Below are positions 1 through 64,000 of a stretch of DNA of 64,000 bases, piece after piece. A program made the translations under genes and the position numbers. The stretch spans positions 6,725,001 to 6,789,000 of the forward strand of contig NZ_JAZHRU010000001.1 of NCBI RefSeq assembly GCF_036924525.1, written 5' to 3'. Source of the DNA: Bradyrhizobium sp. AZCC 1719 (GTDB taxonomy: Bacteria; Pseudomonadota; Alphaproteobacteria; Rhizobiales; Xanthobacteraceae). The notes beneath the pieces were generated by a model. That model made no database searches, was not told the DNA's origin, and saw only the letters and a program-made list of their open reading frames with translations. Every line of letters starts with the position of its first letter. Within the stretch, counting starts at the first letter, position 1.

Positions 1-1
1 C

Positions 2-415
2 GAGGCCGCGCGGCCATTACTCGAAGCGAGCGCGCAGAAGACCGGCGACGCGGCCTTCATCATCATATCGTCGATCTCGGCGGCGCAGGCGGATAGCGCC
101 AGCTCCTACGGCCCGATCAAGGCGGCGCTGATCCACATGGCCAAGGGACTGGCGCGGCAATACGCGGACAAGAAAATCCGCGTCAACGTGGTGTCGCCGG
201 GCACGGTCTATTTCAGGGGCGGCATCTGGAACATGGTCGAGCAGAACATGCCGAAGCGTTACCAGGATGCGCTGGCGCGTAACCCGACCGGCCGCATGGC
301 GACACCGCAGGAAATCGCCAACGCAGCCGTGTTTCTGGCGAGCCCGGCGTCCTCGTTCACGACCGGCTCGAACCTCGTCGTCGACGGCGCGATTTCGAAC
401 CGCGTGAATTTTTGA
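2..415 (+). CDS. Short-chain dehydrogenase/reductase, C-terminal part (5' end outside window)
   Basis: The reading frame is open from base 2 and ends in TGA at 413-415, so only about the last 137 residues are present. The visible part holds an SDR active site: a Ser-Ser-Ile-Ser stretch supplying the catalytic serine, followed by Tyr-Gly-Pro-Ile-Lys, which fits the YxxxK catalytic pair. The family loop VNVVSPG and the tail with F-L-A-S-P-x-S and T-G-x-N-L-x-V-D-G are also present, as in classical SDRs that oxidise or reduce a hydroxyl/keto group with NAD(P)(H). The cofactor-binding N-terminus is missing and the substrate cannot be told. Family assignment is firm; specific activity is unknown. 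Confidence 0.88.
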   Translation, partial: EAARPLLEASAQKTGDAAFIIISSISAAQADSASSYGPIKAALIHMAKGLARQYADKKIRVNVVSPGTVYFRGGIWNMVEQNMPKRYQDALARNPTGRMATPQEIANAAVFLASPASSFTTGSNLVVDGAISNRVNF

Positions 416-471
416 GAAGTTCGTAGGTGAGCTGCGTGAGCGCCGTACGTACCGTCCATCCGCCTCCCCGC

Positions 472-576
472 CGTCATTCCGGGGCAGCCCGCAGGGCTGA
501 ACCCGGAATCCATTTCACAGCGCAAAATCCGGCCTGATGGATTCCGGGTTCGCGCTGCGCGCGCCCCGGAATGACG
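472..576. repeat. Dispersed palindromic repeat (CATTCCGGGG family), copy 1
   Basis: An inverted repeat starts with cgtcattccgggg and ends with ccccggaatgacg, with an inner arm pair gaacccggaatcc / ggattccgggttc. The same architecture recurs at 27067-27162, 31150-31275, 35825-35918 and, inside dnaE2, at 6704-6825. It is probably a short palindromic element that folds into a hairpin when transcribed. It lies just 3' of the dehydrogenase gene. Confidence 0.85.
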
Positions 577-587
577 GACGGAGCGCC

Positions 588-733
588 TACTTCACCGTAT
601 CCGCGCCGGCCTTGCAGGCGACGGCATCCTGGTCGCCGGTGGCACCGCTGCAACCGTATTGCGTAGGCCTTAACGTCCCGACGGGACTGGCAGAGTTGTG
701 AGAGCTCGGCTTACAACTCGCAAACCAAACCGG
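588..733 (-). other. Open stretch without a start codon, possible remnant of a small protein gene
   Basis: This lies in the 409-base gap between the dehydrogenase and the PilZ gene. On the minus strand a frame is open from a TGA at 736-734 to a TAG at 590-588. The last 22 or so residues (G-C-S-G-A-T-G-D-Q-D-A-V-A-C-K-A-G-A-D-T-V-K) read like a secreted, Cys-containing small protein. There is no ATG, GTG or TTG start upstream in frame, so if real it is a broken gene. Nothing else was recognised in the gap apart from the palindromic repeat. Confidence 0.2.
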
Positions 734-824
734 TCAATTTGAATCGATAAGCTAACTGAACTTTACGAACTTTCCCTCACTGTGGCGCCTGCTTCGATGA
801 CCCAGCCACTGGGTCCAATGACGG

Positions 825-1106
825 ATGGCCACGATGATTGTCGACGAGCAAAGGACAAAAGTGCAGCGCGAACCGCGACGCGAACTCCGCAAGCGGCCGA
901 CATGGATGACGACCGACAACGGGATCACGAGGATTGAATGCTTTGTCCTGGACGTCTCACCGGGTGGCGCCAAGATCGTGACCGATGTCGCGTTCGACGT
1001 CAGGGATAGCTTTCAGCTGGCGCTGGTGCCCGACCATACGACGCGCCAGTCATGCGAGGTGGTGTGGCGCCGGGGCAAGACCTACGGCGTGAAATTTTTA
1101 TCCTGA
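825..1106 (+). CDS. PilZ-domain protein
   Basis: A 93-residue protein matching a stand-alone PilZ domain, which binds cyclic di-GMP in many bacteria. The N-terminal part has the arginine-rich E-P-R-R-E-L-R-K-R stretch. The second motif is D-V-S-P-G-G-A-K, fitting the D/NxSxxG signature. A beta-rich remainder ends in V-K-F-L-S. Such short single-domain proteins are numerous in bradyrhizobia and usually have no known target. An alternative start lies nine bases downstream at 834 (MIVDEQ). It appears to be a single gene. Confidence 0.8.
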   Translation: MATMIVDEQRTKVQREPRRELRKRPTWMTTDNGITRIECFVLDVSPGGAKIVTDVAFDVRDSFQLALVPDHTTRQSCEVVWRRGKTYGVKFLS

Positions 1107-1276
1107 GCAGCGGCGTCTTCGCTCGCGGCTCGAAGGCTGCGGGCCCGTCTGCCGCCGCATGGCCTTCCTCGCCGGCGGAGTGCCATCCCGCCCCGCCCCA
1201 CTCTCGTCGCCATTGGCTTCGATATGTGACTGTATTATTACAGTCAGATGTCAGTTCGATTACGGCGGAGCGGCGA

Positions 1277-2194
1277 ATGAGCTTGGAATGGCAGGCGCGG
1301 TCAGGTTCCCTGGCCTGGTCGAATCCCGTGTCCTGGTGGTGGGGCCTGCTGACGCTGGTGAGCGGCGTCAATATCGCCATCTGGTTCGCGCTGTATCGCG
1401 AGCTTCCCGTGCAGCCGACCGGCGCTGCCAGCGGCTCGTCCGGCATCCGGATGATGCTGCTGTTCTGCGCGGCCTATGTGTTCGGCTGCGCCTTCAGGTC
1501 GTTTCTGCCGCGCGCCGATGTCCAGCGGATCTGCCTGGTCGACACCTGGCTGTCGAGCGTCATGGTCGGACGTTCCGTGGCAACCGTGGCCGAGATCTGC
1601 TTCGTGGCGCAATGGGCGATTATCCTGCACCAGCTCGGCACGATGACCGGCGCGGATACGGCCGTGAATGTCGCGTGGGTGATCGTGCCGCTGATCCTGA
1701 TCGCGGAATGCCTTTCATGGTATGCGGTGCTGACCAGGAATTATCTCGGCAACGCCATCGAAAATTCGCTGTGGGCGGTTGCCTTCTTCGCCGTCGGCGT
1801 CGGACTTTGCCGCCTGCTTCCGGAATTCAATGGTGCGGTTCGCATAGGCCTCGTCGTCGCCATCGCGGGCATTGTGGGCTTCCTGGCGTTTCTGATGACG
1901 ATCGACGTCCCGATGTACCTGAAGCGCTGGCGGACCGGAGACGCCGATGGCGACAAGCGCCTGACGCCGCGCGAGGGCTTGCGCGACGTCAGCACGCGCT
2001 GGGTTGTGACGCACGACCTTGCCGAGTGGAAAGACGAGATTGCCTGGATGTCGCTTTATTTCAGCCTGGCCGTCTGGTCCAGCCTTGCGCTGTGCGTCTT
2101 CTATTCGCTCGAGCATCATTTGCCGCAGTACCGGACCGAAGCAGCGATCACGAGCGCAGCGCCGGGCACGACCGTCGTCGGCAGCACCCGGTAG
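1277..2194 (+). CDS. Multi-pass membrane protein of unknown function
   Basis: A protein of about 305 residues starting at ATG 1277 after a GGCGGAG-like ribosome site; an upstream in-frame extension to 1052 looks non-coding. Hydrophobic segments appear near residues 18-36, 52-72, 95-125, 140-160, 175-195, 205-225 and 270-290, suggesting seven or so membrane spans. Between the last spans is a polar stretch R-T-G-D-A-D-G-D-K-R-L-T-P-R-E-G. No enzyme motif was recognised. The following gene starts about 90 bases downstream on the same strand. Confidence 0.6.
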   Translation: MSLEWQARSGSLAWSNPVSWWWGLLTLVSGVNIAIWFALYRELPVQPTGAASGSSGIRMMLLFCAAYVFGCAFRSFLPRADVQRICLVDTWLSSVMVGRSVATVAEICFVAQWAIILHQLGTMTGADTAVNVAWVIVPLILIAECLSWYAVLTRNYLGNAIENSLWAVAFFAVGVGLCRLLPEFNGAVRIGLVVAIAGIVGFLAFLMTIDVPMYLKRWRTGDADGDKRLTPREGLRDVSTRWVVTHDLAEWKDEIAWMSLYFSLAVWSSLALCVFYSLEHHLPQYRTEAAITSAAPGTTVVGSTR

Positions 2195-2286
2195 CACAAC
2201 CGCCGCCGCGCTGAAACTTGCGCCGCTTTGCGGCGTTACACGCCTGCGTCGCGGGTTGGGCGACCTTTGTTTCAGAAGGGCGTGTT

Positions 2287-2718
2287 TTGGACTGGACTCA
2301 GATAGGCATCCATTTTCTGGCGCTGGCCGCGGCTTTCGCGCTGGCCATACCGATCGGATGGGATCGCGAGAAGCGGGCGCGCAGCGCAGGCCTGCGAACG
2401 TTCCCGCTGGTGGCGCTGGCAAGCTGCGGCTTCGTGCAGGCCAGCGAACAGTTGATGGTGAATTCACCCGATGGCATGTCGAAGGTGATCGAAGGTGTGA
2501 TCACCGGCATCGGCTTCATCGGCGGCGGCGCGATCCTCAAGCACGGCACGACCGTGCAAGGCACGGCGACGGCGGCGAGCCTGTGGGCCACCGGCGCGAT
2601 TGGCCTCGCCGTCGGGCTAGGCAGTTATGACGTCGCGGTGACGATCGCGGTGTTGACGTTCCTGACGCTGAGGCTGCTGACGCTGGTGAAGGACGAAAAA
2701 GACATCAAGATGGATTGA
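2287..2718 (+). CDS. MgtC/SapB-family membrane protein
   Basis: The protein matches the short MgtC/SapB membrane domain: an early A-I-P-I-G-W-D-R-E motif, then G-L-R-T-F-P-L-V-A-L, a long G-I-G-F-I-G-G-G-A-I-L loop, and the T-A-A-S-L-W-A-T-G-A-I-G segment typical of the family. Homologues aid growth at low magnesium or modulate ATP synthase; the role here is unknown. I chose TTG 2287 (M-D-W-T-Q-I-G) because homologues begin there and an AGAAGGG ribosome site precedes it; the frame stays open back to TTG 2218. About 144 residues with four predicted spans. Confidence 0.85.
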   Translation: MDWTQIGIHFLALAAAFALAIPIGWDREKRARSAGLRTFPLVALASCGFVQASEQLMVNSPDGMSKVIEGVITGIGFIGGGAILKHGTTVQGTATAASLWATGAIGLAVGLGSYDVAVTIAVLTFLTLRLLTLVKDEKDIKMD

Positions 2719-3096
2719 GGTCCAAAGGAAGGGCTGCGGCAGCCAACGTAAGGGGAATAACAGTCACGGCGCCGTGAAGGTGTTTCGTCGCCCGCGGGCG
2801 CAAAAATATTCCGCGCCTCTGGCGAAGCCATTTTCCCGGCCGACGAAGAAATCCGGAAACAACATGGTGGTAGGCTGGCGCAATGATCAAACCTGGAGTT
2901 CGATCATGTGGAACCTCATCAACATACTATATCGGGAATATTGCCTGGCTCGGCTAAAGGACATGCGCAGGGTTCACCTCTCGCACTGAACACCAGTGGC
3001 GCGAGCAATCTGTCGCAGCCAACATCCAAGGCGTGTGACTTGCGGTGAAGCGGCGTCAGGAGAATTCAATTGGGATCGAGATCGAGGGAGGATGAC
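2719..3096. other. Intergenic region with a short palindrome and a possible 27-residue gene
   Basis: A 378-base gap. It holds a perfect 14-base palindrome TCACGGCGCCGTGA at 2762-2775, possibly an operator or chance. It also holds the candidate small gene listed at 2906-2989. No terminator or RNA gene was recognised. Confidence 0.4.
2906..2989 (+). CDS. Possible very small protein (27 residues)
   Basis: ATG 2906 opens a 27-codon frame reading M-W-N-L-I-N-I-L-Y-R-E-Y-C-L-A-R-L-K-D-M-R-R and ending in V-H-L-S-H. It is amphipathic and basic, with a GGAG about ten bases upstream. I recall no family for it. It is listed because the composition looks protein-like and the surrounding gap has no other gene; it could be spurious. 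Confidence 0.25.
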   Translation: MWNLINILYREYCLARLKDMRRVHLSH

Positions 3097-3312
3097 ATGC
3101 AGCCATCGACAGACGATCTGCTGATACGCCAAATCAGTGCTCTGATATCGGCGACCGCTAATGCGGTGTCCAGCAACAGAGAACACGCCCCATTCGTGGA
3201 GGCAAGGATATACGAAAAGCTTGCTGCACATTGCGCCGAAAAGCAGATACTTGCAGCAGCATTTGCGAAAAACGGAGTCGGGGCGACGCGGAGCGGATTG
3301 ATCTACTGGTAA
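3097..3312 (+). CDS. Small hypothetical protein
   Basis: A 71-residue protein starting at ATG 3097, seven bases after a strong GGAGG. The sequence is mostly helical and polar (D-D-L-L-I-R-Q-I-S-A-L-I-S at the start, E-K-L-A-A-H-C-A-E-K in the middle). No signal peptide, membrane span or known motif was seen. It is transcribed away from its neighbours and convergent with the slipin gene. Confidence 0.5.
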   Translation: MQPSTDDLLIRQISALISATANAVSSNREHAPFVEARIYEKLAAHCAEKQILAAAFAKNGVGATRSGLIYW

Positions 3313-3380
3313 AGGGAGACGTGTCCAGACGAAAGAGGCCGCAGGTTTCGGCTTCCGATCTCGGACCAACCGGAAAAACG

Positions 3381-4211
3381 TCACGCCTGGGCAGCTTCTG
3401 ATCCCCTCCGGCGATTTGCGGTCTCGCGCTGTATTGTCGCCGGCGCGGCCAGCGCTTGAAGAAACTCCACGGGCACCGGGAACACGATCGTCGAATTCTT
3501 CTCACCCGCAATGTCCTGCAGCGTCGACAGGTAGCGCAATTGCATGGACTCCGGCCTCCTTGCGAGCATCTCGCCTGCTTCCACCAGTTTCTCGGCGGCC
3601 TGCTGCTCTGCTTCGGCGCCTATGATTCTCGCGCGGCGGTACCGCTCTGCCTCGGCTTGACGGGCAATGGCACGAATCATGCTCTCGTTGATATCGACGT
3701 GCTTGATTTCGACATTCGCGACCTTGATGCCCCACGCATCGGTCTGGCTGTCGAGAATTTCCTGAATGTCGCGATTGAGCTTGTCCCGCTCTGCCAGCAT
3801 TTCATCCAGCTCGTGCTTGCCAAGCACGGACCGGAGAGTGGTCTGTGCGAGCTGGCTGGTGGCCGCCATGAAGTTTTCCACCTGGATAACCGATTTGTCC
3901 GCATCTACCACGCGGAAGTAGATAACCGCGTTGACCTTTACGGAGACATTGTCGCGAGAAATCACGTCCTGGCTTGGAACGTCGAGCACGATCGTACGAA
4001 GATCTACCCGAACGAATTGTTGGACGATCGGCACCAATATGATGAGCCCGGGACCTTTCACGCCGGAAAAGCGCCCCAATGTGAAGACCACCGCACGCTC
4101 GTATTCCCGCATGATGTGAATCGCCGACAGGAACACCGCAATGATTATGGCTCCGATCACGATGTACGGGAGGGTGTCTGTTACGAATGTTGGCATGGTT
4201 TCACTCCTCAT
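3381..4211 (-). CDS. Slipin / stomatin-like SPFH-domain membrane protein
   Basis: A 276-residue SPFH (band 7) protein. One N-terminal membrane span (about residues 12-30) is followed by the stomatin core: [31 protein letters not shown] and [18 protein letters not shown] helical segment follows with [17 protein letters not shown]. Slipins oligomerise in the membrane and are typically paired with an NfeD protein; here the ATG overlaps the stop codon of the upstream NfeD gene by four bases, so the two are translationally coupled. A second possible start is at 4196. Confidence 0.92.
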
Positions 4212-5608
4212 GATTTCGGTGGGGCGTCAGGATCTGGCTCGACAAGCAGCTTCAGGTTTTGACGTTCGAGAACACGCACGCGGTCACCCCGGGTGAACTC
4301 GCTTTCCGATTTCGCTGCCCAGCGTTCTCCTCCGACCAGGACCTCGCCTTTGCCGTCGGCCCACCACAGCACCTGCCCCGCGCTGCGAAGCAGAGCCGCT
4401 TCGCCCGTGACCACGTCGCGCCGATGCGCCCGCCAGACCGCCGCGAGTGCAATCACCAGGAATCCCGCGCTGGCAATGGTGGCGGTGGCGACCACCGCCC
4501 ATGAGAGATGGAAACCCGGCACGTCGCCGCGAAACAGGAACAGCGAGCCAACGGCGAACGAGATGACGCCGCCAATTCCGAGCACGCCAAACGAGGGGAG
4601 AAAAGCTTCCGCAATCATCAGCGCAATACCGAGCAACAGCAGGCCGGCACCGGCGTAGCTGATTGGCAGGAGGTTCAAGGCATAGAGGCCGACGAGGAGA
4701 GCGATTCCGCCGATCACTCCGGGGAAAACAGCGCCTGGACTGATGAACTCGAATAAAAGTCCGTAGAGCCCGATCAGCATGAGTATGTAAGCGATGTTCG
4801 GATTGGTAATCGTAGCCAGAATGCGGTTGCGCCAATTGGCCTCGATTGCCGTTGTGCTCAGGCTTCCGGTATGCAGCGCGACCTGTTGATCATTGATCGT
4901 TACGGTTCGGCCGTCGGCTTGGGACAACAGATCGGCTAAGTCCTTCGCAACAATCTCGACGACACGCTGCGACTGGGCCTCGCTCGCGGTGAGCGTGGCG
5001 GCTTCCCGGACGGCCTTCTCCGCCCAGGAAACATTTCGTCCCCGAAGCTCTGCCAGTCCCCTGATGTAGGCAACCGCATCGTTGATCGCCTTCGCCTCGC
5101 CTGCACTGGTCGGCGACGGGGCTCCTTTCTTGTCACCGTCTTTCTTGTCTCCGTCTTTCTTGTCATCATCTTTTTTGTCATCGGTGCGCCAGCCGGAACC
5201 ACCGCCGCCAAGCTGAACGGGCGTGGCTGCACCGAGATGCGTGCTCGGCGCCATGGCGGCGAGATGGGTCGCATAAACGATGTAGGTGCCGGCGCTGGCG
5301 GCTCGCGCACCGCTCGGGGTCACGTAGGAGACCACAGGAATGGGGGACCTGAGTATTTCTGCTACGATCTCGCGCATTGAGGGGTCGAGACCGCCAGGCG
5401 TATTCAGTCTCAGCACGATGAGCTTCGCCTGTCGCCGACGCGCCTCCTCAAATCCGTCGCGGACATATTCAGAAGTCGCTGGCCCGATCGCTCCATTCAC
5501 ATCCAGAAGGATGGCGACGTTCGCCGGCTCGCTACTTTGTCCAAGTGCTGCTCCGGAGCCAAATACGAGCAATGCTACGGTAATAAGCCTGTAAAGAAAG
5601 TGCACCAT
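4208..5608 (-). CDS. NfeD-family membrane serine protease (long form)
   Basis: A 466-residue long-form NfeD protein. A signal peptide (cleavage near residue 23, A-L-G) precedes a ClpP-like periplasmic protease domain. The likely nucleophile is Ser105 in A-A-S-A-G-T-Y and the likely base Lys173 in [11 protein letters not shown], by analogy with the Ser-Lys dyad of archaeal NfeD homologues. Four to five membrane spans follow (about 270-390), then a C-terminal OB-like domain with G-x-V-L-V-x-G-E-R-W-A-A. An unusual Asp/Lys-rich linker of about 20 residues (143-162) sits between the nucleophile and the lysine and is encoded by near-perfect 15-base repeats at 5125-5183. It is cotranscribed with the slipin gene. 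Confidence 0.9.
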
Positions 5609-5885
5609 GGTAAGTCGCTCAAAAGCTTGCGCGACGAGACAGTCACAACTGTGTGGCCCATTCGCAGGTGAACCTGACTGTTACGGCTGGAGCGCAGGAA
5701 CGGTGCCGACGGTGACATGTGCTGAAGTCCTGTTGCGCAAGAGCGCGCTCCGCAGGTCATGTGAAGCGAACGCACATCCGAAATCCCGGTTCCCCAAACA
5801 TACGCCTCCGGGAAGGATTTTCATCTCCGTGTGCTGGCAACAGCCGGATGATGCATGGCGATCGCCGCCGTCCGAAAGGAGCGGC

Positions 5886-8800
5886 TCAATGAAAATCGCG
5901 GGACGGCGGCAGGATGCGGACGTCGCGGGGGTGACGGATTTTCTGCGCGGGTGTGTCAGGGTGATCGCGGCGGTCGTCGTTGAGCGGTTCGACCAGCGCG
6001 GGCCCTGCGGGCACCGGGTGCTTGCGGCTTAACGCATCGTTGGCGAGACCGATCAAATCGTGGGAGCGGTCGAACATCCGCTGCGCCACCAAATGCGTCA
6101 CCTGCTCCGGGCTGCTCTGGATGTAGCCCTCGACCAGGATCAGGCGGGCGCCCATCACCTCTTTGCGGTACTGCTCCATCACCTTGGGCCACACCACGAT
6201 GTTGGCGATGCCGGTCTCGTCCTCCAGCGTCATGAAGACGACGCCCTTGGCGCTGCCCGGCCGCTGCCGCACCAGCACCACGCCGGCGCAGCGGACGCGG
6301 CGGCGGTCGTTGCTGTGATTGACGTCCTTGCAGGCAACGACGCGCTCTTTCGTGAACCGCTCGCGTAAAAATTCCATCGGGTGGCCCTTCAGCGACAGCC
6401 GGACCGTCTGGTAATCGGCGACCACCTGCTCCGGCAGCGGCATCTGCGGCAGCGGCTTGGCGTTCTCGTCGGGCTGTTCGCGGGCGATCGCGGCCTGAAA
6501 CAGCGGCAGCGGCACGTCGTCAGGCAGCCGCCGCACCGCCCACAGCGCCGCGCGGCGATCGAGCCCGATCGAACGGAAGGCATCGGCGTCGGCAAGCAGG
6601 ATCAGCGCGCGCTTCGGCAGGCCGGTGTCGCGGGCAAATTCCTCAAGCGAGGTAAAGGGCCGGCGTTGGCGGGCGGCGACGATGCGGTCGGCCCAGTCGA
6701 TCTCGTCATTCCGGGGCTCGCGAAGCGAGAACCCGGAATCTCGAGGTTCCTTGATGTGCAATTGCACATCAGAGTTCGTCGCTACCGCGACGCCCCGGAA
6801 CGACGATGAGTAACCCCGGAACGACATCTGCATTCGCTTCAGCCGCTCCTCGTCTTCATCGAGCCAGTGAAAACCGTCGATCTGGCGGAAGCCGAGCCGG
6901 ACGGCGCAGTATTTGCCTTGCCCCTCCTCCAGCGTGTTCTGCGCAAAACTGTAGGAGACGTCGATCTCGCGCACCTCGACGCCGTTCTTGCGGGCGTCGC
7001 CGACGATCTGCGCGGGGGCGTAAAAGCCCATCGGCTGCGAATTGAGCAGGCCGCAGCAGAATGCATCCGGATGATAATGCTTCAGCCATGACGAGACATA
7101 GACGAGCTGTGCAAAACTTGCGGCGTGGCTTTCCGGAAAGCCGTAAGAGCCAAAACCCTTGATCTGATCAAAACAGCTCTTGGCGAATTCCGGGTCATAG
7201 CCGCGCGCGATCATGTTGTTGATCAGCTTGGCCTCGAATTTGCCGATGGTGCCGACATTACGAAACGTCGCCATCGCGCGGCGCAAGCCGTTGGCTTCCT
7301 CGGGCGTGAATTTTGCGGCTTCGATCGCGATCCGCATCGCCTGTTCCTGGAACAGCGGCACGCCGAGCGTCTTGTGCAGCACGCGGTACAATTCGTCCGA
7401 AGGGCCGTGCTCGGGCGCCGGCGAGGGATAGCTCACCTTTTCCTGGCCGTTTCGCCGCCGCAAATAGGGATGCACCATGTCGCCCTGGATCGGGCCCGGC
7501 CGCACGATCGCGACTTCGATGACGAGGTCGTAGAAGGTGCGCGGCTTCAGGCGCGGCAGCATGTTCATCTGCGCGCGGCTCTCGACCTGGAACACGCCGA
7601 GGGATTCGCCTCGCTGCAGCATTTGATAAACTTCGTCGTCGTCCTGCGACTTGATGTCGGCCAGCTCGTAACGCCGACCCTTGTGGTCGGCGATCAGATC
7701 AAAGCTCTTGCGGATGCAGGTCAGCATGCCCAGCGCCAGCACGTCGACTTTCATCATGCTGAGCGCATCGACGTCGTCCTTGTCCCATTCGATGAAGGTG
7801 CGGTCGTCCATCGCGGCGTTGCCGATCGGCACATAGGTGTCGAGCCTATCCTGCGTCAGCACGTAGCCACCGACATGCTGCGACAGATGGCGGGGGAATT
7901 CGATCAGTTCGGAAGCGAGCGCAACCGCGAGTTCGACCATCGCATTCGCAGGATCCAGCCCGGCCTGGCGGACCTGCATCTCGTTGAGGCCCTTGCCCCA
8001 GCTTCCCCACACGGTATCGGCAAGCGCTGCGGTGACGTCCTCGGTCAGCCCCAGCGCCTTGCCGACGTCACGGATCGCGCTGCGCGGGCGGTAGTGGATG
8101 ACGGTCGCAATGATCGCGGCGCGGTGGCGGCCGTAGCGGCGGTAGACATATTGCATCACCTCCTCGCGCCGCGAATGCTCGAAATCGACGTCGATGTCGG
8201 GCGGCTCCAGCCGTTCCTTGGAAATGAAGCGCTCGAACAGCAGGTCGACCTTGGTCGGATCGACCGAGGTGATGCCGAGCACGTAGCAGACGGCGGAGTT
8301 GGCCGCCGATCCCCGGCCCTGGCACAGGATGTTCTGGCTGCGCGCGTAGCGGACAATGTCGTGCACGGTGAGAAAATAATGCGCGTATTTCAGCTCGGCG
8401 ATCAGGTCGAGCTCCTTGCGCAAGGTGGCGCGCAGCTTCTCGTCGATTACGCCACCGAAATATTTGTCGACACCGGCCCAGGTCAGGTCTTCCAGGTGCT
8501 GTTGCGCGGTCTTGCCCGGCGGCACCGGCTCATCCGGATACTGGTATTTGAGCTGGTCGAGCGAGAAGTTGATGCGATCGGCAAAGCGCATGGTTTCCGC
8601 AATCGCCTCGGGCAGATCGCGAAACAGCCGCGCCATTTCATGAACAGGCTTGAGATAGCGTTCGGCATTGGCCTCGAGCCGCCTGCCGATCGTATCGATC
8701 GTGGTCTTTTCCCTGATACAGGTCAGCACGTCCTGCAGCGGTCGGCGCGCGGGATGGTGGTACAGCACCTCGTTGGTCGCCAGCAGCGGCACTTTGGCCG

Positions 8801-9362
8801 CGAGCGCCAAGCGATGCAGCCGCGCGAGGCGGCGTTTGTCGTCGCCGCGGTAGAGCAGGCTTGCGGCGAGCCACACGCCATCGGCATCAGAGTTCTTCAG
8901 GCGCTCCAGCGTTGCCTGCGCGCTCGCCACGTCAAAACGATGCGGCAGCGCCAGCACCAGAAGCTGGCCCTCGGCGAAATCGAGGAGGTCATCGAATTTC
9001 AGGTGGCATTCGCCCTTTTCGATCCGCGTGATGTCGTCGCCGCGCTTGCCGCGGGTGAGTAACTGGCAGAGCCGGCCGTAAGCCGCGCGGTCGCGCGGAT
9101 AGACCAGGATATCAGGCGTGCCGTCGATGAAGACCAGCCGCGCGCCGATCAGAAGCTTTGGCTTATGCATGACGGCAGGGTTGTCGAGCTCGCTCCAGGC
9201 GCGCACCACGCCGGCCAGCGTGTTGTGGTCGGCGATGCCGATCACGGGAATACCAAGCTCGCTCGCCTGATGCACATAGGCGCGCGGGTCCGAGCCGCCG
9301 CGCAGGAACGAGAAATTGGTGGTGATGCCGATTTCGGCATAGTCGGGCACAGGGCTTTTCAT
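5886..9362 (-). CDS. dnaE2: Error-prone DNA polymerase DnaE2
   Basis: A DnaE2-type C-family polymerase used for SOS mutagenesis and lesion bypass with ImuA/ImuB. The N-terminal PHP domain reads E-I-G-I-T-T-N-F-S-F-L-R-G-G and I-A-D-H-N-T-L-A-G-V. The polymerase palm carries the acidic P-D-I-D-V-D-F-E motif. The middle region has H-L-S-Q-H-V-G-G and the C-terminus an OB domain. I chose ATG 9362, whose ATGA overlaps the imuB stop. At 1158 residues it is longer than usual (roughly 1080-1120): about 40 residues, near 847-887, are encoded by a palindromic repeat (6704-6825) inserted without breaking the frame, between E-R-L-K-R and D-W-A-D-R-I-V-A-A-R. Confidence 0.95.
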   Translation of the reverse strand: MKSPVPDYAEIGITTNFSFLRGGSDPRAYVHQASELGIPVIGIADHNTLAGVVRAWSELDNPAVMHKPKLLIGARLVFIDGTPDILVYPRDRAAYGRLCQLLTRGKRGDDITRIEKGECHLKFDDLLDFAEGQLLVLALPHRFDVASAQATLERLKNSDADGVWLAASLLYRGDDKRRLARLHRLALAAKVPLLATNEVLYHHPARRPLQDVLTCIREKTTIDTIGRRLEANAERYLKPVHEMARLFRDLPEAIAETMRFADRINFSLDQLKYQYPDEPVPPGKTAQQHLEDLTWAGVDKYFGGVIDEKLRATLRKELDLIAELKYAHYFLTVHDIVRYARSQNILCQGRGSAANSAVCYVLGITSVDPTKVDLLFERFISKERLEPPDIDVDFEHSRREEVMQYVYRRYGRHRAAIIATVIHYRPRSAIRDVGKALGLTEDVTAALADTVWGSWGKGLNEMQVRQAGLDPANAMVELAVALASELIEFPRHLSQHVGGYVLTQDRLDTYVPIGNAAMDDRTFIEWDKDDVDALSMMKVDVLALGMLTCIRKSFDLIADHKGRRYELADIKSQDDDEVYQMLQRGESLGVFQVESRAQMNMLPRLKPRTFYDLVIEVAIVRPGPIQGDMVHPYLRRRNGQEKVSYPSPAPEHGPSDELYRVLHKTLGVPLFQEQAMRIAIEAAKFTPEEANGLRRAMATFRNVGTIGKFEAKLINNMIARGYDPEFAKSCFDQIKGFGSYGFPESHAASFAQLVYVSSWLKHYHPDAFCCGLLNSQPMGFYAPAQIVGDARKNGVEVREIDVSYSFAQNTLEEGQGKYCAVRLGFRQIDGFHWLDEDEERLKRMQMSFRGYSSSFRGVAVATNSDVQLHIKEPRDSGFSLREPRNDEIDWADRIVAARQRRPFTSLEEFARDTGLPKRALILLADADAFRSIGLDRRAALWAVRRLPDDVPLPLFQAAIAREQPDENAKPLPQMPLPEQVVADYQTVRLSLKGHPMEFLRERFTKERVVACKDVNHSNDRRRVRCAGVVLVRQRPGSAKGVVFMTLEDETGIANIVVWPKVMEQYRKEVMGARLILVEGYIQSSPEQVTHLVAQRMFDRSHDLIGLANDALSRKHPVPAGPALVEPLNDDRRDHPDTPAQKIRHPRDVRILPPSRDFH
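6704..6825. repeat. Palindromic repeat of the CATTCCGGGG family inside dnaE2
   Basis: The block begins cgtcattccgggg, contains acccggaatctcga and the inner palindrome gatgtgcaattgcacatc, and ends cgccccggaacgacg, followed by a second partial ccccggaacgac. The intergenic copy at 31150-31275 has the same order of parts, including gatgcgcaattgcgcatc. Here the element is translated as part of DnaE2. The core 6704-6805 is 102 bases, a multiple of three; true insertion boundaries are not known. Confidence 0.85.
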
Positions 9363-11248
9363 GCGAACAATCCATGCACGAACCACCTGGGCGGAACGGG
9401 CTCGCCCTCCGCATCTGCCGGTTCGCTTTCATAGAGGCCGTCGCGAAAGATCCAGAAACGAAGTCCCGCTTCATCCTCGATACGGAAATAATCCCGCGTC
9501 GGGCCGTTGCCGTTTGGCTTCCACCATTCCATCGCGATGCGTTCGGGCCCCTCCACCCGCACCACCGCGTGCGTAACGCGCCGCCAGGTAAATTGATGCG
9601 GCGGGCCGTCGGGCACGGTTGCGAACGGCACTTTTATCGGTTCCGGCTTGTCGAACAGGCGCAAGGGACGCAGTGGCGGCTCGCCCTCGATACGCTCGGG
9701 CCATGCCGCCTGCGCTGCGGCCGCCAGATGATGCTGCGCAGGCACTGACAGCACCGCGCGTTCGGGGATGTGGGTATCCTCCGGCAGATGCACGACGACG
9801 CGTTTTCCGCCGATGCGCGCGGCGATGCGGTCGATCAGCGCGGACAGTTCGTCATTGTCATGGACATTGGCATCGAGGTCACGCTGCTGCTGCACCACGA
9901 TCTCGGTGCGGCTGGCGGAGAGACGAATGAGATCGAAACCGAAGCCGGGGTCGAGGGGATCGTTGAGCGCATCGAGCCGCTCGCGAAACAGGCGGTCGAT
10001 CACTTCAGCCTTCGTCACCGGACGCCCGGTATCGACCGAGATCGTGCGCACCGCGCCGTCGGTGCGGAAGAAGCTCGCCTCCAGCCGCCGCGCGCCCTTG
10101 CCCTGCTTGTCCATCGCCGTAACCAGCATTTGAGCGAGCGCGGACAGGTTCATCGCGATCACGGTGTCAGTGGCGACCGGCTCGGGAAAGCGTTTCTCGA
10201 CGATGTAATCCGGCGGCGGTTTGCGCGGGCTGATCGGCGCATCGCCCTGCCCGAGTGCCTGCTGCAATAGCGTCGTGAAGGGCGCACCGAACCGCGCCGT
10301 GATTTCGTGCGGCGCGCGCGAGGCGACGTCGCCGATGGTCTTCAACCCAGCGCGGCGCAGGCCGGCAGTGATGGCATCGCCGGCGCCGAGCGCAGATACC
10401 GGCAGCGGAGCGACGGCTTCGGCCTCCTCGCCCTCGGCAACGATTTTTCCGGAAGTCTGGCGCGTCAGCGTGCGGGCGCAGATCGAGGTGCTCGCGATCG
10501 CGGCGCTGACGGCAAAGCCGCGGCGGCTCAGCGCGCCGCTGACGATCTGCAGCAACGTACGCTCGCCGCCGAACAGATGGGCGCAGCCGGTGATGTCGAG
10601 GAACAAGCCGTACGGCGGATCGAGCGCCACCAATGGAGTGAAGCGGTCGCACCAGTCGGCGATGTCTTCGAGCGTTTTGCGATCGGCGACCTCGTCCGCG
10701 TCGAATACCGTCAACTCGGGGCAGATCGCGCGGGCATTTGCGAGCGGCAGGCCGATCGAGAGGCCGGCCTGGATAGCGGCCTCGTCGAGAGAGTGGATCA
10801 GGATGGCATTGTGCTGCTTGGCGACGACGACGGAGGGGTAGACGTGCTTCATCCCGAGAGTGTCACTCGCGGCGAGACCCCCACCCCAACCCTCCCCCGC
10901 AAGCGGGAGAGGGAGTGCATCGGTCGTGTGGTGAGAGGTGTCAGCCTGCGCACCGCTGTCGTTCCCTCCCCCCTTGCGGGGTCCGAGGCGAGCGGAGCTC
11001 GCTCTCGAGGCTAGGGAGAGGGGTAAGCCACGAGCACTGCCGTTGCCGCCACCCCTCTCCCCCGCCCTCCCCCACAAGGGGGGAGGGCGCGCACCGCCCG
11101 TGTCGCAGACAGCGTTGCACGATACCGCTTGGCAATTTTCAGCTTGCGCGGCGCTGGCCGGCGAAAGCTTGCGCTTGATGCGGTCGATGGGCAGGCGTGG
11201 CAGCCAGAGGCTGAGGATACGCCGACGGTTCACTGAATAGGCACTCAT
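9359..11248 (-). CDS. imuB: ImuB, Y-family-like DNA polymerase subunit of the mutasome
   Basis: ImuB resembles Y-family polymerases but usually lacks the catalytic acidic residues and acts as the hub between DnaE2, ImuA and the beta clamp. Recognisable parts are the start R-R-I-L-S-L-W-L-P-R-L-P, then V-V-V-A-K-Q-H-N, G-L-P-L-A-N-A-R-A-I-C-P, D-W-C-D-R-F-T-P-L-V and L-D-I-T-G-C-A-H-L-F-G-G-E. I chose ATG 11248 (M-S-A-Y-S-V-N-R-R-R); the frame extends further up inside imuA. Its length of 629 residues exceeds the usual 500-540, because residues about 49-132 are a Gly/Pro/Arg-rich block encoded by repeat DNA (10870-11096). It overlaps imuA by 110 bases and dnaE2 by four. Confidence 0.92.
   Translation of the reverse strand: MSAYSVNRRRILSLWLPRLPIDRIKRKLSPASAAQAENCQAVSCNAVCDTGGARPPPLWGRAGERGGGNGSARGLPLSLASRASSARLGPRKGGGNDSGAQADTSHHTTDALPLPLAGEGWGGGLAASDTLGMKHVYPSVVVAKQHNAILIHSLDEAAIQAGLSIGLPLANARAICPELTVFDADEVADRKTLEDIADWCDRFTPLVALDPPYGLFLDITGCAHLFGGERTLLQIVSGALSRRGFAVSAAIASTSICARTLTRQTSGKIVAEGEEAEAVAPLPVSALGAGDAITAGLRRAGLKTIGDVASRAPHEITARFGAPFTTLLQQALGQGDAPISPRKPPPDYIVEKRFPEPVATDTVIAMNLSALAQMLVTAMDKQGKGARRLEASFFRTDGAVRTISVDTGRPVTKAEVIDRLFRERLDALNDPLDPGFGFDLIRLSASRTEIVVQQQRDLDANVHDNDELSALIDRIAARIGGKRVVVHLPEDTHIPERAVLSVPAQHHLAAAAQAAWPERIEGEPPLRPLRLFDKPEPIKVPFATVPDGPPHQFTWRRVTHAVVRVEGPERIAMEWWKPNGNGPTRDYFRIEDEAGLRFWIFRDGLYESEPADAEGEPVPPRWFVHGLFA
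10870..11096. repeat. Cluster of GC-rich palindromic repeats inside imuB
   Basis: Three hairpin-forming blocks lie side by side: about 10880-10916 (ccctcccccgcaagcgggagaggg), 10965-11026 (ccctccccccttgcgggg with a gagcggagctcgctc inner palindrome, then gggagagggg) and 11051-11096 (acccctctccc, then ccctcccccacaagggggga). These resemble the dispersed intergenic repeats common in bradyrhizobia. Here they are read through in frame and give the odd P-P-P-L-W-G-R-A-G and L-P-L-P-L-A-G-E-G-W-G-G-G segments of ImuB. Confidence 0.82.
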
Positions 11249-11933
11249 CACAATTCCATTCCATGATCCAGCGGCCGACCGGGCCATGACGGTTACGAAC
11301 GAGCTGCGCGTCGAACACCGGCGCGCCCCACGCGCTCCACGGAGCTGACGGCGGCGAATGCGCCGCGCGCACGATCCATCTTGTCTCCGCGGTCGAGGGG
11401 CGCGGCTCCGCCGCCACCCGCAGCAGCAATGCGGTGACGCCGGAGGCTGCTGCGGCCAGCGTAAGCTTGCGGCTGGCGACGAGATCGAGCTGACGCGCCT
11501 GCCCCCAGACTTCCAGCACGACGGCGCCGAGCGCGTCGCAGGCCAGCGCATCGGCGGCGGTCCGTAGCGCGGCGTCGGTGTCAGTCGCGCGCACGGTGAC
11601 GAGCAATCGCGGATCGAGCCCGAGTTCGGCGAGCCCGCTCATCGACAGCGCGCCCGATTCAATTTCCGAAAAATCCTGCCGTACCCAGACCAGCGGCTGG
11701 CGCGGCGACACCCTTCCCGCCAACCCTGCGATGAAGCCGGTTGCGGTCGCGCTCTGGTGTCCCTCGGCGAACACTTCATGCACCGCCGCGAGCGCAAGCC
11801 CGCCGTGCAGCACAGCATCCGCCGCCTTATGGCCAAGCGTAATCTTGTTGAGGTCATGCGCATCGCCATGCGCCTCCAGGCGCTCGATGCTTCCGCGCAA
11901 ACTCGCAAGCGTGCTTGTGCGTGCGGTGCTCAT
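11139..11933 (-). CDS. imuA: ImuA, RecA-like mutasome protein
   Basis: A 264-residue ImuA homologue, a RecA-like protein that works with ImuB and DnaE2 in damage-induced mutagenesis. Typical features are H-G-G-L-A-L-A-A-V-H-E-V-F near residues 43-55, the L-V-W-V-R-Q-D-F-S-E strand, G-L-D-P-R-L-L-V-T-V and S-R-K-L-T-L-A-A-A-A-S-G-V-T-A. The C-terminal M-E-W-N-C-D-E-C-L-F stretch matches alphaproteobacterial ImuA. It is first in the imuA-imuB-dnaE2 operon, with a LexA box 68 bases upstream of its start. Its last 110 bases overlap the start of imuB in another frame. Confidence 0.92.
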   Translation of the reverse strand: MSTARTSTLASLRGSIERLEAHGDAHDLNKITLGHKAADAVLHGGLALAAVHEVFAEGHQSATATGFIAGLAGRVSPRQPLVWVRQDFSEIESGALSMSGLAELGLDPRLLVTVRATDTDAALRTAADALACDALGAVVLEVWGQARQLDLVASRKLTLAAAASGVTALLLRVAAEPRPSTAETRWIVRAAHSPPSAPWSAWGAPVFDAQLVRNRHGPVGRWIMEWNCDECLFSEPSAYPQPLAATPAHRPHQAQAFAGQRRAS

Positions 11934-12000
11934 CCGCCGTTCCTTCAGAAAATTGGCCTTTACCGCTTCTTCCCTAAGTGAACGCGCGGCTGGCTCATTT

Positions 12001-12015
12001 GTTCATGATATGTTC
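12001..12015. promoter_or_regulatory. LexA (SOS) box between imuA and the UdgX gene
   Basis: The sequence GTTC-ATGATAT-GTTC is an exact match to the direct-repeat GTTC-N7-GTTC operator known for alphaproteobacterial LexA. It lies 68 bases upstream of imuA (minus strand) and 126 bases upstream of the UdgX start (plus strand), in an AT-rich stretch well placed for the imuA promoter. Control of the divergent UdgX gene is possible but not shown. Confidence 0.88.
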
Positions 12016-12141
12016 TAATATAAAGCTAACAGCGCTGGCAGAGTCAATCGAGATCGACGCTCTGGCGATTCATGAGCGGAATCAAAGGGATTCGTGGCCT
12101 CTACGACAACGGGGATGCCGGCGGAGAGGTGGAGTAAGCAC

Positions 12142-13503
12142 ATGCACCACATCACCCTCGATAGCGAAACTGATTTCGACGGCTGGCGCCAAGCGGCCCG
12201 CGCGCTGGCGCTGAATGACGTGAAACCATCCGACGTGAGCTGGCGTGTGGCTGCGCCCGAACTGTTCGCGCCGACCGCGCCGCCGCTCGAGCCGCCACAG
12301 GGCACCTTCAACGTGCCGGCCAGATTCGTCGAACTGGCGGAGGTTGCCATCCTGCACCGCAGCCCCGAGCGCTTCGCCCTGCTCTATCGCCTGCTGTGGC
12401 GGTTGCGGACGCATCACGATCTGCTTGAACTCGCGACCGATGCTGACGTGGCTGAGATCACCGCGATGGCCAAGGCCGTGCGCGGCGACGAGCACAGGAT
12501 GCATGTCCTTGTCCGCTTCCGCGAAATAGGCCGCGAGCAGAAATCGCACTTCGTCGCCTGGTTCGAGCCGGAGCATTACATCGTCGAACTGGCCGCCCCG
12601 TTCTTCGCGCGCCGTTTCGCCGACATGCCCTGGTCGATCCTGACGCCTGATCTCTGCGCGCATTGGGACGGCCACGTCATCTCGTTCACGCCGGGCGTCG
12701 GCAGAAGCGAAGCCCCTGGCGCGGACCGGCTGGAGGAAACCTGGCGGCGCTATTACGCCAGCATTTTCAGTCCCGCCCGGCTGAAAGTGCAGACCATGCA
12801 AAAGGAGATGTCCCGGAATTACTGGCGGAACCTGCCGGAGGCTTCATCGATTAAACCCCTGGCAAGCGACAAGGCAAGCGAGATGCCCCGCAAACACGCC
12901 GATGATCTCGAGACGCTGCGCGAAGAAGCCGCCGATTGCCGCGCCTGTCATCTCTACAAGAATGCCACCCAAACCGTGTTCGGCGAAGGCCGGCAAACCG
13001 CGCGGATCATGCTGGTCGGCGAGCAGCCCGGCGACAAGGAAGACCTCGCCGGAAAGCCGTTCGTCGGGCCCGCGGGGCAAATGCTCGACCGCGCGCTGGA
13101 AGAAGCCGGCATCGACCGCCGCACGGTCTACGTCACCAATGCGGTGAAGCATTTCAAGTTCGTGCCGCGCGGAAAGATCCGCCTGCACCAGAAGCCGAAC
13201 ACCCCGGAGATCAAGGCCTGCCGGCAGTGGTACGAGCGCGAGCTGGCCGCGATCAAGCCCGACCTGGTGGTGGCAATGGGCGCAACCGCAGCGCAAAGCG
13301 TGTTCGGGAAAATTACGCCGATCAACAAGAACCGCGGCCGCGCGATTGATCTCGACGACGGCACCAGGGCGTTGGTGACGGTGCACCCGTCCTATCTGCT
13401 GCGATTGCCGGACGCCGATGCCAAGGCACGCGAATATCGGCGCTTCGTCCACGACCTCAAAATCGCCGCCGACGTGCTGCGAAAATCGGCACATGCGGCC
13501 TGA
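12142..13503 (+). CDS. udgX: UdgX-family uracil-DNA-binding protein with N-terminal DUF4130 domain
   Basis: A two-domain protein of 453 residues. The N-terminal half fits DUF4130 (F-D-G-W-R-Q-A-A-R-A-L near the start; W-S-I-L-T-P-D and F-T-P-G-V-G-R later). The C-terminal half is a uracil-DNA glycosylase fold of the UdgX type: A-D-C-R-A-C-x-L iron-sulfur cysteines, G-E-Q-P-G-D-K-E-D at 293, P-F-V-G-P-A-G and the H-P-S-Y-L-L-R motif with His415. UdgX proteins bind uracil in DNA covalently through a histidine in a K-R-R-I-H loop; here the loop reads K345-I-R-L-H349. ATG 12142 was chosen because GGAG precedes it at good distance; the frame extends up to GTG 12094. It sits divergent from the SOS operon. 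Confidence 0.9.
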   Translation: MHHITLDSETDFDGWRQAARALALNDVKPSDVSWRVAAPELFAPTAPPLEPPQGTFNVPARFVELAEVAILHRSPERFALLYRLLWRLRTHHDLLELATDADVAEITAMAKAVRGDEHRMHVLVRFREIGREQKSHFVAWFEPEHYIVELAAPFFARRFADMPWSILTPDLCAHWDGHVISFTPGVGRSEAPGADRLEETWRRYYASIFSPARLKVQTMQKEMSRNYWRNLPEASSIKPLASDKASEMPRKHADDLETLREEAADCRACHLYKNATQTVFGEGRQTARIMLVGEQPGDKEDLAGKPFVGPAGQMLDRALEEAGIDRRTVYVTNAVKHFKFVPRGKIRLHQKPNTPEIKACRQWYERELAAIKPDLVVAMGATAAQSVFGKITPINKNRGRAIDLDDGTRALVTVHPSYLLRLPDADAKAREYRRFVHDLKIAADVLRKSAHAA

Positions 13504-13760
13504 ATTCCGCCAATCCAATAGCCGCAATTTCTGGTGAAATATAACGGGAAAAATTGACAATCCCGCCTGCAACTATTAATTGATAGGTGACACAATCGCA
13601 TTCTCAAGGGAATGTGGCAAAGGAATGTGGGACGTCTGCTCACGCTATGATGCTCCCACATGGTCGACGCGCTGCGCGGTTCCCTACCTCCAGCCCCGGC
13701 GCCGTGCAGCGCGCGACCCACTTTTCTCTCCGCGCTTGGGTTAGCCCAGCGGCGCGAGTC

Positions 13761-14231
13761 CTAACCTCTCGCCACGGCCTCCAGTTCTGCAATATCGAAC
13801 TTGACCATCTTCAGCATGGCCTCGGCAACGCGCTTGGCTTTTGCGGGATCGGGATCGTTCATCAACTCGCCGAGCCGTTTGGGCGCGATCTGCCAGGAGA
13901 GGCCCCAGCGGTCCTGCAGCCAGCCGCATTGCTCGATCTTGCCGCCTTCCCTCAGGGCGTCCCACAAGCGGTCGATCTCGGCCTGCGTGTCGCATTCGAC
14001 CATGATCGAAAAACTGTGGTTGAACGGGTCGAGGGGCCCCGCCTCGATCGCCATGTAGCGCTGGTCGCCCAGGGTAAAGGCCGCGATCTTGACGCTGCCG
14101 GGCGGGCCGCTCGGGCTCTCGGCAGACAGCGACGAGACCCGCTGGACTGACGAGCCGCGTATCAGCGAGGTGTAGAAGCCGATCGCGGCCTCCATGTCCT
14201 TTTCGAACCAGAGATGCTGTGTGACCTTCAT
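13761..14231 (-). CDS. VOC-superfamily (PhnB-like) protein
   Basis: A 156-residue protein of the PhnB / '3-demethylubiquinone-9 3-methyltransferase' type within the glyoxalase/bleomycin-resistance superfamily. It shows Q-H-L-W-F-E-K-D-M-E-A-A-I-G-F-Y near the start, then A-F-T-L-G-D-Q-R-Y-M-A-I-E-A-G, F-N-H-S-F-S-I-M-V-E-C and the conserved G-W-L-Q-D-R-W-G-L-S-W-Q-I-x-P segment. Proteins of this group are rarely tied to a substrate, so no reaction is proposed. It is a single gene flanked by gaps on both sides. Confidence 0.85.
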   Translation of the reverse strand: MKVTQHLWFEKDMEAAIGFYTSLIRGSSVQRVSSLSAESPSGPPGSVKIAAFTLGDQRYMAIEAGPLDPFNHSFSIMVECDTQAEIDRLWDALREGGKIEQCGWLQDRWGLSWQIAPKRLGELMNDPDPAKAKRVAEAMLKMVKFDIAELEAVARG

Positions 14232-14632
14232 CGACGCTGCCTTTCTCCATCAGCTACTACCCGGCGCACGGCCGCTCCTGTGACAAGGACGGATGGAGGA
14301 GGCGGCGTTCCGACAGGGGCGATCAAAAATATTGTGGAATTTCCTTGGACCACCTGTGGCCTGGATAGCGCGCATCCCTGGCCGTACGCGGCCGGGATAG
14401 CCCAACTGGGTGCTACCCTGCCGGCCGCGATCTGCCTGTCGGCGAGCCTCCACGTACTGCTCTCGGTTCTGACGCCATCGGCGATGCGGTCGGGGCAGGC
14501 CCCGACCGATAGCGGGAGACCGGAACCAAACTGCGGCCTTCTGCTTTCAGCAAAGTACCTGATGGATGATACGGCAGGGCATCGACGTTCACACGTCACG
14601 CGAACCCAACAGCTCTGCAGCCGGAGCCCGCC
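14232..14632. other. Intergenic region without recognised content
   Basis: A 401-base gap between two divergent genes. It must hold the promoters of the VOC gene and of the polyphosphate kinase gene, but no clear operator, RNA gene or repeat was recognised. Confidence 0.5.
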
Positions 14633-15559
14633 ATGACCAAGAAGTCCCCGAAGGGCACCAAGCTGATCCACGACCCGATTCGGGAGGAAATGCTGGACAG
14701 TTTCGATGAAGAACTGGAACTTGAGATCGACGACGATCGCCTCGATGCGCTGACCAATGAATTTGCCGACCATACGGCAGAAGAGACGATCGATCGTCGC
14801 GTGTACTTCAAGGAATTATTCCGTCTGCAGGGTGAACTGGTAAAATTGCAGACCTGGGTGCAGCACCACCAGCTCAAGGTGGTGGTGATTTTCGAGGGGC
14901 GCGATTCCGCCGGCAAGGGCGGCGTCATCAAGCGCATCACCCAGAGGCTCAATCCGCGGGTCTGCCGCGTCGCGGCACTGCCGGCGCCGAATGAGCGTGA
15001 GCGCACCCAATGGTACTTCCAGCGTTACGTTTCGCATTTGCCGGCCGGCGGTGAGATCGTGCTGTTCGACCGTAGCTGGTACAACCGCGCCGGCGTCGAG
15101 CGCGTGATGGGCTTCTGCACCGAAGATGACGTCGAAGAATTCTTCCGGTCGGTGCCGGAATTCGAGCGTATGCTCGTGCGCTCCGGCATCACCCTCATCA
15201 AGTACTGGTTTTCCATCACCGACGAAGAGCAGTATTTGCGCTTCATGATGCGGATCCATGATCCGCTCAAGCAGTGGAAGCTCAGCCCGATGGATGTCGA
15301 ATCGCGCAGCCGCTGGGAGCAATACACCAAGGCCAAGGAAGCGATGCTGGAGCGTACCCACATTCCGGAAGCTCCCTGGTACCTCGTCGAAGCCGATGAC
15401 AAGAAGAAGGCACGATTGAACTGCATCGCGCATCTGCTCGAACAAATTCCCTACCAGGAAATCAAGCGTGAGCCGGTGGTGCTGCCGCCGCGGGTTCGCA
15501 ATCCGGAATATAGCCGCGGACCGATTCCACCCGAAATGTACGTACCTTCGCGCTATTGA
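14633..15559 (+). CDS. ppk2: Polyphosphate kinase 2 (PPK2)
   Basis: A 308-residue single-domain PPK2 that transfers phosphate between polyphosphate and nucleotides. The P-loop is F-E-G-R-D-S-A-G-K-G-G at about residues 87-97. The lid region has N-P-R-V-C-R-V-A-A-L-P-A-P, the Walker B is F-D-R-S-W-Y-N-R-A-G-V-E, and W-F-S-I-T-D-E-E-Q and P-W-Y-L-V-E-A-D-D-K-K-K-A-R follow. An acidic N-terminal extension (E-E-M-L-D-S-F-D-E-E-L-E-L-E) precedes the fold. Length and single domain suggest a class I enzyme; preference for ADP or GDP cannot be told. Confidence 0.93.
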   Translation: MTKKSPKGTKLIHDPIREEMLDSFDEELELEIDDDRLDALTNEFADHTAEETIDRRVYFKELFRLQGELVKLQTWVQHHQLKVVVIFEGRDSAGKGGVIKRITQRLNPRVCRVAALPAPNERERTQWYFQRYVSHLPAGGEIVLFDRSWYNRAGVERVMGFCTEDDVEEFFRSVPEFERMLVRSGITLIKYWFSITDEEQYLRFMMRIHDPLKQWKLSPMDVESRSRWEQYTKAKEAMLERTHIPEAPWYLVEADDKKKARLNCIAHLLEQIPYQEIKREPVVLPPRVRNPEYSRGPIPPEMYVPSRY

Positions 15560-15618
15560 GCGCCGCGCCGTATTTTCAGTATGTCTTCTGCCCGTCCGGC
15601 TGCATCCCGAACAAAAAT

Positions 15619-15653
15619 AAGGAAGGCCCGCACTGGAGATACGGGCCTTCCTT
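15619..15653. terminator. Bidirectional intrinsic terminator
   Basis: A 12-base perfect stem aaggaaggcccg / cgggccttcctt encloses an 11-base loop. It lies between the convergent ppk2 and M20 hydrolase genes and can serve both. Confidence 0.8.
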
Positions 15654-15703
15654 GATGTGACCTCGCACTTCACGTGCGGTCGAAGTTGAAGTGGCGCGCG
15701 CCC

Positions 15704-16876
15704 TTACGACGCCGCCAGCTTGTTCTCGACCAGCTTGATCCAGTACGAGGTGCCGTACACGATCGCCTCGTCGTTGAAATCATAGGCAGGGTGATGAAGC
15801 CCCGCGCTGTCGCCGTTGCCGCAGAAGATGAACGCGCCCGGCCGCGCCTCCAGCATGTAGGAAAAATCTTCCGCGCCCATCAGCGGCGGCATCTCGTGGA
15901 CGTTCTGGGCACCGGCCACCTCCTTGGCCACTTGCGTGGCGAACTCGGTCTGCTCGGCGTGGTTCTTGGTCACGGGATAACCGCGCTCGTAAGTGAGGTC
16001 GATCTTGGCCCCGGTCATCCTGGCTACGCCCTCACACACCTCGCGCACCCGCTTCTCGACCGTTTCGCGCACTTCCGGCGTCAGCGTCCGCACGGTGCCT
16101 CGGAGTTCCGCGGTGTGCGGGATCACATTGCGGGCGTTGCCGGCGTGGAACTCGCAGATCGAGATTACCGCCGACTCCAGCGGATCAATGGTCCGCGAGA
16201 CGATCGACTGCAGGGCGGTAATGAGCTGTGAGCCGACGAAGACGGAATCGATGCATTTGTTGGGGCGCGCGGCGTGCCCGCCGAGCCCCTCGATCTTGAT
16301 GTCGATCGAGTCGGTTGCCGCCATCACCGGGCCGGAGCGGATGGCGAAGGAGCCGACCGGAATGCCCGGACCGTTATGCATGCCGTAGACCTGCTCGATC
16401 CCGAACCGGTCCATCAGCCCGTCCTGGATCATGGCGGCCGCGCCCGCGCCGCCCTCCTCGGCCGGCTGGAAAATCACGACCGCATCGCCGGCGAAATTGC
16501 GGGTTTCGGCGAGGTACCGCGCTGCACCCAAAAGCATCGCGGTGTGACCGTCATGGCCGCAGGCGTGCATCAGGCCCGGCGTCTTGGACGCATGAGGAAG
16601 GTTGGTCGCCTCTTCGATCGGCAGCGCGTCCATGTCGGCGCGAAGCCCGATCACCTTGATCTCGCCGTTGCCGGGCTGCTTGCCCTTGATGACGCCGACA
16701 ACGCCGGTACGGCCAAGGCCGGTGGCGACCTCGTCGCAGCCGAATTCGCGCAGCCGATCGGCCACGAATGCTGCAGTGCGGTGCACGTCGTACAGCAACT
16801 CGGGATTTTGATGGATAACGCGGCGCCAGGCCTGGATATCGGGTTGCAGATCGGCGACGCGGTTGACGATGGGCAT
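15704..16876 (-). CDS. M20-family amidohydrolase (hippurate hydrolase-like)
   Basis: A 390-residue M20D-type metallo-aminoacylase, probably cleaving an N-acyl amino acid. Metal and catalytic motifs are visible: G-L-R-A-D-M-D-A-L-P-I, M-H-A-C-G-H-D-G-H-T-A, Q-P-A-E-E-G-G-A-G-A, the dimerisation-domain G-L-G-G-H-A-A-R-P, the G-N-A-x-N-V-I-P stretch and a final L-H-H-P-x-Y-D-F-N-D. Length is normal for the family. The natural substrate is unknown. It is divergent from the GMC oxidoreductase gene, 173 bases away. Confidence 0.92.
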   Translation of the reverse strand: MPIVNRVADLQPDIQAWRRVIHQNPELLYDVHRTAAFVADRLREFGCDEVATGLGRTGVVGVIKGKQPGNGEIKVIGLRADMDALPIEEATNLPHASKTPGLMHACGHDGHTAMLLGAARYLAETRNFAGDAVVIFQPAEEGGAGAAAMIQDGLMDRFGIEQVYGMHNGPGIPVGSFAIRSGPVMAATDSIDIKIEGLGGHAARPNKCIDSVFVGSQLITALQSIVSRTIDPLESAVISICEFHAGNARNVIPHTAELRGTVRTLTPEVRETVEKRVREVCEGVARMTGAKIDLTYERGYPVTKNHAEQTEFATQVAKEVAGAQNVHEMPPLMGAEDFSYMLEARPGAFIFCGNGDSAGLHHPAYDFNDEAIVYGTSYWIKLVENKLAAS

Positions 16877-17049
16877 GGGAATTCTCGAACCTCAGGTTGG
16901 AACGTTAGACCTCTGTAGCATGCAAGCGGCGGTCCACCCAACAGAGCCTGGAGACGCCGCCCATTCCCGGACGTCATGGCCGGGACTTGTACGAGCCATC
17001 CACGTCTGACTATTAGGCATAAGGGGCGCGTGATGGGCGGAAACTGAGC

Positions 17050-18672
17050 ATGCCGAAAAGGCTTGAAGGCGATTTCGATTATATCGTGGTGGGCGCGGGC
17101 ACCGCCGGCTGCATCATGGCCAACCGGCTGTCGGCCGATCCCAAAAACCGCGTACTGATCCTGGAGGCCGGCGGCAACGACAACTGGATCTGGTTTCACA
17201 TCCCCGTCGGCTACCTCTTTGCGATCGGCAATCCCCGCTCGGACTGGATGTTCAAAACCGAGCCGGAGCCCGGCCTGAACGGCCGCTCCCTTGCCTATCC
17301 GCGCGGCAAGGTGATCGGCGGCTGCTCCGCCATCAACGCGATGATCTCGATGCGGGGCCAATCAGCCGATTACGATCACTGGCGCCAGCTCGGCCTCACC
17401 GGCTGGGGCTATGACGACGTAAAGCCGCTGTTCAAGCGGCTGGAGGATCATTTCCTCGGTGAAAGCGAACATCATGGCATTGGCGGCGGCTGGCGCATCG
17501 AGGCGCCGCGGCTGTCGTGGGAGGTTCTCGACGCGGTCGGCGACGCCGCCCAGGAAATGGGCATCAAGCGCATTGCAGATTTCAACACCGGCGACAATGA
17601 AGGCGTCAGCTATTTCCACGTCAACCAGAAGCGCGGCCGCCGCTGGTCGTCCGCGCGCGGTTTTCTCAAGCCGGTGCTGAACCGCGCCAACCTGCGGCTG
17701 GAAAAGCACGTGCTGGTCGACCGGCTGATTGTCGAAAACGGCCGCGCCGTCGGCGTGCGCTTTATCCAGGGCAATGAGGTGATCGAGGCCCGCACCAAAG
17801 GCGAGGTCGTGTTGTGCGCGGGATCGATCGGCTCGACGCAGGTGCTGCACCGCTCCGGCATCGGTCCAGCCGACTGGCTGTCACCGCTCGGCATAGATGT
17901 GGTGCTCGACAGACCGGGTGTGGGGCGCAATCTGCAGGACCATCTGCAGCAGCGCGCGATCTACAAGGTCGAGGGCGTCCGCACGCTGAACGAGACCTAC
18001 TGGTCGCTGGTCCGGCGCGGGATGATGGGGCTCGACTATGCCTTCCGCCGCCGCGGGCCGCTGACGATGGCGCCCTCGCAGCTCGGCATCTTCACGCGCT
18101 CGGATCCACGCCGCGCGCGCGCCAATATCCAGTTCCACGTGCAGCCGCTGTCGCTCGACAAGTTCGGCGATCCCCTGCACCGCTTCCCCGCCATCACCGT
18201 GAGCGCCTGCAATCTGCAGCCGACCTCGCGCGGCACCGTGCGCATCCGCTCGGCAAAGCCCGACGAAGCGCCGTCGATCGCGCCGAACTATCTCTCAACC
18301 GACGACGACCGCCAGGTCGCGGCCGACGCCATCAGGACCACGCGGCGGTTGATGAAGCAGAAACGGCTGGCGCGGTATCGGCCGCAGGAGTACCTGCCCG
18401 GCCCGACTGTCGGCGACGATGATGCGTCGCTGGCAAAGGCCGCCGGCGATATCGGCACCACGATTTTCCATCCCGTCGGCACCGCGAAGATGGGGACCGC
18501 CAACGATCCGATGGCAGTGGTCGACGAGCGGCTGCGCTTTTACGGCATCGGCGGCTTGCGCGTCGTCGACGCGTCGGTGATGCCGACGATCACGTCGGGC
18601 AACACCAATACGCCGACGGCAATGATTGCGGAGAAAGGTGCGGAGATGATTTTGGAGGATGGGCGCAAATAG
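17050..18672 (+). CDS. GMC-family FAD-dependent oxidoreductase (choline dehydrogenase-like)
   Basis: A 540-residue glucose-methanol-choline oxidoreductase. The N-terminal FAD fold is V-V-G-A-G-T-A-G-C-I-M-A-N-R. The GMC signature follows as P-R-G-K-V-I-G-G-C-S-A-I-N-A-M and the second signature as G-S-I-G-S-T-Q-V-L-H-R-S-G-I-G. The C-terminal active site contains H-P-V-G-T-A-K-M-G and S-G-N-T-N-T-P-T, supplying the His/Asn pair. Such enzymes oxidise primary or secondary alcohols; the substrate cannot be assigned. No betaine aldehyde dehydrogenase gene is adjacent, which argues against a choline pathway. Confidence 0.93.
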   Translation: MPKRLEGDFDYIVVGAGTAGCIMANRLSADPKNRVLILEAGGNDNWIWFHIPVGYLFAIGNPRSDWMFKTEPEPGLNGRSLAYPRGKVIGGCSAINAMISMRGQSADYDHWRQLGLTGWGYDDVKPLFKRLEDHFLGESEHHGIGGGWRIEAPRLSWEVLDAVGDAAQEMGIKRIADFNTGDNEGVSYFHVNQKRGRRWSSARGFLKPVLNRANLRLEKHVLVDRLIVENGRAVGVRFIQGNEVIEARTKGEVVLCAGSIGSTQVLHRSGIGPADWLSPLGIDVVLDRPGVGRNLQDHLQQRAIYKVEGVRTLNETYWSLVRRGMMGLDYAFRRRGPLTMAPSQLGIFTRSDPRRARANIQFHVQPLSLDKFGDPLHRFPAITVSACNLQPTSRGTVRIRSAKPDEAPSIAPNYLSTDDDRQVAADAIRTTRRLMKQKRLARYRPQEYLPGPTVGDDDASLAKAAGDIGTTIFHPVGTAKMGTANDPMAVVDERLRFYGIGGLRVVDASVMPTITSGNTNTPTAMIAEKGAEMILEDGRK

Positions 18673-18724
18673 CTGCGTAACGAAGCAGCGCAGATGATCC
18701 AACGGGGCCTCCAGGCTGCTCACG

Positions 18725-18991
18725 CTACTGCGCCCGTCGATGATTCCTCGGCGCGACCGGCCTCTGCCGCAACCGCGGCGTGGGCACGGCCTCGTTGTAG
18801 TAAGCGTTGGAATTGTAATAGGCATTGGATTGATCGAACGACCGGTATGCCGGCCGGCCGCCGAGCACATCGGCATTGGGATGATAGAATGAATAAGCAC
18901 CAGGCTCCTGGATCGCGGCTTGCGCGAACACGGGCGTTGCGATCGCGGTCATCAGAAACGCCGCGGCGAGTGTTGGGATAGACTTGGTCAT
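18725..18991 (-). CDS. Small secreted protein with Asn-Ala-Tyr-Tyr repeats
   Basis: An 88-residue protein. The signal peptide is L-A-A-A-F-L-M-T-A-I-A-T-P-V-F-A, with likely cleavage after A23. The mature part is short, Tyr/Asn-rich and contains an imperfect repeat S-N-A-Y-Y-N-S-N-A-Y-Y-N-E-A, then a basic tail R-L-R-Q-R-P-V-A-P-R-N. A GAGGAT ribosome site precedes the ATG. Function unknown; probably periplasmic. Confidence 0.7.
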   Translation of the reverse strand: MTKSIPTLAAAFLMTAIATPVFAQAAIQEPGAYSFYHPNADVLGGRPAYRSFDQSNAYYNSNAYYNEAVPTPRLRQRPVAPRNHRRAQ

Positions 18992-19326
18992 TGGTGATAT
19001 CCTCTTTTATCGTGAAATCACTCCATCCAATTGGGTATCGCACCGCAAAAGCGGATAGCTGGGCGACGGCTCTCACCGCGATTTGAAAAGCCGTGCTTGA
19101 AAGCGCGCGATGGCGTGAACGCGCGCAATCATCATCATCGAGGAAGTCGACACCGACAATTGGGGTTGGGGCGGCCTGCCCGCTCTGGAATATCGGCGGA
19201 GACGTGCCGCGGCGGCAGGATGAGATGAAGGCCCGCCGACTTCCGGTTGCAAGATCCGCAAAACTGACACAGATTTCGGGCATTGCCGGAGAATAACGGC
19301 GAACGCGAGAATCGGAGGGCACGTCC
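18992..19326. other. Intergenic region between divergent genes
   Basis: A 335-base gap separating the small secreted protein gene and the EthD-like gene. It must hold both promoters. No repeat, operator or RNA was recognised. Confidence 0.4.
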
Positions 19327-19641
19327 ATGATCAAGGTAAGCGTAATGTATCCCAATACGCCCGGCGGGCGCTTCGATCACGACTACTACCGCGACAAGCA
19401 TATGCCGCTCGTGAAAGCGCGCATGGGTGACGCCTGCAAGTCCTACACGGTCGACAAGGGCCTGGCCGGCGGCGCGCCCGGCGCTCCCGCCACTTATGTC
19501 GGCATGTGCCACATCTTCTGCGACTCGATCGAGGCGTTCCAGACCGGCTTCGGGCCGCATGCCAAAGAGATCATGGCAGACATCCCGAACTATACCGACC
19601 AGGCTCCGGTGATCCAGATCAGCGAAGTCGTCGTCGGCTGA
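19327..19641 (+). CDS. EthD-family protein
   Basis: A 104-residue dimeric alpha/beta-barrel-type protein of the EthD family: V-S-V-M-Y-P-N near the start, F-D-H-D-Y-Y-R-D-K-H-M-P-L-V, and G-P-H-A-K-E-I-M-A-D-I-P-N-Y-T-D with a C-terminal I-Q-I-S-E-V-V. EthD proteins accompany degradation enzymes of ethers and aromatic compounds, but many are orphans, as here. A GGAGGG ribosome site is seen seven bases before the start. Confidence 0.88.
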   Translation: MIKVSVMYPNTPGGRFDHDYYRDKHMPLVKARMGDACKSYTVDKGLAGGAPGAPATYVGMCHIFCDSIEAFQTGFGPHAKEIMADIPNYTDQAPVIQISEVVVG

Positions 19642-19677
19642 TGGCGCAGCCGCGGCTCGCAATGATGTAGCAATGAA

Positions 19678-19770
19678 GTAGGGTGGGCAAAGGCGTGAAG
19701 CGCCGTGCCCACCATCTATCATCGAGCATGTTTTGTGATGGTGGGCACGCTGTCGCTTTGCCCACCCTAC
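19678..19770. repeat. Inverted repeat GTAGGGTGGGCAAAG ... CTTTGCCCACCCTAC
   Basis: Outer arms gtagggtgggcaaag and ctttgcccaccctac pair perfectly. Inner arms cgtgcccaccat / atggtgggcacg also pair. This is a different palindrome family from the CATTCCGGGG element. It lies in the 317-base gap between the EthD gene and a small convergent gene; nothing else was recognised there. Confidence 0.85.
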
Positions 19771-19958
19771 GAGACCGCCGACTGATTTGCCTTGCGCGCA
19801 AGCACAATCTCGATGCACCGCTGCGGCAAATCGGATGTTGTCTTGCCACGATGGTCGACGACTTTCCTTCAACAACTAACGCACGTGGTTAGGGGTCCCT
19901 GCGCCGAGTGCGCGATTGCGCACGGAGGCAGGGACGACGGACGGGACTACCGTTCGCC

Positions 19959-20111
19959 TTACCCCCGCAGCGCCTGCAGTCCCTTGAAGGTCAACCGCTT
20001 CGGGTCGCGGACGCCCGCCAGATAGAACTTGCGGATGAAGGCGGCTGCGGCCTCACGGTCGCAATCGGTCAGCGCCACGATGGCGTCGACGGCAATTCGT
20101 TGGGCGTCCAT
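19959..20111 (-). CDS. Small hypothetical protein
   Basis: A 50-residue protein starting at ATG 20111 (M-D-A-Q-R-I-A-V-D-A-I-V). It is helical, with D-C-D-R-E-A-A-A-A-F-I-R-K-F-Y in the middle and a basic end F-K-G-L-Q-A-L-R-G. The frame stays open upstream to 20252, but that part has atypical composition. No family recognised. Confidence 0.45.
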   Translation of the reverse strand: MDAQRIAVDAIVALTDCDREAAAAFIRKFYLAGVRDPKRLTFKGLQALRG

Positions 20112-20270
20112 GGGCTTCCTCGTGCTGTCAGGGGCCGCAAGCCACACAGCGTGCGACACGCCGGTTAATCCGGCGTTAACCGTGAGGACATGTTGGACGA
20201 TTCGAAGCCATCTACGTATACGCGAAACGACGCATCGGATGGCCGGACGCACCCTCGCAAGGTGCTTCGC

Positions 20271-21737
20271 TCACGAATACTGCATCACGCCATCATCGAC
20301 CTTGCCATAGCGGAGCGTGACGATGTCGAGCGCGTAGTTCTGGTACAGCCGCCACGGCCGCTTCGAGCCCTGCTTGGGCAATTTGGCGATCGAGCGCTGC
20401 ACATAGCCGGAGGAGAAATCCAGCGACGGCAGTTCGGTGACCGACGGATCGACATTATGCGGCATGCACTGCTTGTAGCCCTTGCGGTCCATATAGTTGA
20501 TGAGCCGGCAGACATATTCGCAGGTCAGATCGCATTTTAACGTCCACGACGCGTTGGTGTAGCCGAACGCCGCGGCCAGATTCGGAATGTCCGAATACAT
20601 CATGCCCTTGTAGTTCAGCGTTCGCGCGAAATCGACCGTGCGGCCGTCGACGCTGACTTCGAGCCCGCCGAGCACCTGCAGAACCAGCCCGGTCGCGGTG
20701 ACAATGATATTGGCCTCAAGCTCGCTGCCGTCCTTCAGCTTGATGCCGCTCCTGGTAAAAGTGTCGATCTCGTTGGTGACGACGGAGGCGCGCTTGTCGC
20801 GGATCGACTTGAACAGATCACCGTCCGGCACCAGGCAGAGCCGCTGCTCCCACGGATTGTAGCGCGGCGTAAAGTGCTTTCCGACATCGTATTCCGGCCC
20901 CAGCGCCATCTTGACGCCGCCGAGGATCAACTGCTTGGCGCGCTCGGGCTTGCGGCGGCAGAGCTGAAAGAAATACATGCCGAACAGCACGTTGCGCCAG
21001 CGGATCAGGTGATAGGCGAGCTTGGCGGAGAGCTTCTGGCGCAGCTTGTTGGCGAGCGCATCTTCGGCCGGCCGCGCCACCACGTAGGTCGGCGAACGCT
21101 GCAGCATCGTGACGTGCGCAGCGGTCTTGGCCATCTCCGGCACCAGCGTCACGGCGGTCGCGCCCGAGCCGATCACCACCACGCGTTTTCCCGCATAGTC
21201 GAGGTCGTCGGGCCACTTTTGCGGATGTACGATCTGGCCGGCGAAGTCCGCCGTGCCCGAAAACTCCGGCGTGTAGCCTTCCTCGTATTTGTAATAGCCC
21301 GAGCACATGAACAAGAAATTGCAGGTGAAGCGCACGGTCTCCGCCGCGCCCTCGCCGACGTTGCGTTCGGCCTCCACCGTCCAGCGCGACTCTGGCGACG
21401 ACCACGAGGCGCGTTTGACGCGGTGCTGGAAGCGGACGTGCTTGTCGATGCCGTTGTCGGCAGCGGTCTCGCGAACGTAGTTCAGGATCCGCGGCCCGTC
21501 CGCGATCGCCTTCGGCTCGGTCCACGGCCGGAACGAATAGCCGAGCGTGTACATGTCCGAGTCGGAGCGGATGCCGGGATAGCGGAAGAGATCCCAGGTG
21601 CCGCCGATGCAGTCGCGCCCCTCCAGGATCACGTAGCTCTTGCCCGGGCACTTCTCCTGCAAGTGATACCCCGCGCCGATGCCGGAAAGGCCGGCACCGA
21701 CAATCAGGACGTCGAAATGTTCGTTGTGCGTTTCCAT
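20271..21737 (-). CDS. Flavin-dependent monooxygenase, Baeyer-Villiger (EthA-like) type
   Basis: A 488-residue flavoprotein with an N-terminal FAD motif D-V-L-I-V-G-A-G-L-S-G-I-G-A, a second Rossmann motif V-V-V-I-G-S-G-A-T-A-V-T for NADPH, and between them F-A-G-Q-I-V-H-P-Q-K-W-P, which fits the Baeyer-Villiger fingerprint FxGxxxHxxxWP. The segment G-G-T-W-D-L-F-R-Y-P-G-I-R-S-D-S-D is also typical. It would insert oxygen next to a ketone or oxidise sulfur/nitrogen; the substrate is unknown. Closest in style to the EthA group rather than cyclohexanone monooxygenase. It is a single gene. Confidence 0.88.
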   Translation of the reverse strand: METHNEHFDVLIVGAGLSGIGAGYHLQEKCPGKSYVILEGRDCIGGTWDLFRYPGIRSDSDMYTLGYSFRPWTEPKAIADGPRILNYVRETAADNGIDKHVRFQHRVKRASWSSPESRWTVEAERNVGEGAAETVRFTCNFLFMCSGYYKYEEGYTPEFSGTADFAGQIVHPQKWPDDLDYAGKRVVVIGSGATAVTLVPEMAKTAAHVTMLQRSPTYVVARPAEDALANKLRQKLSAKLAYHLIRWRNVLFGMYFFQLCRRKPERAKQLILGGVKMALGPEYDVGKHFTPRYNPWEQRLCLVPDGDLFKSIRDKRASVVTNEIDTFTRSGIKLKDGSELEANIIVTATGLVLQVLGGLEVSVDGRTVDFARTLNYKGMMYSDIPNLAAAFGYTNASWTLKCDLTCEYVCRLINYMDRKGYKQCMPHNVDPSVTELPSLDFSSGYVQRSIAKLPKQGSKRPWRLYQNYALDIVTLRYGKVDDGVMQYS

Positions 21738-21818
21738 GACCCGATTAACTCCCGAACCATGGAAAAATCAACCGACAAACCAGCGTCTCCGACTTCCACG
21801 ATTCGTCGTGTATCGAGA

Positions 21819-24008
21819 TCAGGCGACAGTCCGCAAGTGTGGCACGATCGGTTGGCTGCTGGGCTGCGCGTTCATATTATCCGCCAGCCGTGCACGGAAT
21901 GTTGGATATCGCAATGCTTCGAGCGGGGAAAGCTTCGCCAGATCGTAAAGCGGTTCGCGCAGCCAAGCTTCCCTTTCCTGCTGCTCTTTCGGCACGTAGT
22001 CCGGCAGCTTCCTCAGCGTCAAGCTGTCCCACAATTCCTGCCGCCTATAGAGCAACACCGAGACGGCAAAGACGCCAGCCATCGCTGCCCACATCAAGCT
22101 CGCCAACAGCGCGTTCGGCCATTGCCGATGAACCGCATTGACGAGGGTCACGTAGTTCTGCAGAGCAGCGAATGTCGGCTTCAGATTCTTGATCTGCCCC
22201 TGCAGGTTATACAGGTTTGGCAGCACATCGCCCTTGAACGGTATGGTCTTCAAATATTCGCCGAGTTCGCAGCCAGGCTTGAAGAGGCGTCGACCGCCTC
22301 CCAGGTCGCCCATGCTGTCGCACTCCGCCACGATCGCAGCCAGCGTTTCTGGCTGGTAGGTGCGGTTGACGATATTCGACTTCACCTCGTGCAACTTAGC
22401 GTCCAGATTATGAATGGCCGTCTGCGAGGCGGACTTGTGGAACCAGTTATCGTCCTCCCTGTTTGCTGCACTCGAGGCGCTGATATTGTTGAGGCTGGTG
22501 ATGGCAGATTCGACGTATTGCAGCGGCGTGCTGTTCACGATGGTGTAATCCGACGGCCAGTACAGCACGAATGCAAAAACGAAAGCGATGGCCGAATAGA
22601 TCCCGCCAGCATAGAGCACTGTCCTGAACAGTTCGGATGGATTTGTCCGGTACCCCACCCTCGCGGCGACCGCCTCCCTCGTCGGCGTCGAAGTCGCAGC
22701 CCAGCGCATCAACAGTTGAAACAGCAGGGTCGACGGAAGCGCCATGCCGAACGCCATCAGAAGCATCGCATAGAACCGCCCGCTTCCGCCCTGGTGAATA
22801 GCGAATGCCACAAGCGACGAAACAATTGTAACGACGATCGTGGTAACAATCGTGCAGCGGATGATGACATCCGAACTGTATTTCCAGTCGCCGCTCGCGA
22901 GCTGCTTCTCGCGCCAGCGGGTAACGAAAAACGCCGTGAGCAGAAATACGAGGAAGGCCAGCGTGAGGTGCCATTTCTGCTCGATCGACTCATCATGAAA
23001 CTGCATCGACCGGATTTTCAGCGCAATGAGGAAGACCGACGCCGTTGCTCCGAGATAGAACATCAGCTGAAACATGAATGTTGCGGACGACCGTGGCGCG
23101 GGTGTGCTGACATTGAGTTTGAGCGATCTCAGCTTGGCATTGACGGCCGTTTCGTTTTCGCACGCACGCCACAGGATCGATGCGAGGAATACCGCGAGCG
23201 CATTCTTGAACGCGTCGATCTTCCGGGCCGTACCTTCATCGGGGTCGCCACGATCCAATTCCTTGGCCAGCGCGTCACGCTGGTCGCGCACGAAGCCAAA
23301 CGCGCGCTCGTTCTCCGGTTGCCTCATCACCGGTTTGAACTGATCATCGCGATCACGCAGCAATTCCAGCCGCGAATAGAGAAACTTGGCGCGAATCCAG
23401 TTCTGCCTGGAGCCCTCCTGATTGTCTTGCACCAGGCTCAGCGTTGCCGGGGAGAACTCCCCAGCAGCCCGCAGCTCTTCATCCGCAAGAGGAAAGCTCC
23501 CGTCGAGCGCGACCGAGAGGTTGGTCACGGCATAGGGAATATAGGCCGCTTCATGGGCAATCGACCGCAACCACCCTTCCATCCGGCCGAGATATTTGTT
23601 GTCGTCCCGGCTTCCGATCAAGGTGATGATGGAGGTCGCCGCAAGCGGCCAGACCGAATTATCGATCTTGCTGTCCGAACTGCCGGGAAGGAAGGACAGG
23701 ATCGGCGCAATCGCGGTCGGGCCGATCGCCAAAAGAATGAAATAGAAGCCCAGCATCAGAGCAATATAGATTCCCAAACCCTTCATGTATCTCGAATGAG
23801 AGGTCAATGACTCCGGAGCAAGCTCGATGAATTCGCCGATTGTCGTCTTGGCGTAAGTGGGCACCTTGTAGTGATCAGTCGAGAAAACAACCACCACGAG
23901 GACGCCAAACAGGAACGACGCAATCTGCGGTCCAGTGATCTGCTGAACGAGAGGGACATACTGCGTCCACTCGCACAAGGTGGAAAGAAAAGCGGGGCAT
24001 TGCGTCAT
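21819..24008 (-). CDS. Large multi-pass membrane protein, third gene of the putative RiPP operon
   Basis: I do not recognise this 729-residue protein. Hydrophobic spans lie near residues 26-44, 77-98, 312-332, 347-364, 384-404, 412-434, 464-483 and 633-654, so about eight membrane helices. Two large soluble parts lie between them: about 99-311, with a Trp/Arg/Glu-rich helical section, and about 484-632, with the only close cysteine pair (C563, C580). There is no ATP-binding cassette, peptidase or RND signature. It starts 29 bases after the stop of the radical SAM gene on the same strand, so the two are probably cotranscribed. Export, immunity or sensing of the modified peptide are all possible; none is shown. 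Confidence 0.75.
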   Translation of the reverse strand: MTQCPAFLSTLCEWTQYVPLVQQITGPQIASFLFGVLVVVVFSTDHYKVPTYAKTTIGEFIELAPESLTSHSRYMKGLGIYIALMLGFYFILLAIGPTAIAPILSFLPGSSDSKIDNSVWPLAATSIITLIGSRDDNKYLGRMEGWLRSIAHEAAYIPYAVTNLSVALDGSFPLADEELRAAGEFSPATLSLVQDNQEGSRQNWIRAKFLYSRLELLRDRDDQFKPVMRQPENERAFGFVRDQRDALAKELDRGDPDEGTARKIDAFKNALAVFLASILWRACENETAVNAKLRSLKLNVSTPAPRSSATFMFQLMFYLGATASVFLIALKIRSMQFHDESIEQKWHLTLAFLVFLLTAFFVTRWREKQLASGDWKYSSDVIIRCTIVTTIVVTIVSSLVAFAIHQGGSGRFYAMLLMAFGMALPSTLLFQLLMRWAATSTPTREAVAARVGYRTNPSELFRTVLYAGGIYSAIAFVFAFVLYWPSDYTIVNSTPLQYVESAITSLNNISASSAANREDDNWFHKSASQTAIHNLDAKLHEVKSNIVNRTYQPETLAAIVAECDSMGDLGGGRRLFKPGCELGEYLKTIPFKGDVLPNLYNLQGQIKNLKPTFAALQNYVTLVNAVHRQWPNALLASLMWAAMAGVFAVSVLLYRRQELWDSLTLRKLPDYVPKEQQEREAWLREPLYDLAKLSPLEALRYPTFRARLADNMNAQPSSQPIVPHLRTVA

Positions 24009-24037
24009 CGTAGCCCTCCATCGAAAATAACTTTCGG

Positions 24038-25192
24038 CTAAGCGTGCTGCTCTGCGAAAAATCTCGGACTGGAAATAAACTGGTCCTCAGGCCTCTGCCG
24101 CGCCCAATGAACAAATTTGCGGAAGGCCTCGGCCGCCGGTTGCACGGACAACCTGCAGAATTCGGTCTCGGCCGACTCCAGCGAGCCGTTTTCCTGCATC
24201 TTGTTCGAGGGAGCACCGCCGCCGCAAACCGCAAAGTATCGACAGCGCGCCCGGCAGAGATCAACGCCCTTGCGGATTTCCGCCTGAGTGCGGGCTACAA
24301 GAGCGCTGGCAAAAATCCGGTCGAAATCATCAGTCAGAATGTTTCCGAAATTGAAATTGCGATGTGCCTGCGAACGCACTTCCATGAATTCCGGCGAGAA
24401 CGTCGTCACATCGCCGTTTGCCGCAACGACCAGCACCTGCCAGGCATCGATCTGCTCGTTATGCAGCTCGCCGCCGGCAAGGATGCTGGCCATCCGTTCG
24501 ACCTCCTTGATGTGAAGCGGATACCGCTCGGTATAGGCGCGCTTGAGCAAGCCAAGCAGGAATTCAGCGCTCCCCTGCCTCTGATCCTTTCCGTTGAACG
24601 AACTAGAGGCATGACAGCCTTCTGCCTCGTCGATCGAGAAGGACACGTGGGTAATTCCGTTATCGCGATAGAACTCGAAATATTCGTCGACCGCCTGCAA
24701 CGAAAGCGGATGGAGAACGGTGACCACTTTGGGACTGATGCGCGCGGCCTGCAGCTCACGCAGCGTTTGCATGACGAGCGACCAGGTCCCTTTGCCGCTC
24801 TTGGTCTTCCTGCGCGAATCGTGAAACGCCTGCGGCCCATCTATCGACAGCCCGATCCGGGTCTCGGTTTCCTTCAGGAACGGGATCCAGTCCCGTCCCA
24901 GCGCAATTCCGTTGGACTGGACCGTGAAGCTCGCATCCGTGGGCGCGGTCCGGCGCAGTTCGGAGTATGCCCGACGGTACCAAGAGACGGGAACGACCGT
25001 CGGCTCACCAGCATGCCAGATGATGGCAGGCGCGGCGTCTGGAGAAATGCGCGGAAGGACCTTGTCGCGGATGGCGCTCAGCACTCCGGCGCTCATGACC
25101 GATCGATTGTCCCGGCCGCGCAGATAGCAGTAATCGCAACTGATGTTACAGAAGGGCGTCGGTTGCAGCACAATGAGGACGGGTCGCCACAT
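24038..25192 (-). CDS. grrM: Radical SAM/SPASM peptide maturase, GrrM/OscB-like
   Basis: A 384-residue radical SAM enzyme. The N-terminus L-V-L/I-V-L-Q-P-T-P-F-C-N precedes the 4Fe-4S motif C15-x3-C19-x2-C22. Then come W-H-A-G-E-P-T-V-V-P and G-L-S-I-D-G-P-Q-A-F-H-D, the usual landmarks of SPASM peptide maturases. The C-terminal SPASM domain has cysteines near 313, 317, 323 and 346, with C-G-G-G-A-P-S-N-K-M-Q-E-N-G-S-L. These features match the GrrM/OscB group, which forms three-residue cyclophane links between an aromatic side chain and the beta carbon two residues later. Its ATG is three bases after the stop of a small secreted peptide gene, the presumed substrate. Family placement is good; activity is inference. 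Confidence 0.85.
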   Translation of the reverse strand: MWRPVLIVLQPTPFCNISCDYCYLRGRDNRSVMSAGVLSAIRDKVLPRISPDAAPAIIWHAGEPTVVPVSWYRRAYSELRRTAPTDASFTVQSNGIALGRDWIPFLKETETRIGLSIDGPQAFHDSRRKTKSGKGTWSLVMQTLRELQAARISPKVVTVLHPLSLQAVDEYFEFYRDNGITHVSFSIDEAEGCHASSSFNGKDQRQGSAEFLLGLLKRAYTERYPLHIKEVERMASILAGGELHNEQIDAWQVLVVAANGDVTTFSPEFMEVRSQAHRNFNFGNILTDDFDRIFASALVARTQAEIRKGVDLCRARCRYFAVCGGGAPSNKMQENGSLESAETEFCRLSVQPAAEAFRKFVHWARQRPEDQFISSPRFFAEQHA

Positions 25193-25195
25193 CGC

Positions 25196-25444
25196 TCAAC
25201 ACCTTCGCCAAACCCCACTGAAGCAGTTGAAGAAATTGGCCCACTGCGACAATTGGATCCGGCTCGGCTCCGCGCTGCTCTCTGTTCCGCCGGACGCATC
25301 CGGATAGCTGCGCAACGTATCTGCGAGACTGCCAGAACGGAAAAATTCTGCCGGATTTGTGTCGATCGGCGCATCCGCGTGCACCGAACTGGACGCAGTC
25401 GCGAGAACGAAGGCCAAAGGCCAAACTTCCTTAAGGCTCGACAT
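25196..25444 (-). CDS. Putative secreted RiPP precursor peptide
   Basis: An 82-residue peptide starting at ATG 25444, six bases after GGAGG. Residues 1-23 form a signal peptide (W-P-L-A-F-V-L-A-T-A-S-S-S-V-H-A). The middle is polar, with G-G-T-E-S-S-A-E-P as a possible spacer. The last 15 residues are very different: W68-A-N70, F71-F-N73, C74, F75-S-G, then W79-R-R81 and C82. These fit the aromatic-X-Asn/Arg triplets that three-residue cyclophane-forming radical SAM enzymes modify, and the two cysteines could add a disulfide. The stop is three bases before the maturase start. It lacks the long Gly-rich repeats of classical GrrA, so it may be a distinct precursor class. Confidence 0.65.
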   Translation of the reverse strand: MSSLKEVWPLAFVLATASSSVHADAPIDTNPAEFFRSGSLADTLRSYPDASGGTESSAEPSRIQLSQWANFFNCFSGVWRRC

Positions 25445-25558
25445 CTTAGTCCTCCAGCCAGGACTTACGTACACAACCTTAGAGTTTACGACTATGAAAT
25501 GCATCTACTCCCAAAACTTCGGCTGCCATGTAATCCAGTTCACATATCTGAAATAAAA

Positions 25559-25580
25559 CGGCCCCGGAATTCCGGGGCCG
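25559..25580 (-). terminator. Intrinsic terminator downstream of ahcY
   Basis: A perfect 22-base palindrome with arms cggccccggaa / ttccggggccg. On the minus strand it is followed by ttttattt, as expected for termination of ahcY transcription. Confidence 0.8.
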
Positions 25581-25609
25581 AGGGCTTCAGGAAATCTGAT
25601 CGACAGCAA

Positions 25610-27043
<1,434 letters not shown>

Positions 27044-27066
27044 GGGGAGTTTCCCTCTGTTGAGCT

Positions 27067-27162
27067 CGTCATTCCGGGGCGCGCGTGAGCCACGAACCCG
27101 GAATCTCGAAATCATGGAAAAAGATTCCGGGTTCACCGCTATCGCGGTGCCCCGGAATGATG
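27067..27162. repeat. Palindromic repeat (CATTCCGGGG family) between metK and ahcY
   Basis: Begins cgtcattccgggg, ends gccccggaatgatg, with inner arms gaacccggaatct / agattccgggttc. It sits between two genes likely transcribed together and could act as an mRNA hairpin. Confidence 0.88.
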
Positions 27163-27171
27163 CTGTTAAAA

Positions 27172-28365
27172 CTAAACCGCGCGCTTGAGCGGTTCGACCA
27201 GATCGGTCTTCTCCCAGGAGAAGCCGCCTTCATTGTCAGGCGTGCGACCGAAATGGCCGTAGGCTGCGGTACGCGCGTAGATCGGGCGGTTGAGATCGAG
27301 ATGGGTGCGGATGCCGCGCGGCGTCAAATCCATCGCCTTCGCGGCTGCCTTCTCGAGCTGGTCCTCCGGCACCTTTCCAGTGCCGTGGGTATCGATATAG
27401 ATCGACAGCGGACGCGCCACACCGATCGCGTAAGCGAGCTGCAGGGTGCAGCGATCGGCGAGACCGGCGGCGACGATGTTCTTGGCGACATAGCGCGCGG
27501 CATAGGCGGCCGAACGGTCGACCTTGGTCGGATCCTTGCCGGAGAAGGCGCCGCCGCCGTGCGGGGCCGCGCCGCCATACGTATCGACGATGATCTTTCG
27601 GCCGGTGAGCCCGGAATCGCCATCGGGACCGCCGATGTAGAATTTTCCGGTCGGGTTGATGTGCCAGATGGTCTTGCCGTTGATCCATTCCTTCGGCAGC
27701 GCCTCACGGACATAGGGTTCGACGATGTCACGAATCTGATTGGAGGTGAGGTCCTCGATCAGATGCTGGTGCGAGACCACGATCTCGCGCACGCCGACCG
27801 GCTTGCCGTTCTCGTACTGCACGGTGACCTGGCTCTTGGAGTCCGGACCGAGCACCTTCTCGCGGCCGGAGTGGCGCGCTTCGGAAATCAACCGCAGGAT
27901 CTTGTGGGCGTAGAAGATCGGCGCCGGCATCAGGTCGGGCGTCTCGTTGGTGGCGTAGCCGAACATGATGCCCTGGTCGCCCGCGCCCTCTTCCTGGTTG
28001 CTGGGCTGCTTGGCATCGACGCCCTGCGCGATATCGGCCGACTGCGGATGCAGCAGAATCTCGATGTCGGCTTTCTCCCAGTGGAAGCCTTCCTGCTCGT
28101 AGCCGATATCCTTGATCGCCTCGCGAACAACGCTCTCGATCTGGTCATTGGTCACCGAGCTCGGACCGCGCGTTTCGCCAGCGATGACGACCTTGTTGGT
28201 GGTGGCAAGCGTTTCGCAGGCCGCACGGATCTGCCATGGGTCGATGCCCGCCTTCGGGCCTTCCCGGTAGAACAGGTCGACGATCTCGTCCGAGATTCGA
28301 TCGCAAACCTTATCCGGGTGACCCTCGGAAACCGACTCGCTGGTGAAGAGATAGGAGGCGCGCAT
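27172..28365 (-). CDS. metK: S-adenosylmethionine synthetase
   Basis: A 397-residue methionine adenosyltransferase that makes SAM from methionine and ATP. Motifs: [13 protein letters not shown] near the start, [12 protein letters not shown] in the middle and the signature [19 protein letters not shown] 28365 starts M-R-A-S-Y-L-F. Only 60 bases separate it from the upstream methyltransferase-like gene on the same strand, so they may be cotranscribed. With ahcY it forms a local SAM-cycle cluster. Confidence 0.97.
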
Positions 28366-28425
28366 CAACAAACCCCTTGTTCCCGCCGGACCCCGGCGGC
28401 TGTCTGTGTTGTGTATCCTGGAATG

Positions 28426-29778
28426 TCAGTCGCGACGCCGCGAAATGACGTAGGATTCGTCGTAAAACCAAAGCCCGTTATGCTTGCGCAGAACCTCTCT
28501 GGTGGCATCGAGGGTCCGGCTGTTTTCAGTCATTTCCGTCAACCGGTCGTCTTCGATCTGGGCGACATACACCGCCGCATTCCACGCTGCAAAGGCCGTC
28601 GAGGTTCCGATCGAGCCGGTGACCTCGTTGGGCAGCGCTTCCATATCATAACGGAAGATGGAACGGTTATCGGCGTAGGCATTAAAGTTAAGGTCCCGCC
28701 CAGCCGACCCCAGCTCGTATTTCACCGCGCGCAATAGCTCATGACGGCTCACGGCGAAAGGATTTTCTCCCGGCCAGACCGACTGGATGATTTCCAGGCC
28801 CGGATCCTGCCCGTGGGAGTGAATTCCAATCAAACGGCCCCCTGCCCGGAGCGACCGGGCCAGCGGTGCAATGATCCGCTTGGCGCGGAAATTCACAGAG
28901 GATTTTGCCCGATAGGGCTGGGAAGCGATCACAAGGTCGAAATTGGCCTCGGTCCGGCCGGCCCGTGGGATGATCGAATCAAGCAGGAACCTGTGGTCTT
29001 CCCGGTACAGCACCAGCGCCACCGGGCGTTCATAGATCGGCATGCCCGATTTGGGGCTGATATTGGCGCGCCAGTTTTGTTCCAGAAACGGCCCAAGTTC
29101 TGCGATCTGGGCCTCGAATTCCCCCGACGAGGCCCCCCGCAGGGCCACCTCGTGCCAGATCATGCCCGCCGCTGCCGCAGGCGAGGCCGGCGTCAGCCAG
29201 GGCGCCTCCGCGTAATGCATGTTGGTCAGGACGATGACAGTCGCCGGATGCTCGAACAGCCGATCCGGCACCTTGTCGAGCGTCAGCCGGACGTCCTCCA
29301 GGCTCAACTCCTTGCCGGCGATATAGAAGGGCATATGGGGAAAACGGCCGTGCATCGAGCGCATCACCCGCGCCAGCACCGTGCCGTCTCCGACGCCCGC
29401 GTCGAATACCCTGAGCGCCGGCGGCCGCGGATGCAGGCTGGACAGTTCCAGCGCCACCCGCTCGGCAATCACCCGCTTTTCGCTGCAAGTATGGACGAAC
29501 AGCAGGTATTTCTGCCGATTCTCGAAGAAGCGGAAATTGCCCCGTGGATCGCGCTTCTCCGGCGGCACTTCAAGGCCGCGCGGCGGCGGCAGCGCGCCGG
29601 TGGACGCTGCGATATAGGCCTGGATGCGGTCCAGCGTATCGATGGTGATGCGCTTGCCCTCGCGCAGCCGCTGCACCAGCTTGCCGTCGTTGACCGACCG
29701 ACGCCCGAACGTCGTCTCCGCCATGTCGGCCTGGCGGCAGAATTCAGTGATCTGCCTGAGGATCTGGTCGTTTTTCAT
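28426..29778 (-). CDS. Methyltransferase-like protein with N-terminal helix-turn-helix-like region
   Basis: A 450-residue protein. Residues 5-55 (I-L-R-Q-I-T-E-F-C-R-Q-A-D-M-A, then T-T-F-G-R-R-S-V-N-D-G-K-L-V) resemble a short DNA-binding-type segment. From about 120 comes a Rossmann-like SAM-binding fold with motif I at 124-132 (V-F-D-A-G-V-G-D-G). Later, I-A-S-Q-P-Y-R and L-R-A-G-G-R-L-I-G-I-H-S-H-G fit the distal strands of a methyltransferase. I know no characterised homologue. Its position directly upstream of metK suggests a link to SAM supply or SAM-dependent modification, which is inference. Confidence 0.65.
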   Translation of the reverse strand: MKNDQILRQITEFCRQADMAETTFGRRSVNDGKLVQRLREGKRITIDTLDRIQAYIAASTGALPPPRGLEVPPEKRDPRGNFRFFENRQKYLLFVHTCSEKRVIAERVALELSSLHPRPPALRVFDAGVGDGTVLARVMRSMHGRFPHMPFYIAGKELSLEDVRLTLDKVPDRLFEHPATVIVLTNMHYAEAPWLTPASPAAAAGMIWHEVALRGASSGEFEAQIAELGPFLEQNWRANISPKSGMPIYERPVALVLYREDHRFLLDSIIPRAGRTEANFDLVIASQPYRAKSSVNFRAKRIIAPLARSLRAGGRLIGIHSHGQDPGLEIIQSVWPGENPFAVSRHELLRAVKYELGSAGRDLNFNAYADNRSIFRYDMEALPNEVTGSIGTSTAFAAWNAAVYVAQIEDDRLTEMTENSRTLDATREVLRKHNGLWFYDESYVISRRRD

Positions 29779-29944
29779 CGGGCCAGTGGGCTGAAACAGC
29801 TTTGGGAAGCGCCGGTGGGCAGTGCTGGGTGATGTGCGCGTCCTACCACCATCTGCCCAACGGGTCTATGCCCGAAAAACAGAACAGCGTCATTGGAACC
29901 CGCCGCACTTGCCAATATACAAAATGATAAAATGACACTTTGGG

Positions 29945-31037
29945 GTGCGAATGCTTAGACGATATTGCGCCGTCGCCTTGCTGCTGTTTGCAGCGCAGGG
30001 CGGGGCTATTGCGGGCTATCTGGACGAAAATCCCGACGAGGTCTTTTCCACGGTCTATGAGCGACTCGGCGCGCTGCCGGCAAAGGCCGCGCGCGATCCC
30101 TACGTCTGGCTTCGGCTTGAAGAACTCAAGCGAGCCATGCGACCAGAAAAGCATCGGCGATCTTGCGCTCGCATTGGATAAAAGCGGTTATCGGCGCGAG
30201 GCGGCCAACGGGCTCTACAAATTCGTCATGAATTGCGGCGCGCCGGCTACGGCCCTGCACCGCTCGATCGACATCTATCTGCGGCTGACTGACTATCCGA
30301 AGGCGGTCGAAGTGGCCGATGAATTCATCCGCCGTGCGCCGTCTAATCGCGACGCACACTATCTGCGCGGCGCCGCTCTCGAAGGCGCCGGGGACTACCA
30401 GCGCGCGCTGGTCGACTTCGCCAACGCCATTGAACTGTTCGGCTCGGACAAGAAAGGCATCTCCAGCCGCGTGTTCATGCGCATGGCGAGCGCTTACGCG
30501 GCGCTCAATCGATTCTGCGAGGCGGCTGCGCCAATCAATATGTGGGTCGCGCTCGATCCCGCCGCGCGCGACAACAGCCAGACCCAGAAGATCATCGCCG
30601 ACTACGAGGCGAAGGGAAATTGCGCCTCCGCAAAGGAGTTTCACAAGGAGAGCTATCCCTTGCGCGGGCAAAAGAACGTCGTCACGGTCAAGGCTGAAAT
30701 CAACGGCGTGCGCGGCCTGTTCATTCTGGACACCGGGGCAAGCTATGTCAGCATGCGAACGGGCTTCGCCGAGCGTGCCAAGATACCGCTGGCCGGCGCC
30801 GGCGAGATCACCCTCATGACGGCCAACGGGACGACCAAGGGCAAGCTTTCAAAGGCCGACCGGGTGAGGCTCGGTAAACTGGAAGCGACGAATGTCCCGG
30901 TTGCCGTCCAAAACGTCGACGGAAAGAGTTATGGCACCGGGGTCGACGGACTGCTTGGCATGAGCTTCCTGTCACGTTTCGAGGTTCAGATGGCCGGCGG
31001 ATCGATCGAAATCCGCACGCGCCGTCCGAAGAAATAG
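29945..31037 (+). pseudogene. Frameshifted gene for a periplasmic retropepsin-like aspartic protease
   Basis: Two overlapping frames make one protein. Frame one starts at ATG 29945 with a signal peptide (L-R-R-Y-C-A-V-A-L-L-L-F-A-A-Q-G-G-A-I-A) and reads to about 30135 (L-E-E-L-K-R). The remainder continues in the next frame with D-Q-K-S-I-G-D-L-A-L-A-L-D-K. It contains two or three TPR-like helices (D-A-H-Y-L-R-G-A-A-L-E-G-A-G-D-Y-Q-R-A) and a C-terminal aspartic protease domain with L-D-T-G-A-S-Y-V-S-M and a later D-G-L-L-G-M-S-F-L. The shift near 30133-30142 could be a real one-base gain, a sequencing error, or much less likely programmed frameshifting; no slippery run is visible. Apart from this break the frame is intact to the stop. 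Confidence 0.75.
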
Positions 31038-31149
31038 GACCGGGATTGTCGGAGGCAGCAACGCGACCAAGGGCAAGCAGGTGCCGCGGTCGAATTCGTC
31101 GCTGCTGGGGAAGTCTATCTGGCGGAGAAGTGACGGCGTGATTTCACGC

Positions 31150-31275
31150 CGTCATTCCGGGATGGTGCGCAAGCACCAGACCTCAGGTGCGCAATTGCGC
31201 ACCGGGGAATCTCGAGATCCTCAGATGCGCAATTGCGCATCATAGTTCGATGCTGCGCATCGCCTCGGGATGACG
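31150..31275. repeat. Palindromic repeat (CATTCCGGGG family, long form)
   Basis: Begins cgtcattccggga, ends tcgggatgacg. It includes two nested perfect palindromes, ggtgcgcaattgcgcacc and gatgcgcaattgcgcatc. The second has a clear relative in the dnaE2 copy. It lies in the 245-base gap between convergent genes. Confidence 0.82.
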
Positions 31276-31282
31276 CTGCGCG

Positions 31283-32401
31283 TCACTTCCCCCAAACCTC
31301 GTTGGCCACTTCGACCGCGAGGCTCAACTTCGCCCACTGCTCCTCCTCGGAGAGAATGTTGCCTTCCTCGGTCGAGGCAAAGCCGCATTGCGGGGACACC
31401 GCGAGTTGGTCGAGCGGGGCGAATTTGGCGGCCTCATCGAGGCGGCGCTTGATGTCGTCCTTCTTCTCGAGCTCGCCGAACTTCGAGGTGATAACGCCGA
31501 CCACCACGACCTTGTTGCCCTTCGGCAAATAGCGCAGCGGCTCGAAGCCGCCGGCGCGGTCGGAATCATATTCGAGGAAATAGCCGTCGTAATTGGTGCC
31601 GGCCAGCATGGTCTCGGCCACCGGCTCGTAGCCGCCGGACGAAATCCAGGTCGAGCGGAAATTGCCGCGGCAGACATGGGTGGTGATCACCATGTCGGCC
31701 GGCCGCTCGGCCAAAGCGTAGTTGATGACGCGCGCGTAGATTTCCTGCAGGCCGTCGGGATTGTCGCCGCGATCGCGCGCCTTCTGCAGTTCGTCCTGCG
31801 AGCAGAGATAGGCCCATACGGTGTCGTCGAATTGCAGGTACCGGCAGCCGGCGTCGTAGAACGCCTTCACCGCCTTGCGATAGGTCTTGCCGAGGTCGAG
31901 GAAGAATTCCTCCAGATCAGGATAGACCTCCTTCGAGATCGACTTGCGGCCGCCGCGGAAATGCAGCACGGCCGGCGACGGTATCGTCATCTTCGGCGTG
32001 ACGTGGGCCGTGTCGGCATGCTTCTTCAGGAAGCGGAAGTGATCCAGCATCGGATGGTTGTCCGGGAAATCGAGCTTGCCGATCACGCGGACGGCGTCAT
32101 GACGGGTCTCGACGCCCGCGAACTGAATGCCGGTTTCGGGGTGGAACAGCTCGCATCCCGTGAGATGGCTAAGAAAATCGAAATGCCACCAGGAGCGGCG
32201 GAACTCGCCATCGGTCGCGAGCTTCAGGCCGATCGAGGCCTGCTTATGCACGACCTTTTCGATCTCGAGATCTTCGGCCTTGCGCAGGTCCTCCGCCGTG
32301 ATCTCACCCTTCTCCAGCTTGGCGCGCGCTTCCTTGATGCGCGGCGGCCGCAACAGACTGCCGACCTCGTCGGCGCGGAACGGGGGCTTTGTTCTCTGCA
32401 T
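31283..32401 (-). CDS. MetE-like cobalamin-independent methionine synthase family protein (short form)
   Basis: A 372-residue protein of the short MetE-like group (YxjG/YxjH type), covering only the catalytic barrel. Probable zinc ligands appear in T-T-H-V-C-R-G and S-P-Q-C-G-F. The start has P-F-R-A-D-E-V-G-S-L-L-R-P-P and Y-L-Q-F-D-D-T-V-W-A-Y lies in the middle. Full-length MetE is about twice as long and has an N-terminal barrel missing here. It may methylate homocysteine or another thiol from a non-folate donor. ATG 32401 follows GGGAG. Confidence 0.87.
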   Translation of the reverse strand: MQRTKPPFRADEVGSLLRPPRIKEARAKLEKGEITAEDLRKAEDLEIEKVVHKQASIGLKLATDGEFRRSWWHFDFLSHLTGCELFHPETGIQFAGVETRHDAVRVIGKLDFPDNHPMLDHFRFLKKHADTAHVTPKMTIPSPAVLHFRGGRKSISKEVYPDLEEFFLDLGKTYRKAVKAFYDAGCRYLQFDDTVWAYLCSQDELQKARDRGDNPDGLQEIYARVINYALAERPADMVITTHVCRGNFRSTWISSGGYEPVAETMLAGTNYDGYFLEYDSDRAGGFEPLRYLPKGNKVVVVGVITSKFGELEKKDDIKRRLDEAAKFAPLDQLAVSPQCGFASTEEGNILSEEEQWAKLSLAVEVANEVWGK

Positions 32402-32436
32402 GGTCTCAACTCCCATAAAATCTAGTGGGCGGCAAT

Positions 32437-33153
32437 CTAGTGGGCGGCCGCGCCGGCGACGCCGAGATAGCGTTCGAGCACGGCGGGATCGGCCTTCAAC
32501 GCGCTGCTGGCCGCATCATGCACGATTGCGCCGCGTTCCAATATCACAACCCGATCGGCCAGCCCCAGAATCTTTTGCGCATTCTGCTCGACGATGACAG
32601 AGCAGATGCCGCCAGCCCGGGTGATGGTGCCGAGCGCCCGCAACAATTCCTCGACGATGATCGGCGCCAGCCCCTCGGTCGGCTCGTCCAGCAGCAGCAC
32701 CTTAGGATTGAGGGTCAGCGCGCGGCCGATCGCCAGCATCTGCTGCTCGCCGCCGGAAAGCTGGTTGCCGAAATTGTTGCGGCGCTCCTTCAGCCGCGGA
32801 AACATCTCGTAGACCTTTTCCACGGTCCATGGGCCGGGCTGGGCCACCGCAGTCATGTTCTCCTCGACCGTCAGGGAGCGAAAGATGTTGCGTTCCTGCG
32901 GCACCCAGCCGATCCCGGCCCGCGCCCGCTGGTCCGGGCGCATCGCGGTAATGTCGAGCCCGCCGAGCGCAATCGTGCCGCCGAAATGGCGGGTGATGCC
33001 GACGATCGAATTGATCAGCGTGGTCTTGCCGGTGCCATTGCGCCCCAGCAGCGCCAGCACCTGGCCCTCGCCCAGCGACAGCGACATCGAGGGCAACACC
33101 ACGGCTTCGCCATAGCCGGCGCGCAAGGCATCGATGGCGAGAAGCTCAGGCAT
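32437..33153 (-). CDS. livF: Branched-chain amino-acid-type ABC transporter ATPase LivF
   Basis: A 238-residue ABC ATPase. Walker A is G-R-N-G-T-G-K-T-T-L, the signature is L-S-G-G-E-Q-Q-M-L-A-I-G-R-A-L and Walker B is V-L-L-L-D-E-P-T-E-G-L-A-P. The E-G-L-A-P-I-I-V-E-E ending of Walker B is typical of LivF. Its start overlaps the livG stop by eight bases. It is the last gene of the liv-type operon, 35 bases before the MetE-like gene. Confidence 0.93.
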   Translation of the reverse strand: MPELLAIDALRAGYGEAVVLPSMSLSLGEGQVLALLGRNGTGKTTLINSIVGITRHFGGTIALGGLDITAMRPDQRARAGIGWVPQERNIFRSLTVEENMTAVAQPGPWTVEKVYEMFPRLKERRNNFGNQLSGGEQQMLAIGRALTLNPKVLLLDEPTEGLAPIIVEELLRALGTITRAGGICSVIVEQNAQKILGLADRVVILERGAIVHDAASSALKADPAVLERYLGVAGAAAH

Positions 33154-33898
33154 GGGCTGCCTCGCCGAGATAGACCGCCTTCACTTGCGGATCGCGCGCC
33201 ACTTCGTCCGGCGGACCTTCCACCAGCATGGCGCCGTTGACCAGCACCGAGATACGGTCAGCGAACGAGAACACCAGATCCATGTCGTGCTCGATCAGCA
33301 GCACGGTGACGTCGCGCGGCAGTGCGGCGACGGCAGCCAGGATGTCATGGCGTTCGCTCTCGGGGACGCCGGCGGCGGGCTCGTCGAGCAGCAGCACACG
33401 CGGTTTGGTCGCGATCGCGACCGCAATCTCGAGCAGGCGTTGCTTGCCGTAGGGCAGCGTCGCCGTGCGCTCGTTCATCACGTCGAACAAATGAAACCGT
33501 CCGAGCGTCTCCGCGACCTCCTGATTGACGTCGTCGCGCGTGCCCATCCGCCGCCACCAGTCGCCGCCGCGGCCGAGACGTTCGGAGACGGCGAGCCCGA
33601 CCGTTTCGAGCGGGGTCAGATCGGCATAGAGCTGATTGATCTGGAAGGTGCGCGACAGCCCGCGCAGCACCCGCGTGTGCACCGGCAGCTCGGTGATGTC
33701 ATTGCCCTCGAGCAGGATCCGTCCGGCATTGGGCTTGAGCACGCCGGTCAGCAGATTGATGACGGTGGTCTTGCCGGCGCCGTTGGGCCCGATCAGGGCA
33801 TGGCGGGCGCCCTGCTCCACCTGCAGCGACAGCTCGCGCGTGACCCGCAAGCCGCCGAAAGATTTTTCCAGCCCCCTGGTTTCGAGCGCAATCGTCAT
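33146..33898 (-). CDS. livG: Branched-chain amino-acid-type ABC transporter ATPase LivG
   Basis: A 250-residue ABC ATPase with Walker A G-P-N-G-A-G-K-T-T-V and Walker B V-L-L-L-D-E-P-A-A-G-V-P. The signature motif is atypical: the position usually L-S-G-G-Q reads L-P-Y-G-K-Q-R-L-L-E, as in many LivG proteins. I chose ATG 33898 (M-T-I-A-L-E-T-R); its ATGA overlaps the livM stop. It pairs with LivF on the cytoplasmic face of the permease. Confidence 0.92.
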   Translation of the reverse strand: MTIALETRGLEKSFGGLRVTRELSLQVEQGARHALIGPNGAGKTTVINLLTGVLKPNAGRILLEGNDITELPVHTRVLRGLSRTFQINQLYADLTPLETVGLAVSERLGRGGDWWRRMGTRDDVNQEVAETLGRFHLFDVMNERTATLPYGKQRLLEIAVAIATKPRVLLLDEPAAGVPESERHDILAAVAALPRDVTVLLIEHDMDLVFSFADRISVLVNGAMLVEGPPDEVARDPQVKAVYLGEAAHA

Positions 33899-34926
33899 GG
33901 CGCATCGCTTTCGGGAACGGCAACGACGGCCTTGCGTCCGAAGACCTGACGGATCACGAGGTTCGGCCCCCAAAGCACCCAGCGATGGATGCGTTCGCGG
34001 CCGACCAGCACCATCACGACCAGGACGAGCCCGATCCAGAACAGCCAGTATTGCGGCGTGATGGTCTGAAACAGTTCCTGCAGCATCTTGAACACGACGG
34101 CGCCGATCAGCCCGCCATAGAGATAGCCGGTGCCGCCGATCACGAGCACCAGCATCAGATCGGCCGAGCGCTCGAACGCGAACACGTCAAGCGAAGCCAG
34201 CGCCGTGGTCTGGGTGAACAGCGCCCCGGCAATGCCGGCGTAAAACGCTGCAATCGTATAGATCGCGATCAGGCGCCGGTTGACGGGCACGCCGATGGCC
34301 GAGGCTCGCAGCGGGTTATTCTTGATCGCGCGCAGCGACAGGCCGAACGGCGAATTCACGATCCGCCGCGCCAACAGAAACAGCAGGAACAGCACGATCA
34401 GCGAATAGAAGAAACCGGTCTTGCCGAACATGTCGAACGCGAACAGGCCGAGGATCGGCTGCATCTCGATGCCCTGCAGCCCGTCGGTGCCGCCGGTGAT
34501 ATTGGAGAACCGTTCCGCCAGAGCTTCGAGTAGCAACGCAATGCCGAGCGTCACCATCAGCCGTGTGAGGTCGACGCCGCGGATGACGAGGAAGCTGGTG
34601 AGGAAGCCGAGCACCATGGCGACGAGGCCGGCGACCACCAGTGCGATCACCGGCTCGTTGATGATGCCATGCAAGGCGAGCAGCCCGGCCGAATAGGCGC
34701 CAACGCCAAAGAACGCGGCGTGCCCCAACGAGACAATGCCGGCGTAGCCGAGGATCAGATCGAGCGACAGCGTGAACAACGCCAGCCGCAGGATATCGGT
34801 CATAATCAGATAACGGGACGGAAACAGGAACGCGCAGGACAAGGCAAGAATCCAGAACGCGATCTCGGCCGGGCGCCAGCGGGCGCGGGCGATGGCATGG
34901 GATGAGACGTCGGAGGCTGCGGTCAT
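33895..34926 (-). CDS. livM: Branched-chain amino-acid-type ABC permease LivM
   Basis: A 343-residue permease with about nine membrane spans. The LivM motif Y-A-G-I-V-S-L-G-H-A-A-F-F-G-V-G-A-Y follows the first two spans. A second conserved loop reads R-A-I-K-N-N-P-L-R-A-S-A-I-G-V. The region D-L-M-L-V-L-V-I-G-G-T-G-Y-L-Y-G is also typical. It lies seven bases after livH. Confidence 0.93.
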   Translation of the reverse strand: MTAASDVSSHAIARARWRPAEIAFWILALSCAFLFPSRYLIMTDILRLALFTLSLDLILGYAGIVSLGHAAFFGVGAYSAGLLALHGIINEPVIALVVAGLVAMVLGFLTSFLVIRGVDLTRLMVTLGIALLLEALAERFSNITGGTDGLQGIEMQPILGLFAFDMFGKTGFFYSLIVLFLLFLLARRIVNSPFGLSLRAIKNNPLRASAIGVPVNRRLIAIYTIAAFYAGIAGALFTQTTALASLDVFAFERSADLMLVLVIGGTGYLYGGLIGAVVFKMLQELFQTITPQYWLFWIGLVLVVMVLVGRERIHRWVLWGPNLVIRQVFGRKAVVAVPESDAP

Positions 34927-34933
34927 CGCGGAC

Positions 34934-35803
34934 TCATCGCGCGGCAGCGCGGCCGAACAGACCGTTCGGACGCCAGATCAGGATAACGATCATGATGGTG
35001 TAGATGACGAAGGGCCCCATCTTCGGCACGTAATATTTGCCGGCGACGTCGCCGATGCCGAGCAGCAGCGACGCCAGGAACGGCCCGGTGATACTGGAGG
35101 AGCCACCGACGGTGACCACGATCAAAAAGTAGATCATGAATTTTAGCGGAAAATACGGATCGAGCCCGAGGATCTCGGCGCTCAGCGCGCCGCCGAGGCC
35201 GGCAAGGCCGCAGCCGAAGGCGAAGGTGAACGCAAACACCTGGGGCACGTTGATGCCGAGGCCGCTTGCTGCGCGCGGATCGTCCACCGCGGCGCGCAGG
35301 CGGCTGCCGAAACGGGTTTTCGCCAGGATCAATTGCAGCGCCACCGTGAGCAGGCCGCAGATCACGATGATCATCAGCCGGTAGCGGCCGATGCCGACGC
35401 CGAAGAAATCGAACTGTCCCTCCAGCGCCGCCGGCAGTTTGATGAAAATCCGCGACGATCCCATGATGTAATCGACCGCCGCCACCGACATGAAGGTGAG
35501 GCCGATCGTGAACAGCACCTGGTCGAGATGGCTGCGGGTGTAGAGGTGGCGATAGAGCGTGCGCTCCAGCGCGACGCCAACCAGCGCGGCCGTAACAAAG
35601 GCCAGTGGCAGCGCCGAAAAGAACGGCCAGCCAGAATTGTTGACCAGCACCGCGCAGATATAACCGCCGGTCATGGCGAAGGCGCCATGGGCGAGATTGA
35701 CGAAATTCATCAACCCGAGCGTCACCGCCAGCCCGCAGGCGAGCACGAACAGCAACATGCCGTAGGCAACACCGTCGAACAGGATGGTGAACAGCGTGGT
35801 CAT
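34934..35803 (-). CDS. livH: Branched-chain amino-acid-type ABC permease LivH
   Basis: A 289-residue permease with about eight spans. The LivH loop N-F-V-N-L-A-H-G-A-F-A-M-T-G-G-Y and the conserved R-F-G-S-R-L-R-A-A-V-D-D-P-R-A-A and V-V-T-V-G-G-S-S-S-I-T-G-P motifs identify it. ATG 35803 starts M-T-T-L-F-T-I-L; an upstream extension to 35830 is less likely. It is the first cytoplasmic-membrane component after the livK-type gene. Confidence 0.93.
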   Translation of the reverse strand: MTTLFTILFDGVAYGMLLFVLACGLAVTLGLMNFVNLAHGAFAMTGGYICAVLVNNSGWPFFSALPLAFVTAALVGVALERTLYRHLYTRSHLDQVLFTIGLTFMSVAAVDYIMGSSRIFIKLPAALEGQFDFFGVGIGRYRLMIIVICGLLTVALQLILAKTRFGSRLRAAVDDPRAASGLGINVPQVFAFTFAFGCGLAGLGGALSAEILGLDPYFPLKFMIYFLIVVTVGGSSSITGPFLASLLLGIGDVAGKYYVPKMGPFVIYTIMIVILIWRPNGLFGRAAAR

Positions 35804-35824
35804 TGGATGAGATCGGGCCCTGCT

Positions 35825-35918
35825 CGTCATTCCGGGGCAGCGCAGAGCGCTGAACCCGGAATCTCGCGCTACAATTTCGAGATCCCGGGTTCGCGCTTGC
35901 GCGCGCCCCGGGATGACG
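35825..35918. repeat. Palindromic repeat (CATTCCGGGG family) between livK and livH
   Basis: Begins cgtcattccgggg and ends gccccgggatgacg, with inner arms gaacccggaatctcg / cgagatcccgggttc. Its location between the binding-protein gene and the permease genes could let it set relative expression through mRNA stability. Confidence 0.88.
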
Positions 35919-35930
35919 CCGAAGCCGGCG

Positions 35931-37103
35931 TCACTTCTTCGTCTTGCCGGAATCCTTCACCGCCTCGAAGGTCGCGAACTCGACATTGTAGAGTTCGCCG
36001 TCGACCTTCTCGACCTTGCGGATGTAGATGTTCTGCACGATGTCGCGGGTTTCCGGATCGATCATGATCGGGCCGCGGGGGCTTTCCCACTTTGCGCCCT
36101 TCATCGCCGCGATCAGCGCATCGCCGTCAGTCTTGCCGCCGGTCTTCTTCAGCGCCTCGTAGATCAACCGGATACCGTCATAGCCGCCGACCGCCATGAA
36201 GCCCGGGCGCTGGCCGAACGCCTTCTTGTAGGCGGCGACGAATTCCTTATTTGCCGCAGACGGATGGGCCGCGGAGTAGAGATGCGCGGTGACCGTGCCG
36301 AGCGCGGCGTCGCCCATGCCGTTGAGCAGGTCGTCGTCCATCACGTCGCCGGGGCCGATCACCTTGATGCCCGCCTTGTCGAGGCCTCGCTCGGCATACT
36401 GCTTCATGAAGCTGCCGCCTTGGCCTGCCGGCACGAACACGAACACGGCGTCGGGCTTGGAATCCTTCATGCGCTGCAAGAACGGAGAAAAATCAGGATT
36501 TTGCAGCGGCACCTTCACCTCTTCGACGATCTCCCCTCCGCCGGCGGTGAAGTTCTGCTTGAAGAAGTTCAGCGCGTCGTTGCCGGGCGCGTAGTCGGAG
36601 GTCAGCGTTGCGACCTTCTTGATGCCGTTCTTCGCGGCCCAGTCACCGATGATGGTACACGACTGCGCCAGCGTGAAGGAGGTGCGGACGATGTAGGGCG
36701 AGCGCTCCGTGATGATCGAGGTGCCGGCCGCCATCACGATTTCGGGAACCTTGGCCTGCGTGGCCAGCGGCGCCGCCGCGAGTGCAGCGGGCGTCACGCC
36801 AAAACCTGCGATGAAATTGACCTTGTCGTTGACGATCAGTTCCTGCGCGAGGCGCTTGGTGTTGTCGGGAACCGCTGCGTCATCCTTCAGGATGACTTCG
36901 ATCTTCTTGCCGGCGACGGTATCGCCGTTCTGCTGCATGTAGAGCTTGACCGCGTTGTCGATCTGCTTGCCGGTCGATGCCTGGCCGCCGGTCATCGGCA
37001 GGATCAGGCCGATCCTGACGGTCTCCTGGGCGTAGGCCGGCGCAAGCGCCAGCATCGCGGCGACCGAGCCTGCGGCCAGCAATATTTGACTGCGAATAGA
37101 CAT
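35931..37103 (-). CDS. livK: Branched-chain amino-acid-type ABC substrate-binding protein
   Basis: A 390-residue periplasmic binding protein. Signal peptide L-L-A-A-G-S-V-A-A-M-L-A-L-A-P-A-Y-A is followed by V-R-I-G-L-I-L-P-M-T-G-G-Q-A-S-T-G, typical of the Leu/Ile/Val-binding family, and later D-A-V-F-V-F-V-P-A-G-Q-G-G. ATG 37103 gives better spacing to the GGGGGAGAG site than ATG 37109. It is the first gene of the operon livK-livH-livM-livG-livF. Substrates of these systems in rhizobia range from amino acids to amides and aromatics, so the ligand is unknown. Confidence 0.92.
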   Translation of the reverse strand: MSIRSQILLAAGSVAAMLALAPAYAQETVRIGLILPMTGGQASTGKQIDNAVKLYMQQNGDTVAGKKIEVILKDDAAVPDNTKRLAQELIVNDKVNFIAGFGVTPAALAAAPLATQAKVPEIVMAAGTSIITERSPYIVRTSFTLAQSCTIIGDWAAKNGIKKVATLTSDYAPGNDALNFFKQNFTAGGGEIVEEVKVPLQNPDFSPFLQRMKDSKPDAVFVFVPAGQGGSFMKQYAERGLDKAGIKVIGPGDVMDDDLLNGMGDAALGTVTAHLYSAAHPSAANKEFVAAYKKAFGQRPGFMAVGGYDGIRLIYEALKKTGGKTDGDALIAAMKGAKWESPRGPIMIDPETRDIVQNIYIRKVEKVDGELYNVEFATFEAVKDSGKTKK

Positions 37104-37443
37104 GAGCATCTCTCCCCCTGATCGGCCTTGTGTCTCGAACCGAGTCCCCGGCCCTTGATCTCACCATAACCCAGAATTTTCCGCCGGGTAGCGCGGCAAC
37201 ATGGCGTCCTTGGCCGCCTTGTTGTCAATCGGACCATCGGCGTGTCGCAGCGAAGAGCCGCATAGCCGTGAAGACGCGATGGTATTATTACACGATCCGG
37301 CATCGCTGCCCTCCCGCGATTGCCACGATTTGTACGATTGTGCAAATGAAATGGTCCTGTCAACAAAGAACCTATCGCCGGTTCCCAACGGCAGCGCCCT
37401 AAATCCATCATCCTTAAACGGTTAAGGTTGTAGTCTTCTGCCG
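37104..37443. other. Intergenic region upstream of the liv operon
   Basis: A 340-base gap between the divergent binding-protein and lipoprotein genes. It should hold both promoters; no operator, RNA or repeat was recognised. Confidence 0.4.
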
Positions 37444-37722
37444 ATGCCGACCAGCGCGCGCCACATTGTCACGATCGTCACCGTTGCCTTCGCGGGCTGC
37501 GGCTTGAGCGGCTGTGGGACCATCAACGAGAAAGTCTCAGCCGGCGTCAGCGATGCCATTCCGGCCTGGGCCGGCGGCCTGCCTGCCGACGCGCCGCCGC
37601 GCCCGGGAACCGCGAAGTATGACGAGTACATGCGGGAGCGCGAGCGAAAGCGCCTGATGCCGGCTTCCGAGCGCGACAAGGAGACCAACCCGGCTCCTGC
37701 GTCCAAGGATGCGGCGCGCTAA
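37444..37722 (+). CDS. Small lipoprotein
   Basis: A 92-residue protein whose N-terminus ends in the lipobox G-L-S-G-C (Cys24), so it should be lipidated after export. The remainder is polar, with a Pro-rich patch ([12 protein letters not shown]) and a highly charged middle (Y-M-R-E-R-E-R-K-R). Function unknown. Its stop codon overlaps that of purU by four bases; the two genes are convergent. Confidence 0.7.
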
Positions 37723-38582
37723 TCCATGAACACCACGGTCTTGCGGCCGTTGAGGATAACGCGGTCCTCGAGATGATGGCGCATGGCACGCGCCAGCACA
37801 CGGCGTTCGATGTCGCGGCCCTTGCGTGAGAGATCTTCCGGCGTATCGCGATGGCTGATGCGCTCGACGTCCTGGTCGATGATAGGGCCTTCGTCGAGGT
37901 CGCTGGTGACGTAGTGCGCGGTGGCGCCGATCAGCTTGACGCCGCGCTCATGGGCCTGGTGATAGGGCCGCGCGCCCTTGAAGCCCGGCAGGAAGGAATG
38001 GTGGATGTTGATGCAGCACCCGGACAGTTTTGCCGACATTTCGTCCGACAGGATCTGCATGTAGCGCGCCAGCACGACGAGATCGGTCTTTGTATCCTGA
38101 ACCAGTTTCCAGACCGCCTCTTCCTGCTCGCGCTTGGTTTCCTTCGTCACCGGCAAATAGTGGAACGGGATCTCGCCGAAATCGAGGGAGCTGTAGGTCT
38201 CGCGCGGATGGTTGGAAACGATCGCGGTCGGGATCATCTCGAGTTCGCCGGTGCGCCAGCGATAGAGGATGTCGACCAGGCAATGATCCGATTTAGAGAC
38301 CAGCAGCATCACCCGGCGGCGATTGGCGCGGTCGCGCATCTGCCAGTCCATGTTGAAGCGCTCGGCGATCGCGGCAAAGCCGGTCTGCAGCGCCTGCAAT
38401 TCGACGGCGAGATCGGCGGCGGTGAACACGACCCGCATGAAGAATTTCATGGGCTCGACGTCGTCGAACTGCTGGGCGTCCAGGATGTTCTGACCGTTAT
38501 GGGCCAGAAAAGTCGACACCGCGGAAACGATTCCGGGGCGATCCGGGCAGGACAGGGTCAGGACGAATTGATGATCGGGCAT
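37719..38582 (-). CDS. purU: Formyltetrahydrofolate deformylase
   Basis: A 287-residue enzyme that hydrolyses 10-formyltetrahydrofolate to formate and tetrahydrofolate. An N-terminal ACT-like domain ([13 protein letters not shown]) precedes the formyltransferase-like hydrolase domain with [16 protein letters not shown] and the catalytic [10 protein letters not shown] chose ATG 38582 (M-P-D-H-Q-F). It balances folate one-carbon pools and may supply formate. Confidence 0.95.
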
Positions 38583-38725
38583 GGCGCTGACTTGACTACA
38601 ATTCAGGCAGAAGGGTGAAAACCTCGGATTTGCGCCCTGCTCTATCACCGCAGACGCGCTTGCGCCAATCCGGAAACCGGGGTCAGGATGAACAAAGCGC
38701 GGAGCAAAAGCGTTGGAGCGAGATC

Positions 38726-39571
38726 ATGGCTGACAGATTGAACGGTTACCGCATCCTGATCCTGGAAACGCGCGAGGAAGCGCAGTTCTCCCGCCTGCTC
38801 ACCGAGCAGGGCGCCGACGTGCTGCAATGCCCGATGTTCACCATCCACGATGCGCCGGACCCGGCGCCGGTCGAAGCCTGGATCAGGCGGGCAATCGAAA
38901 AGCCTTTCGACGATTTGGTGCTGATGACCGGTGAAGGCCTGCGCCGGCTGATGAAGGTGGTCCGGCACATCGGCGTCGAGCAGGAGTTCATTGCCTCGCT
39001 CGGCAAGGCGCGCAAATTCGCCCGTGGTCCCAAGCCGGGCAAGGCGCTGCGCGAAATCGGGCTGGAACCGCAGATGACGACGGAAAAGCCAACCTCCGAA
39101 GGCGTCGCCGAGATGCTGTCGCGCCTCGACCTCAGCGGCCATCGCCTCGGCCTGCAGCTCTACCCGGACAAGGACCACAGCGTCCTGATCGGCGCGATCA
39201 AGGCGCAAGGCGCCGAGGTCGATACCGTGCTGCCTTACGTCTACGACGCGCAGGCCGCTGACGTTAACATCATCAATGCGATCGACGAGATGGCGGCCGG
39301 CCGCATCGACGCGATCGCGCTCACCAATCTCGGCCAGATCCGTCGCCTGATCGAGGTCGCGCGAGCGCGCGGTTGCGAGGACCGGTTACGCGAAGGGCTC
39401 GATCGCACCCCGATCGCATCCGTCGGACCGGCGGTCTCGGATGAACTCAAGTCCCACGGCCTGCGCACCGATATCTATCCGGCCGAGGACGCGTTCTTCA
39501 TGCGGCCGCTAATCTCGGCGATGGCGGTGGCGCTGGGGAAGAATCCGCCGCGAGCGGTTGCGAGAAGCTGA
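38726..39571 (+). CDS. hemD: Uroporphyrinogen-III synthase-like protein
   Basis: A 281-residue protein resembling HemD: G-Y-R-I-L-I-L-E-T-R-E-E-A-Q-F-S-R-L at the start, D-D-L-V-L-M-T-G-E-G-L-R in the first half, L-Q-L-Y-P-D-K-D and V-L-P-Y-V-Y-D in the hinge, then A-L-T-N-L-G-Q-I-R-R-L and A-S-V-G-P-A-V-S-D-E-L-K. HemD proteins are poorly conserved, and this one lies away from hemC, so it could serve a cobalamin/sirohaem branch or another role. ATG 38726 was chosen because an upstream extension to 38615 overlaps purU. Confidence 0.75.
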   Translation: MADRLNGYRILILETREEAQFSRLLTEQGADVLQCPMFTIHDAPDPAPVEAWIRRAIEKPFDDLVLMTGEGLRRLMKVVRHIGVEQEFIASLGKARKFARGPKPGKALREIGLEPQMTTEKPTSEGVAEMLSRLDLSGHRLGLQLYPDKDHSVLIGAIKAQGAEVDTVLPYVYDAQAADVNIINAIDEMAAGRIDAIALTNLGQIRRLIEVARARGCEDRLREGLDRTPIASVGPAVSDELKSHGLRTDIYPAEDAFFMRPLISAMAVALGKNPPRAVARS

Positions 39572-39596
39572 CGGTCCATAATCCGCAGGAGCGAAC

Positions 39597-39965
39597 TTAC
39601 CTTGCTTTCAAAAGCGGGCTTATCTCGCCAGCGTCTGTGATGCCGAGCATTCGTCCCAATTCCAGCGCACGCGGCAGGACCCAAAACGGCGTGTCGGGAT
39701 CGAACGGCGCCGGCTCGCGCGTCAAATTATAGAGCGTCTTGGCGCAAATCTCTTCGAAGTTATATTGAGCCAGAGCTAACTGATCGTTGCGCTTCGCCGC
39801 CGCTAGCGTCTTCCGCCTAATCTCAGAAAACAGGGCGTGGGCTTCCTTGCGGCGGGACCTATCATTCGCCAACGTGATCAGTTTTCGAAGTGTTTCCTTG
39901 TCCTCGCAGCGCCCCTCAAAGAACGTAAGCGGTGCTAGGATTGCCTTGATTACGTCCCCAGTCAT
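39597..39965 (-). CDS. Hypothetical protein
   Basis: A 122-residue soluble, helical protein (M-T-G-D-V-I-K-A-I-L-A-P-L-T-F-F at the start; a basic stretch R-S-R-R-K-E-A-H in the middle; F-D-P-D-T-P-F-W-V-L-P-R-A-L-E-L-G-R near the end). No family recognised. Base composition is somewhat less GC-rich than the neighbours, a weak hint of separate origin. Confidence 0.55.
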   Translation of the reverse strand: MTGDVIKAILAPLTFFEGRCEDKETLRKLITLANDRSRRKEAHALFSEIRRKTLAAAKRNDQLALAQYNFEEICAKTLYNLTREPAPFDPDTPFWVLPRALELGRMLGITDAGEISPLLKAR

Positions 39966-40114
39966 GCGGAGACCTTAGCGCACTCGGCAGATCTCTCAAA
40001 TGGATCACTTGCGAACATCATGATGCGGATGATCCGCGTCTGCTTTGCCCCGAAAGCGAACATTGCCGATCGCGGGCACAGTCTTATCTCGCCGCCAGTT
40101 TGATCAATCTCCGC

Positions 40115-41092
40115 CTAATCTACCTTCGCGCCGGCGAACTTGACGACCTTGCTCCACTTCTCGGTTTCGTCCGCCACCAGCTTGCCGAAATCGGCGGGCG
40201 AGCCCGGCAGCAGGATGGCGCCGATCTCGGCAAAGCGGGCCTTTGCCTTGGGATCAGCGAGGATTTCATTGACCGCCTTGTTGAGCCTGTCGACGATTTC
40301 TGGCGGCGTGCCCTTTGGCGCTGCGAGGCCATACCAGGCGCTCGCCTCGTAGCCCGGCAGGTAATCCGCGACCAACGGCAGATCCGGCAGCACGTCCGAA
40401 CGTGTCGTGCTGGTGACTGCAAGCCCGCGCAGCTTGCCGGATTTGACGTGCTCGGCGCAGGTCGGAAGGTTGTCGAACATGACGTGCATCTGGCCGGAGA
40501 GCATGTCGGTGAGCGCCGGCGCGCCGCCGCGGTACGGCACATGCTGCATGTTGATCCCAGTCAGCATCTTGAACAGTTCGCCCGACATGTGGATCGTCGA
40601 CCCGTTGCCTGACGATGCCATGTTGAGCTTGCCCGGGTTGGCCTTGGCATAGGCGATCAGTTCGGGGATCGACTTGATTGGTAGTGACGGATGCACCACC
40701 ACGACGTTGGGAAAGCGAATGATGCCGGCGATCGGCTCCATCTCCTTCATGAAATCGAAGGGCAGCTTGTCGTAGAGCGTGGCGTTGATGGCGTTGGCCG
40801 GCGCCACCAGAAGCAGCGTGTAGCCGTCTGGCGTGGCGCGCAGCACCTGCTCGGTGGCGATATTGGTGCCGCCGCCCGGCCGGTTCTCGATCACGAAGGA
40901 TTGCCCGAGCTTTTCCGACAGCCATTGCCCCATCAGGCGCGACGTGAGGTCCGCCGAGCCGCCCGGCGTATAGCCAATCACGACGCGTACCGGGCGCGAT
41001 GGATAGGCCTGCGCGCTCGCGATGCTTGACGTAACGGGGAGCGCGGCCGCACCGGCGACGAGCTGCAAGAACTGGCGACGCTGAAATTTCAT
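40115..41092 (-). CDS. Bug-family (TctC-like) periplasmic substrate-binding protein
   Basis: A 325-residue Bug/TctC extracytoplasmic receptor. It has a twin-arginine-like signal (R-R-Q-F-L-Q-L-V-A-G-A-A-A-L-P). Family motifs follow: Y-P-S-R-P-V-R-V-V-I-G-Y-T-P-G-G, N-R-P-G-G-G-T-N-I, P-D-G-Y-T-L-L and V-P-Y-R-G-G-A-P-A-L. No tctA/tctB genes lie nearby, so it is an orphan receptor, common in this family. ATG 41092 sits seven bases from GGAGG; ATG 41095 is an alternative. Ligand unknown, usually a carboxylic acid. Confidence 0.9.
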   Translation of the reverse strand: MKFQRRQFLQLVAGAAALPVTSSIASAQAYPSRPVRVVIGYTPGGSADLTSRLMGQWLSEKLGQSFVIENRPGGGTNIATEQVLRATPDGYTLLLVAPANAINATLYDKLPFDFMKEMEPIAGIIRFPNVVVVHPSLPIKSIPELIAYAKANPGKLNMASSGNGSTIHMSGELFKMLTGINMQHVPYRGGAPALTDMLSGQMHVMFDNLPTCAEHVKSGKLRGLAVTSTTRSDVLPDLPLVADYLPGYEASAWYGLAAPKGTPPEIVDRLNKAVNEILADPKAKARFAEIGAILLPGSPADFGKLVADETEKWSKVVKFAGAKVD

Positions 41093-41148
41093 CATGCTTC
41101 CTCCGACAACACGCGACGGCTCTTTCCGGCCGCTCGGCGCGTGCATCC

Positions 41149-41182
41149 TAGAGCATGATCGGGAAAATTGGATACCGATTTT
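41149..41182. repeat. Dispersed repeat AGAGCATGATC..GGAAAA
   Basis: The sequence tagagcatgatcgggaaaattggataccgattttc contains the imperfect palindrome gaaaattgg..ccgattttc. It resembles a short element I recognise from many bradyrhizobial intergenic regions. It is 57 bases upstream of the Bug-type gene start. Confidence 0.5.
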
Positions 41183-41296
41183 CGTCAGGGAGAGGCGAAA
41201 TGCTTTCGCGTTAGCGCGACTGACAGGGCTTTCGTTCGGCGAGCGAGACGCTCACCGCTGCTCAAACACAGTAAGACTATCCTTGCAGCGGCCGCG

Positions 41297-41704
41297 CTAT
41301 GGAGGCGGTGGATAGCGGTCGAAGGTGGGCAGTTCGTGCGCGCGCTCCATCCAGCGAAGGCGCTCTGCGACCTGGATATGCACCATGGCCGGCACGGCGT
41401 CGGGATCATCGTAGGTCGCGCTCTGGATATCGACGATCCCGGGCAGCACATTGGCATTGGTGTAGAAGAGACCGGTGCCACAGTTCGCGCAAAACTGTCG
41501 CCGGCCATACTCTGATGATTCGTAGACCTTGGGCGTTCCCTTCGTCACCTTGAGCGCGTCCTCCGCGTACATCGTCCACCCAACCATCGGCGCGCCGGCG
41601 TGACGGCGGCAATCCGCGCAATGGCACAGCGCATGAACGATAGGTTTCCCCGCGATCTCATAACGTACGGCGCCACAGTGACAGCCGCCGGTGATGTTGC
41701 TCAT
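41297..41704 (-). CDS. GFA-family zinc-binding protein
   Basis: A 135-residue protein of the GFA (glutathione-dependent formaldehyde-activating enzyme-like) family. Zinc-binding cysteines occur in G-G-C-H-C-G-A-V-R-Y-E, A-L-C-H-C-A-D-C-R-R and F-C-A-N-C-G-T-G-L-F-Y. Most members of this size are uncharacterised and do not act on formaldehyde, so no reaction is claimed. ATG 41704 (M-S-N-I-T-G-G) is preferred over an upstream extension. Confidence 0.87.
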   Translation of the reverse strand: MSNITGGCHCGAVRYEIAGKPIVHALCHCADCRRHAGAPMVGWTMYAEDALKVTKGTPKVYESSEYGRRQFCANCGTGLFYTNANVLPGIVDIQSATYDDPDAVPAMVHIQVAERLRWMERAHELPTFDRYPPPP

Positions 41705-41737
41705 GCTGTTCTCCCGATAGATGCGGCTTTCGATCGA

Positions 41738-41820
41738 AGCCCGGATGAAGCGCAGCGCAATCCGGGACAATCATCGGCCGACGAAGCAGCCGCGGATTGC
41801 GCGGAGCCTGTCATCGGGCG
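41738..41820. repeat. Inverted repeat AGCCCGGATGAAGCGCAGCGCAATCCGGG
   Basis: Left arm gcccggatgaagcgcagcgcaatccg faces the looser right arm cggattgcgcggagcctgtcatcgggc. This is a third palindrome family of the type widespread in bradyrhizobial genomes. It lies between the GFA gene and hpnO. Confidence 0.7.
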
Positions 41821-41842
41821 CGCATTCGCGCGACCCGTTGGC

Positions 41843-43234
41843 TTACGCCGACTTCCTGACCGCGTTGTCGACCAGCGTCTTGCCGAGCGACCAGATCGCG
41901 CCGGGCACCTTGTGGCTCGCGGCAATGACGTCGTCGAACGATTTTTCGATCCAGGTGCAATCTTCTTCCGTGATCACCAGCGGCGGCAGCAGCTTGATGG
42001 TGTGGCTGCCGTGGCCGGAGACCTGCGTCAGGATCTTGTGATCCTTGAATAGCGGTACAGTAATGAGCTGGCAGAACAGGCCTTTATTTGCGGTTTCCAG
42101 CAGATTCCAGGAAGCCTTCAGCTTCAGCGATTTCGGCGGACCGAACTCGATGCCGATCATCAATCCCTTGCCGCGCACTTCCTTCAGCAGTTCATAGCCC
42201 GGCACCATGCGGGTCAGCGCAAGGCGAAGCTCGGCGCCGCGCTTGGCGGCCTGCTCGACAAGTTTCTCCTGCTTGATCACATCGAGAGTGGCGATGCCGG
42301 CGGCCATCGCCATATCGTTCTTCGAAAAAGTCGAGCCGTGCACGACCGCGCGATCCATCTGGTTGAAGATCTTGTCGAAGATGGACTTGCGGGTCAGCAG
42401 CGCGCCGACTGGCACGTGACCGCCCGACAGCGCCTTTGCCAAGAGCACCATGTCGGGCTCGACATTCCAGTGCTCGACCGCGAGGAATTTTCCGGTGCGG
42501 CCGATACCGGTCTGGATTTCGTCGGCAATGAAGATCGTGCCGTATTTTTTGCACAGCGCGGCAGCGCCCGGCAAAAATTCATCCGAGGGCATGTTGACGC
42601 CCTTGCCCTGGATCGGCTCGACAATGAAGGCTGCGACCTGGCGCGAGGACAAAGCCTGCTCGAGCGCGGCGAGATCGTTGAAAGGTATCTGCGTGCATCC
42701 CGGCAGCAGCGGCTCGAAGCCGCTTCTGAAGTTCGCATCGTCCATCAGCGACAGCGCGCCGTAGGACAGGCCGTGGAAGGAATGCGAGCAGGAGACGATG
42801 CCGGGACGGCCGGTCGCACCGCGCGCGAACTTGATTGCGGCCTCGACGGTCTCGGCGCCGGAATTGGAAAAGAACACCTTGTCCAGATATGGAACATGTT
42901 CGAGCAGGCGTTCCGCCAGCACGCCCGCGAGCGTCGAGACGTCGAGTTGCACCAGATTGGGAAAATCGCTGTCGAGCACGCTTTTCAGCGCCTGACGCAA
43001 TGCCGGATGATTGCGGCCAATCGCAAAAACGCCAAATCCGCTGAGTAGATCGAGATAGCGGGCCCCATCACGATCGAACAGGTACTGACCTTGACCCTTC
43101 TGAAAGCCCACATCGTAGCCGATGGTCTTCAGCACCCGGACGAGCTGCTCGTTCAGATGGCGCGCATGCATGGAACTGCGCTGCGCCTGCCGCTCTACAA
43201 ACAGCCCGGAAACGTCTAGATATGAATCTGGCAT
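41843..43234 (-). CDS. hpnO: HpnO, hopanoid-associated class III aminotransferase
   Basis: A 463-residue PLP-dependent class III aminotransferase. The N-terminal extension D-S-Y-L-D-V-S-G-L-F-V precedes the fold. PLP-binding landmarks are S-N-S-G-A-E-T-V-E-A-A-I-K, F-I-A-D-E-I-Q-T-G-I-G-R-T-G and the lysine of L-L-A-K-A-L-S-G-G. HpnO converts an oxidised bacteriohopane side chain to 35-aminobacteriohopanetriol. The match in length and N-terminus, and its position beside hpnN, support the name over ordinary ornithine/acetylornithine aminotransferases. Confidence 0.82.
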   Translation of the reverse strand: MPDSYLDVSGLFVERQAQRSSMHARHLNEQLVRVLKTIGYDVGFQKGQGQYLFDRDGARYLDLLSGFGVFAIGRNHPALRQALKSVLDSDFPNLVQLDVSTLAGVLAERLLEHVPYLDKVFFSNSGAETVEAAIKFARGATGRPGIVSCSHSFHGLSYGALSLMDDANFRSGFEPLLPGCTQIPFNDLAALEQALSSRQVAAFIVEPIQGKGVNMPSDEFLPGAAALCKKYGTIFIADEIQTGIGRTGKFLAVEHWNVEPDMVLLAKALSGGHVPVGALLTRKSIFDKIFNQMDRAVVHGSTFSKNDMAMAAGIATLDVIKQEKLVEQAAKRGAELRLALTRMVPGYELLKEVRGKGLMIGIEFGPPKSLKLKASWNLLETANKGLFCQLITVPLFKDHKILTQVSGHGSHTIKLLPPLVITEEDCTWIEKSFDDVIAASHKVPGAIWSLGKTLVDNAVRKSA

Positions 43235-43335
43235 TGGCTACATACGTCGGTTGATGGATGTTTCGTCAACTGAAAACACTCAATGCGGCGTTTTGACCCC
43301 CGCTTGGATCATCTACTTAAACACAGGTTCGAACC

Positions 43336-44001
43336 ATGTTGCACTGCCCAAGAACTATCGCGCGCACAATAGTTTATTCGGGAATCATTTTAGCCACAGG
43401 TCTTAATGCGGCGCTGGCCGCCGATCCCACCGGTGACTGGAAAGTGGCCGATGGTGTCGCCAACATTCGCGTCGCCCAATGCAACGGCAACATGTGGGGC
43501 GTCGTTGCCTGGGAAAAGACGCCGGGCGGCAAGGACAAGAACAATCCGGATGCCTCAAAGCAGAGCCGGCCGACTTTGGGCATGCCGATCCTGATCGACA
43601 TGAAGAAGAAGCCCGGCGTCGATGCGTGGGAGGGTGAGGTCTATAACGCCAAGGACGGACAGAACTACAGCTCGACCATCAAGCCGGCCGGGACCGACCA
43701 GCTCGAGATTCAAGGCTGCGTTCTCGGCTTCCTCTGCGGCGGCGAGACCTGGACCCGTGTCGGTCCGCCGATCCCCCCAAGCCCCACCAACAGCATGGCC
43801 AAGGGCGCACCGAAGGGCGCATCCGGCGCACCGCCCAAAGCCGCGGCGCCAGCCGCCCCGCCCGCGCCGCCGAAAACCACGGGTGCGGTAAATCCTGCGC
43901 CCGCGCCGAAGGCCGCGCCCGGTCAGAAGCAGGCCGCCGCGCAGTCCGGCGACATTGGCGACATCTGCCTATTGCCCGACATCGCGCGGTTTACCCATTA
44001 G
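43336..44001 (+). CDS. DUF2147-domain secreted protein with Pro/Ala-rich tail
   Basis: A 221-residue exported protein. Signal peptide (I-I-L-A-T-G-L-N-A-A-L-A) is followed by a DUF2147 domain: G-D-W-K-V-A-D-G-V-A-N-I, W-G-V-V-A-W-E-K-T-P-G-G, G-M-P-I-L and W-E-G-E-V-Y-N-A-K-D-G-Q-N-Y. The last third is a low-complexity Ala/Pro/Lys segment of about 75 residues. DUF2147 proteins are often encoded next to hopanoid genes; their role is unknown. Its 3' end overlaps the 3' end of hpnN by 33 bases in convergent orientation. Confidence 0.85.
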   Translation: MLHCPRTIARTIVYSGIILATGLNAALAADPTGDWKVADGVANIRVAQCNGNMWGVVAWEKTPGGKDKNNPDASKQSRPTLGMPILIDMKKKPGVDAWEGEVYNAKDGQNYSSTIKPAGTDQLEIQGCVLGFLCGGETWTRVGPPIPPSPTNSMAKGAPKGASGAPPKAAAPAAPPAPPKTTGAVNPAPAPKAAPGQKQAAAQSGDIGDICLLPDIARFTH

Positions 44002-46557
44002 CGCCGGCTGGAACAGCAACACCGCAGCAAGCGTGATGACAAACGACAGCGCCAGCAACTTACCCATGCTGGCGGTGCCGGGATGACTGGATAGCCACAA
44101 GCTTCCGAACGCTGTCGCTGTCGTCAGCGCAGAGAAAAAGATCGCGCGTGTCAGGCTCGACTGCAGCAGGTTATTTCTGCCCTCGCGCCAGGCCACGACG
44201 TAATAGATCTTGAAGGCGACGCCGACGCCGAGCAGCAGCGGCAATGCTACGATGTTGGCGAAGTTGAGTGGCAGCTCGATCAGCACGCAAAGCTCCAGCG
44301 TCACCGCGCCGGCCACCAATAGCGGCACCATCGTCATCAGCACGTCGGTGACGCGCCGCAGCGTCAGCCAGAGCAACAGGCTGATCACCACCAGCGCCCA
44401 GATCCCGGCGTGAATGAACGCCTTCACGATGGTGTCGCCGGATTTGAGGATCGACACCGGTCCGCCGATCGCGTTTGGCTCGGCGGCCAGCACTGCATCG
44501 GCAAAGCGGCGCAAATTGTCGTTGTCGTTGGGATCGCCTTTCGGCAGCGCCTCGACGCGGATCAGCCCGTCCTTGGACTTCCAGCTATTCAACAGTTCCG
44601 GCGGCAGCGTCTTCAGCGTCACCGGCCCGGCTTGCATGGTGTTCCTGAGCTGGTCGAACACGATCTTGAGCGGGGCGACGAAGATGTTCTGGGCCTTGTC
44701 GCGCGTCGCCTGGTCGCTTTCGGCAAGCTTCGACAACGCATCCGCCAGCCTTCGCGAGGCAACCGCGCCCGGCCCCTTGCCGTCGCCCGCGGCCCTGCGC
44801 AAGCTGTCGACCGAACTCTTCAGCGCCTCCACATTCTCCTCATCGGTGGGCGCCGCGTCGACCGAGTCGGGATTGAGCGCGGGGCCGACGACCTTCGCTG
44901 CCTTTGCGATCAACTGGAGCTTGGCTGGCTGGTCTTCGGGCACGAAGCTGTCGATCGACATCACGCGAAGAACTTCCGGCAACTTCTCCAGCCGCGCCTC
45001 GATCTTCTTGGCTTCGGCTTCGGAATTGGTCAGCACGTTGATGGCGTTGGCGCCGGTGTTGGGATCCTTGCGCAGGTCGAGGAAGGTCGCGATCGATTCG
45101 GCCTTCGGATTGCGCAGGTTGATCGGGTTGAAGTCGAACTTCATGAAGTAGAGCAGCGGCAGGCCCGCCACCACGAGCAGCAGCGTTCCGGCGACAATGA
45201 TGACGCGGTGCCGTTCGAGGAACTCGTCGACCGGCGCCAGAAACGCGTAACCGACAGGCTCGCTTTCTCCAGGCGGGTGAAGCAGCTTCAGCAGGGCTGG
45301 CAGCACCGTGATGCTCGAGATGAACGCGATCAGCATACCGGCGCCGGCAATCTTGCCGAGTTCGGAAATGCCCTTGTAGTCGGTCGGCAGGAAACAAAGA
45401 AAGCCGGCGGCGGTCGCCATCGCGGCAAGCGACAGCGGCACCGACGAACGTCGGGCCGCGCTCTCCAGCGCCACGGCCAGATCTTCGTTCTTGAAGCGCT
45501 CGGAACGGTAGCGGACGCTGAATTGAATGCCGAAATCGACGCCGAGGCCGACGAACAGCACGGCAAAGGCGATCGACAGCAGGTTCAGCGATCCCACCAT
45601 CATCAGGCCGACTGCGGTCGTCAGCGCCAGGCCGATGAACAGGTTCACGAACACCGCGAAAATGATCTTCGCAGAGTGCAGCGCCATCCAGAGAATGACG
45701 AGGACAATAAGCACCGTTGCGACGCCGTTGACGATCGCGCCGTCCTGCACGGTCGAATATTCCTCGTTGGCGATCGGAACCGGCCCGGTCAGCCGGACGC
45801 GAGCGCTGTACTGGCCCGCGAAATTGAGGTCGTTCGCGGCCTGTCGGATCGCGTCGGTCGCGTCCTTGCCGGGTTCGAGCGCATTGTAATCCAGCTTCGG
45901 CTTGAATTCGATGAAGGCGCGGCGATCGGCATCGGTCAAAGGCTTGTCGCTGACGAGTTCGCGCCAGGAGAACGTCGCCGTCCCCTTGCTCAGGATGTCC
46001 TCGACCGTCTGGCTGATCAGGTTGAAGGGGCGCTCGGTATTGTCGAGCTTGACCTGCCCGCGCTTGACGCCGGCAAGCCCGGTTTCCAGCGCGCCGGTCA
46101 GGCCGCGGATCGAGGGATCGCCGGCCATGATCTCGATCAGGGGGGCTGCGGCTTCGAGCTGGCCGGCGACCTTGCCGACTTCTTCCACCGGCAGGAACAA
46201 CAGCCCGTTCTTCTCGAAGAATTCGCCGGAGCCGAGCGGCTGCACCGATTCGAAATGTTTGGTGTCGCCGGACAGCTTCGTGGCCAGCGCCTTGGAAGCC
46301 GCACTGGCGAGTTCCGGGGTCGGCGCCTCGACGACAGCCAGAATCAGCTTTTCACGGTCGAAGGCCTGCTCGAACTGGTTGTCGCGTTTGCGCCAGTCCA
46401 GGTCGGGCGAAATCAGCGTATTGATGTCGGTGTTGATGGCGAAATGCCGGGCGGCATAGTAGGCCCCCCCGACCGCCAGAAGCAGGGAGATGATGACGAC
46501 GAGAGTGGCAAACCGCGTACAGGTTCTGACAACGGCGACAACAACACTGGTCAGCAC
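43969..46557 (-). CDS. hpnN: HpnN, RND-family hopanoid transporter
   Basis: An 862-residue inner-membrane MMPL/RND transporter that delivers hopanoids to the outer membrane. The topology is one N-terminal span (18-38), a periplasmic domain to about 265, five spans (270-415), a second span near 450, a second periplasmic domain (470-690) and five more spans. The D-F-G-I-Q-F-S-V-R-Y stretch in the first bundle matches the proton-relay region of this family. Length and position next to hpnO and opposite ispH-hpnH support HpnN. No membrane-fusion partner is nearby, as expected for this subfamily. Confidence 0.9.
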   Translation of the reverse strand: MLTSVVVAVVRTCTRFATLVVIISLLLAVGGAYYAARHFAINTDINTLISPDLDWRKRDNQFEQAFDREKLILAVVEAPTPELASAASKALATKLSGDTKHFESVQPLGSGEFFEKNGLLFLPVEEVGKVAGQLEAAAPLIEIMAGDPSIRGLTGALETGLAGVKRGQVKLDNTERPFNLISQTVEDILSKGTATFSWRELVSDKPLTDADRRAFIEFKPKLDYNALEPGKDATDAIRQAANDLNFAGQYSARVRLTGPVPIANEEYSTVQDGAIVNGVATVLIVLVILWMALHSAKIIFAVFVNLFIGLALTTAVGLMMVGSLNLLSIAFAVLFVGLGVDFGIQFSVRYRSERFKNEDLAVALESAARRSSVPLSLAAMATAAGFLCFLPTDYKGISELGKIAGAGMLIAFISSITVLPALLKLLHPPGESEPVGYAFLAPVDEFLERHRVIIVAGTLLLVVAGLPLLYFMKFDFNPINLRNPKAESIATFLDLRKDPNTGANAINVLTNSEAEAKKIEARLEKLPEVLRVMSIDSFVPEDQPAKLQLIAKAAKVVGPALNPDSVDAAPTDEENVEALKSSVDSLRRAAGDGKGPGAVASRRLADALSKLAESDQATRDKAQNIFVAPLKIVFDQLRNTMQAGPVTLKTLPPELLNSWKSKDGLIRVEALPKGDPNDNDNLRRFADAVLAAEPNAIGGPVSILKSGDTIVKAFIHAGIWALVVISLLLWLTLRRVTDVLMTMVPLLVAGAVTLELCVLIELPLNFANIVALPLLLGVGVAFKIYYVVAWREGRNNLLQSSLTRAIFFSALTTATAFGSLWLSSHPGTASMGKLLALSFVITLAAVLLFQPALMGKPRDVGQ

Positions 46558-47005
46558 TTCGTTTCTTTCTAAATCTAAAAGGAGAGCTGGGCGAAAACGC
46601 CCCGCTGTCTAGCGGAGTTCCCGCAGTCGATCTAATGTTGTTTTGGTTACTTCCCCGAGGGTTCAAGCAAGTCGCACAACAGATCGGAACGGGCGTTCGG
46701 GCGCCGGTATAGCCGGTCCGGGTGGGCGATAAAGTGACGAACCGGTGAGGAACAACCGGCCGCGCAAATGCACTTATTGGTACCTAAATACCAAACGCCC
46801 GGTAACCATTGCGCGATCCACCTTTTCTATCCGCACAATTTTTGACACATAGTCCTGCGCTTCCATGTGCCTAGTATGGGGATTATCTGCGGGAACCGGC
46901 CATGGTGCGGATATTGCAAATATCCGAAGTGTGATCGGCTGCACGGAGGCCTTCGGGTGAATTTGCGAATTCGGTACTTGGTGCAACTTGCGTAATGGAC
47001 ATCCC
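46558..47005. other. Intergenic region between hpnN and ispH
   Basis: A 448-base gap between divergent genes, holding the promoters of hpnN and of ispH-hpnH. An AT-rich stretch near 46770-46870 is a likely promoter area. I saw no operator match, including no clear GGAAC-N16/17-CGTT (EcfG-type) site, and no RNA gene. Confidence 0.4.
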
Positions 47006-47932
47006 ATGGAAGTGTATCTAGCGCAGCCCCGCGGATTTTGTGCGGGCGTCGTGCGTGCCATCGAAATCGTTGAGCGTGCGCTCGAGAAATACGGCCCGCC
47101 GGTCTATGTCCGGCACGAGATCGTGCACAACAAGTACGTGGTCGAAAGCCTGAAGGCCAAGGGCGCGATCTTCGTCGAGGACCTGTCGGAGGTTCCGCCA
47201 CTCGCGGTAACCGTGTTCAGCGCCCATGGCGTGGCCCGCAGCGTCGAGGAAGAGGCCGCCGCCCGTGGCCTGCCGGTCCTCAATGCCACCTGCCCGCTGG
47301 TCACCAAGGTCCATAATCAGGGTAAACGGTATATGTCCAAGGGCCGGACCCTGGTCCTGATCGGCCATGCCGGCCATCCTGAGGTCGAGGGCACCATGGG
47401 CCAGGTTCCGGGCCCGGTTCTCCTGGTCCAGAACGTCGACGACGTGGCGGCCCTGCCGCTGCCGACCGACGCCCCGGTGGCCTATATCACCCAGACCACC
47501 CTCAGCGTGGACGACACAAAGGACATAATCGCCGCCCTTCAGGCCAAATTTACAGATATTCAAGGCCCCGACATCCGGGATATCTGCTATGCGACACAGA
47601 ACCGCCAATCTGCGGTAAGGGACCTAAGTAAGCTGGTGGACGTCATCTTGGTGGTGGGGGCCGCCAATAGTTCCAACTCAAACAGGCTTCGCGAAATCGG
47701 CACCGAGGTCGGCGTCGCGAGTTATCTCATTGCCGACGGGAGCGAGCTGAACCCTGATTGGCTGAAGGATGCAAAGGCTGTCGGCATCACGGCGGGCGCA
47801 TCGGCGCCCGAAGTTTTGGTTGACGACGTGATCGAGGCTTTGAGGCGTATCGGACCCGTCACGGTCTCGGTGCTGCCCGGCCGGGAGGAAAACATCGAGT
47901 TCCGGCTTCCGGCCGAACTGACTGCGGGTTGA
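47006..47932 (+). CDS. ispH: 4-hydroxy-3-methylbut-2-enyl diphosphate reductase
   Basis: A 308-residue iron-sulfur enzyme that makes IPP and DMAPP at the end of the MEP pathway. The three cluster cysteines are present: C12 in R-G-F-C-A-G-V, C96 in N-A-T-C-P-L-V and C194 in D-I-C-Y-A-T-Q-N-R. Glu126 and His124 in G-H-P-E-V-E-G-T fit the catalytic set. Its stop codon is 41 bases before the hpnH start, so isoprenoid supply and hopanoid side-chain synthesis are in one operon. Confidence 0.96.
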
Positions 47933-47973
47933 TCCACTTCAAGATTTACAGGTCCAGAAAGAAAATCTCCAAA

Positions 47974-49134
47974 ATGGCAATACCGTTCTTCAAGGAAATG
48001 CGTATCGGCGCCTATCTGATGAAGCAGAAGCTGCTTGGCCGAAAGCGCTATCCGCTCGTGCTGATGCTGGAGCCGTTGTTCCGCTGCAACCTCGCCTGCG
48101 TCGGCTGCGGCAAGATCGACTATCCCGATGCGATCCTCAACCGCCGCATGAGCGCGCAGGAATGCTGGGACGCAGCCGACGAATGCGGCGCGCCGATGGT
48201 GGCAATCCCCGGCGGCGAGCCGCTGATCCACAAGGAGATCGGCGAGATCGTGCGCGGCCTCGTGGCGCGCAAGAAGTTCGTCTCGCTCTGCACCAATGCG
48301 CTGCTTCTGGAAAAGAAGCTCGATCTGTTCGAGCCCTCGCCGTATTTGTTCTTCTCGGTGCATCTCGACGGCCTCAAGGACCACCACGACAAGGCGGTGT
48401 CGCAGAAGGGCGTGTTCGATCGCGCGGTTTCCGCCATCAAGGCCGCGAAGGCGCGCGGCTTCACCGTTAACGTCAACGCGACCATCTTCGACGGCCATGC
48501 CGCCGAGGACATCGCGAAGTTCCTGGACTTCACCACCGAACTCGGTGTCGGCGTCTCGATGTCGCCGGGCTACGCCTATGAGCGCGCCCCGGACCAGGAG
48601 CACTTCCTCAACCGCACCAAGACCAAAAAACTGTTCCGCGACGTCTTTGCGCTCGGCAAGGGCAAGAAGTGGAATTTCATGCATTCCGGCCTGTTCCTCG
48701 ACTTCCTGGCCGGCAACCAGTCCTACGAATGCACGCCCTGGGGCATGCCGGCGCGCAACATCTTCGGCTGGCAGAAACCCTGCTACCTGCTCGGCGAGGG
48801 CTACACCAAGACCTTCAAGGAGCTGATGGAGACCACGGACTGGGATTCCTACGGCACCGGCCGTTACGAGAAGTGCGCCGACTGCATGGCGCATTGCGGC
48901 TACGAGCCGACCGCCGCCGACGCCGCGCTGACCAATCCGTTCAAGGCGATGTGGGTCGCGCTGCGGGGCGTTCGCACCTCGGGTCCGATGGCGCCCGAGA
49001 TCGACCTCTCCAACCAGCGCCCGGCGCAATACATCTTCTCCGAACAGGTCCAGAAGAAGCTGTCGGAAATCCGCCGCGACGAGGCGGCTACCGCCGCCGC
49101 CAAGCAGCAGGCGAAGGCCTCCACCGCCGCCTGA
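47974..49134 (+). CDS. hpnH: HpnH, adenosylhopene synthase (radical SAM)
   Basis: A 386-residue radical SAM enzyme that joins the 5'-deoxyadenosyl group to diploptene/hopene. The cluster motif is C38-N-L-A-C42-V-G-C45-G-K. Then come G-G-E-P-L-I-H, S-V-H-L-D-G-L-K-D-H and P-G-Y-A-Y-E-R-A-P. The C-terminal half has four cysteines in E-C-T-P-W-G, K-C-A-D-C-M-A-H-C-G, suggesting an auxiliary metal site. ATG 47974 (M-A-I-P-F-F-K-E-M-R) matches homologues; an upstream TTG at 47929 overlapping the ispH stop is less likely. The Ala/Lys-rich tail is variable. Confidence 0.95.
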   Translation: MAIPFFKEMRIGAYLMKQKLLGRKRYPLVLMLEPLFRCNLACVGCGKIDYPDAILNRRMSAQECWDAADECGAPMVAIPGGEPLIHKEIGEIVRGLVARKKFVSLCTNALLLEKKLDLFEPSPYLFFSVHLDGLKDHHDKAVSQKGVFDRAVSAIKAAKARGFTVNVNATIFDGHAAEDIAKFLDFTTELGVGVSMSPGYAYERAPDQEHFLNRTKTKKLFRDVFALGKGKKWNFMHSGLFLDFLAGNQSYECTPWGMPARNIFGWQKPCYLLGEGYTKTFKELMETTDWDSYGTGRYEKCADCMAHCGYEPTAADAALTNPFKAMWVALRGVRTSGPMAPEIDLSNQRPAQYIFSEQVQKKLSEIRRDEAATAAAKQQAKASTAA

Positions 49135-49154
49135 GCGAGCACGGAAACAAGTTT

Positions 49155-49192
49155 AAAGGGCTCCGATTCTCAGCGAATCGGAGCCCTTTTCT
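49155..49192. terminator. Intrinsic terminator after hpnH
   Basis: Stem aaagggctccgatt / aatcggagcccttt with a 7-base loop, followed by ttttct. It ends the ispH-hpnH operon and could also act on hpnG transcripts coming from the other side. Confidence 0.85.
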
Positions 49193-49240
49193 ATTTATCT
49201 GACGCTTTCGAAAATTCTGAAGCTGGCTGCTGCCCCGCCC

Positions 49241-49987
49241 TCAGGCCTCCGCCATGGCAAAGCTCTCGCCATGCAGGAAGCCGCGGCAGCCGCGCAGCGA
49301 GCGCAGCGCGCGGTTGAAATCGAGCCCCGTGGAGACCAGCGCGCGCAGCGTGGCGGGATTGCGCGCCACCCCGCGCAGCACCTTGCCGAGGTCGATATCG
49401 CCGTTCGGCTTGATGGCACTCTTGGCGAGCGCCGGAAGCGCCCTGGTGGCCGGGTCGGAGATGACCCGCAGCGCCGCGAACGGAAGCCCCGCCTCGGCCG
49501 CATAGGCCGCCGCGATATGGCTTTCCATATCGACCGCCGCCGCCCCGGTCTCCGAATGCAACGCGGCCTTGCAAGCGGTCGCCGCAATCACCTGTTCCAC
49601 ACCCGAAAGAATACCACGGACCACGCGCCTGCGGCGTAGCGCGGCGCGGGTAATCATTTCCTCGTTCAGCGCCAGACCTGCCAGGAACCGGGTATCGCCG
49701 GCGAGAACCTCGGTCGCCACCACCACATCGCCCGATTTCAGCGACGGATCGAGCCCGCCGGCGACGCCGAACGAGATCACACCCCTGAAAGTGGTAGAAT
49801 CCAGCGTTGCCAGCAATGCGCGCAATTGCTGCGGATCGCTGGAACTGCAGATGACGATCATGCCGGGCCCGGCCGCAATGCGGGCTTCCTGCACCAATCC
49901 TGTAACGATCAAAACCGGTCGCGGATCATTCGAATTGCGATCAACCGAATTGTCCACGATCGCGGCGGCCCCCGCCTCCAAAGTCAC
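49241..49987 (-). CDS. hpnG: HpnG, adenosylhopane nucleosidase
   Basis: A 248-residue nucleoside phosphorylase-like protein that removes adenine from adenosylhopane to give ribosylhopane. The fold is marked by V-I-S-F-G-V-A-G-G-L-D-P and A-A-V-D-M-E-S-H, which supplies the catalytic glutamate region. The start is GTG 49987, overlapping the shc stop by four bases. It is the last gene of hpnC-hpnD-hpnE-shc-hpnG and is convergent with hpnH. Confidence 0.9.
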   Translation of the reverse strand: MTLEAGAAAIVDNSVDRNSNDPRPVLIVTGLVQEARIAAGPGMIVICSSSDPQQLRALLATLDSTTFRGVISFGVAGGLDPSLKSGDVVVATEVLAGDTRFLAGLALNEEMITRAALRRRRVVRGILSGVEQVIAATACKAALHSETGAAAVDMESHIAAAYAAEAGLPFAALRVISDPATRALPALAKSAIKPNGDIDLGKVLRGVARNPATLRALVSTGLDFNRALRSLRGCRGFLHGESFAMAEA

Positions 49988-51993
49988 ATCCCGACCCCTA
50001 CCACCCTGCTGTTGGTGCTTCTCAAATTCCGATACCGCGCCAGCGCCCAGAGCGGAAAGAACTTCGAGTAGCCATGATAACGCAAGTAAAACACCCGCGG
50101 AAAGCCTGTAGCCGTGTAACGCGCCTCATCCCACAGTCCTTTCTCGGTCTGTGTGGCTTTTAGGTACTCCACGCCCCGCACGACGGCCGGATGTTCCACC
50201 TCGCCGGCCGCCATCAGTCCAAGCAAGGCCCATGCCGTTTGCGAGGAGGTCGAAGGCGCCTGCTCATATCCCTTGTAATCGAGTCGGTAACTGACCGCAT
50301 CCTCGCCCCAGCCGCCATCCCGGTTCTGGATCGAAACCAGCCAGTCCGCCGCCTTCCGAATCACGGGATCCTGGTGGTCCACGCCGGCGGCATTGAGCGC
50401 ACACAGCACCGACCAGGTTCCATAGATGTAGTTCAGCCCCCAGCGGCCGTACCAGGAACCCTCCGCGAGCTGGGTGCGGCGCAAATAGGCAATCCCGTCG
50501 GCGACCACCTTGCTGGTCTGCGCAGTCTCGCCGAGTTGGGCCAGCATCGAAATGCAGCGCGCGGTGACGTCCTCGGTCGGCGGATCGAGCAGCGCGCCGT
50601 GATCGGAGAACGGGATGTTGTTGAGGTAATATTCAAGATTGTTGACGTCGAAGGCGGCCCAGCCGCCATCACGGCTCTGCAGGCCCTCGATCCACTCGCG
50701 GCCGCGCGCAATCGCCTGATCGTACTCCTTGCTGCCGGTCTGCCGGCGCGCCCGGTCCATCGCCATCACGACCACGGCGGTGTCGTCGAGATCGGGATAA
50801 TGGTCGTTGTTGTACTGGAACGCCCAGCCGCCCGGACGAACGTCTGGCGCCTTCGCCGCCCAGTCGCCCTTGAGGTCGAGCACCTGCCGCGGCTTCAGCC
50901 AGTCGAGGCCCTGCTTCATCTTCTTGAGCGTGTCCTCGCCGCCCGCCTCCGCCAGCGCGTGGCAGGTCAGCGCGGTGTCCCACACGGGGGAGACGCAGGG
51001 CTGGCAATAGGCTTCGTGCTCGCCGATCACGAGCAGCTTGTCGATGCCCTTGCGGGTGACCGCACGCGGGGGATAATCCGGTCCCTTGCCGAGCGCGTCG
51101 TACATCATCACGATGTTGGCCATCGGCGGATAGATCGCACCCATGCCGTCTTCGCCGTTGAGCCGCTCCTCGGTAAACGCGAGCGCGGCGTCGATCGCGC
51201 GCTGGCGCAGCTTTTTCGGAAACAACGGTTCGACCACGCGCAGGATCTTGTCCAGCGTGCTGAAGAGCGTGAACCAGCCCCAGCTTTGATGCGGCGCCTT
51301 CGCGTTCATCCCGACCGACTTGGGATCCTGCAGGAACAACTCGTCGATGCCGACGCCCTTGGGATTCTTCGCCAGCGGCTTCAACGCCGCCATCACCATC
51401 AGCGGCACGATCGTGGTGCGCGCCCAATAGGAAATCTTGTTGAGATGGAACGGCGACCACATCGGCAACAGCATGATCTCGACCGGCAGCACCGGCACCG
51501 CTCGCCAAGTCAATACACCGTAGAACGCCAGCAGAAACCGCGTGAAAACGTTGACGCGGGCAGCACCGCCGCGGGAACGGATCGCCTCGCGGGCGCGCAC
51601 CATATGCGGCGCATCGACGGAATCGCCAATCATCTTCAGCGCGAAATAGGATTTGACGCTGGCGCTCATGTCGAACGGGCCATCCTGCACCAGCGGCCAC
51701 CCGCCATGATTGCCTTGGGTGCGACGTAGATAGTTCGCGATCTTGGCTTCGAGCTCACTGTCGATGGGCTCGGCAAGATAGTGGCGCAGCAGGATGTATT
51801 CGGCAGGGATGGTGCTGTCGGCTTCCAGCTCGAATACCCAGTGTCCGTCGGATTGACGATAACCGAACAGCGCTTCGGTCGCGGAAGCGATGCTCTTCTC
51901 CAGGGCAACGGGGTCGACGGCGTTTGTTTTGTCGATGGCAAGCATTTCGCTATACATCCCTATATTCGCGACGGGCTCTGTGAAGCCGGTCAC
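49984..51993 (-). CDS. shc: Squalene-hopene cyclase
   Basis: A 669-residue class II triterpene cyclase (HpnF) that turns squalene into hopene and hopanol at the membrane. The catalytic D-L-D-D-T-A is at 401-404. Several QW repeats are visible, e.g. Q-G-N-H-G-G-W and Q-N-R-D-G-G-W-G. The membrane-entry region P-M-W-S-P-F-H-L-N-K-I-S-Y-W is normal. The frame opens at GTG 51993, 17 bases after hpnE; ATG 51957 (M-Y-S-E-M-L) is an equally plausible start. Confidence 0.95.
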   Translation of the reverse strand: MTGFTEPVANIGMYSEMLAIDKTNAVDPVALEKSIASATEALFGYRQSDGHWVFELEADSTIPAEYILLRHYLAEPIDSELEAKIANYLRRTQGNHGGWPLVQDGPFDMSASVKSYFALKMIGDSVDAPHMVRAREAIRSRGGAARVNVFTRFLLAFYGVLTWRAVPVLPVEIMLLPMWSPFHLNKISYWARTTIVPLMVMAALKPLAKNPKGVGIDELFLQDPKSVGMNAKAPHQSWGWFTLFSTLDKILRVVEPLFPKKLRQRAIDAALAFTEERLNGEDGMGAIYPPMANIVMMYDALGKGPDYPPRAVTRKGIDKLLVIGEHEAYCQPCVSPVWDTALTCHALAEAGGEDTLKKMKQGLDWLKPRQVLDLKGDWAAKAPDVRPGGWAFQYNNDHYPDLDDTAVVVMAMDRARRQTGSKEYDQAIARGREWIEGLQSRDGGWAAFDVNNLEYYLNNIPFSDHGALLDPPTEDVTARCISMLAQLGETAQTSKVVADGIAYLRRTQLAEGSWYGRWGLNYIYGTWSVLCALNAAGVDHQDPVIRKAADWLVSIQNRDGGWGEDAVSYRLDYKGYEQAPSTSSQTAWALLGLMAAGEVEHPAVVRGVEYLKATQTEKGLWDEARYTATGFPRVFYLRYHGYSKFFPLWALARYRNLRSTNSRVVGVGM

Positions 51994-52010
51994 GCAACTC
52001 GTCCTCAGGC

Positions 52011-53264
52011 TTAAGGTCTCGCCAGGACCAGATCGGCGGCGCGGTCGCCCGACCGCACCGATCCCTCGATGGTTGCCGGCAATCCGGTATCAGTCCAGTC
52101 ACCGGCGAGAAACAGGTTTTTGAAGGACGTAACCGCCCCCGGCCGCAGCGCATGCTGCTCCGGCGTAGCCTCAAAAGTCGCACGGCGTTCGCGCACGATC
52201 TGCCAGGGCGGCAGCGGCAATTCGCCCGGCAGGCCGACGGCTTTGCAGACATCCCGCCAGATCGCCAGCGCGAGTTCTTCGCGCGGCATGTCGACGAGCC
52301 GATCGCCATTGCTGATGGTTACCGACAGCCGCTGCGGGAATGCGAACAGCCACTCCACCAGCCCGCCGACGACGCCGAGAATCGGCGGCGCATCCTTGGG
52401 CGGATCGAAGCGGAAGTGCGCGTTGACGATCGCGCGGAATTTCGACGGCGTCTTCAATCCCGGCAGCAGCGCCGCCGCAGGGCGCGGCGGCACTGCGAGC
52501 ACCACGACGTCCTCGGAGCCGAGCGCGATGGTGTCGCCAACGAATTTCAGCTCGCCGACATGGCTTTCCTTCATCACGAGTTCGCGCAGCTCATGGCCGA
52601 GTTGGATCGAGGCGCCCTTGTCCTGCAAAAGCTTGATCGCCGGCTCGACCAGCACGGCACTGAGGCCGTCGCGCGCGATCAGCGGCCGGCAGGCCTGCCC
52701 GCCCGCCAGCAGCGTTTCCCGCACGATCGCGCCGGCCAGGCCTGCCGATCCCTCCGGCGGATCGACATTGAGCGCTGCCAACAACAGCGGCTGCACCAGC
52801 CGCTGGTACAGCGTGCCCTTGCAGGGGATCGCATTGCCGACCAGTTTATCGGTCCCTGCCCAGATCAGCGGCATCAATGCGAGGTAATCGAACAGCTTCG
52901 TATCGGGGACGCGGCGCGCCTCGTCGAACACCCACAACGGCAACTTGCCGTCGCCAAGGTCGAGTTGCCAGCGCCGGCCGATTGAGATGTCGATAAAGGG
53001 AAACTGCGCAGCCTTTGGCCCGATCAGCCCCGACTCGGTGCCAATCGATTTGGCGTAGGCCAGCGCATGGCGGTTGCCGGACAACAGCAAATGATTGCCG
53101 TTGTCGATGGTGAGGTTGGTGGCCGCATCGAAATAGGACCGGCAACGGCCGCCGGCCTGCTGCGTGGCCTCGTGGACATACACCCGGCAATTGGCGTTGG
53201 CGAGCCGCACGGCCGCTGAAAGGCCGGAAATGCCGGCGCCGATGATATGAACGTTTTTCTGCAT
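52011..53264 (-). CDS. hpnE: HpnE, hydroxysqualene dehydroxylase
   Basis: A 417-residue FAD-dependent amine oxidase-like enzyme that reduces hydroxysqualene to squalene. The N-terminal dinucleotide motif is V-H-I-I-G-A-G-I-S-G-L-S-A-A-V. Then A-T-Q-Q-A-G-G-R-C-R-S-Y-F-D and the C-terminal FAD-contact L-F-L-A-G-D-W-T-D-T-G-L-P-A-T-I-E-G-S-V follow. ATG 53264 overlaps the hpnD stop as TGATG, indicating coupling. Confidence 0.93.
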   Translation of the reverse strand: MQKNVHIIGAGISGLSAAVRLANANCRVYVHEATQQAGGRCRSYFDAATNLTIDNGNHLLLSGNRHALAYAKSIGTESGLIGPKAAQFPFIDISIGRRWQLDLGDGKLPLWVFDEARRVPDTKLFDYLALMPLIWAGTDKLVGNAIPCKGTLYQRLVQPLLLAALNVDPPEGSAGLAGAIVRETLLAGGQACRPLIARDGLSAVLVEPAIKLLQDKGASIQLGHELRELVMKESHVGELKFVGDTIALGSEDVVVLAVPPRPAAALLPGLKTPSKFRAIVNAHFRFDPPKDAPPILGVVGGLVEWLFAFPQRLSVTISNGDRLVDMPREELALAIWRDVCKAVGLPGELPLPPWQIVRERRATFEATPEQHALRPGAVTSFKNLFLAGDWTDTGLPATIEGSVRSGDRAADLVLARP

Positions 53265-54103
53265 CAGATGATCGCGTATCGGAGAAGGATGGCGATTTTC
53301 GCCCATTTGTGGACGCGGACCGGCTCGCGCGGAGCGGCAAAGCCCCGGGCCAGCAGCAAGTCCAGGATCGCGCGGTAATATTTCGACATGATCCGCGGCG
53401 CGCGCACCACGCGCCGCGAATTGCGTTTCATGATTTCGTCGGCTTTCTCGAAATGCTTTTTCGCGCGCTCGGCCAACGGCAGGCATACTTTCGGCAATGC
53501 ACGATCGACGATCACCCGCTGCGGATCGTCGGTCGTGATGCCGGCAAGCAGCAGGCCTTCGCGTGGCAGATAGAGGCGACCGAGGCCGGCGTCTTCATCG
53601 ATATCGCGCAGGATATTGGTCAATTGCAGCGCGCGCCCGAGGTGGTGGGCGAGCAGTATGCCGTCTTCCTCAGGCAGGCCGAACACGCGCACCGACAGGC
53701 GACCAACCGCGCTGGCGACACGGTCGCAATAGAGATCGAGGGTGGCAAGATCCGGCGCGCGGATGTCCTGCGGCACGTCCATCTCCATGCCGTCGACGAT
53801 GGCGAGAAAATCCTCGCGCTTGAGGCCGAAGGTTTTGACCGACGCGGCGTAGTCCTGCAGACGCGGCGGTGGGTGCCCCTGGTACAGCGCATCGATATCG
53901 TCGCGCCACTGCTGGAGCGCGGCCAGCCGCTCGGGCCGCGGGCCGTCGGAATCGGCGATGTCGTCGACCTGACGGCAGAAGCTGTAGATCTGGAACATCG
54001 CCTCGCGCTGGTCGCGCGGCAGGATGCGCATCGCGGCATAGAACGAGCTGCCGGACGCGGTGGCACCGTAATCTGCGTTGGCCGCCGCCGGATGCAACGT
54101 CAT
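53264..54103 (-). CDS. hpnD: HpnD, presqualene diphosphate synthase
   Basis: A 279-residue squalene/phytoene synthase-family enzyme condensing two farnesyl diphosphates. First acidic motif Q-V-D-D-I-A-D and second L-R-D-I-D-E-D-A-G-L-G-R-L-Y-L-P bind the magnesium-diphosphate. ATG 54103 forms an ATGA overlap with the hpnC stop. The longer upstream frame lies inside hpnC and is not coding. Confidence 0.93.
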   Translation of the reverse strand: MTLHPAAANADYGATASGSSFYAAMRILPRDQREAMFQIYSFCRQVDDIADSDGPRPERLAALQQWRDDIDALYQGHPPPRLQDYAASVKTFGLKREDFLAIVDGMEMDVPQDIRAPDLATLDLYCDRVASAVGRLSVRVFGLPEEDGILLAHHLGRALQLTNILRDIDEDAGLGRLYLPREGLLLAGITTDDPQRVIVDRALPKVCLPLAERAKKHFEKADEIMKRNSRRVVRAPRIMSKYYRAILDLLLARGFAAPREPVRVHKWAKIAILLRYAII

Positions 54104-54978
54104 GCGCCGGCCGCCGGATTTGCCTGGGGGCGGCGTCCGATCGCGCGGCGGATGATCTCGCCGGCGATGCCGCCGATGGTATGGCCGAGCAACTCCAGCT
54201 TGCTCAAATGCACGCGCTCGCTGAGCGGATCGCGCACTTTCAGCATGCCGACGATCTTGTCGGCAAACGCCTGGATCACGGCGATATCGAGCCCAAGCCG
54301 GAAATCTTTCACTTCGGCGTTGAGCGACTTGCTCTCGTTGAGGAGGGTCTCGGTCCTGACCGCGAGCGCATGGAGACATTGCAGCAGCGCCGGCTGCGAC
54401 TTCGCCTCGCCCAGCATCTCGACGGTGGCGCCGCTTGCTGCCAGCGCATCGCGCGGCAGGTAGACGCGGTTGAGATTCTTGTAGTCCTTGCCGCAGTCCT
54501 GCAAATGGTTGTTGATCTGCAATCCCGCGCACAGCGCGTCGGAAGCGGCCCAGGTCGAGGTGCTCTCACCATGAACGTCGAGCATGAAACGGCCGACCGG
54601 CATGGCCGAATAGCGGCAATAATGAATGACGTCGTCCCAGTTTTCGTAGCGCAGCTTGGTGACGTCCATCCGGAACGCGACCAGCACGTCGAGCGCGTGG
54701 CGCGGCGCCATCGCGCGCTCGGCCAAGGCACGGCGCAGATTGACGGCCTCCGCTTGCGTGTCGCCCTTGCCGAGCAACTCGGCCTCGAGCAGGTCGAGAT
54801 AGCGCAGCTTCTCGTCCGCGCTAAGGGTCGCGTGGTCGGCGATGTCGTCAGCAGTCCTGACGAAATTGTAGAATGCGAGAATCAGCGCCCGGTGACGCGG
54901 ATGAATAATCCACGACGCGACCGGAAAATTCTCGTCGCGGTCGGTCTTTCCGGATCGCAGGTCGCTCGCGGTGGTCAT
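54100..54978 (-). CDS. hpnC: HpnC, hydroxysqualene synthase
   Basis: A 292-residue homologue of HpnD that converts presqualene diphosphate to hydroxysqualene. Acidic motifs: T-A-D-D-I-A-D-H and N-N-H-L-Q-D-C-G-K-D. It has the usual E-N-F-P-V-A-S-W start region. It is the first gene of the hpnCDE-shc-hpnG operon; ATG 54978 was chosen over the TTG three bases upstream. Confidence 0.93.
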   Translation of the reverse strand: MTTASDLRSGKTDRDENFPVASWIIHPRHRALILAFYNFVRTADDIADHATLSADEKLRYLDLLEAELLGKGDTQAEAVNLRRALAERAMAPRHALDVLVAFRMDVTKLRYENWDDVIHYCRYSAMPVGRFMLDVHGESTSTWAASDALCAGLQINNHLQDCGKDYKNLNRVYLPRDALAASGATVEMLGEAKSQPALLQCLHALAVRTETLLNESKSLNAEVKDFRLGLDIAVIQAFADKIVGMLKVRDPLSERVHLSKLELLGHTIGGIAGEIIRRAIGRRPQANPAAGA

Positions 54979-55168
54979 CAAGAACTGGCTACATCAATCG
55001 GGATTGGCGGCATGCGCCGATACTCGGCGCATGCGAGGAGATCGCGAGCCCCATATAGGGGAATACGTCGCCAAAACCAATGCTATATGGGCTGCTTAGG
55101 CCCGCCCGTGACGCGCGTCATAGAGCCGAAAATGGCTTTTTCCGCGAGGGTTTACGGACGCAAGGCGC

Positions 55169-55405
55169 CTATTGGCCGTTGCTCTTGAGAACCTGGTTGC
55201 AGGCCGCGCTGATCTTGGAGCGATTTTCCTTGAGGCACGCCAGGACGGTGAAATCGCCCTGATCGAGTACCGGACGGCAGAACTTTTGCGCGTCACGGGT
55301 ACAGGCCTTCTGTTCTTCCGCCGTTCCGCGCTGTTGCTGGGCGAAGGCGACGTTCGACGAGACCGACATCGACATCAAGGTGAGGGCCAGGAGAGATTTA
55401 CGCAT
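55169..55405 (-). CDS. Small periplasmic cysteine-rich-repeat protein
   Basis: A 78-residue protein. Signal peptide cleaved near A-F-A-Q (residue 22). The mature part has four cysteines in A-C-T-R-D-A-Q-K-F-C-x(n)-V-L-A-C-L-x(n)-S-A-A-C, the pattern of the cysteine-rich repeat found singly in many alphaproteobacterial periplasmic proteins. An AAGGA site precedes the start. Function unknown. Confidence 0.78.
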   Translation of the reverse strand: MRKSLLALTLMSMSVSSNVAFAQQQRGTAEEQKACTRDAQKFCRPVLDQGDFTVLACLKENRSKISAACNQVLKSNGQ

Positions 55406-55819
55406 CGTATTCCTTCATTTCGGCAGCATGAAATCCCGTTCCCGATTTGCGTTTCGGCTTCGCCGGGCGGATTTGTTTGGATGGCAGGTGCCGCGTAACG
55501 CAGCGACGTGTACAGGACAAGCATGGCAAATACGGCTAAATTTACGGCGATCTCAGCGCGATAAATAACCGGCTGATATCTAAAGTGTATTTCTGCCACA
55601 CTTTCTCGAAAATTGATTCTTGCAGACGGCCTTGGGCGAAGCTAGATGCTGCGCCGGCAACGCTTTGATTCCCTCGGTCGCTTGCAGCGTTTCTTTCTGC
55701 CGCGACCGCCGGAAACAGCATCCGGTCATTTTGAACCTAACATACTGCGGGAACACTAAATCTTCGATGTGGCGAGACCTATCTTTACGAAGAACGTCTA
55801 TTTGAGGGGAAAACTCACG
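55406..55819. other. Intergenic region without recognised content
   Basis: A 414-base gap separating two divergent small secreted-protein genes. It holds their promoters; no repeat, RNA or operator was recognised. Confidence 0.4.
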
Positions 55820-56323
55820 ATGAAACTGTTTGGTTCCAGCTTGCTCCGTCAGACTCTCGCAGCGGCCGGCGTCGGCGCCGCGCTGATGTTGTCGGTCGCC
55901 CAAAGCCATGCGCAGGCGGGCGGCCCGTTTGCCGGCTTCGACGGAAACTGGAGCGGCACAGGCACGGTCGCCCTCTCCAACGGCACCACCGAGAACATCC
56001 GCTGCAAAGCCGATTACAAGGTCAACGCCAGCGGCCTCGGCCTGAAACAAAATCTGCACTGCGCCAGCGACAGCTACAAGTTCGACCTGTCGAGCGACGT
56101 CACCAGCCATGGCGAACGCATCTCCGGCAACTGGAGCGAAAAGAGCCGGAATATCTTCGGCAACCTGCAGGGCACCGCCGGCGGCGGCCAGATCGACGTG
56201 TTTGTCGAAGCATCGGGATTTGCAGCCAACCTGAATTTGCGCACCACCGGCAACAAGCAGAGCGTGCAGATCGACTCCAAGGGCGAGATCCGCGGCGTCA
56301 AGATCACGATGTCGAAGACCTGA
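55820..56323 (+). CDS. Small exported beta-rich protein
   Basis: A 167-residue protein. The signal peptide contains L-A-A-A-G-V-G-A-A-L-M-L-S-V-A-Q-S-H-A. The mature part has a D-G-N-W-S-G-T-G-T-V motif and alternating beta pattern with two cysteines (R-C-K-A-D-Y and L-H-C-A-S-D), suggesting a small barrel. It ends K-I-T-M-S-K-T. No functional name. It precedes an intrinsic terminator. Confidence 0.72.
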   Translation: MKLFGSSLLRQTLAAAGVGAALMLSVAQSHAQAGGPFAGFDGNWSGTGTVALSNGTTENIRCKADYKVNASGLGLKQNLHCASDSYKFDLSSDVTSHGERISGNWSEKSRNIFGNLQGTAGGGQIDVFVEASGFAANLNLRTTGNKQSVQIDSKGEIRGVKITMSKT

Positions 56324-56350
56324 TACGGTTCTTCAAAGCAGTAAGTGCCG

Positions 56351-56384
56351 ATGGCGGCTCCCCCGGGATGCCGCCATTTTTATT
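56351..56384 (+). terminator. Intrinsic terminator
   Basis: Stem atggcggc / gccgccat with an 11-base loop, followed by tttttattt. It terminates the exported-protein gene at 55820-56323. Confidence 0.82.
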
Positions 56385-56392
56385 TCGGCAAC

Positions 56393-57451
56393 TCAGCGGA
56401 ATTGCCACGCCCAATACGCATCGCCGCGGTCGCGGCGTTCCGTCACCTCGACCCGCATGAAGCGATCGTGCGCGAGCGCGGCCCCCACCCACAATTCGTT
56501 CCAGGCATCGAACACTTGAGGCGACAGCGCTTCACGTTCCGCCATCAGGCGCCACGAAGTCTGGCGCACGGTTGCGCCCGAGCCTTCGACTTGCAGTTCC
56601 GCATCGTCGTCCTGCCCCCGCGCAAGCCGGGCGAAGGCCTTGGCGAAACCCACCGCCCCTGCCTCCACGCCACCCAACAGCGCAGCGACGTCGTCGAAGG
56701 TGTGCATCCCGACGAGCCGCGCCGCGGCGCCGGCGAGATGGCCGCCCTCGTCCGGTCCGAGCACGGCAATCGTCTCCGGAACGATCGAGGTGATGTACTC
56801 CATCGCATAATTGCGAAGCACCTTCTGCAGCCGTTCCTCCGGCCATGTGTTCTCCGGCAGGCGCGGCGCGAGATCGGCACGGAACGGCGGACAGCGTTCG
56901 CCCGGCGAAAACTGCAGTCGCTCCTCGGGCGCGAGATCGTGATCCCATTCCTTGTAGTAACCTTCGAGCCCCGGCTGACCGTCGACGGTTTGGCCCGTGC
57001 AGACAAAGCCGAGCCTGGGATTGCCGAGCACGACGCCGTTGTTGGCATGCCATCCGCGCAACATCGCCCGCGAGACTTCCGAGGGAATTCCGCAAATGGC
57101 CGTGCCGGACCAGATCCAGCGCGGCGGCGGATAGCGCACCCAGGCCTTGGTGTCGCTCTCGTAGACATATTCGACCTTCACGCCGCCGACCTGGTTCGAC
57201 AGATAGTGATATTGAGCGCACGCGACCGCATGCGGAAGCCGGTCGAGGCCGAGCTTCTTCAATCCGGGAAGAAAGCGCGCCAGTTGCTGGCGCCGGAAGG
57301 TGCGAAATACCACCTCGGCCGCGCGCGGCGCGCCGGCCCGCGACGCCAGCATCAGGATCAGCCCGGTGAGATAGCAATGATAGATGTGTTCGACCGCGCG
57401 GTAGGCGGCAGCGTCGGCCGCAGGTCGAGCAGCTAATCCTGCAGACGTCAT
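56393..57451 (-). CDS. Protein of unknown function
   Basis: A 352-residue soluble protein I do not recognise. It starts A-A-Y-R-A-V-E-H-I-Y-H-C-Y-L-T-G-L and has a conserved-looking stretch S-N-Q-V-G-G-V-K-V-E-Y-V-Y-E-S and W-I-W-S-G-T-A-I-C-G-I-P. Its pattern of aromatic and acidic residues suggests an enzyme but no motif fits. It lies 57 bases downstream of the RND transporter gene on the same strand, so a shared lipid-related function is possible. Confidence 0.5.
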   Translation of the reverse strand: MTSAGLAARPAADAAAYRAVEHIYHCYLTGLILMLASRAGAPRAAEVVFRTFRRQQLARFLPGLKKLGLDRLPHAVACAQYHYLSNQVGGVKVEYVYESDTKAWVRYPPPRWIWSGTAICGIPSEVSRAMLRGWHANNGVVLGNPRLGFVCTGQTVDGQPGLEGYYKEWDHDLAPEERLQFSPGERCPPFRADLAPRLPENTWPEERLQKVLRNYAMEYITSIVPETIAVLGPDEGGHLAGAAARLVGMHTFDDVAALLGGVEAGAVGFAKAFARLARGQDDDAELQVEGSGATVRQTSWRLMAEREALSPQVFDAWNELWVGAALAHDRFMRVEVTERRDRGDAYWAWQFR

Positions 57452-57508
57452 TCCTCAGCCCCTCTGCGGTTGCCGTTGGCCGGCAGCCCTGTTATTCAGC
57501 AGCGTTCG

Positions 57509-59899
57509 TTATTCTGCGGCCTTGTTCTCCGCCGGCTTGGCGTGACTGACGCCGCGAATCCTTTCCGACAGGCTGATCAGGAACATCGAGGTCGGCCGCA
57601 GGATGAAGAGGTCCGCCACCAGCGCTGCGATCATCGAGAACGCGCTGAGCCAGCCGAACAGCCGCAGCGACGGCAGGTCGGAGAACACGGTGACGCCGAG
57701 GCCGCAGGCCAGCACCACCGTGGTCAGAATCAGCGCCGGACCGACCAGCACGGTGGCGCGCTCAACCGCCAGTCCCGCGGTCACGCCCGGCTTGCTCTCC
57801 AGCCGCAAGCGGTTGAGGAAGTGGATGGTGGCGCTCAAGCCGAGGCCGAACGATACCGTCAGCGCGACGACGCTGGCGAATTGCAGCCCCTCACCCATTA
57901 TCCAGAGCACCGTGCCCGATGCTACGACCGGGAAAATGCCGGGCAGGATGCAGGAGAACATCACCACGACCGAGCGGAATGCGAGGCCAATGAAGATCGC
58001 GACCAGCAGGAACTCGACCGTGAGGCCGGCATTCAGCTTCGAAATCATGTTGGCGCTGTTGCGGGCGGCAATCGCCGACAGGCCGGTGACCGCAACCTCA
58101 TAACCTGGATGCTCGGCGCGCACCTTGTCCAGCGCCTTGTCGAGCTTGTCGACCACGGGAAGGATTTCGCTCGAATCGAGATCGGGCACACGTCCTGAGA
58201 CCACCACCGCATCTTGTTCGGCCGAGATGAAGCGACGGACCAGATGCTCCGGGATGACGCTGACATATTCCTTCAGCGTCGCGACGTCGCTGCTGCCGGC
58301 CTTCTCCGCGAGCCAGCGGCGCAGCGTTTCCAGCGACCAGACGTTGCCGACACCGGCCGACTTCTCGACCATCGAGTGGACGTCGGCGATCGTCTTCAGG
58401 GTTTCCGGCGCGTAGAGCGAGGCGCCCTTGGGGAATTCGATCAGCACGTCGATCGGATTGGCGCCGGTGAGCTTGGCGTCGAGCCGGCTCGATGCCGCCA
58501 CCGCCTGTCGCTTGTCCGGCACCTGGTCGGCGAGCCGGTAGCGCGGCTCCAGCGTGGCATAGATGTAGCCCAACGCACCGACGAAGATCAGCGCGATCAG
58601 GCTGAACATGCCGGGGCGACCGACCATGCGCACCGCAATCCAGTAACAGAAATTGCGCAGCGCCTGCACGCCGGCGTCGGCGCTCTGGAATTTCACCGCA
58701 AAAATCTTCTCGTTGCGGACGAACAGTACGCCGAATACGGGCACCAGCGACAGTACGGCCACCAGCGCGATGATAGTGGCGGCAAGACCGGCCTCGCCGA
58801 ATTTGCGGATCAGTTCGGAATCGGAGAATTGCAGCGCGATGAAGGAAATGCCGGCGGTGCCGTGGGTCAGCACGCAGGCCGGGCCGACTACCAGCACGGC
58901 GTTGGTGAAGGCCTTCAGCTTGTCCTGGCCGGCAATCAGCCGGTCGCGCGCCGCGAACGTCAACTGCATGGAGTCCGAGAAGCTGATCACCATGATGAGC
59001 GGCGTCATCACGTTCAGGAACATGTTGAGATTGAAACCGGCCCACCCGAGCCCGCCGAGCGCGAGCAGGATCGCGATGATCGGCGGGAAGGCCGCGACCA
59101 CCATGAACGATATCTTGCGGAAGAAAATGATCGCGATGATGCAGCCGGCCAGGATACCGAGAACATTGTAGGTCAGCCCGTCGCGCTTGACCGCATTGCG
59201 GATCTCGAGCTGCATGACGGGAACGCCGGAAAGCTGGGCGTTGAGCCCGCTGCCGGAAAGATCCTCGGCCATGATCTTCCGCATTTCCCCGACCACCGTG
59301 CCGAGCTCGTTCGAGGAAACGACCTTCGGCTCCAGCGACAGCACGATCAGAGCCAGCGTGCCGTCCTCCGACAACAGCTTGCCGCGAATGATCTCGTTGG
59401 ATTTGACGGTCTCGGCGAACTTGTCGTAGGCGGCGCCCTGCGGCAGTTCGGGCGGGAACAGCGCGGCCGGCAACTTGCCGGGCTCGGGCGCCTGACGCGC
59501 CGAAAACAGCGAGACCAGGCCGCGCACGCCCTCGACCAGTTGCAGGTCGGTGACCATGTCGCGGATCTTTTCGAGGTTCTCGCGGGCCAGCAGCGTCTTG
59601 CCCTCGACCACGACCAGCACGTCGAATTCGGTTGCCGGAAAGCGCTTGGTGACGGCTTCGTACTGCTTGAAGTCCTTGGAATCGGAACGGAACAACTGGC
59701 TCAGCGAGTCGTCGATCTTGATGCGCTGGATGCCGAAGATCGCCGCCACGATCAGCACCGCGAGAATGACCATGGACAGGATCGGCGCCTTGACCGCGAT
59801 CAGCCCCATGCGCTCGAGCCCGAAGGCGATGCTCTTGCCCGGCGGCGGTTCCTCTATGGCTGCGACGTGGACGCGACTTTCCGAGTTCTTGTCGAGCAT
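57509..59899 (-). CDS. RND/MMPL-family transporter, HpnN-like
   Basis: A 796-residue inner-membrane protein with two bundles of spans (about 255-400 and 620-770) and two periplasmic domains. The middle of each bundle has family motifs (V-I-S-F-S-D-S-M-Q-L-T-F and V-S-F-G-L-G-L-S-A-T-I-H). It resembles the hopanoid transporter HpnN at 43969-46557 in architecture but is shorter. It is likely a lipid or hydrophobic-compound exporter, with no membrane-fusion partner nearby. A start at ATG 59899 (M-L-D-K-N-S-E-S-R) was chosen. Confidence 0.82.
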   Translation of the reverse strand: MLDKNSESRVHVAAIEEPPPGKSIAFGLERMGLIAVKAPILSMVILAVLIVAAIFGIQRIKIDDSLSQLFRSDSKDFKQYEAVTKRFPATEFDVLVVVEGKTLLARENLEKIRDMVTDLQLVEGVRGLVSLFSARQAPEPGKLPAALFPPELPQGAAYDKFAETVKSNEIIRGKLLSEDGTLALIVLSLEPKVVSSNELGTVVGEMRKIMAEDLSGSGLNAQLSGVPVMQLEIRNAVKRDGLTYNVLGILAGCIIAIIFFRKISFMVVAAFPPIIAILLALGGLGWAGFNLNMFLNVMTPLIMVISFSDSMQLTFAARDRLIAGQDKLKAFTNAVLVVGPACVLTHGTAGISFIALQFSDSELIRKFGEAGLAATIIALVAVLSLVPVFGVLFVRNEKIFAVKFQSADAGVQALRNFCYWIAVRMVGRPGMFSLIALIFVGALGYIYATLEPRYRLADQVPDKRQAVAASSRLDAKLTGANPIDVLIEFPKGASLYAPETLKTIADVHSMVEKSAGVGNVWSLETLRRWLAEKAGSSDVATLKEYVSVIPEHLVRRFISAEQDAVVVSGRVPDLDSSEILPVVDKLDKALDKVRAEHPGYEVAVTGLSAIAARNSANMISKLNAGLTVEFLLVAIFIGLAFRSVVVMFSCILPGIFPVVASGTVLWIMGEGLQFASVVALTVSFGLGLSATIHFLNRLRLESKPGVTAGLAVERATVLVGPALILTTVVLACGLGVTVFSDLPSLRLFGWLSAFSMIAALVADLFILRPTSMFLISLSERIRGVSHAKPAENKAAE

Positions 59900-60109
59900 A
59901 CCCTGTCCAGTTCTCACGTCGGCCTGTTTGTGTAGCTTGGTTTTTTGTGCAGCTTGGTGGCGCGAATACGGCTTTGCCAGCCCCTATCCGATCGGCGCTA
60001 GCCCTTGAAATCACGCGGTAAATTAATCGGCGCCGTTTTACAGGCCCGAACCTGATCCGGCAAGCGCGCGCGACAGGGCAAATCGGCACGCAGATGTCGA
60101 AAATGCGCG

Positions 60110-60904
60110 TTAAGTCTCTGATTTGCCACACCTGCCAGCACCACTGGCGGCGATCAGCGCGGTTCCGCTTTCGTCCTTCAGCGCCACGCCCGTGACCTGG
60201 CGCGCGATGCCTTCACGCACCAACCACGCGATCTTGAAGGCGGCCTCATCGTAGCTCAGGCCTGCGCCGTGGATATTGGACACGCAATTGCGCTTCTCGT
60301 CGGTGAGGCCGCTGCGCGGCGCAAAGGTCAGATAGGCGCCGAGACTGTCGGGGGCCGACAGGCCGGGCCGCTCGCCGATCAGCATCACCACCATCCGCGC
60401 GCCAAGCACGGCACCGATCTCGTCGCCCAGCGCCACGCGCGCGCCGGAAGCGACCACGACATGGCCGCACCGGATCCCGGCCTCCGTCAGGCGCGGGGCA
60501 AGATGGCCAACCAGCTCGACCGCGTGGACATTGACGGCCGCCGGCGACAGCCCGTCGCCGATCACGATTACAACCTGGTTCGCACCGCCGCCTTGCTTTT
60601 CCAGCGCGCGCCGCGAATCCGGGTCGAGCATGCGTCCGAGATCGGGGCGGCGCAGATAGTCGCGCCGGTTGCCCGCCTGACTGGAGACCTCGCTGACCTC
60701 CAGGCCGAGGCCGGCTAATCCGGCAACCAGATGCTCCACATCGAACGCGGCATGCACGGCATCGCGGGCGCGCGCGTGGTCGAGGGTGAAGGCAAGCAGC
60801 GCGTCGGTCGGCATGCTCGCACCCGAGCGGCCGAGCCCGACGCGCGCCGGCGTCAGCTCCCGCAGGGCTTCGAGCGAGCGGGTCGGCGGTGTCGGCGTTT
60901 TCAT
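60110..60904 (-). CDS. eutC: Ethanolamine ammonia-lyase small subunit
   Basis: A 264-residue EutC. The R-V-G-L-G-R-S-G motif near the start, [10 protein letters not shown], the Y-L-R-R-P-D-L-G-R stretch, [14 protein letters not shown], and the C-terminal [13 protein letters not shown] fit the small subunit that helps bind adenosylcobalamin. Six bases separate its start from the hpnP stop, so it is probably translated from the same message as hpnP. With EutB it deaminates ethanolamine to acetaldehyde and ammonia. Confidence 0.95.
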
Positions 60905-60910
60905 GAGCCT

Positions 60911-62497
60911 TTACTCGGCAGGCACGGAGGCCTCACGCAGCCGGATCGAATAGTTCGACGCGTTCTGCTGGCCGCCGGACGCCGCGCGCGCGAACTTGAT
61001 CAGATGATGCGCGATCGTGGCCGAACCGATCAGCCCTTCGATATCGCCGCGCCTGAGGCGCCCGATCGCGAATTTCCAGAACACGCGCCTGTAATCGCTG
61101 AGCACCCCGACCTGCCAGAAGATGTTGCGCAGCATGATCAGCGCGCGCCTGATGTTGGGCCAGGTCTTCATTTCAGGCGCGACCGGCACCTTGATCCGGT
61201 TCGCGTAGGTGTAGTCGCATTGATACTGGTAGCGCGCGTAGAGCTTCTCGGGCTGGAAGGCGACCTCCATGCATCGCTTCCAGGAATTGATGACCTGGTC
61301 GTAGGGCATCAGAAACTCGACATTGGAATCGCGGCTCTCGTCGTCGTTGAGGCGCCCCTCGCGCTCCAGCCGGTCCCACAGCGGCGTCTTCGGCAGCGCC
61401 TGCAGCAGATTGATCGTCAGCAGCGGAATCCGCGATTCATCGACGAAATTGAGCAGTGCATCCGCCGTGCCGGGCTTGTCGGTGTCGAGACCCATGATGA
61501 TGCCGGAGACGACCTCCATGCCGTAGGAATTGATGGTGTGGATGCCTTCGTGGATCGGGACCATCATGTTGTGGTCCTTGTGCATTGCGTGCAGCGCGTC
61601 GGGATCGGGCGTCTCGATGCCGCAGAACACGGTGACGAACCTCGCCTCGCGCATCTTCTCCAGGATCTCGGGCCGCTTGGCGATGTTCAGCGTCGCCTCG
61701 CAGGCTAGCCGCACGACGTAGCCCGTTCTCTTCTGCCATTCGATCAGGTGCGGCAGCAAATCCAGCGTGGCCTTGCGGTTGCCGATGAAATTGTCGTCGA
61801 CGAAATACACCGTATCGGTGATGCCGCATTCGCGCATCCTGTCGAGTTCGGCGATGATCTGCTCAGGCGTCTTCAAGCGCGGGTTGCGGCCATAGAGCCC
61901 GGGGATATCGCAGAACTCGCACTGATAGGGGCAGCCGCTCGAATACTGGATGCTGCCGAGCAGGTATTTTTTCACTTCCGCCAGCTCGTAGGCCGGAATC
62001 GGAAACTCGGTCATCGACAGGCGTTCGCTGGTCGTCAGCACCACCTGCTGCTCGGGACGCGAAGGGTCGCGCGCCAGCCGCGCGATCAGTTCATTGGTGG
62101 CGTCGCCGAGTTCGCCGACATGGAGATAATCGAACGAGGGATAGTAGTCCGGGCACGCGCTGACCGACGGGCCGCCGATCGCGACCGCAAGATCGAAGGC
62201 ATGCGCGCGGCGGCAGATGTCGTTCATCTGCTGGCGCTGGATGTGCATGCCGCTGACGAACACCGCTTCCGCCCATTCGAAGTCTTCCTTGCCGGCGGGG
62301 CGAATGTTCTCGTCGACGAAACGCACCTGCCAGTTTGCCGGGAGATAGGCCGCGATCAGAAGGAGGCCCTGTGGCGGCATGAAAGCCTTCACGCCAGCGG
62401 TCAGGGGATAGGCGTATTCGAACGTGCCGAAAGAAGACGTATAGCGCGGGAAGACGCACAGGATACGCCGTACCGTTCCAATGCCTTCAGCTCTCAT
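60911..62497 (-). CDS. hpnP: HpnP, hopanoid C-2 methylase (B12-dependent radical SAM)
   Basis: A 528-residue B12-binding radical SAM enzyme. The N-terminal half is a cobalamin-binding Rossmann domain (R-R-I-L-C-V-F-P, I-G-G-P-S-V-S-A-C). The radical SAM motif is C189-P-Y-Q-C193-E-F-C196-D-I-P-G-L-Y-G-R-N-P-R. After D-D-N-F-I-G-N the C-terminal part has E-T-P-D-P-D-A-L and G-I-I-M-G-L-D-T-D. These match HpnP, which methylates C-2 of hopanoids. ATG 62497 is preceded by GAGGAAA. It lies between eutB and eutC on the same strand, 132 bases after the eutB stop and six before eutC. Confidence 0.92.
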   Translation of the reverse strand: MRAEGIGTVRRILCVFPRYTSSFGTFEYAYPLTAGVKAFMPPQGLLLIAAYLPANWQVRFVDENIRPAGKEDFEWAEAVFVSGMHIQRQQMNDICRRAHAFDLAVAIGGPSVSACPDYYPSFDYLHVGELGDATNELIARLARDPSRPEQQVVLTTSERLSMTEFPIPAYELAEVKKYLLGSIQYSSGCPYQCEFCDIPGLYGRNPRLKTPEQIIAELDRMRECGITDTVYFVDDNFIGNRKATLDLLPHLIEWQKRTGYVVRLACEATLNIAKRPEILEKMREARFVTVFCGIETPDPDALHAMHKDHNMMVPIHEGIHTINSYGMEVVSGIIMGLDTDKPGTADALLNFVDESRIPLLTINLLQALPKTPLWDRLEREGRLNDDESRDSNVEFLMPYDQVINSWKRCMEVAFQPEKLYARYQYQCDYTYANRIKVPVAPEMKTWPNIRRALIMLRNIFWQVGVLSDYRRVFWKFAIGRLRRGDIEGLIGSATIAHHLIKFARAASGGQQNASNYSIRLREASVPAE

Positions 62498-62629
62498 CAA
62501 ATTTCCTCAAGGCTGACATGAATTTAAGCACGACATTGAAAGTTGGGCCAGAAATTCTTCAACATTGTGACTGTGACTTCTAACTCGCTTTGGGTTCAAT
62601 TGGTTGCACGAAAATCTGCAGACCGGAGT

Positions 62630-64000
62630 TCAGGCGATCAGCCGCGAGGCAAATTCGGGCAGCACGCCGGCGTCGCCGGCAAGCCGGAAATTGCCGTCCG
62701 CGAGGCCTGAGCGGACCAGCCAATCGTCGAACTCGGGCGCCCGCTTCAAGCCGAAGAGGTCCCGGACGTAGAGCGCGTCGTGGAACGAGGTCGACTGATA
62801 GTTCAGCATGACGTCGTCGGCGCCCGGCACGCCCATGATGAAGGTGACGCCGGCGGCGGCCAATAGCGTCAGCAGATTGTCCATGTCGTCCTGGTCGGCC
62901 TCGGCATGGTTGGTGTAGCAGACGTCAACCCCGAGCGGCAGGCCGAGCAGCTTGCCGCAGAAATGGTCCTCGAGGCCGGCGCGGATGATTTCCTTGCCGT
63001 CGTAAAGATACTCCGGACCGATGAAACCGACGACGCTGTTGACCAGCAACGGATCGAATGCGCGCGCCACCGCGTAGGCCCGCGCCTCGCATGTCTGCTG
63101 GTCGACATTGTGATGGGCGTTGGCCGACAGCGCCGAGCCCTGCCCCGTTTCGAAATACATCAAATTGTCGCCGACCGTGCCGCGGCGAAGCGACTGCCCC
63201 GCCTCACGCGCCTCGCGCAGCAGCGCGAGATCGACACCAAAACTGCGATTGGCAGCCTCCGTTCCCGCGATCGACTGAAACACCAGATCGACCGGCGCGC
63301 CCTGCCCGATCAATCCAAGCGTCGTGGTGACGTGGGTCAGCACGCATCCTTGCGTCGGAATCTGCAATCGCGAGATGATGCCGTCGATGAGCCGCAGCAG
63401 TTCGCCGATCACGGCCGGGTCGTCGCTCGCCGGATTGATGCCGATGCAGGCATCGCCCGAGCCGAGAAGAATACCGTCGAGGATCGAAGCGGTAATGCCC
63501 TTCGCATCATCGAAGGGATGGTTGGGCTGCAGCCGCACGCTCATCCGCCCCTTCAAGCCGATGGTGTTGCGAAAGGCCGAGGTTACCGCGCATTTCTTGG
63601 CGACCAGGATCAAGTCCTGGTTACGCATCAGTTTTGAGACGCCGGCGGCCATTTCCGGCGTGATCCCGCGCGAGACCTTCGCCAAAGACTCGCTTGTTGC
63701 GGCATCGGAGAGCAGCCAGTCGCGGAAGCCGCCGACGGTCAGCGACGATATGGCGGCAAAGCCCGGGGCATCGTGGCTGTCGATGATCAGCCGGGTGACC
63801 TCGTCATCCTCATAGGGAATGACAGCCTCGTTGAGGAACTGCTTCAGCGGCACGTCGGCGAGCGCCATTCGCGCGGCGAGCATCTGTTCCGCGCTATCGG
63901 CCGCGACGCCGGCAAGACGGTCGCCGGATCGCGGCGGCGTCGCCTTCGCGAGCAGCTCGCGCAAACCGTCGAACGCATAAATGGTGGCACCGATGATCTG
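62630..64000 (-). CDS. eutB: Ethanolamine ammonia-lyase large subunit (5' end outside window)
   Basis: A partial EutB of about 456 visible residues. The frame stays open to base 64000, where the upstream codons read Q-I-I-G-A-T-I-Y-A-F-D-G-L-R-E-L-L, so the true start lies beyond the edge. Landmarks of the TIM-barrel catalytic subunit: K-V-S-R-G-I-T-P-E-M-A-A-G-V-S-K-L-M, R-L-Q-P-N-H-P-F-D-D, G-I-N-P-A-S-D-D and F-E-T-G-Q-G-S-A-L-S-A-N-A-H-H. It is the B12-dependent subunit partnering with EutC across hpnP. Confidence 0.94.
   Translation of the reverse strand, partial: QIIGATIYAFDGLRELLAKATPPRSGDRLAGVAADSAEQMLAARMALADVPLKQFLNEAVIPYEDDEVTRLIIDSHDAPGFAAISSLTVGGFRDWLLSDAATSESLAKVSRGITPEMAAGVSKLMRNQDLILVAKKCAVTSAFRNTIGLKGRMSVRLQPNHPFDDAKGITASILDGILLGSGDACIGINPASDDPAVIGELLRLIDGIISRLQIPTQGCVLTHVTTTLGLIGQGAPVDLVFQSIAGTEAANRSFGVDLALLREAREAGQSLRRGTVGDNLMYFETGQGSALSANAHHNVDQQTCEARAYAVARAFDPLLVNSVVGFIGPEYLYDGKEIIRAGLEDHFCGKLLGLPLGVDVCYTNHAEADQDDMDNLLTLLAAAGVTFIMGVPGADDVMLNYQSTSFHDALYVRDLFGLKRAPEFDDWLVRSGLADGNFRLAGDAGVLPEFASRLIA

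What the first reader, a model, noticed from the sequence alone, without database searches (positions are those of the whole stretch)
21819..25444. Putative cyclophane RiPP operon with an unusual precursor
Three same-strand genes are nearly contiguous: an 82-residue secreted peptide, a GrrM/OscB-like radical SAM/SPASM enzyme three bases later, and a 729-residue membrane protein 29 bases after that. The peptide's last 15 residues contain W-A-N, F-F-N and W-R-R, matching the aromatic-X-Asn/Arg triplets of three-residue cyclophane maturases, plus two cysteines. Classical GrrA precursors are long and Gly-rich, so this short core looks like a different type. The precursor assignment rests on motif and position only.
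Basis: partly seen in the sequence, partly recalled or inferred. Interest (0 to 1): 0.88.

Follow-up and report, generated by a model that had tools for sequence, protein, structure and literature searches.

The report
Cys-capped cyclophane peptide operon, Bradyrhizobium
A soil bacterium carries a small gene cassette that probably makes a tiny exported peptide with carbon-carbon cross-links and two conserved cysteines, next to an undescribed membrane protein; related peptide and membrane-protein pairs occur in other genomes without the cross-linking enzyme, so the pair may be the core of the system.

Summary
The trio (precursor 25444-25196, GrrM/OscB-type radical SAM enzyme 25192-24038, membrane protein 24008-21819, minus strand) is a discrete cassette between ahcY and a flavin monooxygenase gene, which are direct neighbours in 7 of 7 tested relatives with no trio there. 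The precursor and its 20 homologues all end W-x-N-F-x-N-C-F-x-G-V-W-R-[RK]-C; the middle residues of the first two triplets vary, the linked positions do not. WxN and FxN are triplets OscB is reported to cross-link (PMC11002830 passages). The triceptide reading is therefore well supported but chemically untested; the odd core is a Cys-capped subtype. New here: the membrane protein belongs to an unnamed superfamily found beside 13 of 37 GrrM-like loci, all with Cys-capped or single-triplet precursors, and beside none of the other 24. In 5 further genomes a member follows a secreted Cys-loop peptide with no GrrM-like enzyme in the genome. The superfamily's C-terminus weakly resembles the ParS/MbcA antitoxin domain; for the window's own protein this is at background level. 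I propose that peptide plus membrane partner is the core and the cyclophane maturase an add-on.

The parts
25196..25444 (-). precursor peptide, 82 aa: Sec-type signal (about 1-23, by eye), spacer, invariant Q67, core WANFFNCFSGVWRRC (68-82)
   Evidence: no Pfam or NCBIfam match at E<=1
24038..25192 (-). radical SAM peptide maturase, GrrM/OscB family, 384 aa
   Evidence: TIGR04261 4.9e-93, 312 bits over cut-off 310; C15/C19/C22 and C313/C317/C323/C346 in 33 of 33 aligned proteins
21819..24008 (-). polytopic membrane protein, 729 aa; 8 hydrophobic segments; C-terminal 674-700 very weakly ParS/MbcA-like
   Evidence: tail: (window itself E 0.021, at background)
25559..25580 (-). intrinsic-terminator-like hairpin behind ahcY, suggesting that the trio is a separate transcription unit
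   Evidence: 9 pairs, all G-C, then TTTTATTT (the scan found 3 such sites where shuffles give 4.2 on average, so it rests on stem strength and place); no sigma-70-type promoter match on this strand
25610..27136 (-). ahcY (adenosylhomocysteinase), upstream boundary of the cassette, not part of it
   Evidence: directly followed by the FMO gene in 7 of 7 relatives without a trio here
20271..21737 (-). flavin monooxygenase-like gene, downstream boundary of the cassette, not part of it

Best explanation
The cassette makes a short exported triceptide-type RiPP and its own membrane partner. The GrrM/OscB-type enzyme, in the cytosol, joins W68 to the beta carbon of N70 and F71 to that of N73, and perhaps W79 to R81 (inferred from motif and family; about 0.8 for the first two, 0.5 for the third). 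The Sec-type signal then exports the peptide (inferred), C74 and C82 form a disulfide loop around the third triplet in the periplasm (inferred, 0.6), and cleavage near the invariant Q67 releases a roughly 15-residue core (inferred, 0.5). The core acts on the adjacent membrane protein, most likely as its ligand, which relays binding to the cytosol, possibly through its ParS/MbcA-like C-terminal segment (0.4; immunity protein and exporter are the rivals). The linkage of peptide and membrane protein is shown by conserved gene order; the direction of action is inferred.
For: Enzyme family. OscB-reported Trp-x-Asn/Asp and Phe-x-Asn linkages (PMC11002830 passages) match WxN and FxN. In 21 proteins W68, N70, F71, N73 and W79 never vary; residue 69 is A, S or F, 72 is F, S or A, 81 is R or K. 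In L025, L030, L045 and L046 the last triplet is W-R-N. Membrane superfamily beside 13 of 37 enzyme loci: all 9 Cys-capped and all 4 single-triplet (QWRN) ones, 0 of the other 24. Without the enzyme: 5 of 7 further membrane loci have a secreted peptide ending in a Cys loop just upstream, and none of those 5 genomes has a GrrM-like enzyme at E<=1e-10. Empty sites and lower G+C (57.7% against 62.2%) indicate one discrete unit that was gained or lost.
Against: No chemistry can be shown from sequence. The enzyme passes its family cut-off by only 2 bits; its SPASM domain is below Pfam's cut-off (19.3 against 21.5). WRR is not among the OscB products named in the passages read, and L044 of the Cys-capped group lacks that Trp. 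Two loci with short Cys-bearing cores, L040 and L042, have no superfamily member, so short core and membrane protein are not strictly coupled. The 13 positive loci form three clades, so they are about three observations. Window's own membrane protein has no PF09722 match at E<=1 and scores 0.021 with my antitoxin profile, like the best shuffled control (0.023). No RES toxin in 3 of 11 carrier genomes. 2 of 7 enzyme-less membrane loci (G181, G068) have no such peptide upstream.
Confidence: 0.6

Rival explanations
1. Secreted antibacterial triceptide (bacteriocin-like) with the membrane protein as self-immunity.
For: Compact cassette with presence/absence between near-identical genomes is typical of such loci; peptide and membrane protein diverge together (window against L030 type: 25% identity over 424 residues of the membrane protein).
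Against: Immunity proteins of 590-800 aa with large soluble parts are unusual (general knowledge); the enzyme-less peptides keep RC[FY]NG[RK]C[YF] at the end in 119 of the 120 best of 146 homologues (the search picks candidates by shared five-letter words, which favours identical motifs), unlike fast-diversifying bacteriocins.
Confidence: 0.25
2. The membrane protein is a dedicated transporter or processing protein for the peptide.
For: Polytopic, next to the peptide gene in all 13 Cys-capped or QWRN loci.
Against: No ATPase, protease or known transporter family match over a cut-off; the peptide already has a Sec-type signal; the other 24 enzyme loci, with repeat-type and other precursors, lack the protein.
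Confidence: 0.15
3. Membrane-tethered antitoxin: the C-terminal ParS/MbcA-like domain holds a RES-type toxin and the peptide releases it.
For: Weak, position-consistent matches: PF09722 in 13 of 26 window-type members at E<=1 (best 5.3e-4) and 7 of 15 superfamily members at E<=0.1 (best 3.5e-5); NCBIfam ParS antitoxin 1e-5 for L044, 1 of 5 scanned; three DUF2384 antitoxins among 8 PDB matches (0.018, 0.021, 0.32). The superfamily profile picks up antitoxins at its C-terminal positions only in 13 family genomes; 5 of the 15 such loci were scanned and all 5 are PF09722 proteins over the cut-off.
Against: RES absent from 3 of 11 genomes, including two close trio carriers G263 and G251; window's own tail is at background level; the window-type profile alone finds no DUF2384 structure.
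Confidence: 0.12
4. The peptide is not a RiPP; the conserved aromatic and Asn residues are a structural tail of a small secreted protein and the enzyme modifies something else.
For: Modification untested.
Against: Gene order, constant linked positions with free middle residues, and pairing of enzyme with triplet peptides in 29 of 33 loci.
Confidence: 0.07

Closest known systems
Triceptides / OscA-OscB (three-residue cyclophane RiPPs; OscB is given as IPR026357 in PMC11002830; TIGR04261)
   Same: Enzyme family; WxN and FxN triplets; enzyme directly downstream of precursor
   Different: Core is short with a fixed N-C...C end and a W-R-[RKN] triplet; large membrane-protein partner
GrrA-GrrM (Gly-rich repeat) systems; L054 and L055 look like this type
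   Same: Same enzyme family, F-x-N motifs
   Different: Those precursors carry FRNGG-type repeats and what look like twin-arginine signals, and have no such membrane protein
XncB-type (Xye) triceptides
   Same: Trp to Arg or Asn linkage is reported for XncB
   Different: Enzyme is far from XyeB (45.5 bits against cut-off 450)
Xre/MbcA/ParS (DUF2384) antitoxin C-terminal domain
   Same: Weak C-terminal similarity of the membrane superfamily
   Different: Membrane bound, no HTH match; no RES partner required

Membership tests
GrrM/OscB maturase (TIGR04261) | score over curated cut-off | tested here: met
   312 against 310 bits; margin thin
GrrM/OscB maturase (TIGR04261) | CX3CX2C radical SAM motif | tested here: met
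   C15, C19, C22 in 33 of 33; PF04055 57.6 bits over 29.5
GrrM/OscB maturase (TIGR04261) | SPASM auxiliary-cluster domain | tested here: inconclusive
   PF13186 19.3 bits under cut-off 21.5; four further Cys conserved in 33 of 33
Triceptide precursor | C-terminal aromatic-x-Asn (or Asp, Arg) triplets next to a 3-CyFE-type gene | tested here: met
Triceptide | C-C bond between aromatic ring of residue i and beta carbon of i+2 | not testable with these tools
   needs mass spectrometry and NMR
GrrA precursor | long Gly-rich repeats | tested here: not met
   one Gly in the 15-residue core; no NCBIfam match at E<=1
Xre/MbcA/ParS_C domain (PF09722) | match over Pfam gathering score | tested here: not met
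   window protein: none at E<=1; three relatives with scores shown, 20.2, 14.7 and 15.5 bits, are under 24.5; the best member (3.5e-5) had no score shown
Xre/MbcA/ParS_C domain (PF09722) | RES-type toxin in the same genome | tested here: not met
   8 of 11 carrier genomes have RES, the window's own among them; 3 have none

The most novel reading that the evidence does not exclude
A previously unnamed two-gene module, a secreted micro-peptide ending in a Cys loop plus a polytopic membrane protein with an antitoxin-like cytosolic tail, is a peptide-sensing or peptide-immunity system of Alphaproteobacteria; a cyclophane maturase sits between the two genes in some lineages, turning a plain disulfide peptide into a cross-linked one, and the cassette moves between genomes as a unit.
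Probability: 0.5. Interest if true: 0.78.

Novelty: new variant of a known kind. Interest (0 to 1): 0.64.

Why it matters
What triceptides do for their makers is largely open (general knowledge). A short, invariant core with a constant, co-inherited membrane partner, and natural versions with and without the maturase, gives a direct way to ask what the cyclophane adds and what the peptide binds. It also points to a peptide family and a membrane-protein family for which the members scanned here have no Pfam or NCBIfam match over a cut-off.

Tried and rejected
Chance motif in a spurious ORF: rejected by 20 further homologues and low nonsynonymous change in the core. FMO gene as a fourth operon member: rejected, it follows ahcY directly in 7 of 7 relatives without the trio there. 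Plasmid-borne relatives of the membrane protein: none for two queries. Defence-system assignment: the four membrane proteins scanned have no PADLOC match; the enzyme's weak viperin match I take as the shared radical SAM fold. The protein next to L042 is a TPR protein and was wrongly put into alignments A3 and A7, so the comparison is not used; it was repeated without it. Single origin of the Cys cap: not decided; window type plus L025/L030 form one clade (100/100), L044-L046 another, and the tree's backbone is unresolved. The genome search profile counts are lower bounds: one search missed six genus carriers (G020, G041, G050, G065, G091, G183) seen. The GrrM loci of plasmids were not tested for the membrane superfamily.

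Papers: PMC11002830 and PMC12204516 were read only as found passages; Nguyen 2020 and Sugiyama 2022 were seen only as entries of a reference list, and the latter may already list these Bradyrhizobium precursors. No paper on this subtype or membrane family was seen in the listings; several of these listings were capped (14: 20 of 27; 15: 30 of 535; 56: 10 of 24; 81: 10 of 6,145).

Full report
OBSERVATION. The three ORFs are exactly where described, on the minus strand, with gaps of 3 and 29 bases. The precursor ATG at 25444 has a GGAGG ending 6 bases upstream, and every protein of alignment A1 except the shortened P0019 and the extended P0018 starts at the same place.

THE PRECURSOR IS REAL AND ITS END IS THE POINT. 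The precursor search gave 21 proteins including the window's own. In all 21, Q67, W68, N70, F71, N73, C74, F75, G77, V78, W79, R80 and C82 are the same; 69 is A/S/F, 72 is F/S/A, 76 is S/T/N, 81 is R/K. This is the pattern expected if positions i and i+2 of the first two triplets are linked and the middle one is free; in the third triplet the middle R80 is also fixed. Nonsynonymous change is 3.4- to 4.6-fold lower in the last 18 codons than in the rest for the five more distant of six genomic pairs, with similar or slightly lower synonymous change.

THE ENZYME. TIGR04261 (GrrM/OscB) is the best match, 312 bits against cut-off 310; the next, AmcB, is far below its own cut-off (236.4 against 425). 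It is the only strong match in its genome; two others have E 5.4e-8 and 3.6e-4. Counting the window's own, relatives at E<=1e-40 occur in 21 of 265 genus genomes, at 1e-50 in 23 of 391 family genomes (12 of these 23 are of the genus), and, with the L025 enzyme as query at 1e-60, in 5 of 385 class genomes. A review states that OscB joins Trp to Asn or Asp and Phe to Asn at i and i+2, and XncB Trp to Arg or Asn (PMC11002830, passages). WAN and FFN fit OscB; WRR is outside the OscB products named there, so the third link is less sure.

PRECURSOR TYPES. Among 37 distinct enzyme loci (33 in the tree; left out: L039, L052, L053, L063), precursors fall, by labels of mine, into: Cys-capped (window, L027-L029, L025, L030, L044-L046; nine), a single C-terminal QWRN or QWRNR triplet (L033, L035, L037, L050), two with other Cys-bearing ends (L040, L042), and the rest, mostly long repeats such as FPNFPNF, WHNWNNW or FRNGG. 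Among the 33 tree loci a triplet peptide was seen by eye in 29; not found for L036, L043, L057, L062. Eight of the nine Cys-capped ones have N-C-(7 residues)-C with W-R-[RKN] before the last Cys; L044 ends NCMRGRC and lacks the Trp.

THE MEMBRANE PROTEIN IS NOT A BYSTANDER. Window-type proteins (34 matches among the 8000 best candidates) have no Pfam or NCBIfam family over a cut-off. The proteins beside L044-L046 and L033/L035/L037 look unrelated by eye but are homologous: the window-type profile matches the L033 type at 4e-24 to 1e-20 in the full-length copies, the L044 type at 8e-5 to 6e-7 (the L046 copy was not listed at 1e-4, its shorter duplicate L023 was), and the enzyme-less type at 3e-10 to 6e-15. 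Profile-profile comparisons link all three through the enzyme-less type (A2-A6 3.5e-20, A4-A6 1.9e-27, A5-A6 3.3e-17; A2-A4 was 1.5e-7 and A4-A5 only 7e-4 with probability 11). The superfamily lies beside 13 of 13 Cys-capped or QWRN loci and 0 of the 24 others, L040 and L042 included (the window's own protein is part of the query). The 13 fall into three clades of the enzyme tree, so this is about three observations rather than thirteen.

PAIRS WITHOUT THE ENZYME. Searches with membrane profiles (8 of 265 genus genomes; 11 of 391 family genomes with the membrane part, 13 more only at the C-terminal positions 575-646; 3 of 270 class genomes, namely the window's own, G635 and G643) gave seven loci without an adjacent GrrM-like enzyme: G194, G185, G223, G181, G068, G635, G643. 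Five have a small secreted peptide directly upstream, ending VVAQGRCFNGRCY (G194 and, from another family of the class, G635), TVAQGRCFNGKCY (G185), VLAQTGCSSRSGCR (G223) and VAQSTCSGSQRC (G643); for G181 and G068 none was seen. None of the five genomes has a GrrM-like enzyme at E<=1e-10; G068 has one weak match (5e-19) on another contig. A profile of these peptides finds 146 proteins, of which the best 120 are listed; in 120 of 120 a Gln stands before the Cys loop, 119 have C-x4-C, 119 end RC[FY]NG[RK]C[YF] and 115 AQGRC[FY]NG[RK]C[YF], with the caveat that the search picks candidates by shared five-letter words. The same [VLI]-x-Q or AQ precedes many of the cyclophane cores, suggesting a common processing or recognition point (inference).

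THE C-TERMINAL TAIL. PF09722 matches 13 of 26 window-type members at E<=1 and 7 of 15 superfamily members at E<=0.1; the three scores shown are under its cut-off. NCBIfam's ParS antitoxin model gives 1e-5 (25.6 bits, cut-off 90) for L044, 1 of 5 scanned. The hits that cover only positions 575-646 of the superfamily profile are antitoxins: 5 of 15 such loci were scanned and 5 of 5 are PF09722 plus Xre-HTH proteins. A profile of the 15 hits 35 of 36 membrane proteins near the C-terminus (the missing one, from L047, is cut off), from 8.7e-7 for L071 to 1.9 for L030; the window's own (0.021) is like the best of 20 shuffled sets (0.023). Three DUF2384 antitoxin structures are among the eight PDB matches of the superfamily profile, none with the window-type profile. 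So the tail is probable for the superfamily and only suggestive for the window. RES toxins are missing from 3 of 11 carrier genomes, so a fixed RES partner is excluded.

A DISCRETE CASSETTE. A strong hairpin lies between ahcY and the trio. In seven of seven genomes without a trio at this place ahcY and the FMO gene are direct neighbours. G236 is 96.8% and 95.8% identical in DNA on the two sides and has about 210 bp where the window has the trio. The trio has 57.7% G+C against 62.2% for the window; 3.6-kb stretches of the window range from 57.2 to 65.9%. Gain and loss cannot be told apart from this.

VERDICT. Likely a new subtype of triceptide whose distinguishing features are the Cys cap and the membrane partner, within a broader peptide plus membrane-protein module. 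Shown: gene order, conservation, co-occurrence, enzyme-less pairs, empty site. Inferred: cross-links, disulfide, cleavage, export, and what the membrane protein does.

Noticed in passing
L033 and L035 upstream of the enzyme, L037:7978-8223, L050:1033-1281: Secreted precursors with a single C-terminal triplet (..KKIAQWRN..KIAQWRNR), very small triceptide-like cores, also followed by the membrane superfamily (L050's membrane gene is split between two frames).
   Followed up: partly
L054 and L055: FRNGG-repeat precursors whose N-termini (..RRSLLR..) look, by eye, like twin-arginine signals rather than Sec signals.
   Followed up: no
L041:5823-6617 and L036:6458-7276: GrrM-like enzymes beside a tetrapyrrole-methylase family protein (PF00590 matched for L041; L036 judged similar by eye).
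   Followed up: no
L042:6980-8836: A TPR-repeat protein overlaps the end of the enzyme gene where other loci have the membrane superfamily.
   Followed up: no
G643:C9:57701-58359 (L104, L110): ParS-type antitoxin followed by a RES toxin in a genome that also carries an enzyme-less peptide and membrane-protein pair on another contig.
   Followed up: partly
window 25444-25559: No sigma-70-type promoter match between the ahcY hairpin and the precursor; the trio's promoter is unidentified.
   Followed up: no
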